DNA of 40,923 nucleotides from an uncultured Flavobacteriales bacterium (GTDB taxonomy: Bacteria > Bacteroidota > Bacteroidia > CAIKAF01): contig CAILUT010000038.1 in NCBI GenBank assembly GCA_903837495.1, forward strand, positions 1 through 40,923. The letters are read 5' to 3'. Below are positions 1 through 40,923 of the stretch, piece by piece; within the stretch, counting starts at the first letter, position 1; every line of letters begins with the position of its first letter. The position numbers and the translations under genes were made by a program. The notes under the pieces were generated by a model. That model worked only from the letters and a program-made list of their open reading frames with translations, was not told the DNA's origin and made no database searches.

Positions 1-18
1 ATTTAACAAGGGGGTAAT

Positions 19-47
19 TTTGCATTCACGGGGGGAATTTACCTTTA
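19..47 (+). promoter_or_regulatory. Putative Bacteroidota promoter for the MBL-fold gene
   Basis: TTTG at 19-22 and TACCTTTA at 40-47 are separated by 17 bases. This fits the Bacteroidota sigma-factor pattern (TTG, about 17-23 bases, TAnnTTTG) except for the last base. Transcription would start near 53, giving a leader of about 25 bases before the ATG at 78. A second box-like stretch, TAATTTTG at 15-22, lies too close to the window edge to judge. Confidence 0.45.
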
Positions 48-77
48 GGTTAGGAAAACGAACTGAAGCCCCTTATC

Positions 78-902
78 ATGAAAATAACGGTTATGGGAAC
101 TGCCGGAGAAACAACGGTGCCGGCCATTTTCAGCCAAAGGTATGGGCATCAGCGTGCATTGGAATTGGGGCATAAAGACATACGTTCGCGGAGTGCGCTG
201 ATGGTTGATTCGCACTTAAAAATAGATTTTCCGGCCGACACCTTTCACCAAGTGGTAACCCAAGGCTTGGAATTGAACCACTTGAAGTATGTTTTTATTA
301 CGCGGTCGTCGTATCCTAATTTTGCTGCCGATGAGATGGCCTATGTACTGCCGTTTATTGGTGAGCGAAAAAGCGGGGAGCATCTGCGTATTTTTGGGAA
401 CTTAGAAAGCATACAAAAAGCAAAGCAAGTATTGGGGGTCAGCAATGTGGTAAGTTTTCATGAAATTCAGCCCTTTCAGGTTTTGAATTTAGGGCCTTAT
501 GTAATACATCCGTTAAAGGCCAGCAACAATGGGGATTTAAATCCGTTCAATTATGTAATTCGGAAGGGGCGCAACTCGGTATTGTACGCAACCGATACGG
601 GGCTTTACGACGAGCGGAATTTGCGGTATTTGAAAAGTGGCAGCATATTGGATGCGGTTGTGGTGGGCTGCATTCAGGGAGCCAAGCCGTCCACAGACAC
701 GCATAGAATGGGCTTTCCGGAATTAAAACGGTTTAAGGAAAAGACCGAGGAAATGGGAATAACGAGTCTGCGCACGCGTTGGATTATGACACAGGTTTCG
801 CCGAGCGACGGTTTTTTGCATGAGGAATGGAGCAGCTTGGTAGCGCCTTTTGGGTTTGAGGTGGCCTATGATGGGCTGCAAATTGTATTGAACGAACGTT
901 GA
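78..902 (+). CDS. Metallo-beta-lactamase-fold protein lacking the metal site (probable pseudoenzyme)
   Basis: A 274-residue protein resembling the PhnP/RNase Z-like MBL-fold hydrolases along its whole length: MKITVMGTAG start, IDFPADTF, LKYVFIT, an ATDTG strand near residues 171-175, and a VAYDGLQIVL ending. The metal motif of the family, THxHxDH, reads TRSSYPN at residues 75-81, so both His pairs and the Asp are gone. The later ADH-type His is Asn150 (KASN) and the ATH-type His is Gln239 (MTQ). Only the bridging Asp173 remains. The frame is open with no frameshift, so it looks like a maintained non-catalytic protein rather than a decayed gene. It converges on the phosphatase gene with a 7-base gap. 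Fold assignment is firm; function is unknown. Confidence 0.82.
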   Translation: MKITVMGTAGETTVPAIFSQRYGHQRALELGHKDIRSRSALMVDSHLKIDFPADTFHQVVTQGLELNHLKYVFITRSSYPNFAADEMAYVLPFIGERKSGEHLRIFGNLESIQKAKQVLGVSNVVSFHEIQPFQVLNLGPYVIHPLKASNNGDLNPFNYVIRKGRNSVLYATDTGLYDERNLRYLKSGSILDAVVVGCIQGAKPSTDTHRMGFPELKRFKEKTEEMGITSLRTRWIMTQVSPSDGFLHEEWSSLVAPFGFEVAYDGLQIVLNER

Positions 903-909
903 ATTTTGG

Positions 910-2106
910 TTAATTGAATCGGCAGGCCAAAAAGGCGATGTCGTCGCGGTAGGGGAAATCGCGTCTAAAGTGTTCCAATTTACGAACCACAAGGGCATTT
1001 AGGTCAGCAATGGCGAGGTTGTGGTTGTCTTGGATTAGTTCTTGCAAGGCGGCTTCTCCGAAACGTTCCCCTGTGGGTGATTCCAAGTCGGTGGCACCAT
1101 CGGTATAACAGACCAACACGGATTGCTGGGGCAGAATGGCTTTTAAGGGAACGGCTGGAGGAAGGACATCGAGCATACCAAGGCCAACGGTATTGGCGGG
1201 CAGCAGCTGCATTTTGCCATTTGCAAGGAGCATGGGGGCATTGTGGCCGCAGTTCAAATAATCGAGGGTTCGGGAAACGGTATTGTATCTACCGATAAAG
1301 CAGGTAATAAATTTATCGCCGTTGGCGAGGTCATTCACTTTTCCGTTCAGGATTTGGGCCATTTTCCACAAATCGGATTCATAGACCGAGAGGGTTCGGA
1401 AATTGGCCTGAAAATTCGACATCAAAAAAGCGGCATCCACTCCTTTTCCGGAGACATCGGCCATGCAGAACATGAATTGGTGGGGCTGAGCTTGGAAGAA
1501 ATCATAGTAATCGCCGCCGACTTCGGCATGGGTTCTGAAGAATCCATCGACTTCGATGCCGTTACCGGAGCTCATTTCCTTGGGAAAAAGTTGCCGTTGC
1601 AAAGAGGCCGCCACTTCGAGTTGCCGGCTTAGGGCGGCTTGTTCTGAGCGTTGCCGGGCATACTCGCGCGTCATGAGTTTGTTTTCAAAAGACACATAGA
1701 GGATATTGGCCAGGGAGAGGATAAAATTGGCGTCATCGGCATCGATGTTTCCGGCATTTTTTAGGAGCAAAGCGGCCAACAGCGAGGTTTTATGGAAAAC
1801 GGGGATAACCAGATCGAAAGGCCAAAGCCCTTCTCCCAGGATTTCCACCAAATCGTCGTTGGGTTCGAGTCTATTTAAGAAATCGGCCAGGGGCATTTCC
1901 GCCAATTGGGGGGCTAGGTTAGCGGTATCGTATTCCAGGTATGGCTTTTGATTTCGAAGGGAATAAACGGCGAAGCCATCTATCCCCAGGTGGTTTTTCA
2001 AGACACTTTCAAGGAACTTCAGCAGTTGGTTCCGGGAGTAGTTGTCCTGGATTGCTTTGGTAACTTGTAAAACAACTTGAAGGCGTTGCTGGGGGTTTCG
2101 AACCAC
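910..2106 (-). CDS. SpoIIE/RsbU-type PP2C serine phosphatase
   Basis: A 398-residue soluble protein. Residues about 1-145 look like a degenerate GAF-type sensor, 145-180 form a coiled linker (SRQLEVAASLQRQLFP), and 185-398 are a PPM/SpoIIE phosphatase. Visible catalytic blocks are EVGGDYYDF (195-203), MADVSGKGVDAAF (215-227), NCGHNAPML (285-293), YTDGATDLES (334-343) and RDDIAFL (387-393); these carry the metal-binding Asp residues. Family members dephosphorylate STAS-domain anti-anti-sigma factors, but no STAS or RsbW-like gene is present here, so the substrate is unknown. It is the last gene of the lpx-efp operon, 3 bases after the lpxD-like gene. No transmembrane segment is visible. Confidence 0.88.
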   Translation of the reverse strand: MVRNPQQRLQVVLQVTKAIQDNYSRNQLLKFLESVLKNHLGIDGFAVYSLRNQKPYLEYDTANLAPQLAEMPLADFLNRLEPNDDLVEILGEGLWPFDLVIPVFHKTSLLAALLLKNAGNIDADDANFILSLANILYVSFENKLMTREYARQRSEQAALSRQLEVAASLQRQLFPKEMSSGNGIEVDGFFRTHAEVGGDYYDFFQAQPHQFMFCMADVSGKGVDAAFLMSNFQANFRTLSVYESDLWKMAQILNGKVNDLANGDKFITCFIGRYNTVSRTLDYLNCGHNAPMLLANGKMQLLPANTVGLGMLDVLPPAVPLKAILPQQSVLVCYTDGATDLESPTGERFGEAALQELIQDNHNLAIADLNALVVRKLEHFRRDFPYRDDIAFLACRFN

Positions 2107-2109
2107 CGT

Positions 2110-3042
2110 TTAAATCTTAAATTTTCGGATGATTTGCGGCAGTTTTCGAATGGCAATCCATTGCCGCATTACGGCCTTCACTTCTTCGGCGGGGGCGCCC
2201 AAATAGGCTTTTCCGCCGGGCAGGCTGCGCATAACGCCTGATTTTGGAAGCACAACAGCGCCTTTTCCAATGGTCAGGTCTTTAGCGATACCGGCTTGGC
2301 CCCAGATTTGAACAAAATCTTCAATCACCACTACCCCACTGATTCCCACTTGGGCTGCAATCAAGCAGTGTTTGCCTAAAATGGTATCGTGGCCAATGTG
2401 GACTTGATTGTCAATTTTGGTTCCTTGGCCCACCTGTGTAATGTGGGTAACGCCCCGGTCAATGGTACACCCTGAACCAATTTCCACATCGTCTTCGATT
2501 AAAACGCTTCCGCAGGAGGGGAATTTTTCGTAGCCCTGGGGTCGGCGTTTCACATAAAAGGCATCGCCGCCGATGGTGGAATTGGCGTGAATAATCACAT
2601 TGTTGCCGATTCGGGTATTTTGGTAAATACTAACGTTGGCGTGGATTAGGCAGTTTTTTCCGATGCGCACATTTTCACCAACAAAGACTCCAGGTTGCAG
2701 AATGGTTCCTTCGCCAATTTCGGCCGATTCGGCCACCAATTGCCGGGAAGGCTTCATGGGGCTATATTGTTCAATTAGGGCTTTGAAAATGGTAAAGGGG
2801 TCGGGAAAAACGATGAGGGTTTTATCGTGTGGGATTTCGGGAACTTTGTCGATAATAATAACGGAGGCATTGGATTTTAATGCCTTTTGGTAGTATTTGG
2901 GGTGGTCAACAAAGGTAATTTCGCCGGTTTGCACCACATGTATTTCATTGAGCCCCACAATTGGAAACTGGGGATTGCCTAGGCACTCGGCTTGATAGGT
3001 CGAGCAAATTTGCTGGGGGGTAATGGTGCTGGGGAAGCGCAT
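2110..3042 (-). CDS. LpxD-like left-handed beta-helix acyltransferase (second copy)
   Basis: A 310-residue hexapeptide-repeat protein homologous to UDP-3-O-acylglucosamine N-acyltransferase. An N-terminal uridine-binding-like region (about 1-100, with ITFVDHPKYY) precedes isoleucine-patch hexapeptides from about 105 to 260. The likely catalytic His lies in NQVHIGHD, at residue 218. The C-terminus (YLGAPAEEVKAVMRQW) forms the helical cap typical of these trimers. It differs clearly from the canonical lpxD at 5683-6717, so this is an old paralogue and not a recent duplication. The position just after efp is where I recall Bacteroidota carrying an extra LpxD-like gene. It may acylate a different sugar nucleotide or tune acyl-chain choice; the substrate cannot be read from sequence. 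Confidence 0.83.
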   Translation of the reverse strand: MRFPSTITPQQICSTYQAECLGNPQFPIVGLNEIHVVQTGEITFVDHPKYYQKALKSNASVIIIDKVPEIPHDKTLIVFPDPFTIFKALIEQYSPMKPSRQLVAESAEIGEGTILQPGVFVGENVRIGKNCLIHANVSIYQNTRIGNNVIIHANSTIGGDAFYVKRRPQGYEKFPSCGSVLIEDDVEIGSGCTIDRGVTHITQVGQGTKIDNQVHIGHDTILGKHCLIAAQVGISGVVVIEDFVQIWGQAGIAKDLTIGKGAVVLPKSGVMRSLPGGKAYLGAPAEEVKAVMRQWIAIRKLPQIIRKFKI

Positions 3043-3056
3043 TTGAAAAGCGGGCC

Positions 3057-3620
3057 TTATTTAACGCGTTCGTTGTAGGCGCGTTTGCGGGTATCAACTT
3101 TAATTCGGTCGCCTTGGTTTACAAACAGGGGGACGCGGATTTCGGCTCCCGTTTCAAGGGTTGCTGGCTTCAGGGTGTTGGTGGCGGTATCGCCTTTAAT
3201 ACCGGGTTCGGTGTAGGTTATTTCCAATTCAACGAAGTCGGGCAGTTCTCCGTACAAAACCAATTCTTTTTCGGCATGAAAAACGATGTTAATGGAATTT
3301 CCGTCTTTCAACAAATCATGATTTTCGACCAATTCGGGTTGAAGGTAAAATTGGTCGAAGGTTTCGTTGTCCATTACAAACATGCCGCTGTCGTCGCGGT
3401 ATAGAAACTGATGGCTGCGGGTTTCAATGCGGGCGGTTTCGATTTTTTCGCCGCCGGTAAAGGTATGGTCAATGATTTTCCCGGTGTTGAGGCTTTTCAG
3501 TTTTGTGCGTACGTTAGAGGCTCCCCGCCCGGTTTGAAAACGCTGGAATTCCAGAATAATCATTAAGTCGTTGTTCATTTCTAAACACAAACCATTTCGG
3601 AAATCAGAGGTAGTAGCCAT
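3057..3620 (-). CDS. efp: Translation elongation factor P
   Basis: A 187-residue protein of standard EF-P length with three beta-barrel domains. EF-P binds between the ribosomal P and E sites and rescues stalling at polyproline. Recognisable blocks are DFRNGLCLEMNN, RTKLKSLNTGKI, DNETFDQFYL, the signature-like EITYTEPGIKGDTATN, and the C-terminal VPLFVNQGDRIKVDT. The domain I loop tip normally reads PGKG with a modified Lys. Here it reads TGRGASN with Arg32 at the tip, the same residue type and number that is rhamnosylated in Pseudomonas aeruginosa. No modifying enzyme gene (earP, epmA/B, ymfI) is in the window. It lies 9 bases after the ABC ATPase gene and 14 before the LpxD-like gene. Confidence 0.96.
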   Translation of the reverse strand: MATTSDFRNGLCLEMNNDLMIILEFQRFQTGRGASNVRTKLKSLNTGKIIDHTFTGGEKIETARIETRSHQFLYRDDSGMFVMDNETFDQFYLQPELVENHDLLKDGNSINIVFHAEKELVLYGELPDFVELEITYTEPGIKGDTATNTLKPATLETGAEIRVPLFVNQGDRIKVDTRKRAYNERVK

Positions 3621-3629
3621 GATTAAAAA

Positions 3630-4259
3630 TTAGAGTTCATATATTTCTTTTGCTTCCAGAAGTTCCGTTTCGGGTTGATTGGAAGCCACCAAAATTAACC
3701 TTATATTTTTTTCCCGACGTATAATATGGGAATAAAATTCAAATCCGGCTTGGTCAAGGTTGGAAGCGGGCTCATCGAGGAACCAAAAAGGCACATCCGA
3801 CAAAAATGCCAACAGCAGCCGTACCCGCTGCTTCATTCCCGATGAAAAGGCCTGAACAAACTGGTTTTGCTCGTTGAATAAGCCTGCCAAATCCAACAGT
3901 TCTGATTCGGACGAAGTTCTGTACAGCTTCCCCATCAGCAGTTTATGGAGGGCGAGCAATTCTTTGAGGCGGATTTGTTCGGGCAAATCAATATAGGGCC
4001 CGCACAAAACCATGGATTTTGGCCATTGTTCAGCAGCCTGGGGCATGCCGTTGACCGAAACAGAAACCTGTCCCTGATCGGGGCGCATCAAGCCCGACAA
4101 AATTTTCAGCAAGGTTGATTTTCCCCGGCCATTGGCTCCAGTAATGCCAATCAGACCTGGCCCTATGAAGCGGATGTTTTTATGTTCAAAGATCATTTTG
4201 GGCCCGAACTGGCGACTCAAATTTTCAACCTGAATGACCAATTCGGCAGTCGAGGTCAT
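3630..4259 (-). CDS. ABC transporter ATP-binding protein (CcmA-like, degenerate switch loops)
   Basis: A 209-residue single ABC ATPase domain. Walker A is GANGRGKST, the signature is FSSGMKQRV, and Walker B is FWFLDEPASNLD. The H-loop His is replaced: the strand after Walker B ends ILVASNQPETE. The region after Walker A that normally carries the Q-loop Gln reads VLCGPYIDLPEQ. I chose the ATG at 4257-4259 because it overlaps the fabZ stop as ATGA; the frame stays open upstream, but only inside fabZ. No permease gene is adjacent. It may couple to an unlinked membrane partner for envelope export or act in a non-transport role. A CcmA-like gene at this place between lipid A genes and efp is, as I recall, common in the phylum. 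Confidence 0.85.
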   Translation of the reverse strand: MTSTAELVIQVENLSRQFGPKMIFEHKNIRFIGPGLIGITGANGRGKSTLLKILSGLMRPDQGQVSVSVNGMPQAAEQWPKSMVLCGPYIDLPEQIRLKELLALHKLLMGKLYRTSSESELLDLAGLFNEQNQFVQAFSSGMKQRVRLLLAFLSDVPFWFLDEPASNLDQAGFEFYSHIIRREKNIRLILVASNQPETELLEAKEIYEL

Positions 4260-4735
4260 TGTGCGTTCCGAACCAATTGGGCCATCATTTCGCCTTCCAT
4301 CACCACTTTCCCGTTCACATAGGCTTTTCCTGCCATGTGGCAAATGCCGCGGCGGATGGGCGACACCAAATGCAAATCAAACACGAGGGAATCGCCGGGC
4401 ACCACCTTTTGTTTAAACTTCACCTTTTCAATTTTAATGAAATAAGGCGTATAGTTTTGTGGATCTTCAAGGGTACTCATAACCAAAATGCCGCCCACCT
4501 GAGCCATGGCCTCAATTTGCATTACGCCTGGCATGACGGGATTCCCGGGGAAATGTCCTTGGAAAAAAGGCTCGTTCATGGTCACATTTTTAATTCCAAC
4601 AACCGAATCGGAGTCCAGGTAAACGACCTTATCTACCAGCAAAAAAGGATACCGGTGGGGCAACATGCCCATAATGGCATGAATATCGTACACCGTTTGG
4701 TTTAAATCTATTTCAGAAATGTTGCGCTCATTCAT
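4256..4735 (-). CDS. fabZ: 3-hydroxyacyl-ACP dehydratase FabZ (stand-alone)
   Basis: A 159-residue hotdog-fold dehydratase that converts 3-hydroxyacyl-ACP to trans-2-enoyl-ACP in fatty acid synthesis and competes with the lipid A acyltransferases for substrate. The LPHRYPFLLVDKV start block, the catalytic His in FQGHFPGNPVMPG and the catalytic Glu in IEAMAQ are all present. In most Bacteroidota this domain is fused to the C-terminus of LpxC; here it is a separate frame whose ATG overlaps the lpxC stop (ATGAATGA, 8 bases). The N-terminal ~17 residues resemble the linker of the fused protein. Its stop overlaps the ABC gene start by 4 bases. Confidence 0.95.
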   Translation of the reverse strand: MNERNISEIDLNQTVYDIHAIMGMLPHRYPFLLVDKVVYLDSDSVVGIKNVTMNEPFFQGHFPGNPVMPGVMQIEAMAQVGGILVMSTLEDPQNYTPYFIKIEKVKFKQKVVPGDSLVFDLHLVSPIRRGICHMAGKAYVNGKVVMEGEMMAQLVRNAQ

Positions 4736-5693
4736 GGGCGTAAAGTTCTCTCAATTTTCTGGCAAACGCAACATTTATAGAATGTCCGGGTCGGTGAATG
4801 CTAATGCTGCCCCGGATTCGGCGGCCTGCCAGTGCTAAATCGCCAAGGGCGTCTAATACCTTATGCCGCAGGGGTTCATCTGAAAATCGGGGTTGCAGGG
4901 TATTTAACAATCCCAGGGAATTGCCGGTTAATTTATCGCGGCCGAAGCGTTGAATAAGTCGGAGCAGTTTGGATTCTGGCAGGGGCTGTTCGGCATATAC
5001 CAAGGCGCAATCTAAATCTCCCCCCTTAATTAAACCTTGGTCCATGAGGTATTCCAACTCGTGAAAAAACACAAAAGTACGGGCTGGGGCCAATTCAGCG
5101 AGAAAGGCCTCGGGATTATCAAGAAAATAGGTGCCTCCTGGAACGTGTGCGCTTTGAAAATCGATGCTGCATTCCAATGAAAATCGGCTTGAAGGGCTGG
5201 CCACCACAACGGAATTTCGGCTGGAATCCATAAGGGTAATGGGTTCAAGGATATCTAGGAAGCGGCGTTCTGCATTTTGCTGCTGCAATCGCCCTTCTTG
5301 AAGGGCCTGCACATAAGGTTGAGCACTGCCGTCGAAGATGGGCATTTCTGGGCCATCGATTTCAATCAACACATTGTCTAAATCGAGGGCCCAAATTGCG
5401 GCTAGGCTGTGTTCTACGGTGGCAACGCTTTGGCCTTCCCGTCCCAAAACCGTAGTTCGTTCGGTATGAATGACATAATCGGCCAGGGCTGGAATATCTA
5501 GGGCATCCGATTGGTCAACCCGGCGGAATCGAATTCCGGTTCCGATTTCGGCAGGCAAAAACCGAAGGCGTACGGCTTGGCCTGAATGCAGTCCTACACC
5601 TTGGCAGGAAACAGGTTGTTGAAGGGTTTGCTGAAAAACGGCAACGTTTTTCTCAGAGAAGGATTGTGGAAATGTAGATGGATTATTTTTCAT
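4728..5693 (-). CDS. lpxC: UDP-3-O-acyl-N-acetylglucosamine deacetylase LpxC
   Basis: A 321-residue zinc amidase, the committed step of lipid A synthesis. Opening block [14 protein letters not shown] is followed by the zinc ligands: His95 in VEHSLAAI, His277 in [13 protein letters not shown], and Asp281. The general acid/base His304 lies in RPGHSIN. Length matches a stand-alone LpxC (about 300 residues), not the Bacteroidota LpxC-FabZ fusion of about 460. The start overlaps the lpxD end by 11 bases. The fabZ frame upstream of its ATG meets a stop six codons earlier, and removing a single base just before the fabZ ATG would join the two frames, so the split rests on one nucleotide. Confidence 0.96.
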
Positions 5694-6717
5694 GCGCAGT
5701 CCAAGTTTTTACCAATTCAGGCAAACGCCTGAATAAGACAAACGATTTGCGAAATTGTTGTGCAGGCATGGCCGGAGAGCCCCAGACCTTAGAACCGGGT
5801 TCGTGAATGGAGTTCATAATTCCAGATTGAGCGGCGACCTCGACCCCATCGGCAATGTGAATGCCATCAACAAAACCCACCTGTCCACCAATGCGGCAGG
5901 CTTTTCCAATAACCACAGAGCCGGCCACGCCGGTTTGGGCGGCAATAACTGTATGGGCACCCACCTGAACGTTGTGGGCAATGTGTACTTGGTTGTCGAT
6001 TTTTACGCCTTGATGAATTCGGGTAGGACTTAACATCCCTTGATCGATGCTGCAATTGGCTCCGATTTCAACCTGATCTTCAATAACCACAGAACCTAAG
6101 TGGGGAATTTTTTGCAATCCAGCACTTCCAAGCATGTACCCAAAGCCGTCGGAACCTATAACGGTGTTGCTTTGAATGATGCATTTTTTGCCAATTCGGC
6201 AAGCGGCGAGCAATTGAACCCCCGACCCAATTTGGGTTCCTGCACCCACCACTACCCCTTCGGAGATCAGGGCGCCCGAATGGACTTGAACCTCGGCATC
6301 AATTATTGCACCTGCCCGCACAACTGCTCCCGCATGAATCCAGGCTGTTTCATGAATTTGAGCCGATTCAGACACCAAGGCACCGGCTTCAATTCCTGAG
6401 GCTTGTTTTATGGTTTCGGTGGCTTTCTGCAATAAAACCAGCAGGGCTTCCCTGGCATTTGGCACCCGAATGCAGGCCATTTTTAAGTTTGAGGGCAGAT
6501 TTATGTGGGCAGAAACCAAAACCAGAGCGGCTTGGCATGCATTAAGTTGAGCCAAATACTTAGCGTCATCTAGAAAGGTAAGCTGATTTGGACCGGCATC
6601 GGCCAGGGTAGCAAAACCGTTGATTTGGGCAACTGGGGTTCCTACCAATTCTCCTTGAACCCATTCGGCAATGTTGGCGGGATGCCATGAAAAAGGGGGC
6701 AACTGGGAGGGCGTCAT
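5683..6717 (-). CDS. lpxD: UDP-3-O-acylglucosamine N-acyltransferase LpxD
   Basis: A 344-residue protein that adds the second 3-hydroxyacyl chain to UDP-3-O-acylglucosamine. The N-terminal uridine-binding domain (about 1-110) contains [11 protein letters not shown]. Hexapeptide repeats run from about 110 to 300, including the catalytic His248 in HIAHNVQVG and the GSDGFGY block. A helical tail ([15 protein letters not shown]) closes the trimer. The frame opens 10 codons earlier, but I chose the ATG at 6715-6717 because it forms a TGATG junction with the HD gene stop and gives the expected N-terminus. It is followed by lpxC with an 11-base overlap. It is the canonical copy by operon position. 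Confidence 0.94.
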
Positions 6718-7949
6718 CAGGGAATCTGTACTTCTTTGGGATAGCAAATAAAACGCTTCGTAACTATGTTGAGGGCTTTTTCGATGGAAAGGTTGTCTGA
6801 GGCTGAAAAAAAATCGCGGATTTCACCGGATTTCATGCAGAAACGGATGGGGCCTTTTTCGGCGTCATAGGTTTGGTTGCTGACCGAACCCTGGGCAACA
6901 AAAAAGCCAGCCTGATCGATGGAGCAGGAAAAATGGGCAGAAACGGCCTGAAGGCAATGGGCAAGAAAGGCCGCTGATATGGGTTCAGATTGAATGCGAA
7001 CCTTAAACAAGTGGCGATTTAACAAGCGCGTGCACAGTTGAGACAAAATAGCATCGGAGTGGCTGGACCAGACTTTAACGGCCGACATCACATCGGAATC
7101 ATCAAGTTGAACAAAGGCATTCACCAGTTCGGAATGTAGGGCTCGTTCTGGGCTTGATTGCAGCACAAAATGCAAGGCCGGGGTAGAAAACAAATCCACT
7201 TTTTCGTGAATCAACAGCCTAGCTCGGCGAAAAATCTGATGCAACAAAGCCTCGGCTCCCAGCACCGTTTTGTGTAAATAGACCTGCCAATACATCAAAC
7301 GTCGGGCAATCAGGAATTTTTCAATGGAATAGATGCCTTTTTCTTCAATCAGCAATTCATCGTTCATGACCACCATCATTTTGATGATGCGTTCGGAACC
7401 GATTACCCCTTCGGCCACACCGGTGTAAAAGCTATCGCGCCGCAAATAATCCAGTCGATCCACATCAAGCTGGCTGGCAATAAGCTGATTGAAAAAAGGA
7501 CGCGGGTAGGTTCCCAAGAACATTTGAATGGCAAGGGTTAACTTCCCGTCAAATTCTGCATTCAGGATATGCATAATTTCTAGGGTCAATGCCTCGTGGT
7601 GAAACCCAGAAAGCAGGACGCCTTCTAAGGTGTGCGAAAATGGACCATGGCCGATGTCGTGCAGCAAAACAGCCGCCATGCCGGCTTGCAATTCGGCATC
7701 GGAGATAGGGGTTCCTTTGCGTTGAATGACCAACAAAGCTTGTTCCATTAAGTGCATAGCGCCGAGCGCGTGGTGAAATCGGGTGTGGTGGGCGCCGGGA
7801 TAAACCAAGTGCGACAAGCCACCTTGGGTAATGCGTCGAAGCCGTTGAAACCAGGGGTGGTTGATGATGTGTTGATGCAGGGGGTCCGATACGGTAATAA
7901 AACCGTACACGGGATCGTTAAAAATTTTTGAGTAGCCGGTTGTAGTCAT
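6717..7949 (-). CDS. HD-domain phosphohydrolase (dGTPase/SAMHD1-like)
   Basis: A 410-residue cytoplasmic protein. The start [18 protein letters not shown] and [19 protein letters not shown] are typical of the dGTPase-like HD family. Metal ligands are visible in [10 protein letters not shown] (residues 54-63), [12 protein letters not shown] (HD at 97-98) and the downstream DVDRLDYL block. The frame remains open 22 codons upstream, but that N-terminus does not look like the family, so I place the start at 7949. The family hydrolyses (d)NTPs or acts as a regulated phosphohydrolase; the substrate is not determinable here. It is the first gene of the eight-gene lipid A operon, in the usual Bacteroidota position before lpxD, and is divergent from porX. 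Confidence 0.88.
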
Positions 7950-8012
7950 AAACGCAATTTTGTGCCTACCTTGGCGTTGTGTGAGAATCTGAACCCGCCA
8001 TGGAAAACAGGA

Positions 8013-8020
8013 CAAAGGTA
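8013..8020 (-). promoter_or_regulatory. Putative -7 box for the HD-lpx-efp operon
   Basis: The minus strand reads TACCTTTG at 8020-8013, a perfect match to TAnnTTTG. It would start transcription near 8006 and give a leader of about 57 bases to the start at 7949. No clear TTG is seen at the -33 position; the region is T-rich. The 108-base gap to porX must also hold the divergent porX promoter, which I could not identify. Confidence 0.5.
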
Positions 8021-8057
8021 CATTCCTGCGGCGAAGGATTAAAAACGAAAAAAAGAC

Positions 8058-9614
8058 ATGGAAAACGTATCGATTTTATGGGCGGACGACGAGATAGAAT
8101 TGTTGAAGCCTCACCTTATTTTTTTACAAGAGAAGGGCTATGTGGTTCAAACCGCGAACAATGGGCAGGATGCCCTTGATTTGGTTCGAGAACGGCATTT
8201 TGATTTGGTGTTGTTGGACGAAAACATGCCGGGCATGGGGGGGCTAGAAACCTTAGCCGAAATCAAGGCTCAGCGCCCTGAGTTGCCTGTGGTTATGGTA
8301 ACGAAAAGCGAAGAGGAGCATATTATGGAGAGTGCTATTGGCGGAAAGATTGCGGATTATCTGATAAAACCCGTACGGCCAACTCAATTGTTAATGTCGG
8401 TAAAAAAAATCATAGACAGCCGCCGATTGGTGCAAGAGCAAAGTTCGCAGCAGTACATCCGCGAGTTTCGTGAAATTGGAATGCGGATTGGAGGCAGGAT
8501 GAACTTCATGGATTGGGATGATGTGTATCGAAAATTGGTGTATTGGGAAATGGAATTGGCCGAATCGAAAAATACAGCCATGCTGGAGATTTTAACCGCA
8601 CAAAAGCAAGAGGCGAATCAGCAGTTTGTTCGAGCGGTGCAACGCGCCTATCCAGAATGGTTGGCAGGGGGAGTTGGAGCCCCTTTAATGTCGCACCGAA
8701 TTTTCAAAGAAAAGGTTCAGCCCTTGCTGCGCAGCGAGCCTCAAGGCCCGGTGTTTTGGGTGGTTATTGACAACCTACGTTGGGATCAGTGGCGCATTAT
8801 ATGGCCCATGATGAGCGATGCCTTTCGGATTAAAGAAGAAACGATGACCTGCTCCATTTTACCCACAGCAACCCAGTATGCGCGAAATGCCATGTTTGCG
8901 GGCATGCTGCCCGACCAAATCAAGCGGAAATTCCCGCAGTATTGGATTGAAGAAGACGAAGAGGGCTCTAAAAACGCCCACGAAGAAAGCTTGCTGCGTG
9001 AGCAACTAAAAAGCTTGGGCTTGAATTCAAAAATGGCTTACCATAAAATTACAAACCTGCAATCGGGAAAACGGCTGCTGGAACAATTTTCCAACTTAAG
9101 CCAAAATGCATTAAACGTCATTGTGTACAATTTCGTGGATATGCTGTCGCATGCCCGCACCGATATGGAAGTAATTCAGGAGTTGGCGGCCGATGAAGAG
9201 GGCTACCGCAGCGTAACGCGCAGCTGGTTCGCAAACAGTCCGCTGCAAGAAATGATTCGGAAAGCCGCTGAAATGAAATCTGCGGTGGTGATTTCGACCG
9301 ACCACGGCACCATTCGGGTCAATACTCCAATTCAAGTGGTGGGCGACCGAAACACCAGCACGAATTTGCGGTACAAAATGGGTAAAAACCTAAGGTACAA
9401 TCCTGCTGAAGTGGTAGAATTTGAACGGGCAGAATTGATAGGCCTACCCAAGTCAAATGTAAGTAGCCGCTACATTTTTGCCGATACAGACCGCTTTTTT
9501 GCCTACCCCAACAATTACAACTACTATGTAAATTTGTACCGAAATACCTTTCAGCACGGAGGGGTTTCGCTAGAAGAAATGTTAATACCTTTGGCGGTGC
9601 TCGAATCGAAATGA
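8058..9614 (+). CDS. porX: PorX-type response regulator with PglZ effector domain
   Basis: A 518-residue two-domain protein. Residues 1-120 are a receiver domain with the acidic pocket in ADDE (10-13), phospho-acceptor Asp54 (LLDENMPG), Thr82 and Lys104 (YLIKPVRP). Residues about 200-518 are a PglZ/alkaline-phosphatase-like domain with metal-site residues visible as VIDNLRWDQW (Asp238), PTATQYAR (Thr270/Thr272), FVDMLSHAR (Asp361, His365), STDHGT (Asp415, His416) and QHGG (His500). This is the architecture of PorX, which controls type IX secretion genes together with PorY and an ECF sigma factor in Porphyromonas and acts on cyclic or linear oligonucleotides. It overlaps tsaE by ATGA. The other T9SS genes of this window lie 3.5 kb downstream. 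Confidence 0.95.
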   Translation: MENVSILWADDEIELLKPHLIFLQEKGYVVQTANNGQDALDLVRERHFDLVLLDENMPGMGGLETLAEIKAQRPELPVVMVTKSEEEHIMESAIGGKIADYLIKPVRPTQLLMSVKKIIDSRRLVQEQSSQQYIREFREIGMRIGGRMNFMDWDDVYRKLVYWEMELAESKNTAMLEILTAQKQEANQQFVRAVQRAYPEWLAGGVGAPLMSHRIFKEKVQPLLRSEPQGPVFWVVIDNLRWDQWRIIWPMMSDAFRIKEETMTCSILPTATQYARNAMFAGMLPDQIKRKFPQYWIEEDEEGSKNAHEESLLREQLKSLGLNSKMAYHKITNLQSGKRLLEQFSNLSQNALNVIVYNFVDMLSHARTDMEVIQELAADEEGYRSVTRSWFANSPLQEMIRKAAEMKSAVVISTDHGTIRVNTPIQVVGDRNTSTNLRYKMGKNLRYNPAEVVEFERAELIGLPKSNVSSRYIFADTDRFFAYPNNYNYYVNLYRNTFQHGGVSLEEMLIPLAVLESK

Positions 9615-10054
9615 AAACCCTAGATTGGACCATACGTAGTGAACAGGATTGGGATATACCCGCTGCATTTATGGCCAAAACGCTTAAGCCCGGTGATTTA
9701 GTTTGGCTTTTTGGCTCTATGGGTGTGGGTAAAACCACCTTTGTACAACGCATTTGCAAACATTTGGGCTGTTTGGAATCCATTCAAAGCCCCTCATTTG
9801 CCATCATGAATCAGTACCTTTGTGGAACAACCCCTGTTTACCATGCTGATTTGTATCGGATTGAACATGAAAACGAACTTTGGGATACGGGCATATACCC
9901 GCTGCTCGACGACGCCTCGGCCGTTTTTTTTGTGGAATGGCCCCAACGGATTCCTGAACGCATTCGAGCGCAATTTGAAGCAGCCTACACCGCAAACCTT
10001 GATTTACTGCCTGATTTTGAGCGCAGTGTTCATTTAATTTTACCCGAAAAATGA
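9611..10054 (+). CDS. tsaE: tRNA t6A biosynthesis ATPase TsaE
   Basis: A 147-residue P-loop protein. TsaE drives the TsaBD complex that installs threonylcarbamoyl on A37 of ANN-decoding tRNAs. Walker A is GSMGVGKT (35-42), the switch-like SPSFAIMNQY follows at 61-70, and the family-typical YHADLYRI is at 77-84. FVEWPQRIPE near residues 112-121 matches the usual VEWpe block. Length is normal for the family. It overlaps porX (ATGA) and the downstream alanine dehydrogenase gene (ATGA), so the three are translationally coupled; porX-tsaE-ald order recurs in the phylum as I recall it. Confidence 0.94.
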   Translation: MKTLDWTIRSEQDWDIPAAFMAKTLKPGDLVWLFGSMGVGKTTFVQRICKHLGCLESIQSPSFAIMNQYLCGTTPVYHADLYRIEHENELWDTGIYPLLDDASAVFFVEWPQRIPERIRAQFEAAYTANLDLLPDFERSVHLILPEK

Positions 10055-11274
10055 ATCTGAGCAAACTGCCTTTTTCACGAATGCAAGGCAATTTAGGCCT
10101 GATGCCACAGGAAGAAATGCTGGAGGTTGGCCGAAGCTCGGCCCGGCTTACCATTGGCATACCCAAAGAAACCACCTTTCAAGAAACCCGCATTCCGCTT
10201 ACTCCAGCTGCCGTTGCGCTGCTGTGTGCGCACAGCCACGAGATTGCGGTAGAGGCCGGAGCCGGAGAAAATGCGCATTTTTCTGACAAAGACTATTCGG
10301 ATGCCGGGGCCCGCATTGTGTATCAGGCAAAAGAAGTGTTTGAAGCGGGAATTGTATTGAAAATATCGCCGCCTACCTTGGAAGAGGCAGACTGGATTCG
10401 GCCCAAGCAATTTATTTGTTCGGCCGTGCAATCGACCCATCAGTATGGCGACATTGTACGCAAGCTGGTTGAAAAAAAGGCTACAGCCTTGGCCTACAAT
10501 TACTTAAAAGACGAAAATGGCTTTTACCCTGTTGTGCGCTCTATGGGCGAAATAGCGGGGTCGGCAAGTTTGCTCATCGCCGCCGAATACCTGTCGAATG
10601 CAAACCAAGGCAAGGGAATCATGCTGGGCGGCGTTACTGGGGTTCCGCCGGTTGAAGTAATTATTATTGGGGCCGGTGTGGTTGGAGAAAGTGCTTTGCG
10701 CACCGCCATCGGACTTGGGGCGCAGGTGCGGGTGTTCGACAACAATCTAACCCGGCTAAGCCGTTTGCAGCAGCATTTGGGCGGGCAACGGGTGTTCACT
10801 TCGCTGATTAGCGGCAACGAACTAAGCCGCAGGCTGACCGACGCCGACGTAGTTATTGGCGCCCTTCGGGCTCCCGAGGGCCGTACGCCCATGGTGGTAA
10901 CCGAAGACATGGTACGCAGCATGAAACCCGGGGCTGTTATTATTGATGTGAGCATTGACCAAGGGGGCTGCTTTGAAACCTCAGAAATCACCAACCACCA
11001 AAAACCAACCTTTAAAAAATATGGAGTTACGCATTATTGCGTACCCAACATTTCAAGTCGGGTTGCACAAACGGCAAGCATTGCATTGAGCAATATATTT
11101 TCGCCCCTGTTGATTGACATTGGACAGGCTGGAGGCTACGAAGATTACCTGCGCTACCATCATGGCTCAAGGTCAGGCATTTACGTGTTTCATGGCATGG
11201 TAACCAACAAATATTTCGCCGGATTGTACGATTTACCCCTTCGGGAGCTTGACTTAATAATGGCTGCCCTGTAA
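10051..11274 (+). CDS. ald: Alanine dehydrogenase/PNT family protein
   Basis: A 407-residue NAD-dependent dehydrogenase. An N-terminal catalytic domain starts at about 32 (LTIGIPKETTFQETRIPLTP), and the Rossmann domain carries IIIGAGVVGESAL (205-217) with Asp230 at the end of beta-2. The DVSIDQGGCFE and ALSNIFSPLL blocks match alanine dehydrogenase. Lys104 (VLKISPP) matches the substrate-binding Lys. The position of the catalytic His in Bacillus-type enzymes appears to be Gln127 (SAVQST). I believe Gln is common in the Bacteroidota branch, but this makes the exact reaction less certain. The first ~30 residues form an extra N-terminal segment. The start overlaps tsaE by ATGA. Confidence 0.82.
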   Translation: MNLSKLPFSRMQGNLGLMPQEEMLEVGRSSARLTIGIPKETTFQETRIPLTPAAVALLCAHSHEIAVEAGAGENAHFSDKDYSDAGARIVYQAKEVFEAGIVLKISPPTLEEADWIRPKQFICSAVQSTHQYGDIVRKLVEKKATALAYNYLKDENGFYPVVRSMGEIAGSASLLIAAEYLSNANQGKGIMLGGVTGVPPVEVIIIGAGVVGESALRTAIGLGAQVRVFDNNLTRLSRLQQHLGGQRVFTSLISGNELSRRLTDADVVIGALRAPEGRTPMVVTEDMVRSMKPGAVIIDVSIDQGGCFETSEITNHQKPTFKKYGVTHYCVPNISSRVAQTASIALSNIFSPLLIDIGQAGGYEDYLRYHHGSRSGIYVFHGMVTNKYFAGLYDLPLRELDLIMAAL

Positions 11275-11279
11275 CTTTG
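11249..11279 (+). promoter_or_regulatory. Putative promoter overlapping the ald stop codon, giving a leaderless mRNA
   Basis: TTG at 11249-11251 and TAACTTTG at 11272-11279 are separated by 20 bases, a full match to the Bacteroidota consensus. The TAA stop of the alanine dehydrogenase gene is the first three bases of the box. The ATG of the next gene is at 11284, only four bases (CAGC) after the box, so the transcript would begin at or next to the start codon. Confidence 0.6.
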
Positions 11280-11283
11280 CAGC

Positions 11284-11664
11284 ATGAGTTGGAAAAAAGG
11301 GTTTGGCCGGCGATTAAAATTGTACGGCCTTGGTTTGGGATTGGGCAGCCTGTTGGCTTGGGCCTTGGTATGGAGAAACCATTCTGAGGGGCCGGCGATG
11401 TGGCCTGCGGCCAAGATTCGAGAATCCATTCGGGAGCGCATTTTTTCGGCCGACGAGAACAGCTTAACGCAATTAAACGGCATAGGACTGAATGCAGCAA
11501 AGCTGGGTGCTTGGATTGATTCGTCAAGGGTAAACATCTCTAAATCAGAACCTAGGCGGGAGCCGCGCATGTATTTTCTGGAGAATCCATCGGAAACAAC
11601 GGGATTGTATGTAGAGCTTCAGGATTCCACTTTTCGGATTGTACGGGCCGAGCGTTTGAATTGA
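11284..11664 (+). CDS. Small membrane-anchored protein, DUF4258-like
   Basis: A 126-residue protein with one N-terminal transmembrane segment at about residues 13-31 (LYGLGLGLGSLLAWALVW), followed by a periplasmic or cytoplasmic domain. VNISKSEPRREPRMYFLE at about 89-106 resembles the DUF4258 core (strand, KS-P-R-EP, strand) that I recall in small proteins encoded after ald in flavobacteria. The protein ends in a short strand pair (LYVELQDSTFRIVRAERL). Function is unknown. It has its own promoter at 11249-11279 but may also be read through from ald. A repeat element begins 18 bases after its stop. Confidence 0.7.
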   Translation: MSWKKGFGRRLKLYGLGLGLGSLLAWALVWRNHSEGPAMWPAAKIRESIRERIFSADENSLTQLNGIGLNAAKLGAWIDSSRVNISKSEPRREPRMYFLENPSETTGLYVELQDSTFRIVRAERLN

Positions 11665-11682
11665 TTGTTTGATTGAAGATTT

Positions 11683-11825
11683 GGGCGGCGAACGGGCTTT
11701 CCGGGCTTGTCCGCGGTGCAGGGTTGAGGCCGTGCGGGGGCAAGGTAGCTCCCAAGGTCGCTCCTTGCCCCCGGCACGGCCAATCAACCTGCCCCTTGCG
11801 GGCAAGCCTCGTCAATCCCTGCCGC
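11683..11825 (+). repeat. GC-rich hairpin repeat, copy A
   Basis: First of three related elements. The 5' block GGGCGGCGAACGGGCTTTC at 11683-11701 continues into GGGCTTGTCCGC. A long imperfect hairpin follows: left arm 11728-11745 (GGCCGTGCGGGGGCAAGG) pairs with 11763-11781 with one bulge, around the 17-base loop TAGCTCCCAAGGTCGCT at 11746-11762. The pairing continues outward (GCAGGGTTGA with TCAACCTGC; GGCTTG with CAAGCC) and ends with a basal GCGGC/GCCGC stem. The 3' block is CCTCGTCAATCCCTGCCGC. It fills most of the 281-base gap between two convergent genes; the remainder, 11826-11945, shows nothing I can name. No coding content is credible here. Confidence 0.85.
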
Positions 11826-11945
11826 GGGCGGCATTTGGGCATGGGGCAACATTCAAAAAGGCGAAGGGCCTGACTTCCGCTTTTAAAACCGATTTTTAAA
11901 CGGGGCTAAGCCCTTCTCCTACGAAAAGAGCTGTTGCGTATTCCC

Positions 11946-12884
11946 TTATTTTTTGAAGGGGTTGGGAATAAACCGAGGCGTAGATTTTACGTAATCTTTG
12001 TAGTCTGGATATTTTTCTAAAGAAATCCCTTCGCTAAAATCTGCAGAGCCTTTAAATAAAATAACAAGCAGCAAAGCGCCAGCAACCGACCAATTGAGCC
12101 AACGGTCGGTGGCAGAAACACTAAAGAAGTAAAACACCACCCAAATGGATTGCTCGGCAAAGTAGTTGGGGTGGCGAGAAATGCGCCAAAGGCCGGTGTG
12201 GGTAAATCCTTTTGCATATTTTCCGATTAGGGTTTGTCCCTCTTTCTTTAGTCGGTGCTTTTCTTGTTGGTAGTCCCATTGCTGTTGGTCGGCCACGGTT
12301 TCAATTATGATTAAGAAAATGACAACAAAAACGGCGGCATAATCGATCCAACCTAAGGGATTGCTGCCGGTAGCGGCCACCATGATGGGCATAGTAAAAA
12401 GCCAAATTAGGCCCATTTGGTATAGAGAAATAAAGAACAGGTTAAAGGCCATCCATTGCCATTTTCCGCCGAGTTCGGGTCGTTTGCGAAGGACTTCCCA
12501 TCGGTAATCTTCCTCGCCCGTCCAGAATTTCCAGGTAAATCCCCCACGACGGGAGAAATTATAGGACAGGCGAACGGCCCAAACGGTAACCAGCAAAGCC
12601 ATTAAGATCAGGCGAGGTTGAGCGCTTTCGGGCACGAAATCGGCATTGGCAACAATATGCCAGGCATAAATAGCGGGGACAATGCTCCACATTTTATCGA
12701 CCTGGCTGCAATTCCCGGTGATGGTACTAACAATAAATGCCGCCAAAGCCAGAGCCAGGGCGATTCCGCCGCTTTGCATAAGCAAATTAAGCTGTTCTGG
12801 GTTCATGCTGTTTTGGTCAAAATACACCGTAAAAACAGGCACAACAATCAAAGTAAACAACAGCAGTACAATGGTTTTAACCAT
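11946..12884 (-). CDS. DUF1295 (steroid 5-alpha-reductase-like) integral membrane protein
   Basis: A 312-residue polytopic membrane protein with about eight hydrophobic segments. The conserved cytoplasmic motif typical of DUF1295/ICMT-like enzymes is present near the C-terminus: GLWRISRHPNYFAEQSIW, followed by YKDYVKSTPRFIPNPF. The middle carries WAVRLSYNFSRRGGFTWKFWTGEEDYRWEVLRKR, which is also typical of the family. Such proteins are probably lipid- or NADPH-binding reductases, but the substrate is unknown. The gene stands alone on the minus strand between two copies of the hairpin repeat. The ATG at 12884 has a possible -7 box 24 bases upstream. Confidence 0.9.
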   Translation of the reverse strand: MVKTIVLLLFTLIVVPVFTVYFDQNSMNPEQLNLLMQSGGIALALALAAFIVSTITGNCSQVDKMWSIVPAIYAWHIVANADFVPESAQPRLILMALLVTVWAVRLSYNFSRRGGFTWKFWTGEEDYRWEVLRKRPELGGKWQWMAFNLFFISLYQMGLIWLFTMPIMVAATGSNPLGWIDYAAVFVVIFLIIIETVADQQQWDYQQEKHRLKKEGQTLIGKYAKGFTHTGLWRISRHPNYFAEQSIWVVFYFFSVSATDRWLNWSVAGALLLVILFKGSADFSEGISLEKYPDYKDYVKSTPRFIPNPFKK

Positions 12885-12908
12885 GGCTTCACATTTTAAA
12901 TTAGGGCG

Positions 12909-12916
12909 TAAATGTA
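12909..12916 (-). promoter_or_regulatory. Possible -7 box for the DUF1295 gene
   Basis: The minus strand reads TACATTTA at 12916-12909, matching TAnnTTTG except for the last base. It lies 24 bases upstream of the ATG. No clear TTG is seen at -33, so this is a weak call. Confidence 0.3.
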
Positions 12917-12983
12917 CGGAGAAAATAATGCGAGCGAAATAGGATCAGGTGCAAAATGAGGGGACACCGGCAAGGGTTGACAG

Positions 12984-13125
12984 GCGGTAGGGATTGAGGA
13001 GGCTAGCGCGCAAGATTGCCGGGCCATGGGGCCTGAGCTGCGGAGGCGACCTTAGGAGCCCCCGCAAAGCCAGTGCCCCAACGGCCGGCAAGCGCGTACT
13101 AGCCCCGAAAGCCCGGCCACCGCCC
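12984..13125 (-). repeat. GC-rich hairpin repeat, copy B
   Basis: Second copy, 142 bases, oriented on the minus strand. The 5' block is GGGCGGTGGCCGGGCTTTC (13125-13107) followed by GGGCTAGTACGC, and the 3' block CCTCCTCAATCCCTACCGC ends at 12984. The loop core GCTCCTAAGGTCGC matches copies A and C. Arm sequences differ from copy A, yet still pair: TTGCCGGCC with GGCCCGGCAA, GGGGC with GCCCC, GGCTAG with CTAGCC, and a basal GCGGT with ACCGC. The 5' edge abuts the T-run of the porV terminator directly. The 287-base gap holding it contains no other feature except a possible promoter at 12909-12916. Confidence 0.85.
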
Positions 13126-13151
13126 AAAAAAAAAGCCCTCGAAAGAGGGCC
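13126..13151 (-). terminator. Rho-independent terminator of the porU-porV unit
   Basis: On the minus strand, GCCCTC (13150-13145), the loop TTTC and GAGGGC (13140-13135) form a perfect 6-bp hairpin, followed by nine T residues at 13134-13126. It lies about 21 bases after the porV stop. Repeat copy B starts at the next base. Confidence 0.88.
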
Positions 13152-13171
13152 ATCGGGAAGAATTTCAAGAA

Positions 13172-14356
13172 TTAATTTTTGCCAAATCCTTTGGCGAAAT
13201 CGAAGCTGAGCGTGAAGCGCAGGGTGTTGGAAAGGGGGTTGGTGCGGCCGCCGACGGGCAATACGTAAGCGAAATCGAGCCCGAAGACTTTGTAGCGAAG
13301 GCCCGCGCCCAGGGTGATGTATTGGCGGTTGCCTTTGCGGGGCGATTCGTAGAAAAAGCCGGAGCGGACTGCCAGAACATTGCCGTACCAATACTCGGCG
13401 GCGATGCTCCAAACAAATTCATCCATTTCTTCTTCGAACACGCTGCCGTAGATTCCGGTGCCGGGGGCGTCGCCTAAGCTGGTAAACATGCCGGTAAGCA
13501 CAGGGCGGTCGCGGTCTTGGCCGGCAAGGATGGTATCGCCGGCTTGGTTTGTTTCGGGCGGAGTGGGAACAAGGAGTTTGCTGACTTCTAGGTTCAGGGA
13601 AATGCGGTTGTAATCGTCGATCTTCATTTCGGCGCCGCCACCAAGCCTAAAGTTAACGGGGATCCACTCGGGACCGCGGGCGCTGCCGTAATCGATTTTA
13701 GAACCAATGTTTTGAATGGCGGTACCGAATCGGTACACCATGGGGAATCCGCCGATTTTACGGCCGGGTTTTTGGAAATAGAAACCCAAGTCGCCGGCGC
13801 CGGCCAGTCCAGGCTCGGTAGGTTGGCCGTTTACTTGTTGGCCTAAGGTCAGATTTGAGCTGATGAATTTAAAGCTAATGCCCATGCTCCAATGTTCAGA
13901 GAGCAGCAGAGAACCGCCGGCATCGATGGCCAGTTCGTTGGGGGTAAACGTACCCATGAACATACCTATTTCATCGGTAAAATTAATGTCGCCCATGTTG
14001 AAATACCTGAGGGAGGCCGCAACGGTGAAGCGGTCGTTGATTTTTCCGTAAAAGCCAACGTAAGCCAGGTTGATGTCTGGCACTAGGTTTCGCAACCAAG
14101 GGGTGTACGAAACCGACAAGCCCATGGGTTTTTCAACGAAGGCAAGTTTGGCCACGTTCCAGTGTAGGGAATTGGCATCGGCCGAGGTCGAAACGCCTTG
14201 GTCGGCCATTCCACCTGCGCGGGCATCGGGACCGATAACAAGGAAGGGGACCGAAGTGGTTACAACGCGGGTCGGTGCGTCGCTCTGAGCCTGTAGGGAA
14301 TGATTTGCCAGACCCAAGGAAAGGCAAGCCAAGACAGAGTATTTAAATGTGTGCAT
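13172..14356 (-). CDS. porV: Type IX secretion outer membrane protein PorV (LptO)
   Basis: A 394-residue outer membrane beta-barrel of the FadL-like type that escorts T9SS cargo to the PorU sortase in the attachment complex. Residues 1-23 are a signal peptide ending SLQA before QSDAPT. The mature start TRVVTTSVPFLVIGPDARAG with GGMADQGVSTSADANSLHWN is diagnostic of PorV, and the protein ends in a barrel strand (LRFTLSFDFAKGFGKN). The frame is open 38 codons upstream, but the ATG at 14354-14356 is the one that gives the signal peptide. It follows porU after a 55-base gap and shares its strand and terminator. Confidence 0.95.
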   Translation of the reverse strand: MHTFKYSVLACLSLGLANHSLQAQSDAPTRVVTTSVPFLVIGPDARAGGMADQGVSTSADANSLHWNVAKLAFVEKPMGLSVSYTPWLRNLVPDINLAYVGFYGKINDRFTVAASLRYFNMGDINFTDEIGMFMGTFTPNELAIDAGGSLLLSEHWSMGISFKFISSNLTLGQQVNGQPTEPGLAGAGDLGFYFQKPGRKIGGFPMVYRFGTAIQNIGSKIDYGSARGPEWIPVNFRLGGGAEMKIDDYNRISLNLEVSKLLVPTPPETNQAGDTILAGQDRDRPVLTGMFTSLGDAPGTGIYGSVFEEEMDEFVWSIAAEYWYGNVLAVRSGFFYESPRKGNRQYITLGAGLRYKVFGLDFAYVLPVGGRTNPLSNTLRFTLSFDFAKGFGKN

Positions 14357-14411
14357 GATTTTCGATAAGATTCCTGCTGTGCAAATATAGGTCAGATTCC
14401 TGAAATATGGG

Positions 14412-17400
14412 TTATGGTTGCCCGGCATAAATAACTCGGGCATATCCAGAGGTGGTTTGATTAAATTCATCGATTACATCGACAGACAAGATATAGACTC
14501 CGGGACTGACGTTGGATCCGCTGCTGTTTTTTCCGTCCCAGCTTAGGTTTACACCTTGAAATCCTCCTGGATTTCCGGACCAATTCAATTCCCGAACCAA
14601 GCTGCCCCGCAGGTCAGCGATTCGGGCATTCACTTTCACTTCGCGTCCTGCAAGATTGTGTTGAAAGGTCAGAGCGGTTGACAGGTCGAAGGGGTTTGGC
14701 CAGGCTTCAATGCGGATTGCATTGGGTTGATTTCCTACGACGGTAAAGTTCAGGGATTTTCGGCTGGCGCGGTTGCAGGCGTCCCAAACCAGCAATTCGG
14801 CGGAGTAGAACCCTAGGGGCAGGTCTTTCAATTGAAAGCGCAGGGAGCCCGCTTGGTAGCTGTTGATGGCGGCCTGGTAGTAATCGTTCAGGTAAAAGGT
14901 TTGGTTTATGGGGCCGGAGAGGCTGAGTTGGATTTCGTGTCCAATTCCACCGTTGGCGGTATTGATTCCGCTTTGGTCGAAGAGCTCGGCATAAAATGTG
15001 GGCGCCTTGTTTGTAATTCCTAAATCGACGAAAAGGGAATCGTTCATAAAGAGATTGATTTCGGGTCCTTGGTCGTCGTCTTGGCAATTTCCGGAAGCTC
15101 CCCCCACCTTAATTTTCGCTTCGTAGCCATGGGCATCGACATTTCCGTTGTGGGCATAGTAGCTAAATTTTCCGTCGCCCACCAAGTAATTGATGTCTAG
15201 AGGCACCTTGAATTGGATGCTCCACCGGCCATTTATCACGCTGGCCTGCCCGCGAAAAACCACTGAGTTTTGGAGTTCGAAGTCAAAGTTCATCCCATCG
15301 GGGTCGTTTTTCAAGGTTTGGAGTTGCCGTGGTTTGTCAAAAACGGAAACAGAAACAATGCCATTGAAGGATTCCAGCGTTAGGCTATCGCGGGAGGCGA
15401 CGCGACCGCTGATGCGTACTATATCGGTGGCTTTAAGGGTATCGGAGAAGGTTTGGAGGTTTAGGGCTTGCCCGTTTAGGGTATCGGTTAGAACAAGGTA
15501 TCGGGGAAAAGCGGGCCTTAGGGCGGGGTCGCCGAACAGCAGGATGTTGTTTTCGCCGCCATCGCAGCTGGGGATGCATTTTCGGGATTCAAATAAAATA
15601 TCTCCCAACCGGGTGTTGTCGGCATCGAGGGCATCGAAGGTAGCACGTGTCCATTTTTTAAGGTAGGTTGGCACAACGGGAATGGCCCGAACGGTGCTAA
15701 GCAGAGCCACGGCACCTTTGTCTTCGCGCTGCAAAACACGCACTCCGGCCGATTCGAATGTGGGGTCATCGAATCGGGTAAAGGTGCAGGTTGCGGTGGA
15801 GAAGATGGAGAATTGATTGGAATTGTTCCATTGTTCGATGTCGTCGATTTGAAGAACGCGTTCGGCGGTAAGTCCAGATTCGCCGCCGTGGCCAATGTAA
15901 TTCAAAAACAAAGAGCCTTTGTTGATTCGGCGGTTCAAGTAATCGTTGGCATCGGGGTATCGTTGTCCGGCGGTGGTATTTTGTTGAAAGGCATCGATGT
16001 ACACTTTATCGACATTCCAAACGGGCTTGTTGTTTTTAAGCCAATTGTAAATCCATTCGTTGTCGGTAACGAAGCTGCTTTCCCAGGCGGCTTCCATGTC
16101 GTCGGAGAACAGAGTAATGGTATTTCGCCATTCGCCTAGGCATTGATTGCTTTCTTGGTAGTGCATCACTTTGCGGTTGTAGGCAAACCCTTCGGCGGGG
16201 GTTGTGGCTAACACCCGTCCAATTCCAAGCCAAATGGGGGTACTGCTGTTTACAACTCCGTCGCTGCTGGTATTTGGGCTAAAGGCAGCGTAGAAAAAAT
16301 CAGAGGGGTGAGAGCCGCCGCTGCGGCTGCGTGAATCCCAGGTTTGGAAAGAAGGAACCAGGTTGTGGTTGGGGGCGGCCAAGCGGTTTCGGTGGGGCAG
16401 GTAATCAAAGCTTCCGGAACCGTAAATCATCAGGTATCGAGGTCCGATGGAATCGCCGCGCGCTTGAAAATAACTGCGTACAAAATCTCGGATTGCCGTA
16501 ATGTCTTGAGCCCCGCTTGAATATTCATTAAAAATCTGCTGGGTGCTGAGCAGGTGCACGGTCATGCCGTCTTGGATTTGGTGCATATCGGCCAATTCCT
16601 GGGCGGGTTCGACCAAAGAAGGATGCGTAATGACAAGAAGATCGGGCAGGGGTTCAGAAAGCACCAAAGCATGTAGGTCTTGGTTGGGTACCTGACCAAA
16701 ATAAAAGGGAGTGGGCAGGGAAGCGGGGGCTCCAAAAACGGCATACTTACCGCCTTCCGAGTTTGGAACGCGCAGGTAGTTGAATCCGCTTCCCACCGCT
16801 GGGCTAAGCACCTGAACGTTGGCCATGTCATCGACCCGCCACACTTGCATAGATTGAGATGTATTGAGGAGGCGGTATTCGGCCAATCCTTGAGCCAAAT
16901 AATCTTGAAAAACAAAAGGCTGCCCATTAAATTGAAGGGTTGGGCGGTAATGGATGCTTACAAAATCGAGCCAGGCCCGCTGGTCTTCTGAGCCCGACTG
17001 GGGGCTAGTGCGGGTTACTTGGATGGTTAGGTTGGCTGAATTAACTTGAATTTTAGAAGAAAAGGTGTTTTCGGTGATGTAATTTCCTGCATAATTGCTT
17101 GAAACCTGACCTAGGGTGGTTGAGCCGGCGGGGATTCCATTGGCTGAAAAGGAAAAGTTGGAAGAACAGCCCACGCAGCGGGCGGCGGTTGCAACACGAA
17201 AAGCAACCGAATCGCCTGGGGTAAAAGCTCCCAAAGAAAAAGGGTAGGAATACGCGTTGGTAAAGCTAAACACATCGCCGAACCATTTTCGGCCCGACTT
17301 AATCAGGTTTTGTTTTTCATCTTCAACCCATTGAAAAAAATCGCCTTTGGTTGAAACATAAGTGGGGCTGCCGGAAGGCATGGGGGTCATAGCCAAGCGC

Positions 17401-18233
17401 GGACCGGGTTGGTTGGGGCTTAGAAAAGCATAAACGGTATCGGAATACATGTTGTTGTTGTGGACATATTCCAATCCATTCCAAAGCCATTGATTTAATC
17501 CATGGGTATAAAACAGCAGGTAATCGCCGGGGCCAAATTGAGCGTCGCCGCCATCGACCATAAAAATAGGGATGGGATTCAGGTCGGTTGGGCGGGGTTG
17601 GTTGAGGTCTTCGGGCAGGCGGTATCCGCCGTTTCCGAGCATTCCAAATTGAGCGGAAGGAACCGGGGCCGAAATCACCTGCCATTGAATTAGCTGTTCA
17701 TAATCTAGGCGGTGAACGCCTTCGGTCAGCATACCCAATTTAAACCAAGCGCCTTGGCTTAGGGCCGAGTTGGTTGCCAAGGTGGTTAAGATGGCGGGCG
17801 GGGTGGGGCCGCTGGGGGATTGGGGCTTCAGTTCCAATTCTCTTGGAACCAAAAGATTGTTTTGATTGTCGATAAAAAGGGCAGGCCCGACGATCCGCAG
17901 ATATCGGCGTCCGCGGAGGGTGAAAGGTAAAAATTGAACCTGCTGGGCATGCAAATCAAAGGGCTGGGCAAGGGTTGAGCCCTGAGGCAAACGGAGGGTA
18001 TCGAAACTAGATAAGGAAACAGATGGGGTTGAAAGCGCCTGCTCTCCTGACAGCACAATAGACCAGGAGGGAAAAGCGTTGTCGGGAAAAGCGTGGTTTC
18101 CGGAGCATGTAAGGGGTTCATTCTGCTCGGTTGGGGCAGAAAAAACCAAATCCAGGGCGATGCGTTCGGACTTAACTTGAGCGGTGAGGGGAAGTGCGGC
18201 ACAAAACCCGAGTAGAAAAAACAGCTTTCTCAT
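14412..18233 (-). CDS. porU: Type IX secretion sortase PorU (gingipain-like C25 peptidase)
   Basis: A 1273-residue secreted, cell-surface cysteine protease that removes the C-terminal signal of T9SS cargo and attaches it to A-LPS. An N-terminal signal peptide (MRKLFFLLGFCAALPLTAQ) is followed by beta-rich domains and a Peptidase_C25 region at roughly residues 520-905. The catalytic dyad is visible as His782 in NYIGHGGE and Cys816 in ATCTFTRFDDP; LLFGDPALRP closes the domain. The C-terminus resembles a T9SS-type beta-sandwich (AWPNPFDLS to VSPGVYILSV). The start at 18231-18233 was chosen for the signal peptide; the frame is open 26 codons further up. It is transcribed with porV and divergently from porP. 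Confidence 0.95.
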   Translation of the reverse strand: MRKLFFLLGFCAALPLTAQVKSERIALDLVFSAPTEQNEPLTCSGNHAFPDNAFPSWSIVLSGEQALSTPSVSLSSFDTLRLPQGSTLAQPFDLHAQQVQFLPFTLRGRRYLRIVGPALFIDNQNNLLVPRELELKPQSPSGPTPPAILTTLATNSALSQGAWFKLGMLTEGVHRLDYEQLIQWQVISAPVPSAQFGMLGNGGYRLPEDLNQPRPTDLNPIPIFMVDGGDAQFGPGDYLLFYTHGLNQWLWNGLEYVHNNNMYSDTVYAFLSPNQPGPRLAMTPMPSGSPTYVSTKGDFFQWVEDEKQNLIKSGRKWFGDVFSFTNAYSYPFSLGAFTPGDSVAFRVATAARCVGCSSNFSFSANGIPAGSTTLGQVSSNYAGNYITENTFSSKIQVNSANLTIQVTRTSPQSGSEDQRAWLDFVSIHYRPTLQFNGQPFVFQDYLAQGLAEYRLLNTSQSMQVWRVDDMANVQVLSPAVGSGFNYLRVPNSEGGKYAVFGAPASLPTPFYFGQVPNQDLHALVLSEPLPDLLVITHPSLVEPAQELADMHQIQDGMTVHLLSTQQIFNEYSSGAQDITAIRDFVRSYFQARGDSIGPRYLMIYGSGSFDYLPHRNRLAAPNHNLVPSFQTWDSRSRSGGSHPSDFFYAAFSPNTSSDGVVNSSTPIWLGIGRVLATTPAEGFAYNRKVMHYQESNQCLGEWRNTITLFSDDMEAAWESSFVTDNEWIYNWLKNNKPVWNVDKVYIDAFQQNTTAGQRYPDANDYLNRRINKGSLFLNYIGHGGESGLTAERVLQIDDIEQWNNSNQFSIFSTATCTFTRFDDPTFESAGVRVLQREDKGAVALLSTVRAIPVVPTYLKKWTRATFDALDADNTRLGDILFESRKCIPSCDGGENNILLFGDPALRPAFPRYLVLTDTLNGQALNLQTFSDTLKATDIVRISGRVASRDSLTLESFNGIVSVSVFDKPRQLQTLKNDPDGMNFDFELQNSVVFRGQASVINGRWSIQFKVPLDINYLVGDGKFSYYAHNGNVDAHGYEAKIKVGGASGNCQDDDQGPEINLFMNDSLFVDLGITNKAPTFYAELFDQSGINTANGGIGHEIQLSLSGPINQTFYLNDYYQAAINSYQAGSLRFQLKDLPLGFYSAELLVWDACNRASRKSLNFTVVGNQPNAIRIEAWPNPFDLSTALTFQHNLAGREVKVNARIADLRGSLVRELNWSGNPGGFQGVNLSWDGKNSSGSNVSPGVYILSVDVIDEFNQTTSGYARVIYAGQP

Positions 18234-18239
18234 TGAGAG

Positions 18240-18270
18240 TAAAGGTACAACCTGAGCATCATAGAGGCAA
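18240..18270 (-). promoter_or_regulatory. Putative promoter of porU-porV with a very short leader
   Basis: On the minus strand TTG at 18270-18268 and TACCTTTA at 18247-18240 are 20 bases apart, matching the Bacteroidota consensus except for the final base. The porU ATG begins at 18233, six bases after the box, so the mRNA would be leaderless or nearly so. Confidence 0.5.
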
Positions 18271-18525
18271 GGGCGAAAGGAAGGATTAAGAAAAAATCGG
18301 AGTAGAATCATTGACGGTTAAAAAAAAGAATGGTATCTTTAAACGTAAATTAAGAGAAAAAGCCAGGGCGAGAACGTAAAAAGAAACGGTTTAGTATAAA
18401 AAAAGAAAGAGATGCATACAGGAATTTTCACCCATGCAGCCCGTGCAAGAGCTCCATTTTCTAATTCCCGAACACACTTTCAACATCAAAATGTTAAAAT
18501 ATGTTCTAACTTTACGGGCTTTTCT

Positions 18526-18533
18526 TACCTTTG
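18526..18533 (+). promoter_or_regulatory. Putative -7 box for porP/sprF
   Basis: TACCTTTG at 18526-18533 is a perfect -7 box. The -33 region is only TGTTC-like near 18502-18506. Transcription from about 18539 would place a seven-codon upstream frame first on the mRNA, ahead of the porP ATG at 18559. Confidence 0.6.
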
Positions 18534-18541
18534 AAACATAT

Positions 18542-18565
18542 ATGACCATTCTTCTGCTATGGTGA
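18542..18565 (+). CDS. Possible seven-codon upstream ORF overlapping the porP start
   Basis: ATG at 18542 opens a frame encoding MTILLLW and stops with TGA at 18563-18565. The porP ATG (18559) lies inside it in another frame, so ribosomes translating the small frame would terminate just past the porP start. The ATG is 8 bases after a perfect promoter box, so it would be at or near the 5' end of the mRNA. No conservation data are available, and it may be chance. Confidence 0.3.
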   Translation: MTILLLW

Positions 18566-19527
18566 ATCGCATTTTTAAGACTATCATGATGGTGTTGGCC
18601 GGTGGGTTAACAGCGGTTACAGCTGAGGCGCAGGATCCGCAGTTCACTCAATTCTACGCCAATCAAATTTATTTAAACCCTGCTTTTGCTGGGTCGGTTC
18701 GCTGTCCTCGTATTTCGATGAACAGCCGTTTTCAGTGGACAGGGATTTCTGGGAATTACCGGACGTACGCCGTTTCATACGACCAGCATTTTGATGCTTT
18801 GCAGGGGGGCATTGGAATACGGATGATGCGGGACGAGGCTGGCACCAACACCATAACCTCGCATAATTTTGCCGTTTCGTATTCGTATCTGATTAAGTTG
18901 TCTCGCAAAGCCAGCCTTCGCATTGCTGCAGAGGTAGGGATATTGCAGCGGAGTTTGGATGTAGGCAAATTGACGTTTGGAGACCAGATTGATGACCGCT
19001 ACGGGTTTATTTATGCGACTCAGGAGGTATTTGACAACGACGAAAAGGTCATGATTGACTTTGCGGCGGGTGCGGTATTGTACAATCAGATTTTTTACGG
19101 AGGAGCGGCCATTCACCACATTACTCAGCCCAACGAGGGGTTTTTGGGAGCCAGTGCCTTGCCGTTTAAATTAACGACGCACTTCGGGGCCATGATTCCT
19201 TTGGGCAAGCGTCGGAAGTATTCGGGCGACTTGTTTATTTCGCCCAACGTATTGTTCATGTTGCAGCAGTCGTTTTATCAGCTCAACATTGGTTTGTATG
19301 CTGGCAAAGGTCCTATTGTGGGCGGAATTTGGTACCGAAACAACGATTCGTTCATCGCTTTATTTGGATTGCAGCGCGACACTTGGCGCATTGGATATTC
19401 GTACGATGTTACCATTTCTAGGTTGACCAACCGAACTGCGGGCTCGCATGAAATATCGTTGGGCTTGAAAATTCCTTGCCGCCAACCCATGCGTCGCTTC
19501 CGGACTGTACGTTGTCCTTCTTTCTAA
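18559..19527 (+). CDS. Type IX secretion membrane protein PorP/SprF
   Basis: A 322-residue outer membrane protein of the PorP/SprF family. The signal peptide is at about 1-24, ending AEAQ. The diagnostic start DPQFTQFYANQIYLNPAFAGS follows directly, then FQWTGISGNYRTYAVSYDQHF, then beta-strand-rich barrel sequence ending in YDVTISRLTNRTAGSHEISLGLKI. The family includes PorP, part of the PorK/N-linked core machine, and SprF, needed for export of specific adhesins; several paralogues are usual per genome, so I leave the symbol open. It is followed by gldJ after 69 bases on the same strand. Being directly beside gldJ and divergent from porU suggests a core role. Confidence 0.93.
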   Translation: MVNRIFKTIMMVLAGGLTAVTAEAQDPQFTQFYANQIYLNPAFAGSVRCPRISMNSRFQWTGISGNYRTYAVSYDQHFDALQGGIGIRMMRDEAGTNTITSHNFAVSYSYLIKLSRKASLRIAAEVGILQRSLDVGKLTFGDQIDDRYGFIYATQEVFDNDEKVMIDFAAGAVLYNQIFYGGAAIHHITQPNEGFLGASALPFKLTTHFGAMIPLGKRRKYSGDLFISPNVLFMLQQSFYQLNIGLYAGKGPIVGGIWYRNNDSFIALFGLQRDTWRIGYSYDVTISRLTNRTAGSHEISLGLKIPCRQPMRRFRTVRCPSF

Positions 19528-19564
19528 TCTATTGGACATACAATAATCTTTATTACTTTCGTTT

Positions 19565-19572
19565 TACTTTTA
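19565..19572 (+). promoter_or_regulatory. Possible -7 box for gldJ
   Basis: TACTTTTA lies 24 bases before the gldJ ATG in the 69-base gap after porP. It matches TAnnTTTG except for the last base, and no good -33 element is seen. gldJ may therefore be read from porP, from this site, or from both. Confidence 0.3.
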
Positions 19573-19596
19573 GATTTCGCTTAAAACTGCCTTGGC

Positions 19597-21150
19597 ATGA
19601 AAAAGATAACCCAAGTAGGATTGTTCGCCGTACTCGTTGCGGCTTTTTCGTCTTGCAAAGACCAGCACCTTTCATCTACCACTGGTTGGGCTTACAACGA
19701 CGCTCGCAATGGCGGCTTCGAAGTTCCTGCATATATTGAACAAGAAACCGGTCCGGGTTTGGTTCTTATAGAGGGTGGAACTTTTGTGATGGGTCAAGTA
19801 GAACAAGATGTATTGTTTGAACATGACAATATGCCCCGCCGGGTTACCATTTCGTCTTTTTATATGGATGAAGCCGAGGTTGCCAACGTGGCGTACCGTG
19901 AATATTTGCATTGGGTAAAACGGGTATTTGGTGAGGATTATCCTGAAGTATTAACCAAGGCCTTGCCCGACACCTTAGTGTGGAGGTCGAAAATGGGCTA
20001 TTTTGACAATTACGTGGACAATTACCTGCGCCACCCGGCATACAATTATTACCCGGTGGTGGGTGTGAGCTGGATTCAAGCCAATGATTACTGTGCGTGG
20101 CGTACCGATCGGACCAACGAGATGATTATGGTTCGAGAAAAAATCATGGTTTGGCATCCACAAGAGCAATTGGCCGAAGAGAACTTTAATACGGAAGCGT
20201 ATTTGGCTGGCCAATATGAATTGGGATTGAACAACAAAAAGAAATTTCAACCTGTCAATATTTTCACTGGAGAGCAGCGTAAAGTGCGCATAGAAGATGG
20301 ATTGCTGTTGCCTAAGTTTCGCCTTCCGACCGAAGCCGAATGGGAATATGCAGCCTTGGCCTTGGTTGGAACTACGGACCCTTCTACCGACCGTGAAATC
20401 ATCAAAGAAAAGCGATTGTATCCATGGAGCGGCAGTATTTCCCGCAATCCAAACGAGAAATTTAAAGGAGATTTCTTGGCCAACTTCCGTCGGGGACGTG
20501 GGGATTACATGGGAAGTGCAGGCCGCCTGAACGATATGGCAGATGCTACGGCTCCTGTATATTACTATTGGCCAAATGACTTTGGTTTGTACCACATGGC
20601 CGGCAACGTTTCCGAATGGGTAATGGATGTGTACCGTCCGCTTTCGTTGATGGATTTTGATGAATTCCGTCCTTTCCGCGGCAACGTTTTCAAGAAAAAA
20701 TTGCTTGACGACGAAGGCTTTCTTTCCGAAAAAGATTCTTTGGGTCGAATACAATATGTGGACGTTACCAAAGACGATGCAGCCATGCGCCGAAATTACA
20801 AGCGGGCCAATTATTTGGACAACGAAGACGGCGATGTTGTTTCTTCTTTGTATTACAATGACGCGAGCTATGCGGATTCGGTATCTGGAACGCATGCGAT
20901 GTACGATTACAGTGCAAGCACGCTGATCAACAACCAAGCAAGGGTAATTAAGGGCGGTTCATGGAAAGATCCTGCATACTGGATGGTTCCAGGCACCCGC
21001 CGCTTTTTAGACGAACAATCTTCCACAGAATGGATTGGTTTCCGTTGTGCCATGGATAGAATTGGTCCCCCAATGGGCATTGCCAAGCACAACCGCTATG
21101 TGCACCGGGCTGGCACCCAATACGCGAAACCCGATAAACGAAGCAATTGA
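19597..21150 (+). CDS. gldJ: Gliding motility / type IX secretion lipoprotein GldJ
   Basis: A 517-residue lipoprotein with a lipobox ending AAFSSC (Cys20). The body is a formylglycine-generating-enzyme-like (FGE/sulfatase-modifying) domain: LVLIEGGTFVMGQVEQD, FYMDEAEVANVAYREYLHW, YYPVVGVSWIQANDYCAWRTDR, FRLPTEAEWEYAA, GLYHMAGNVSEWVMDVYRP and RVIKGGSWKD. GldJ and GldK share this fold; the segments TGWAYNDARNGGFEVP and QETGPGLVLIEGGTFVMG match GldJ. GldJ supports the helical track and stabilises T9SS components. Neighbourhood with porU/porV is the known flavobacterial arrangement. It ends at a strong terminator. FGE catalytic cysteines are not expected in GldJ and I see no matching pair. Confidence 0.92.
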   Translation: MKKITQVGLFAVLVAAFSSCKDQHLSSTTGWAYNDARNGGFEVPAYIEQETGPGLVLIEGGTFVMGQVEQDVLFEHDNMPRRVTISSFYMDEAEVANVAYREYLHWVKRVFGEDYPEVLTKALPDTLVWRSKMGYFDNYVDNYLRHPAYNYYPVVGVSWIQANDYCAWRTDRTNEMIMVREKIMVWHPQEQLAEENFNTEAYLAGQYELGLNNKKKFQPVNIFTGEQRKVRIEDGLLLPKFRLPTEAEWEYAALALVGTTDPSTDREIIKEKRLYPWSGSISRNPNEKFKGDFLANFRRGRGDYMGSAGRLNDMADATAPVYYYWPNDFGLYHMAGNVSEWVMDVYRPLSLMDFDEFRPFRGNVFKKKLLDDEGFLSEKDSLGRIQYVDVTKDDAAMRRNYKRANYLDNEDGDVVSSLYYNDASYADSVSGTHAMYDYSASTLINNQARVIKGGSWKDPAYWMVPGTRRFLDEQSSTEWIGFRCAMDRIGPPMGIAKHNRYVHRAGTQYAKPDKRSN

Positions 21151-21154
21151 TTTT

Positions 21155-21184
21155 AAAAACCGCGCCAAGGCGCGGTTTTTTTTT
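21155..21184 (+). terminator. Rho-independent terminator after gldJ
   Basis: AAAAACCGCGCC at 21155-21166 pairs perfectly with GGCGCGGTTTTT at 21169-21180 around a two-base AA gap, followed by a T-run ending at 21184. It begins 4 bases after the gldJ stop. Confidence 0.95.
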
Positions 21185-21239
21185 GCTTATTCAACGGGCC
21201 AAGTGCAACAAAAGTTACACCATTTGCGGCAGGTCTATG

Positions 21240-21247
21240 TATCTTTA
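21240..21247 (+). promoter_or_regulatory. Putative -7 box giving a leaderless DUF983 mRNA
   Basis: TATCTTTA at 21240-21247 is followed by GCCT and then the ATG at 21252. The -33 element is not obvious. The spacing matches that seen before several other genes here and supports use of the first ATG. Confidence 0.4.
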
Positions 21248-21251
21248 GCCT

Positions 21252-21677
21252 ATGTATAAACCTGGACACCGAATGTACTCTATTGTAAAAATGCGGTGTC
21301 CACGCTGCCATGAAGGCAACATATTTCACAGCAACGCGCTTTTCAACCCTTCGGCGGCATTAAAAATGCATGGGAGTTGTTCTGCATGTGGATTTAATTA
21401 TCAACCCGAGCCTGGCTTTTATTTTGGGGCCAGTTATGTGAGTTATGCAATAACCACGGCAATTGCCATCGCCGTCTTCGTTGTGCTGTTCCCCTTTTTC
21501 AGTTGGGAAGAGGAATGGATCTATTTCACAGCCATAGGAGGCAGCATTGTTCTGAGTTTCCCCGTGGTTTTTCGGCTTTCGCGCTCCATTTGGATGAATT
21601 TTTTCTTTCGCTACAAGAGTCCAGAAGAGCGGGCTTTGGGCGAAGATGCGGATTTCCCCGCTTTAAGAAAGCGATAA
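21252..21677 (+). CDS. DUF983 zinc-ribbon membrane protein
   Basis: A 141-residue protein. A zinc-ribbon is formed by MRCPRCHEG (Cys16, Cys19) and GSCSACGF (Cys43, Cys46), followed by FYFGASYVSYAI, then two transmembrane segments at about 60-81 and 89-108. This is the standard DUF983 layout, widespread in Bacteroidota and alpha-proteobacteria. Function is unknown. The first ATG is favoured by the promoter box four bases upstream; the ATG at 21273 is an alternative. The gene converges on the copper ATPase gene, and the two coding ends overlap by 15 bases. Confidence 0.9.
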   Translation: MYKPGHRMYSIVKMRCPRCHEGNIFHSNALFNPSAALKMHGSCSACGFNYQPEPGFYFGASYVSYAITTAIAIAVFVVLFPFFSWEEEWIYFTAIGGSIVLSFPVVFRLSRSIWMNFFFRYKSPEERALGEDADFPALRKR

Positions 21678-23756
21678 ACGAAGGCTGTTTAGCAGCACCA
21701 AAATAGAACTAAAGGCCATGGCCATTCCGGCCCACATGGGATTAAACAGATGCCCCGTCAGGGGGTACAAAACTCCGGCAGCCAAGGACAAAACAAGGGC
21801 GTTGTAAGACAAAGCCCAGAACATATTCTGCCGCATAATTTTTTTAGCTTGCCTTGCAATGCGAATGGTTTCAGGCAGCAGAAGGAGATTGGAATTTCCC
21901 AGGCTAATGTGGCTGCAGTGCTTGGCCAAGTGGCTGCCGTCGCCCATGGCAATCGCCACATGTGCCTCGGCGAGTGCTGGAGCGTCGTTCATGCCATCGC
22001 CGGCCATTAAAACCGTATTGCCTTCTGCTTTGGATTGAATAATGGTTTGAATCTTATCTTCAGGGCTTTGATTTAGACGAACAACGAAGTAGGGATCCAA
22101 GATCAACTTCAGTTGAGGGCTCAAACTGTGGTCGCCGGTTAAAACAACCGGCGGAACTCCCAAAGCGTCAAGTTCCTTAAGTACCCTTTCTAAATCGGGT
22201 CTGGCCTCGTCATGCAGTAAAAAAGCGGCAAAGGCATTGACGCCATCACCGAGAACCACCGGACTCCCGTCCATGACCACATCGCTGGGCCAAGGCCCTG
22301 CCCAGTTAGGCGCTCCAAGCCTTAAAATGCCCGAGTCGCCTGTCGTTTCCAAGCCCAATCCGGGAATTTCGGAAACTAATGATTGTTCCATCTTATACTC
22401 TGCATTGGCTTGAAATCCGGACCATTCGACCAAAGATTTGGATAAGGGGTGTTGGGATCTTGAGGCCAAATGTCCCACCCGGATTTTAATCGATTCGTTT
22501 TGGTTGCTGGCCCAAGCGACCCTGGGCTTGCCCAAGGTCAGCGTCCCGGTTTTGTCTAAAAAAACCCGGTTCACATTTGCCAACGATTCAAGGGCTTCGG
22601 GTTTTTGAAAAAAGATGCTTTTTTGAGCGGCTTTTCCCAGCGCCACATAAATTGCGGTTGGAACAGCCAAGCCCAATGCACAGGGGCAAGCCACTGCCAA
22701 GACGGTAAGGCCTACTTGCAGGGCGAAAAGGCCGGGAGAATGCGGAGCTATGTAGAGCCAAGTAGCGGCACTTAAAGCAGCAAAAACAAGGACAAACCAG
22801 ACGAACTTGGCTGCCAGGGCATCGGCAAGGCGCTTTATAGGCGGGTTGGAAACCATGGCTCGTTTAACTTGAGCCAAGGTTTGACCTAGGCGCGAGGCAT
22901 CAGCGATGGCGGAAACCCGAACAATCCCATTTCCATTTAGAACAACGCTGCCTGCAAAGACAGGATTTCCTGGCAGCACCAAAACGGGCAGAGATTCGCC
23001 GGTAAGCCAAGAGGAGTTTAGTTCCAGCCGGCCCGACTCCAACAGTCCATCGACCGGCATTTCTTCACCCAATGATACATCAATAAGGGTGTTCAGGTTC
23101 AAATCGCCAAGAGGAACCCGTTCGCCAGTCAGGTGCAATCTGGCGGAATGGGGCATAATTTCGAGCAGAGATTTAAGTCCAGATGCTGTTTTGTGTTTGG
23201 CCCTGGATTCCAGCCATTTTCCTAGCATAACAAAGGAAAGAACCATAGATGCCGCCTCAAAAAACAACACATGGGTTTGGCCCAATGCCAAGGAAACGAC
23301 GCTGTATAGGTACGAAATGCCTGTACTTAGAGCGACTAAGGTGTCCATTCCTGGAAGCCGCTGCCGTACTTGCTGGAAGCACCGGATAAAAAAGCCTCGT
23401 CCCAACCACAAAACAGGCGTACTAAAAATCAAACCGATAAACGGAGTCAGAACATGCGTATGGAAAAACATGCCGGATATAAAAACGGGCAGTGTAAAGG
23501 CAAGGGCCCATAAGGCCAAACGGGGATTCTCGGTCTGCTGTTCGGGATTGGTCATTAGAGCAGCTTGATATCCCGCCTTCTGAACGGCGGCGATGGCCAA
23601 AGGAATAGCCTCGGCATTGGCAATTTGAAGCTGCGCTTCTTCTAAGGCAAAAGAAACCTGAGCTTGTTGGATTCCTGGGCACTTTTTCAGAGCCGCTTCA
23701 ACGGCCGCGGCACAGGCGGTGCAGCTCATTCCCTTCACACGCAATTGATATTCCAT
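21663..23756 (-). CDS. copA: Copper-transporting P1B-type ATPase
   Basis: A 697-residue heavy-metal pump. One N-terminal HMA domain carries GMSCTAC (Cys12, Cys15). Membrane helices with the CPC motif at 357-359 (ACPCALG) mark a Cu(I)-type transport site. The actuator loop has TGES, the phosphorylation site is Asp401 in DKTGTLT, HPLSKS is the nucleotide-binding HP motif, and GDGMNDAPALAEA is the hinge. It probably exports Cu(I) from the cytoplasm or supplies cytochrome oxidase. The frame is open 19 codons further upstream, but the ATG at 23754-23756 gives the normal MEYQLRVKGMSC start and lies four bases after a promoter box. It is divergent from the thioesterase gene. Confidence 0.94.
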   Translation of the reverse strand: MEYQLRVKGMSCTACAAAVEAALKKCPGIQQAQVSFALEEAQLQIANAEAIPLAIAAVQKAGYQAALMTNPEQQTENPRLALWALAFTLPVFISGMFFHTHVLTPFIGLIFSTPVLWLGRGFFIRCFQQVRQRLPGMDTLVALSTGISYLYSVVSLALGQTHVLFFEAASMVLSFVMLGKWLESRAKHKTASGLKSLLEIMPHSARLHLTGERVPLGDLNLNTLIDVSLGEEMPVDGLLESGRLELNSSWLTGESLPVLVLPGNPVFAGSVVLNGNGIVRVSAIADASRLGQTLAQVKRAMVSNPPIKRLADALAAKFVWFVLVFAALSAATWLYIAPHSPGLFALQVGLTVLAVACPCALGLAVPTAIYVALGKAAQKSIFFQKPEALESLANVNRVFLDKTGTLTLGKPRVAWASNQNESIKIRVGHLASRSQHPLSKSLVEWSGFQANAEYKMEQSLVSEIPGLGLETTGDSGILRLGAPNWAGPWPSDVVMDGSPVVLGDGVNAFAAFLLHDEARPDLERVLKELDALGVPPVVLTGDHSLSPQLKLILDPYFVVRLNQSPEDKIQTIIQSKAEGNTVLMAGDGMNDAPALAEAHVAIAMGDGSHLAKHCSHISLGNSNLLLLPETIRIARQAKKIMRQNMFWALSYNALVLSLAAGVLYPLTGHLFNPMWAGMAMAFSSILVLLNSLRLSLS

Positions 23757-23760
23757 GGTA

Positions 23761-23768
23761 CAAAAGTA
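23761..23768 (-). promoter_or_regulatory. Putative -7 box giving a leaderless copA mRNA
   Basis: The minus strand reads TACTTTTG at 23768-23761, a perfect TAnnTTTG match, then TACC and the ATG at 23756. The -33 region is T-rich without a clear TTG. No CueR- or CsoR-type operator could be recognised. Confidence 0.5.
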
Positions 23769-23846
23769 CGGGGCTTTGTTGGGTAAGGGTAAAAATAAAC
23801 GGGAAAAACACACAAAGAAGTTTTAAGGGCTTGTGGTTTTACTTAT

Positions 23847-23854
23847 TACCTTTG
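23847..23854 (+). promoter_or_regulatory. Putative -7 box giving a leaderless thioesterase mRNA
   Basis: TACCTTTG at 23847-23854 is a perfect box, followed by AGC and the ATG at 23858. TTG at 23831-23833 is only 13 bases upstream, so the -33 element is uncertain. Confidence 0.5.
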
Positions 23855-23857
23855 AGC

Positions 23858-24295
23858 ATGAGTATTTGGTTTAAACCCTATTCGCTCGAAGAGATTCAAT
23901 TTTTGTGCAGAAACACCCTGATGGAGCACTTAAAAATGGAGGTTTGTGAGCTTGGCGAAAATTTCATAAAGGGGAAAATGCCGGTGGAGCATTTTACGGT
24001 TCAACCCGCCCGTTTGTTGCATGGCGGAGCATCGGCTGCCTTGGCCGAATCGTTGGGAAGCATTGCTGCCTTCATGACCGTGAACCCAGAAACCCATGCC
24101 TGTTTAGGGGTGAATTTGGACATCACCCACATAAAAGCGATACCCGAAGGAAAGGGACCCGTAATTGGTGTGGCAAGGCCCGTAAAGCTTGGCAATACTT
24201 TACAGGTATGGAATATAACCATAGAGACGGGCAGCGGGCAAATTGTTGCTGAATCGAGACTAACCTTATTTGTGCGCACTTTAAAATCAGCATGA
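23858..24295 (+). CDS. Hotdog-fold acyl-CoA thioesterase (PaaI/YdiI family)
   Basis: A 145-residue hotdog-fold protein. The HGGASAALAESLGSIAAF segment holds the catalytic-type Glu and the helix of the fold, and GVNLDITHIKAIPEGKGPVIGVARPVKLGNTLQVW gives the following strands. Family members hydrolyse aromatic or acyl-CoA thioesters, including 1,4-dihydroxy-2-naphthoyl-CoA in menaquinone synthesis, but no menaquinone gene is adjacent. The start at 23858 is preferred over the upstream TTG at 23831 because of the protein N-terminus (MSIWFKPYSLEEI) and the adjacent promoter box. It overlaps the methyltransferase gene by ATGA. Confidence 0.88.
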   Translation: MSIWFKPYSLEEIQFLCRNTLMEHLKMEVCELGENFIKGKMPVEHFTVQPARLLHGGASAALAESLGSIAAFMTVNPETHACLGVNLDITHIKAIPEGKGPVIGVARPVKLGNTLQVWNITIETGSGQIVAESRLTLFVRTLKSA

Positions 24296-25179
24296 AGCAC
24301 ATCCCCATACACGAAACGAGCGGCTGGAACGAATATGAACTATTGGATTCAGGTGGCTTTGAGAAATTGGAGCGGTTTGGAAAAGTAATTGCCATCCGTC
24401 CGGAGCCTCAAGCCATTTGGCAAAAAGACCTATCGGAAGCCGAGTGGGAAAAACAAGCCCATGTTCGATTTGTTGGAAGTAGCCCAAGAGATGGCCAATG
24501 GATTGAACTAAAGCCATGCCCTGAACGCTGGACCATATCATACACCTTATTGCAGGGCCCTACATTGACCTTTCAATTGGCCAGAACCAAGTTCAAGCAT
24601 ATCGGAATATTTCCTGAGCAGTGCCTGAACTGGGAGCGCATAGACAAGGAGTTAAGGGCGATGAACCGTCCCGAAATAAACGTATTGAATGCCTTTGCAT
24701 ATACGGGTGGGGCGAGTTTAGCCGCTCGGGTTTCGGGGGCACAGGTAACCCATCTAGATTCCATAAAACAGGTAGTAACCTGGGCCGCAGCCAACTTGGA
24801 GCTTTCTAAAATGGATGGAATCCGTTGGATGGTTGAAGATGCACCCACATTTTTGAGCAGGGAGCTTCGCCGAGGCAAGCGATATCAGGCGATAATCATG
24901 GATCCTCCGGCCTATGGTCATGGTCCGAACGGAGAGTCTTGGGTGCTTGAAAAGCAGATTTACGAATTGGTGGGAAAGGCGGTAGCCTTGTTGGATGAAA
25001 CCCAGGGCTTTTTGTTGGTGAACACCTATTCCTTGGGGTTTTCGTCGGTTTTGATGTACAACGTTGTACAGCAGCATTCCAAACCAGGCGATGTTGTTGA
25101 GACTGCCGAATTGTGTTTGAAAGATAGATTTGGAAAGCGATTGCCTTTGGGGGTCGTTACCACCCTGAAGCGGGGGTAA
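24292..25179 (+). CDS. Class I SAM-dependent methyltransferase (RlmI/RlmK-like)
   Basis: A 295-residue protein. The N-terminal half holds a small beta-rich region with LARTKFKHIGIFPEQ. The Rossmann methyltransferase core begins with VLNAFAYTGGASLAARVSGA (motif I), THLDSIKQVVTWAAANLEL (motif II) and the catalytic-type IIMDPPAYGHG (motif IV). This resembles the RlmI/YccW 23S rRNA m5C methyltransferase family but lacks a PUA domain, as in many Bacteroidota homologues. The exact substrate is not established. It is the second gene of a two-gene unit and converges on tRNA-His. Confidence 0.87.
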   Translation: MKHIPIHETSGWNEYELLDSGGFEKLERFGKVIAIRPEPQAIWQKDLSEAEWEKQAHVRFVGSSPRDGQWIELKPCPERWTISYTLLQGPTLTFQLARTKFKHIGIFPEQCLNWERIDKELRAMNRPEINVLNAFAYTGGASLAARVSGAQVTHLDSIKQVVTWAAANLELSKMDGIRWMVEDAPTFLSRELRRGKRYQAIIMDPPAYGHGPNGESWVLEKQIYELVGKAVALLDETQGFLLVNTYSLGFSSVLMYNVVQQHSKPGDVVETAELCLKDRFGKRLPLGVVTTLKRG

Positions 25180-25199
25180 AAGCCCCGAGTAAAAAAAAG

Positions 25200-25274
25200 G
25201 GAGGACAATGGGATTCGAACCCACGACCTTCAGAATCACAATCTGACGTTCTAACCGACTGAACTATGCCCTCC
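25200..25274 (-). tRNA. tRNA-His (anticodon GTG)
   Basis: The minus strand folds as a complete cloverleaf. G at -1 (25274) faces C73 (25200), the mark of histidine tRNA. The acceptor stem GAGGGCA pairs with TGTCCTC (one G-T). The D arm is GTTC/GAAC, the anticodon arm TCAGA-TTGTGAT-TCTGA has GTG at 25237-25239, and the T arm contains GGTTCGAATCC. CCA is not encoded. A run of eight T follows the 3' end and may serve as terminator. Confidence 0.97.
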
Positions 25275-25301
25275 ATGTCAAAGAAACCGTAAAACGGGAC
25301 G

Positions 25302-25309
25302 CAAATATA
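25302..25309 (-). promoter_or_regulatory. Putative -7 box for tRNA-His
   Basis: The minus strand reads TATATTTG at 25309-25302, a perfect TAnnTTTG match about 27 bases before the tRNA. An upstream TTTTG at 25328-25324 is only 14 bases away, shorter than ideal. Confidence 0.5.
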
Positions 25310-25371
25310 GCAAATCTAATCTACAAAACGGAGAAGTTTATGCCTATCTGCAAATTTTGAAAACAGAAATA

Positions 25372-25407
25372 AAGCGGCCGGCCGGTGTTTCAATCGGCCG
25401 GCCGCTT
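25372..25407 (-). terminator. Terminator hairpin after ftsZ
   Basis: AAGCGGCCGGCCG (25407-25395) pairs with CGGCCGGCCGCTT (25384-25372) on the minus strand, a 13-bp GC-rich stem with a short loop, followed by TATTTCTGTTTTC. It lies 17 bases after the ftsZ stop and closes the division cluster. The T-tract is interrupted, so efficiency is uncertain. Confidence 0.8.
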
Positions 25408-25424
25408 CGGTATAGCGTGCAGAA

Positions 25425-26936
25425 TTAATCTACACTGTCGTGTAGAAAAGAATTGTTGTCGCGCAGGCGAATTTCGGTTCCTTCGAGCGAGAGGGTTGAC
25501 TTAGAAGCTACCCGGTCGTCCATGGTAGGGGTCAAATCCAGTTCCACTTTTTTGCGCATGTAAGCGGGGCTTTGTTCTAATTCTGCGATGCGTGCTGGAT
25601 TCTGCAATTTGGCAGTGATGTTTTCGAGCATTTCGCGGCGTTGTCCCATTACAGAAATGCTGTTGGGGGTTGGAGCCTCGGCTTTGGCAATCGGGGCCGC
25701 GGGCGTTGCGAGTCCTTCTTCTTTTTGGTATAGGGTGTATTCTCCGGTGTTCAGTTCGCGCGGACTTTCGTCGCCCAGCAAATCGACCGTAATGGTAGAG
25801 GTTGGGGATTCGACGGTGTTAACTGCTTCTGGAATCACCTCTAGGCTATCTAATTGGGCCAATTCAAAGCTGTTTTGTGTTTTGTTTGCTTCAAAGTTGG
25901 TATCCAGTTGAACGGTCATGGGTTCAGCGGCGTTTGCGGATTCGTTTTTATTGAATCCAGTGGCAATCAAAGTAACTCGAATGGCTTGTCCTAGGGTTTC
26001 GTCCCGTCCAGTGCCCCAAATCATATTGGCATTCATGCCCGCCTTTTCTTGAACGTACTCGTTGATTTCGGTCACTTCGTCCATGGTAAGTTCATTTTCT
26101 CCATATGAGATATAGAGTAAAATGTGTTTTGCTCCATGGATATCGGAGTCGTCTAGCAAAGGGGAATTCAGGACTTGTTCGGCGGCAAGGGAAGCGCGGT
26201 TTTCGCCTTCGGTGATAGCGGCTCCCATAATGGCTGCACCGCCGTTGGTCATGACGGTTTTAACGTCTTCGAAATCCACATTGATGTAACCTGGTACGGT
26301 AATGATTTCGGCAATGCCTTTTGCGGCCGTGGTTAAGATGTCATCGGCCTTACCAAAGGCATTGGTCAAGGACAAATTTCCATAGATTTCGCGCAAGCGG
26401 TCGTTTGAAATAATAAGCAGAGTATCGACGCTGTTGCGGATTTCTTCCAAGCCAGAGATGGCGTGTACGCCCCGTTTTTTTCCTTCAAACTGAAAAGGAA
26501 TGGTAACAATACCAACGGTTAAAATGCCCATTTCTTTAGCCAGTTTGGCAATAACGGGAGCGGCACCGGTTCCGGTACCACCGCCCAATCCGGCGGTAAT
26601 AAATACCATTTTGGTGTTGTCAGAAAGATGTTGACGAATGTCGTCAATGCTTTCAATGGCGGCTTTTCGGCCAATTTCGGGAATAGACCCTGCACCTCGG
26701 CCTTCGGTTAGGTTTTGCCCCAATGGGATTTTAATGGGAACGGGGCTGGTGTTTAAGGCCTGGTGGTCGGTATTGCAGACCATAAAATCGACACCGGTAA
26801 TTCCCTGGCGGAACATGTGGTTCACTGCATTGGAACCCCCACCTCCAACACCGATCACTTTAATGATGGAAGCGTTGTCTTTGCGGGGCATTTCGAAGGA
26901 AAACATGTCGTCTTGATTTGTTGAATTATTGTTCAT
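25425..26936 (-). CDS. ftsZ: Cell division tubulin FtsZ
   Basis: A 503-residue GTPase that forms the Z-ring. The N-terminal core has [17 protein letters not shown], the tubulin signature [10 protein letters not shown] (118-127), and [11 protein letters not shown] as the T7 loop bearing the catalytic Asp. The core ends near residue 330, after which a long variable linker of about 150 residues leads to a conserved tail, [14 protein letters not shown], probably the FtsA-binding peptide. The long linker is normal for the phylum. It is the last gene of the division cluster, 42 bases after ftsA, and is followed by a terminator instead of the gatB/yqeY-like gene often found there. Confidence 0.98.
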
Positions 26937-26978
26937 GGTATTGGGAGTTGTTCGTTTGGTTGTGGTATAAAATTTAGA

Positions 26979-28304
26979 TTAATGCATGGTGTCGTTGGTG
27001 TCGTCTTCCAATATGGAATTGAATTGTTTTTTAATGATATCTAAAAAACTAGGCTTAAAGGAATCTGCTGCCTTGGCCTTTCCTTTTGGTTTTTCTTTTC
27101 CGATGTGCGTCGGTTCTGCCGCAATCTGGTATTTTTTCCGGAAGCCCATCATCATAAGTCCGACAGAGGTGGCGTACTTTGGGTGAGCGAGAAGATCGTC
27201 GGGGGCGCCGTGTACGTGGCTGTTCGGCAAACCAATCCGGGCATCTATACCGGTTACGTAAGAGGTCAACTGACGAATATGCCGAAGTTGCGATCCGCCG
27301 CCGGTCAGCACAATGCCTGCACCCAAGTGGTGGGAAAACCCGCTGTTTCTGATTTCAGCGTGCACACATTCCAAAATTTCTTCCATCCGGGCTTTAATGA
27401 TGTTGGCCAGATTGGAAACACTAATGGTTTTTGAGGCAGCGCCCTGAACCCCTGGAATGGTAACGGCCCGATTTAGCATTTCTTGAGACGGAATGGCATA
27501 TCCGTGTTTAATTTTCAGGATTTCGGAGTAGCGCTGAAGCAACTGGCAACCGGTCATAATATCGCGGGTGATTGTATTGCCTCCGAATGGAATAACAGCG
27601 GTATGCCGAATGATGCCGTCCTGAAAAATGGCGATATCGGTGGTTCCCCCACCGATGTCAACCAAGGCCACTCCAGCCTCTTTCTCTTCTTCACTGAGCA
27701 CCGCCTCAGAAGAAGCCAACGGCTCCAACACCAAATCAAGCACCTTCATTCCACTTTCTTCCACGCAGCGATAGATGTTTTTTGCCGGATTAACCTGCCC
27801 GGTAATAATGTGGTAATTGCCTTCAATGCGGGCTCCTTGCATGCCGATCGGATCTTTGATTTCGGGCAAATCATCCACCACAAAATTTTGAGGAATCACA
27901 TCGATGATGCTTTCGCCTGGCGCCAGTGCCATTTTTTGCATTTGGGCGGTTAAATCGTGGATGTCGGCTTCCGTAATAATATCGGCATCCTGACCGCGCA
28001 TTCGAACACTGGTATTGTGGTAGCTGCGGATGTGCTGACCGGCTATGCCAACAATGACCTGCTGTACCTCTACTTGTGCTGCCTCTTCGGCCATTTCTTT
28101 TGCCTTTTTTATGGCATGAATGGTGTGAACGATATTGGTAACCATACCCCGCTGAACTCCTGTAGAAGGGGTTGTTCCGGAACCCACGATTTCAATTTTA
28201 CCGTGTTCGTTCAGTTTGCCAATCATCATAACAATTTTGGTGGTACCAATGTCTAGGCCCACAGTTAGGCGTTCGGGTGGGGGGGGGCTTTTTTGCGCGC
28301 TCAT
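26979..28304 (-). CDS. ftsA: Cell division actin-like protein FtsA
   Basis: A 441-residue actin-fold ATPase that tethers FtsZ to the membrane. LTVGLDIGTTKIVMMIG is the phosphate-1 motif, ALVDIGGGTTDIAIF phosphate-2, and GIVLTGGGSQLRHI the adenosine motif. The 1C domain spans about 80-160. The C-terminus FLDIIKKQFNSILED is a typical amphipathic membrane helix after a lysine-rich linker. The start was placed at 28302-28304 (MSAQKSPPPPERL): upstream codons lie inside ftsQ and give a non-homologous extension. Spacing to ftsQ is 10 bases. Confidence 0.96.
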   Translation of the reverse strand: MSAQKSPPPPERLTVGLDIGTTKIVMMIGKLNEHGKIEIVGSGTTPSTGVQRGMVTNIVHTIHAIKKAKEMAEEAAQVEVQQVIVGIAGQHIRSYHNTSVRMRGQDADIITEADIHDLTAQMQKMALAPGESIIDVIPQNFVVDDLPEIKDPIGMQGARIEGNYHIITGQVNPAKNIYRCVEESGMKVLDLVLEPLASSEAVLSEEEKEAGVALVDIGGGTTDIAIFQDGIIRHTAVIPFGGNTITRDIMTGCQLLQRYSEILKIKHGYAIPSQEMLNRAVTIPGVQGAASKTISVSNLANIIKARMEEILECVHAEIRNSGFSHHLGAGIVLTGGGSQLRHIRQLTSYVTGIDARIGLPNSHVHGAPDDLLAHPKYATSVGLMMMGFRKKYQIAAEPTHIGKEKPKGKAKAADSFKPSFLDIIKKQFNSILEDDTNDTMH

Positions 28305-28314
28305 AACGTAGAAT

Positions 28315-29130
28315 TTATATCGGATTTTGGATTGAAAGAATAGAATCGGTACGTGGCAGCGAATCTGCCGGTTGAAGCGTAGGCAGAGGCATGTATGCCG
28401 CTGGCTGACAAACAATTTGGCCTTGGTAGCGGCCATCTATTATGGAATACAAATTCCAGTCGGCCGGGTGAAGACCCTTCGTATAAAACAGCTTTAGCTT
28501 TTTCAATTTTCCAGGCAAATGCAATGTGCTGCCCAAAATGATTTGATGCTTGCCAATTTTGGGAGTAAGAACAAAGCCTTGGGTGGAATTCACCGAAATT
28601 TGGTCCGAAAAAATCCACCAAAACGGATCGGCATACAGGCTGTTGGCAAGTTCCATTAGATCTTGCAGAAGCAGGGTGTCTGATTTTAATCTGGATAGGT
28701 TCGGCAGGCCTGTAACCACAGGCAGCCGAGCCGGGATGCCCACCAGTGCGGGCATCAAATGCTTGGATTTATCTAAATACAGTTGGTGCCCCAAGGAATC
28801 CATCAACCGCAAAAGAGGGTCGCGCTGGTCAATTTGTATTCGGATTGTTCCATTGATGCCAACCGAAGCCTGTACCTGATGCACGCTGGGGTGGCGCCTT
28901 AAGCGTTCTTCGATGGAATCGATTTGAGGCCAACGGCTGCCTTTCGATGAAAACCCAGAAGTCCAAGAAAGCACAGTTGAATAATCGATCAGGTCTAGGG
29001 TGTCGTCCGCATTCCATTCTACAACGGGGACTTCGTTGTACGAGATGGGCTGGGATTGAGCCAATCCCAACAGGGCTAGCATTGTGCAAACCCCTAGAGA
29101 AATCCGTATCCATTTAAGCCAATTTCGCAT
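28315..29130 (-). CDS. ftsQ: Cell division protein FtsQ/DivIB
   Basis: A 271-residue bitopic protein. A short cytoplasmic tail leads into one transmembrane segment at about 8-25. A POTRA-like region (IEERLRRHPSVHQVQASVGINGTIRIQIDQRDPLLRL) and a beta domain (FVLTPKIGKHQIILGSTLHLPGKLKKLKLFY) follow. FtsQ links early and late divisome proteins through FtsB/FtsL. The sequence is divergent from proteobacterial FtsQ, as usual in this phylum, and the call rests partly on position between murC and ftsA. It overlaps murC by 17 bases. Confidence 0.88.
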   Translation of the reverse strand: MRNWLKWIRISLGVCTMLALLGLAQSQPISYNEVPVVEWNADDTLDLIDYSTVLSWTSGFSSKGSRWPQIDSIEERLRRHPSVHQVQASVGINGTIRIQIDQRDPLLRLMDSLGHQLYLDKSKHLMPALVGIPARLPVVTGLPNLSRLKSDTLLLQDLMELANSLYADPFWWIFSDQISVNSTQGFVLTPKIGKHQIILGSTLHLPGKLKKLKLFYTKGLHPADWNLYSIIDGRYQGQIVCQPAAYMPLPTLQPADSLPRTDSILSIQNPI

Positions 29131-30499
29131 ACTGAATTTGATTTAAATGCTGGGCAATTTCAGAACAATGCATGTCGATGTCGCCAGCTCCAATGCTCAA
29201 TACGACATCGCCCTGTTTTAATACCGATTTGAATGTAGGCATAAGGCTAGGGTGTTCCACAGTATGCACAGGAATTCCGGTGATGCCCCGGCCCAATTCT
29301 TTGCTTGTTATACCGGGAATTTTGTTTTCGCGCGCCGGATAAATATCCAACAAAATCAGCTCGTCCAAGGCGCTCAAGCTAGATTGAAAATCCGCCCAGA
29401 AATCCCGTGTTCGACTAAACAAATGAGGCTGAAAAACGCCGAGCAAGCGCCGACCGGGGAAGGCCTCTCTTAACGCAAGAATGGCGGCATCTATCTCGGT
29501 TGGGTGGTGTGCATAATCATCGAAATACACGTGTTCTGAACTTGTTGGGTGGAATTGCATGCGCCGGTAAACCCCTTTAAATTCTGCAAGCCCCTTTTGC
29601 AAATCCGACACAGATGCACCCAATTGCAGGCAAACGGCGATGGCGGCCAAGGCATTATTCACGTTGTGGCGGCCCAACATAGGCAATTGAAACTCGCCTA
29701 CCGACACCTGATTAACAACCAAAGTGAACGTGGTAAGCCCTTGCTGGGTTTGAATGTTTTTTGCAAAGAACGGACTCTCCAACATTCCAAAAGACAAAAC
29801 CTTTGGGTGGGTCGAAGTCAATTTTACTCCAGGGCCGGTCAGGATAAATCCATCCTGCCGAACGGTGTCAGCAAAGAACATGTAGTTTTTGCACAGTTCT
29901 TCTTTTGTGCCATAAATGTCTAAATGGTCTGCATCTAAGCTATTAAAAATGGCAGCAAAAGGGTGCAGGGTTAAGAAAGACCGGTCAAACTCATCGGCTT
30001 CTGCCACGGTAAATGCCCCCGATGGAACCGATTGGTAGTTTCCATGTATATTAAGGGCATACCCTCCGATCAAGGCATTGGCGGGTATTCCTGCGGCGTT
30101 GAGCAGCTGAATCAACAGGGCCGAAGTGGTTGTTTTTCCATGGGTTCCAGCCACGGCTAAAACCTGAGTGGATTGCAGCAAATCACCCATCAACTGAGCC
30201 CTTTTCATGACCTGATTTCCGGAATGGGTAAAATGATTCAGCAAGATCGAGTTTGAGGGAATGGCAGGGGTGTACACCACCAGGGTGTTTGAGGTGTTCC
30301 ATTCGGCAGGAATGCAATCCACAGAATCATCGAAAATCACCTGAATTCCTAAGCCCATCAGTTTGTGGGTCATCAGTCCTGGGCTGCGGTCGTATCCGGC
30401 AACCCGTATTCCTTGGCCATGCAGCAAGCCTGCAAGTGCACTCATGCCCGCACCGCCAATGCCAACAAAAAACACATGGGTATGTGGAGGCAGGTTCAT
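29114..30499 (-). CDS. murC: UDP-N-acetylmuramate--L-alanine ligase MurC
   Basis: A 461-residue cytoplasmic Mur ligase that adds L-Ala to UDP-MurNAc. The N-terminal Rossmann-like domain starts HVFFVGIGGAGMSALAGLLHGQG. The ATP loop is VAGTHGKTTTSALL, the NSLDADHLDIYGT and AEADEFDRSFL blocks are Mur ligase hallmarks, and YFDDYAHHPTEIDAAI begins the C-terminal domain. Length is normal. Its start overlaps the murG stop by ATGA. Confidence 0.97.
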   Translation of the reverse strand: MNLPPHTHVFFVGIGGAGMSALAGLLHGQGIRVAGYDRSPGLMTHKLMGLGIQVIFDDSVDCIPAEWNTSNTLVVYTPAIPSNSILLNHFTHSGNQVMKRAQLMGDLLQSTQVLAVAGTHGKTTTSALLIQLLNAAGIPANALIGGYALNIHGNYQSVPSGAFTVAEADEFDRSFLTLHPFAAIFNSLDADHLDIYGTKEELCKNYMFFADTVRQDGFILTGPGVKLTSTHPKVLSFGMLESPFFAKNIQTQQGLTTFTLVVNQVSVGEFQLPMLGRHNVNNALAAIAVCLQLGASVSDLQKGLAEFKGVYRRMQFHPTSSEHVYFDDYAHHPTEIDAAILALREAFPGRRLLGVFQPHLFSRTRDFWADFQSSLSALDELILLDIYPARENKIPGITSKELGRGITGIPVHTVEHPSLMPTFKSVLKQGDVVLSIGAGDIDMHCSEIAQHLNQIQYAKLA

Positions 30500-31587
30500 G
30501 GGTTGAGGCGATTGAGGATGGATTGAGCGATTTTTTTTGCCGAGCCGGCTTGATGCAAGGCCGACAGTTTTTCCTGCATGCCTTTCCGTTCTGCTTCATT
30601 GTTCAACAGTTGCCATGCGGCATCGGGCAAAAGGAGATTAAGCTGCGGTTCGGGCAAATGCACTGCGGCCCCTTTTTCCGAAAGCGATTTGGCGTTGTGG
30701 GTTTGGTGGTCTTCGGCCGCACTGGGCAAAGGAACCAGAATGGCGGGCTTTTTCATGGCCAGCAATTCGGCAATGGCCATGGCACCGGCACGGCTCACAA
30801 CGGCATCGGCGGCGGCATAGGCCACCTGCATATCTGGAATAAAGGCAGAAACCCAAACCGCACCGGTTGAGTTCAGGTGGCGGTATACTTCGTACTGGCG
30901 TTCGCCGGTTTGCCAAATGACCTGACAGCCCTTTTCAAGCCAGTTGGGCAAAGCCTGAGCAACCGCCGAATTAATGGCTCCTGCTCCTAGGCTTCCGCCG
31001 GTAACCAGCAAGGTTGGTTTGTCGGAACTGAGTCCAAAAAAGGCCTTACTGCCTGCCATTTCAGGAGCTTCCGTTTCAAATACAGCACGAACCGGATTGC
31101 CGGCATTTTCAATTTTATCGGCCGGGAAAAACCGCTCCATATTGGGATGAGCCACAAAAATATGGGCGGCGAATTTTCCTAGCCAGGTATTGGTTTTGCC
31201 CGCAAAGGCATTTTGTTCCTGCAAAAACAGGGGAATTCGACGTTGAACAGCAGCCAGCCCCAGGGCTCCAGAAGCAAAGCCCCCTACTCCAATGGCCGCA
31301 TCGGGTTTGTAGGTTGCCAAAAACCGATTTGCTTTCCATACCGAACGAAAAAGGGCCCATGGCAGTCCAAGATTTTTAAGGGGTTGGGTTCGATTAAATC
31401 CCCGCATTGGAAGGCCTAAAATTGGAAATCCAGCGGCTGGAACTTTTTCCATCTCCATCCTGCCTAAAGCACCTACAAAGTAAAAATCGGAGTCGGGCAG
31501 CTCAGACCGAAGCGCCTGAGCAATTGAAATAGCGGGAAAAATATGCCCGCCAGTACCGCCTCCACTTATAACAAATCGTTTAGGCAT
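30496..31587 (-). CDS. murG: Lipid II synthase MurG
   Basis: A 363-residue GT-B glycosyltransferase that adds GlcNAc to lipid I at the inner face of the membrane. FVISGGGTGGHIFPAISIAQAL is the N-terminal glycine-rich loop, LLVTGGSLGAGAIN the second, and AIAELLAMKKPAILVPLPSAAEDHQTHNA the UDP-GlcNAc-binding segment with the nucleotide-contacting Glu and downstream Gln. Length is typical. The start lies inside the ftsW end (8-base overlap). Confidence 0.97.
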   Translation of the reverse strand: MPKRFVISGGGTGGHIFPAISIAQALRSELPDSDFYFVGALGRMEMEKVPAAGFPILGLPMRGFNRTQPLKNLGLPWALFRSVWKANRFLATYKPDAAIGVGGFASGALGLAAVQRRIPLFLQEQNAFAGKTNTWLGKFAAHIFVAHPNMERFFPADKIENAGNPVRAVFETEAPEMAGSKAFFGLSSDKPTLLVTGGSLGAGAINSAVAQALPNWLEKGCQVIWQTGERQYEVYRHLNSTGAVWVSAFIPDMQVAYAAADAVVSRAGAMAIAELLAMKKPAILVPLPSAAEDHQTHNAKSLSEKGAAVHLPEPQLNLLLPDAAWQLLNNEAERKGMQEKLSALHQAGSAKKIAQSILNRLNP

Positions 31588-32755
31588 GCGACAGTTGGCC
31601 CTCCTGTACCGTATTTGTTGATTCCGTAGAATTTGCCTCGCCCCTAGAAATACTCAGTACAATTCCAAGGGTTAATCCGGTGATGAGGGTTGAGGTTCCA
31701 CCCATGGATACCCAAGGCAGGGGCTGACCTGTAACCGGGAATAAATTCACCGCCACAGCCATATTGATAAAGGCCTGAATGGAAATAGACAATCCAATAC
31801 CATACGCGGCAAACGTTCCAAATGCACTTTGGCTTCGGCTGCCAACCTTTAAGCATCGGTACAATAAAAAAACAAAGGCCAGCGGCAAAAATACGGTGCC
31901 CAGCAAGCCGTATTCACCGATAATCATAGCAAAGATAAAATCGGAATAACTTTGAGGCAGTCGGTACTTCCCGGCATTGTTTCCGGGGCCTTGACCTAAA
32001 ATTCCACCCATAGAAATAGACATTTTCGCCTGCTCAATCTGGTAGGCGTCTTTGGGTGCATCTGAGGTAAAGTTCTCTATCCTGGCTTTCCAGGTAGAAA
32101 GACGGGGAAGCAAACGGGGCATTGCGGTGGCCAACAAAATCAACAACAACAATCCCACAATGCCCGAACCCACCAAACCAAATAGGTATTTATAAGGGAC
32201 TCCCCCTATAAACATCATGATTAAGCCAATTAAAAACAACAAAGCTGCGGTTGAAAAATTCGCCGGAAGTACCAGCACCGTTACCAAAACGAGGGGTAGG
32301 GCCAAGGGTAAAAACCCCTTAACAAAATCATGCAGCATGGGCTGAGCCGCGGCCAAGCGTTTGGCCATGTACAACACCAAAAACAGCTTCGCCAAATCTG
32401 AGGTTTGGATGGAAAACGGCAGGCCAGGAATGCGTAACCAGCGGCTGGCATCGTTGATGTTTGAACCCATAAACAGGGTTAACAGCAGCAAAGGAACAAC
32501 AACAATGATGCCTAGCGTGCCCACCAAACCATATACCCGAAAGGGCACTTTATGGGCAAAATACATAGCAACCAACCCCAGTACAATAAATTTAAAACGG
32601 TCAAACAAATAGGCTTCAGCTGTTCCCCCATTGTTTTGGTACGCCAAGGATCCTGCCGCGCTATACACTGCGAGCAATGAAACGATGGAAAGGAAAAAAA
32701 CCACCAGCCAAATAAGGGCATCGCCCTTTAAATATGTTGACCAATTGCGCATCAT
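31580..32755 (-). CDS. ftsW: Septal SEDS glycosyltransferase FtsW
   Basis: A 391-residue SEDS polymerase with about ten transmembrane segments that polymerises lipid II with its cognate PBP. Family blocks are SIQTSDLAKLFLVLYMAKRLA, GQGPGNNAGKYRLPQSYSD with the large periplasmic loop, FAMIIGEYGLLGTV, and PVTGQPLPWVSMGGTS near the C-terminus. The loop Asp of the catalytic site lies in the SYSDFIF region. It overlaps murD by ATGA. Confidence 0.96.
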   Translation of the reverse strand: MMRNWSTYLKGDALIWLVVFFLSIVSLLAVYSAAGSLAYQNNGGTAEAYLFDRFKFIVLGLVAMYFAHKVPFRVYGLVGTLGIIVVVPLLLLTLFMGSNINDASRWLRIPGLPFSIQTSDLAKLFLVLYMAKRLAAAQPMLHDFVKGFLPLALPLVLVTVLVLPANFSTAALLFLIGLIMMFIGGVPYKYLFGLVGSGIVGLLLLILLATAMPRLLPRLSTWKARIENFTSDAPKDAYQIEQAKMSISMGGILGQGPGNNAGKYRLPQSYSDFIFAMIIGEYGLLGTVFLPLAFVFLLYRCLKVGSRSQSAFGTFAAYGIGLSISIQAFINMAVAVNLFPVTGQPLPWVSMGGTSTLITGLTLGIVLSISRGEANSTESTNTVQEGQLSHA

Positions 32756-34107
32756 AGATTTCGGACGGCCGATTTAAATTGACGTCCCCGGTCTTCGTAG
32801 TTTTCAAATAAATCAAAGCTGGCACAGGCGGGCGACAGCAATACCGTATCGCCAGCTTTACCCAAATAATAAGCAGCCCGAACGGCCTCTTCCATAGATT
32901 GGGTTTCTAGCCATTCGGGAACCACCCCTTGAAAGGCCGAACGAATTTTGTCGTTTTCGGTTCCTAAGCAGATTACGGCCTTTACTTTTTGCTGAACCAA
33001 GTCCTTTAGGGCCTCATAATCGTTCCCCTTATCGACCCCGCCAACAATCCAGATTACAGGACCATCATAGCAATCCAATGCATACCAAGCCGCATTGATG
33101 TTGGTGGCTTTTGAATCGTTGATAAAATCCATGCCCTTTATTTTCAACACATACTCCATTCGGTGCTCAATGTTCTGAAAATCCGAAAGGGCCTCTCGAA
33201 TGTCTTCTTTCTTAATCTCTTGAACCCGAGCTGCAATGGCGGCCGCCATGGAGTTGTACACATTGTGCTGACCAGGCAAGGCTAGGTCTGAAATCAACAT
33301 GTCAAGGGTAAGGTGTTTGTCTTTGATGTACATATTCGTTGAGTCTGTCCAGGCAGAAAACCCGGGTTGATATTGAAATCCAAATGGGTGCGCTTGCCCA
33401 TGCAACAGGTGTTTGTTCCGCAACAAGGCATCGGTGGTGCCGGCATCGTCGGCACAAAAAATATAGTGGTCGTTTGCTTGTTGGTTTGCCAACAATTTAA
33501 TTTTAGCGTCTGCGTACCCTTCAAATCGATATTGATACCGGTCTAAATGGTCGGGGGTGATGTTCAACACAATAGCGGTATGAAAACGCGTTGTTGGGGT
33601 ATTGTCCAATTGAAAACTAGATACCTCCAACACATAATGGTCTTTGGGCTGAACTTCTTCGGCCAACAATCGAGCAAAAGAAACGCCCACGTTGCCGCCC
33701 ATACCTACGTTCAAACCGGCCCGTTTGTAGAGGTGATGCACCAAATTTGTGGTGGTCGTTTTGCCGTTTGTGCCTGTTATGCCTGTTAATTTCGCCGAAG
33801 TAAAACGGGCGGCAAATTCAATTTCCGAAATCACCGGCAGTCCCTTGTTAAGCAGTTCCTGAACCAAAGGGCTTTCATTGGGAATGCCTGGACTTTTTAC
33901 AACCACATCGGCCTGAAGGCTTAGGGCGCGTCTATGGCTCTGCTCTTCAAATTCAGCACCCCATTCTAAGAGGGTATTTTTGCTTTCAACAGAAATCGGC
34001 TTCGAATCTGAAACCAAGCAGCTAAGCCCCTTTTTGCGGGCAAGCATGGCTGCGCCCAATCCACTTTCGCCGGCACCCAAAACCAGAATGTTGACCGCTG
34101 TGCTCAT
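32752..34107 (-). CDS. murD: UDP-N-acetylmuramoyl-L-alanine--D-glutamate ligase MurD
   Basis: A 451-residue Mur ligase that adds D-Glu. The N-terminus [22 protein letters not shown] is a Rossmann-like domain; the ATP loop is [15 protein letters not shown], and [12 protein letters not shown] and [12 protein letters not shown] are MurD hallmarks (the latter includes the Lys/Asn-rich active-site loop). The start at 34105-34107 was chosen because it overlaps the mraY stop (ATGA) and gives the family N-terminus; the open frame 18 codons upstream lies in mraY. Confidence 0.97.
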
Positions 34108-35291
34108 CGCAATTTCAGAGTAATAATGGTTAAGGCCGCCAAAGCCAAGCCTACAATCCAAAAGCGGGATACAATTTTAGCCTCATGCAAGCCCAACTTT
34201 TGATAGTGATGATGCAGGGGCGACATTTTGAAAATGCGCCTTCCCTCGCCAAAGCGAGAACGGGTGTATTTGAAATAACTTACCTGCAAAATCACAGATA
34301 GGTTTTCCACCAAAAACACTCCACACAAAATAGGTATCATGAGCTCCTTGCGCAGTGAAATAGCAAGTACCGCAATAATACCTCCCAACGACAAAGAGCC
34401 GGTATCGCCCATAAAAACCTGGGCTGGAAAGGAATTGTACCATAAGAAACCAACACAGGCTCCCACAAAGGCGGCCGAAAAAACAACCAGTTCGCCCGAA
34501 TTGGGGATGTACATGATGTTCAGATAATCTGCAAATTTTAGGTTGCCGCTCACATAGGCGAATATGCCCAGCACCAAGCCAATAATGGCCGAAACCCCTG
34601 TAGCCAATCCGTCTAAGCCATCGGTCATATTCGCCCCATTTGAAACCGCCGTTATAATAAAAATGACCAATGGAATAAACAGTACCCAAGCATAGGCATC
34701 CCAACCGATATGAAACCAATCCATTAGGGCCCCATAATCCAATTCATGTCCTTTAATAAAAGGCAAGGTGGTAAGCAACCGGTGCGAGTCAACAAAGCGG
34801 CCCTGCGCGTCGAACAAGCGCACCACCACCGAGGGGTGGGTGTACAAAACGATGCCTACCAGCAAACCCAGTCCAATCTGACCTACAACTTTAAACCGAC
34901 CGGCCAAGCCCCGTTTGTCTTTTTTAAACACTTTTATGTAATCGTCAATAAACCCAATCAAACCCAACCACAGGGTTGAAACCAACATCAATGCGATGTA
35001 CACATTGTCAATCTTGGCCATCAAAACCGTCGGTATCAAAATCGCCGCCAATATGATTAGCCCCCCCATGGTGGGCGTACCCGCTTTAGACAATTGACCT
35101 TCTAAGCCTAAATCGCGGACCGACTCGCCGACCTGTCTTTTCCGCAACAGGGCAATCAATTGCTTTCCAAAAACAGCCGAAATCAGCAAAGAGATAAGCA
35201 AAGCCAGTCCGGCACGGAACGACAAAAACCGAAATACCCCTGCTCCGGGTAAGCCAGCCTGATCCAATGCATCAAATAGGTAATACAGCAT
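34104..35291 (-). CDS. mraY: Phospho-MurNAc-pentapeptide transferase MraY
   Basis: A 395-residue polytopic enzyme with about ten transmembrane segments that makes lipid [19 protein letters not shown], the Asp-Asp pair in [43 protein letters not shown] and the [12 protein letters not shown] cytosolic histidine motif are all in place, so the active site is intact. Length is slightly above the E. coli protein owing to an insert at about residues 165-205, a loop seen in Bacteroidota MraY. It follows murE by 5 bases. Confidence 0.97.
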
Positions 35292-35296
35292 AGCCT

Positions 35297-36763
35297 TTAA
35301 GCGTTATATTCGTTTAATGCGTTGCGGACTTCCAGAACATCATCAAAGGGATGTTTTATCCCCAAAATTTCCTGATAGGTTTCATGGCCTTTCCCCGCAA
35401 TCAAAATGACGTCCTGAGGCATCGCCAAATGGAAGGCGGCTTTGATGGCTTCTGACCTCGATTCAATCATCAATACCGACACTTTTTCTTCCAAACTCAA
35501 ATCCAACAGCATGGCTTGCATAATGGCCATGGGCTCTTCGTTTCTTGGATTGTCGGAGGTAAATATGCTTTTCTGACTGTATTGAGTGGCGATTTTTCCC
35601 ATTACAGAACGCTTTGCGGCATCCCGGTTTCCACCACAACCTACCACCGTTATAATGTGGCCTTGCCCTTGGGTTGTTTCTTGTAAGGTGATCAGCACCT
35701 TCTCCAAGGCATCGGGCGTATGCGCATAATCTACAAATACCGTTGGGCAGCCCTCCTTGCTTAAACGCTGAAAACGGCCTGGAGGAGGCGTTATCAAACT
35801 TAAATGCGTTAAAACAGCGTCGGGGTTCTGTTTCAACAGTACAGCCGCCCCATAGATGGCCAAAAGATTGCTGGCGTTAAACTTCCCAACAAATGGGGTC
35901 GAAATTTCCTTTTGCTGAATCTGAAGCAACAACCCCTCTAAGCTGTTCTCTACAATTTTCCCTTTGATGTCTCCATCTCCACGCAATCCATACGTGTACA
36001 ACGGAGAGCCCTTGCAGTTTTGCAGCATAACCCTCCCATTCCTGTCGTCGCCGTTCACCAAGGCCCAGGCATCCGACGGCAGGCCATCAAACAATTTTTT
36101 CTTCGCTTCAATATACCTTGAAAAGGTTTTATGGTAGTCGAGGTGATCTTGGGTGATGTTGGTAAAAATAGCACCCGAAAACGCGACCCCTGTGGTGCGG
36201 TTTTGGTCTAAGGCATGGGAACTCACTTCCATAAAGCAATACCCAATGCCCTTTTCTAGCATTTTCTGTAAAAGCGACTGCAATTGGATGGCGTCTGGAG
36301 TGGTATGTGTAGAGGGATACACCTCGGCTCCGATTCGATTTTCAACCGTAGAAAGCAGGCCACAGGCAAAGCCCATTTTGCTAAACAAATCGTACAAACC
36401 GGTGGCAACCGAGGTTTTGCCGTTGGTCCCAGTTACCCCTATTGTCTTTAATTTTGACGAAGGATTGCCATGGAAGTTTGCTGCAACCCAACCCATTGAT
36501 CCAGAGACGTTGCCCACCCGAATGTAGGTGATGTGAGGATGTAGCTTGTCTGGCAAGGCTTCACATACTATACCCACCGCTCCCAATTCTATGGCCAGTT
36601 CTATAAAATCATGGCCATCAACCAGGGTTCCGCGGCAGGCAAAAAACAGGCTGTTTTTCCCTATCCTGCGTGAATCGGACGCCAAGCCTTCAATGGCCAG
36701 GTTGGTCGATCCGACTACTTCCAAAATGGAAACCCGAAACAATATGTCGCGCAGTATCTTCAT
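35297..36763 (-). CDS. murE: UDP-MurNAc-tripeptide synthetase MurE (meso-DAP type)
   Basis: A 488-residue Mur ligase adding the third amino acid of the stem peptide. The uridine-binding region starts [19 protein letters not shown], the ATP loop is [14 protein letters not shown] (109-122), and [11 protein letters not shown] and [11 protein letters not shown] are conserved. DNPRNEEP at 404-411 carries the DNPR motif that marks meso-diaminopimelate specificity, so this organism has DAP-type peptidoglycan. It overlaps the ftsI stop by ATGA. murF is not in the cluster. Confidence 0.97.
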
Positions 36764-38811
36764 GGAGCTAATTCCAATAAAACCAAGGTATTTTCGGGGT
36801 AGTGTGTACCCGCAGCAGGGGTTTGCCTATGCACTTTTCCTTGGCCTACAATCCGCGGCGAAATACCTCGCTCAGCCAAGGCTACCACCGCATCTGAAAC
36901 CGTCCAACCCTGCAGATTGGGCATGGCTTTGGGGTCTGTTCCCGGTGTTTTAGGCACAGATTGAACGGCCACAGGTAAAAATTTTTCCAGCCATTTTGCC
37001 TCGGCAGCGGTTCCCTTATACCTCATAGCTGCTGAGGCCGAACGTTCCATCTTGGTATAATGGAACCGATTTATTTTGTAAGAGTTGGAATACACTTGGT
37101 CGGCAACCTTCTTAAAAACAGGTCCGGCCACCCTGTTTCCATAATACGATTCAAAGGTGGGATTGGTTACCGCTACGATGCAGGAATAGGTGGGGTTGTC
37201 GGCAGGAAAAAAACCGCAAAAACTGGCCTGATAGGTTTTTGTGTAGCCTTGCTTGCCCCCCGATATCTTCACCGTTCCTGTTTTTCCTGCAATTGGAATT
37301 ACATGCCCTTTTAAATTATCGGCCGTTCCGTTCTGAACAACTCCCTTTAACATGGCCATCAATTGAGCTAAGGTTGTATCTGAACACATCTTGTCGCCCA
37401 CCACCTTGGGTGGAAAGGTCTTAATGGCCTTTCCGCGTTCTAAAATAGCCTCTACAAACTGGGGTTTCATTCGATTGCCCCCATTTGCAATTCCATTAAA
37501 CAAGGTCAAAATTTGAAGGGGTGTTTGCCGAATTTCATAGCCTATGGCCATCATTGGCATGGTCAGCATGCTCCATGTGGCATCGCCCGGGCGCTTAACC
37601 AAAGGCATGCCTTCGCCTGGGATTTCAATCCCTGTTGCCCGATCTAAGCCCAACCTTCTGTAATGTTCTAAAAATTTTTCAGGCTGATTTTTGTAATGCT
37701 TCAATACCATTTTGGCAATGGCAATATTGGAACTAACCGAAAACGCTTTGGCCACAGACAACATACCATACCCACCCGTTTTGCTGTCGTGAAGGGTTAC
37801 ATTCGGAGCTAAAACCAAGCTCCCCTGCCCCGTTTGAATGGTGTCGTCTGAATGCACATAACCGTCTTCCAACAAAGCCAGCATTGAGGCCAATTTCATG
37901 GTCGATCCAGGCTCTATGCTTTCTCCAATGGCGTAGTTGTACCCTTCGTAATACTGGCCATCGCTGCCCCGTTTTAAGTTGGCAATGGCCCGAATGTATC
38001 CGGTTTTAACTTCCATCACCACCGCTGTGCCGTGGTCGGCCTGGCTTGCAATCAGCTGTCGGTTGAGTTCGTTTTCGAGTACTTCTTGAATTTCAGGGTC
38101 AATGCTGCTTTTAATGTCCAGCCCGTCTTCGGGTTCAACCGCATTTTCGCCAAATACAGGCCGAACCACATTTTTTGACAACTTCTCCATGAATCGAAGT
38201 CCTTGTTTTCCCTTCAGCTCTGCATCATAAGCGGCCTCAAGTCCTAAGCGCTCTTCGTTGGCCGAAACACGACCAATGGTGCGCGCAGCTAAAATTCCCA
38301 GCGGTTTTTCGCGGGTGCTTCGGCTTTCTATAATCAAGCCTCCTTTGTACGGGGGCAAAGACAAAATGGGCAAGGCCTTGATGGCCTCAACCTGATGATG
38401 CCTAAGCCCAAGGGCCAAGGGATAGTAGCGGGCTGGAATCCGTTGAGCCGCATAAATGCGGTTCATGCATTCGGAGGCATTGCCCTTGCCCAAAATTTTC
38501 ACCAACCCCGAGCCAAGGGCCTGGGCGTATTTTCGCAAGGAATCTCGATGCGCACCGGGGCAGCCCAAATCCCAGTAAGCATCATACAAAGGCAAGGAAA
38601 TGGCCAAAAACGAACCATCGCTTGCCAAAATGTTGCCCCGAACCGGCTCGATGCGCTGCACAAATTCCGATTGCTTGCGTGCTTGTTCTCTCCAACTTTC
38701 GCCTTCAACCACCTGAATGTGCACCACACGAGCTACCACCGCCATGGCTCCAACCAAAAGGACGAAAGCCACTAGGTTTGTTTTGCGCGATATGGTTCTC
38801 TTTGTTGACAT
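36760..38811 (-). CDS. ftsI: Septal penicillin-binding protein (FtsI/PBP3 type) with PASTA domain
   Basis: A 683-residue class B transpeptidase. One N-terminal transmembrane segment (about 12-31) leads to a dimerisation/pedestal domain (RGNILASDG), then the transpeptidase with Ser303 in STMK, SSN at 360-362 and KTGT from Lys510. A single C-terminal PASTA domain (MPNLQGWTVSDAVVALAERG) follows, as in SpoVD-like PBPs. It cross-links septal peptidoglycan with FtsW. The start at 38809-38811 is one base after the ftsL stop and gives the expected basic N-terminus; the open frame 23 codons upstream lies within ftsL. Confidence 0.96.
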   Translation of the reverse strand: MSTKRTISRKTNLVAFVLLVGAMAVVARVVHIQVVEGESWREQARKQSEFVQRIEPVRGNILASDGSFLAISLPLYDAYWDLGCPGAHRDSLRKYAQALGSGLVKILGKGNASECMNRIYAAQRIPARYYPLALGLRHHQVEAIKALPILSLPPYKGGLIIESRSTREKPLGILAARTIGRVSANEERLGLEAAYDAELKGKQGLRFMEKLSKNVVRPVFGENAVEPEDGLDIKSSIDPEIQEVLENELNRQLIASQADHGTAVVMEVKTGYIRAIANLKRGSDGQYYEGYNYAIGESIEPGSTMKLASMLALLEDGYVHSDDTIQTGQGSLVLAPNVTLHDSKTGGYGMLSVAKAFSVSSNIAIAKMVLKHYKNQPEKFLEHYRRLGLDRATGIEIPGEGMPLVKRPGDATWSMLTMPMMAIGYEIRQTPLQILTLFNGIANGGNRMKPQFVEAILERGKAIKTFPPKVVGDKMCSDTTLAQLMAMLKGVVQNGTADNLKGHVIPIAGKTGTVKISGGKQGYTKTYQASFCGFFPADNPTYSCIVAVTNPTFESYYGNRVAGPVFKKVADQVYSNSYKINRFHYTKMERSASAAMRYKGTAAEAKWLEKFLPVAVQSVPKTPGTDPKAMPNLQGWTVSDAVVALAERGISPRIVGQGKVHRQTPAAGTHYPENTLVLLELAP

Positions 38812-38812
38812 G

Positions 38813-39196
38813 TTAGTAGAGTTCCGACAGGCTATCGGCCGACACGGCCATGACATGGGGTGGTTCCGAAGGAATGCCAATACCCCGATCCATCAACAAG
38901 GTCTCTAACCTTCCCTTTTTCGACAATTCCATCAGGCGGTTCTCTTGCTCAATGCTAACGGCTTTTAACACCTTGATGTTTTTCTCTAAGTCTTCAAGCC
39001 TACGTATGCTGTTCAGCGACACATACGAGGCGGCAATGTACATCAAGCCTAAACCCGTTAAAAAAAGCACAAAAGCCGCATGGGCAAACACCCAAGCTGG
39101 GTCAATCAACTCCGCACGCAAAAACGACATCAGCCAAGCTCCACTGCTTTTGCTTTCAACATTGGCCTCTGCAATTTCTTTTTTTGTGCGAATCAT
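38813..39196 (-). CDS. ftsL: FtsL-like divisome protein
   Basis: A 127-residue bitopic protein. A cytoplasmic region of about 33 residues precedes one transmembrane segment (about 34-58, VFAHAAFVLFLTGLGLMYIAA), and a coiled coil (SIRRLEDLEKNIKVLKAVSIEQENRL) follows in the periplasm. This is the layout of FtsL, which together with FtsB/FtsQ activates FtsW-FtsI. Sequence similarity is low, as usual for FtsL, so the call depends on layout and on position between rsmH and ftsI. It overlaps rsmH by ATGA. Confidence 0.88.
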   Translation of the reverse strand: MIRTKKEIAEANVESKSSGAWLMSFLRAELIDPAWVFAHAAFVLFLTGLGLMYIAASYVSLNSIRRLEDLEKNIKVLKAVSIEQENRLMELSKKGRLETLLMDRGIGIPSEPPHVMAVSADSLSELY

Positions 39197-40101
39197 GCTT
39201 TCTCTGCGATTCTAAGTTTAGCGCTGCGCGAACGCGGATTTTCGGCCAATTCATCTGGGCCCGGCACAATCGCTTGGCGGTTCACCGGATTTAAAGGCCG
39301 CAACGGTTTTCCATATAGGTCGGTTGTGGACGCATCTAAGAAGTTGCCCGACCGAAAGAAATGCTTTACCAGCCTGTCTTCCAGCGAATGATACGAAATC
39401 ACCGACACCCGTCCGCCGTTTTTCAGCGAGGCTGCTGCCCCCTGCAAAAAATCGCGTAGGGCCCCCAATTCGTCGTTCACATGAATGCGCAAGGCTTGAA
39501 AAACCTGAGCTGAAAGCCGCGATTCCCCATCCGGTGGGCAAAGCCCTTTTACCATCGGCCGCAAATCGGTTGAACGCTCAAAGGGCGATTCCGCCCGGCG
39601 ATCCACAATGCGTTGCGCCAGCCGATAGGCCAATTTCACCTCGCCGTAGTTCTTGAAAATGCCCGTCAAATCGGCCAAGGAAGCCGTATTCAGTACCTGA
39701 GCCGCTGTGGTGGGAATCCCCGGCCCCATGCGCATGTCGAGCGGACTCTCAACCCGATAGGTAAATCCCCGTTCCGGGGCATCCAATTGATGAGAAGAAA
39801 CCCCCAAATCAGCCAAAATTCCATCTACCCGTTCCGCTTTATACACCCTTAAATACGATTCTAAATACCGAAAATTCGAGGCTATAAAGGTCAACCGCGC
39901 ATCGTCCGGCAGATTTTTGCGGGCCTCTGGGTCCTGGTCAAACGCCAGCAAACGGCCGGCAGAGCCTAGGCGACTCAGCATCTCGCGGCTGTGACCGCCA
40001 CCACCAAAAGTCGCATCTACATACACCCCGTCCGGCTTCATCAATAGCGCGTCCACCGTCTCTTTTAGCAATACGGCGGTATGGTACACAGCAGCAGGCA
40101 T
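39193..40101 (-). CDS. rsmH: 16S rRNA m4C1402 methyltransferase RsmH (MraW)
   Basis: A 302-residue SAM-dependent methyltransferase that modifies N4 of C1402 in 16S rRNA. HTAVLLKETVDALL is the conserved start, YVDATFGGGGHSREML the SAM-binding motif I, GILADLGVSSHQLD motif IV, and AYRLAQRIV with the inserted helical domain follows. SYHSLEDRLVKHFF and the C-terminal NPRSRSAKLRIAEK are diagnostic. Its start and the mraZ stop share one base (TAATG). Confidence 0.98.
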   Translation of the reverse strand: MPAAVYHTAVLLKETVDALLMKPDGVYVDATFGGGGHSREMLSRLGSAGRLLAFDQDPEARKNLPDDARLTFIASNFRYLESYLRVYKAERVDGILADLGVSSHQLDAPERGFTYRVESPLDMRMGPGIPTTAAQVLNTASLADLTGIFKNYGEVKLAYRLAQRIVDRRAESPFERSTDLRPMVKGLCPPDGESRLSAQVFQALRIHVNDELGALRDFLQGAAASLKNGGRVSVISYHSLEDRLVKHFFRSGNFLDASTTDLYGKPLRPLNPVNRQAIVPGPDELAENPRSRSAKLRIAEKA

Positions 40102-40565
40102 TATTCTTCGGCAGCATTAAAATCCCCGCCCATCACACGCTCGGCCAAATCGCCAAAGGCATCCGAGTCAATTTGCATCATCTCGTCGTAATCGGCTTTG
40201 GACCACAGCTCAATTTTGTTGCCGTTGGCAGCAAAAATCACATCGCTGGATATTCCAGCATAGCTCAACAGGTCTTTTCCAATCAGCATCCGCCCTGCCG
40301 AATCCAACAAAATCGGCATGGCCCCATTGTTGAATTGCCGAACAAAAAGCCGATTCTCTTTCTTGAATGGATTCAATTTGGCCAATTGCCCTGAAATTGA
40401 ATCCCATTCTTTGCGGGGATACAGCACCAAGCAGCGCTCAAATCCCCGGTTCAATACAAACTCCTCTTGCCCTTCGCCCGCCAATTGCTTGCGAAAGGAA
40501 GCGGGGAACAATACCCGTCCTTTTGAATCAATTTTTGCGCTATGTTCTCCGATAAAATGGGCCAT
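40101..40565 (-). CDS. mraZ: Division cluster transcriptional regulator MraZ
   Basis: A 154-residue protein with two SpoVT-AbrB-like DNA-binding halves, each marked by a DSxGR motif: DSKGRVLFPASFR (13-25) and DSAGRMLIGKDLL (88-100). MraZ forms a ring-shaped oligomer and represses its own operon by binding repeated GTGGG boxes; four such repeats lie 38-72 bases upstream. It is the first gene of the 13-gene cluster running to ftsZ. The start at 40565 gives the conserved HFIGEHSAKIDSKGR N-terminus. Confidence 0.98.
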   Translation of the reverse strand: MAHFIGEHSAKIDSKGRVLFPASFRKQLAGEGQEEFVLNRGFERCLVLYPRKEWDSISGQLAKLNPFKKENRLFVRQFNNGAMPILLDSAGRMLIGKDLLSYAGISSDVIFAANGNKIELWSKADYDEMMQIDSDAFGDLAERVMGGDFNAAEE

Positions 40566-40581
40566 AGGTGGGGCTTCTAAG

Positions 40582-40596
40582 TGGCTAAATTAGCCA
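40582..40596 (-). promoter_or_regulatory. Palindrome with possible mraZ -7 box
   Basis: TGGCTAAATTAGCCA is a 15-base perfect palindrome around a central A. On the minus strand it contains TAATTTAG, one mismatch from TAnnTTTG, about 20 bases before the mraZ ATG. Its -33 position would fall in the MraZ repeats, which would explain repression. It could instead be a separate operator. Confidence 0.35.
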
Positions 40597-40602
40597 AGAT
40601 TT

Positions 40603-40637
40603 CCCACTTTTCCCCACTTATTCCCACATTTTACCAC
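40603..40637 (-). promoter_or_regulatory. Four MraZ-binding repeats (operator of the division cluster)
   Basis: On the minus strand four direct repeats, GTGGT, GTGGG, GTGGG and GTGGG, lie at 40637-40633, 40627-40623, 40617-40613 and 40607-40603, with exact 10-base periodicity and A/T-rich 5-base spacers. This is the known MraZ operator form (TGGGN boxes with 5-base spacers) and sits directly upstream of mraZ. The most distal repeat departs from GTGGG by one base. Confidence 0.85.
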
Positions 40638-40824
40638 TTTGTTGATAACTATTGGCCGGATTTTGCCTTTAAATCAATTGAAACCCTTTGCCAATAAGGC
40701 TTTCAAGGCATGCACTGAAATTGAAAGTCGGCATTGGAGGCAGATTTCAATTTAACAAACAGACTTACAGCAAATTAACACGGTTTAATTGCATTAAAAA
40801 TGAAGGCTAAGTTGTTTTTTAAGG
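40638..40824. other. Intergenic stretch upstream of the mraZ operator
   Basis: An A/T-rich region with no credible coding sequence and no gene on either strand up to the repeat at 40825. I see no firm promoter here; a gene beyond the right edge of the window may use part of it. Confidence 0.5.
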
Positions 40825-40923
40825 GGGCGGCCGCGGGCTTTCAGGGCTAGTCCGCCGGCAGCGGGCTGGGCTGCAGCGGGCGGCAGGTAGCTCCCAAGGT
40901 CGCTCCTGCCACCGCGCGCAGCC
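40825..40923 (+). repeat. GC-rich hairpin repeat, copy C (cut by window end)
   Basis: Third copy. GGGCGGCCGCGGGCTTTC at 40825-40842 is followed by AGGGCTAGTCCGC. The loop TAGCTCCCAAGGTCGCT at 40888-40904 is identical to copy A over all 17 bases. The flanking arms GGCAGG (40882-40887) and CCTGCC (40905-40910), and GGCTGC (40869-40874) and GCAGCC (40918-40923), pair but differ in sequence from copies A and B. The 3' block is beyond the window. Confidence 0.85.

Follow-up and report, generated by a model that had tools for sequence, protein, structure and literature searches.

A metallo-beta-lactamase-fold protein without its metal site, conserved in a Bacteroidota lineage and encoded divergently from a PyrR-like phosphoribosyltransferase

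The window analysed here, a stretch of 40,923 nucleotides, is contig C38 of a genome of 2.5 Mb in 67 contigs. It carries a gene, present once in this genome, whose product is predicted to be a metallo-beta-lactamase (MBL) fold protein of the PhnP-like branch. The features of the locus on which our analysis draws are the following.

1-77, forward strand: part of a divergent intergenic region of 181 bp, which continues into contig C39 (exact overlap of 89 nt)
40-47, forward strand: promoter-like box TACCTTTA at -38, with a similar box in 6/6 genomes of the genus
78-902, forward strand: gene of the metal-free MBL-fold protein, reading frame intact from ATG to stop, 274 amino acids
132-149, forward strand: codons 19-24, with S19, R21 and H24 where four outside relatives have Cys-x-Cys-x-x-Cys (alignment)
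300-320, forward strand: codons 75-81, TRSSYPN in place of THxHxDH (alignment with outside relatives)
519-536, forward strand: codons 148-153, A-S-N-N-G-D, the third-motif His being replaced by N150 (N150-N151-G152-D153 common to 8/8 orthologues)
594-596, forward strand: codon 173, Asp, the sole metal ligand kept (alignment)
705-707, forward strand: codon 210, Arg in a conserved-His column (alignment)
792-803, forward strand: codons 239-242, Q-V-S-P in place of H-x-S-H, the last active-site His and the fourth structural-zinc ligand (alignment)

The open frame and the promoter box upstream of it had both been pointed out in the original prediction, which was made from the window alone; the frame stands and the box is supported. 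TAnnTTTG is the -7 box of Bacteroidota; the pattern TAnnTTTR lies at -31 to -38 from the start codon in all six genomes of the genus and at -59 or -62 in the two of a second genus, the chance expectation under mononucleotide shuffling being 0.05-0.25 per 130 bases. A second box-like sequence, TAATTTTG, is found at -63 from the window gene.

The assignment to the MBL fold, also made beforehand, is supported by two kinds of match, which together place the protein by common descent in the MBL superfamily. A tblastn search with the window protein covers 99-100% of its length in the four outside relatives that were read (one Proteus, one E. coli and two phage-labelled records, L023-L026), at E values of 5e-18 to 3e-24. 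The best PDB match by sequence is the PhnP structure 3g1p, with E 7.6e-4 for the window protein and 5.9e-20 for the A2 profile, which was built with ligand-bearing rows included; HMMER aligned the C-terminal part of the window protein, and the whole length of the profile, to this structure. Scores against family models stay under their cut-offs: for Pfam Lactamase_B_2 (PF12706) the window protein reaches 21.2 bits and a second-genus orthologue 23.6, the curated cut-off being 27 bits, and for NCBIfam PhnP (TIGR03307) the window protein has 21.2 bits, where 272 is required. The AlphaFold model had just 4 close sequences to draw on and reaches a poor mean pLDDT of 49.4, and in its structural comparison most of the 50 entries listed are MBL-fold proteins by title, with a best Z of 6.8 and all values below 7, middling according to the tool; for these reasons no pocket geometry is claimed here.

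What distinguishes the protein is its metal site. Ligand columns were read from full-length alignments under two MAFFT settings, both of which gave identical columns, and comparison with the four metal-competent relatives upholds the ligand losses proposed from the window: six of the seven metal ligands are gone (R76, S78, P80, N81, N150 and Q239 stand in their columns) and D173 alone is kept. The residues which we take to form the structural zinc site of the PhnP type, Cys-x-Cys-x-x-Cys in columns 19, 21 and 24 with His242, are replaced by S, R, H and P; column 210, with Arg in the window protein, presumably holds the catalytic His in PhnP. All four outside relatives, 25.6-29.0% identical to the window protein, have the H-x-H-x-D-H, the third-motif and last His with the Asp between them, and also the C-x-C-x-x-C. 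E. coli PhnP itself (3g1p, TIGR03307), a phosphoribosyl cyclic phosphodiesterase of the MBL superfamily, shares with the window protein the order of motifs, the kept Asp and a C-terminal DG motif, but the window protein has neither the HxHxDH nor the third and last His, nor the ligands of the structural zinc.

Orthologues were found in 8 of the 16 genomes that make up the whole sample of the family and of the order: in 6/6 genomes of the window genus, in 2/4 of a second genus and in 0/6 of the other 4 genera. At E 1e-3 the window protein matched nothing in 44 genomes of other families, and among 395 sampled genomes of the phylum only its own genome matched, whether with the window protein at E 1e-3 or with the A1 profile at E 1e-5; the A2 profile has matches in 186 of the 395, own genome included. 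Close metal-competent relatives were sought within the phylum in these two sets and were not found.

Across the eight orthologues the ligand is absent at columns 76, 78, 80, 81 and 150 in every member, with P, H or N, and never Asp, at column 80. The same losses are common to all orthologues at 76, 78, 81 and 150, a check that the original prediction had asked for. Elsewhere there is more variation: column 239 is Q in six and His in two, column 242 is P or A in four and H in four, R, S, G or K occupies column 210, that of the catalytic His, and Cys19 survives in two members while columns 21 and 24 have lost their Cys in all eight. As it is the same two genomes that combine His239 with the remaining Cys19, the site is not identical across the clade. 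Of the further columns that are invariant in the four relatives several are lost or mixed, E12, R28, T37, R90, I95, R123, E154, E186 and L223 being lost in all eight, and others are kept in clade and relatives alike (G7, P15, F18, D44, I49, D50, G107, N108, A148, D173, G175, M211, E250, D265, G266). Catalytic residues that homologues keep (4/4) are lost throughout the clade (8/8), except for D173 in all members and H239 in two, as is expected of a pseudoenzyme. Judged from the alignment, the ligand loss is specific and old, and, as the second genus stands closest to the ligand-bearing relatives, the site probably eroded in steps that began with the HxHxDH part.

These relatives are remote. In the plasmid collection tblastn found them at a query cover of at least 80% in 51 records (48 Escherichia, 2 Proteus and 1 Cetobacterium), with 25.6-29.0% identity among the 20 matches listed, and two phage-labelled records have relatives at 27.3 and 25.7%. 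Viral contigs, searched with A1, L025, A4 and L026 and with two DNA patterns, gave no relative. For a tree of 41 rows we used 30 proteins found with the A2 profile (the copy on C55 of the own genome and 29 others), minus L049, whose motif reads SHEHYDH and which was left out by the filter TH.H.[DN]H, leaving 29. The clade has support of 100/100, and clade plus the four outside relatives split from the 29 Bacteroidota MBL proteins with 100/99, a division for which the program warns of long branches. The own genome has eight PF12706 matches, one being the window gene and the others lying on other contigs. A metal-competent paralogue, suggested earlier as a thing to look for, is present, as HxHxDH proteins were read on C55, C56, C5 and C6, though these are only distant kin: the best-scoring one, that on C55, matches the window protein over 45 residues at a non-significant BLAST E of 4.2.

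Whatever the protein does now, its altered site has been preserved. R76-S77-S78-Y79-x-N81, A148-x-N150-N151-G152-D153 and D173 do not vary among the eight orthologues, despite an identity of 42-50% between the two genera. In the former-site stretches (75-82, 148-153, 172-175 and 237-242, picked by us from known motifs) 14 of 24 columns are invariant and elsewhere 66 of 250 (Fisher p=0.0019); for the ligand columns the counts are 5 of 7 and 75 of 267 (p 0.024), all these counts resting on only about three independent lineages. Nei-Gojobori estimates of dN/dS within groups are 0.058 for the window genome and G005 (dS 1.25), 0.047 for G002 and G003 (dS 0.10), 0.085 for G001 and G004 (dS 1.29) and 0.033 for G013 and G014 (dS 2.34), dS being high, at least 1.2, in every pair except that of G002 and G003. 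Out of 28 pairs in all, 21 are saturated and give no estimate; the three remaining, with dS of 2.5 to 6.1, have dN/dS of 0.028, 0.136 and 0.194, the last two coming from wider, nearly saturated comparisons. The purifying selection that had been predicted is borne out by the within-group values of 0.03-0.09, and these together with the conservation of the site point to retention of the pseudoenzyme by selection. The opposite finding, a copy under relaxed selection among close homologues with metal ligands, was not made; the ligand-bearing homologues found have at most 29.0% identity (25.6-29.0% or below).

The second constant of the locus is its neighbour. A phosphoribosyltransferase (PRTase) gene is divergent from the MBL gene in 7/7 loci that reach beyond the gene, as its immediate neighbour, head-to-head, in three (G002, G003, G005); in the other four (G001, G004, G013, G014) a RimB/Zn_protease-type gene separates the two. 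Identities of neighbours come from Pfam for three PRTases and two RimB-type proteins and from BLAST clustering for the rest. For the window the partner PRTase is on contig C39, on the opposite strand, the end of C39 overlapping the window start by 89 identical nucleotides and the two start codons being 181 bp apart. The seven loci and this contig overlap bring the pairing to 8/8. It is kept across two genera at 42-50% identity, while the genes on the opposite side differ between sub-clades: a SpoIIE-type phosphatase gene in the window group, and chorismate-synthase-like and transporter genes, named by eye, in the other four genomes. In the window this SpoIIE/PP2C-type phosphatase gene lies at 910-2106 on the reverse strand, tail-to-tail with the MBL gene, and a homologue is there in 4/4 genomes of the window group.

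We call the PRTase PyrR-like because the best PDB matches of one of these proteins are PyrR, yet three of them score 89.6, 91.2 and 79.5 bits at best, below the NCBIfam PyrR equivalog cut-off of 138. Its PRPP-type loop, DDVLNTG[RK]T, is intact in 8/8. PADLOC gave the window protein no match at E 1e-3 and the PRTase a weak ShosT match (20.9 bits), which is taken as general PRTase similarity. By eye, no gene like those of a carbon-phosphorus lyase (phn) operon was seen among the neighbours in the 8 genomes, with profiles run on a few neighbours only.

Each of the 16 genomes of the order has the PRTase and 8 have the MBL protein; the MBL protein is therefore an addition to the PRTase and no requirement for it. 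In genomes that have no MBL protein (7 of 8, G012 excluded) no open reading frame around the PRTase clusters with the MBL protein, the PRTase frame of G006 being masked by a longer overlapping one, and no change of the PRTase that tracks the presence of the MBL protein was seen by eye. Separately, a RimB/retropepsin-like gene adjoins the PyrR-like PRTase in five genomes (L057, L058, L059, L060, L095). As one of these, G008, has the pair and no MBL protein, the RimB-like gene and the PRTase probably formed a unit earlier. On C56 of the own genome (near 119264-123147) there is another PRTase, with 32% identity to the query PRTase, about 2.7 kb from an MBL gene that was named by eye as ribonuclease-Z-like.

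Because the altered site is common to relatives and the gene stays back-to-back with a gene of nucleotide-salvage type, the MBL gene is probably not dead, and its product probably has a non-catalytic role in binding or regulation. The selection on a non-catalytic function that had been proposed for it is supported, at the level of sequence, by shared losses and purifying selection. Among the functions then suggested, the constant PRTase neighbour fits a role in nucleotide binding or as a regulatory partner, and nothing was seen that points to RNA.

We propose, with a probability of about one half, that the protein is a conserved pseudoenzyme, with a remodelled pocket that takes up either a phosphorylated ligand or a partner, in the service of the PRTase encoded next to it. 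The ancestor would have been a PhnP-like phosphodiesterase of the MBL superfamily that depended on metals; its active site for two metals has been lost, as has the structural zinc site, and the protein would have been retained for another job. The former active-site pocket would have been rebuilt around R76, N81, N150 and D173 and may still hold a ligand without metals, Arg76 making up for the positive charge of the lost metals. The most likely ligand would be a phosphorylated compound of phosphoribosyl or nucleotide type, and the protein may act as a sensor, regulator or partner of the PRTase and not as a hydrolase. The substrate of PhnP is a phosphoribosyl cyclic phosphate, so a phosphoribosyl ligand would fit. 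The eight genomes that have the PRTase and no MBL protein speak against the link between the two, and a shared divergent promoter can persist without any functional link. A more far-reaching version, which we regard as speculative and rather unlikely, is a bacterial family of metal-free MBL-fold sensors in which arginine replaces the charge of the metals, the pocket is a receptor for PRPP or a phosphoribosyl compound, and the head-to-head PRTase is what is regulated.

The best-known inactive proteins of the MBL fold belong to RNA-processing complexes of eukaryotes. A compact example from a bacterium with its former site conserved would be a clean case of a two-metal hydrolase pocket turned into a binding site, and is a warning against annotating such genes as hydrolases. 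In the literature listings covered, outside which most subscription papers fall, neither a pseudoenzyme of the PhnP type nor its pairing with a PyrR-like PRTase was seen to be reported.

Four comparisons may be drawn. The long PhnP-like proteins annotated as MBL fold metallo-hydrolases in Enterobacterales and on two phage-labelled contigs (e.g. WP_188155524.1) have the same length as the window protein and full-length similarity to it, but possess all metal ligands, and the neighbours in the E. coli record differ (solute-binding protein, MFS transporter). INTS9 and CPSF100 are inactive MBL proteins that likewise have a degenerate HxHxDH within a kept fold (PMC7980224); they are eukaryotic, carry a beta-CASP domain and belong to RNA-cleavage complexes with an active paralogous partner, whereas the window protein is bacterial, PhnP-type and of single-domain length. 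RNase J2 of Firmicutes is likewise a bacterial MBL protein, and some of its metal ligands are not conserved (PMC5383250), but it retains several of them with weak nuclease activity and pairs with RNase J1, and the window protein has lost six of seven. Finally, PqqB gives a weak profile match to the window family (6e13_A, E 4.1e-4, the N-terminal 43 positions only), its role, in PQQ biosynthesis, being different. The active site of PqqB is unusual.

A possible, if less than even, alternative is a pseudoenzyme that binds no small ligand and works as a scaffold or subunit through protein contact with the PRTase, the RimB-like protein or a metal-competent MBL protein, like INTS9 beside INTS11. INTS9, with its changed HxHxDH, is termed a pseudoenzyme and is the dimer partner of an active subunit (PMC7980224), and the genome does encode metal-competent MBL proteins. 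The conservation, however, centres on the old active site, which a pure scaffold would not need, the C55 paralogue does not match the window protein significantly, and the remaining PF12706 matches are on other contigs.

It is improbable that the protein is still an enzyme, its site remodelled for a chemistry that dispenses with the two-metal centre or uses a single metal bound by D173 together with, e.g., H57, H248 and E250: these four residues are invariant in 8/8 and H239 is kept in two genomes, but the active-site H-x-H pair is absent from all eight (the only H-x-H found is at positions 22-24, in three members) and the catalytic-His column has R, S, G or K. Very improbable is a decaying remnant of a lost enzyme, a reading suggested by the loss of six of seven ligands and by the absence of the gene from 8/16 genomes; eight open frames without internal stops, the within-group dN/dS and the promoter-like box in 6/6 genomes of the genus speak against decay, and we reject it on selection and on the shared, invariant motifs. 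A misread alignment with the true ligands elsewhere and the metal site intact, for which the poor AlphaFold model leaves room, is hardly credible, given the concordant MAFFT settings, the full-length tblastn, the C-terminal HMMER match to PhnP, the kept flanking residues (D44, I49-D50, G107-N108, A148, D173-x-G175, M211, E250, D265-G266) and a window protein without any H-x-H.

On the proposed pseudoenzyme we have no more to add, and three observations made beside it may be given. Around the metal-competent relative, genes for a solute-binding protein, an MFS transporter and an MgtC-type protein stand in the same order in L024 (1493-6819, E. coli plasmid, annotated) and in L023 (1455-6835, Proteus, by eye). 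L025 (MT837371.1), labelled Bacteriophage sp., resembles by eye a bacterial chromosome, with a sugar ABC transporter, a LacI-type regulator and the MBL gene. FabZ and LpxC are fused in many Bacteroidota; in the window, at 4256-5693 of the reverse strand, the FabZ-like and LpxC-like genes, recognised by eye, are separate and overlap by a few bases.
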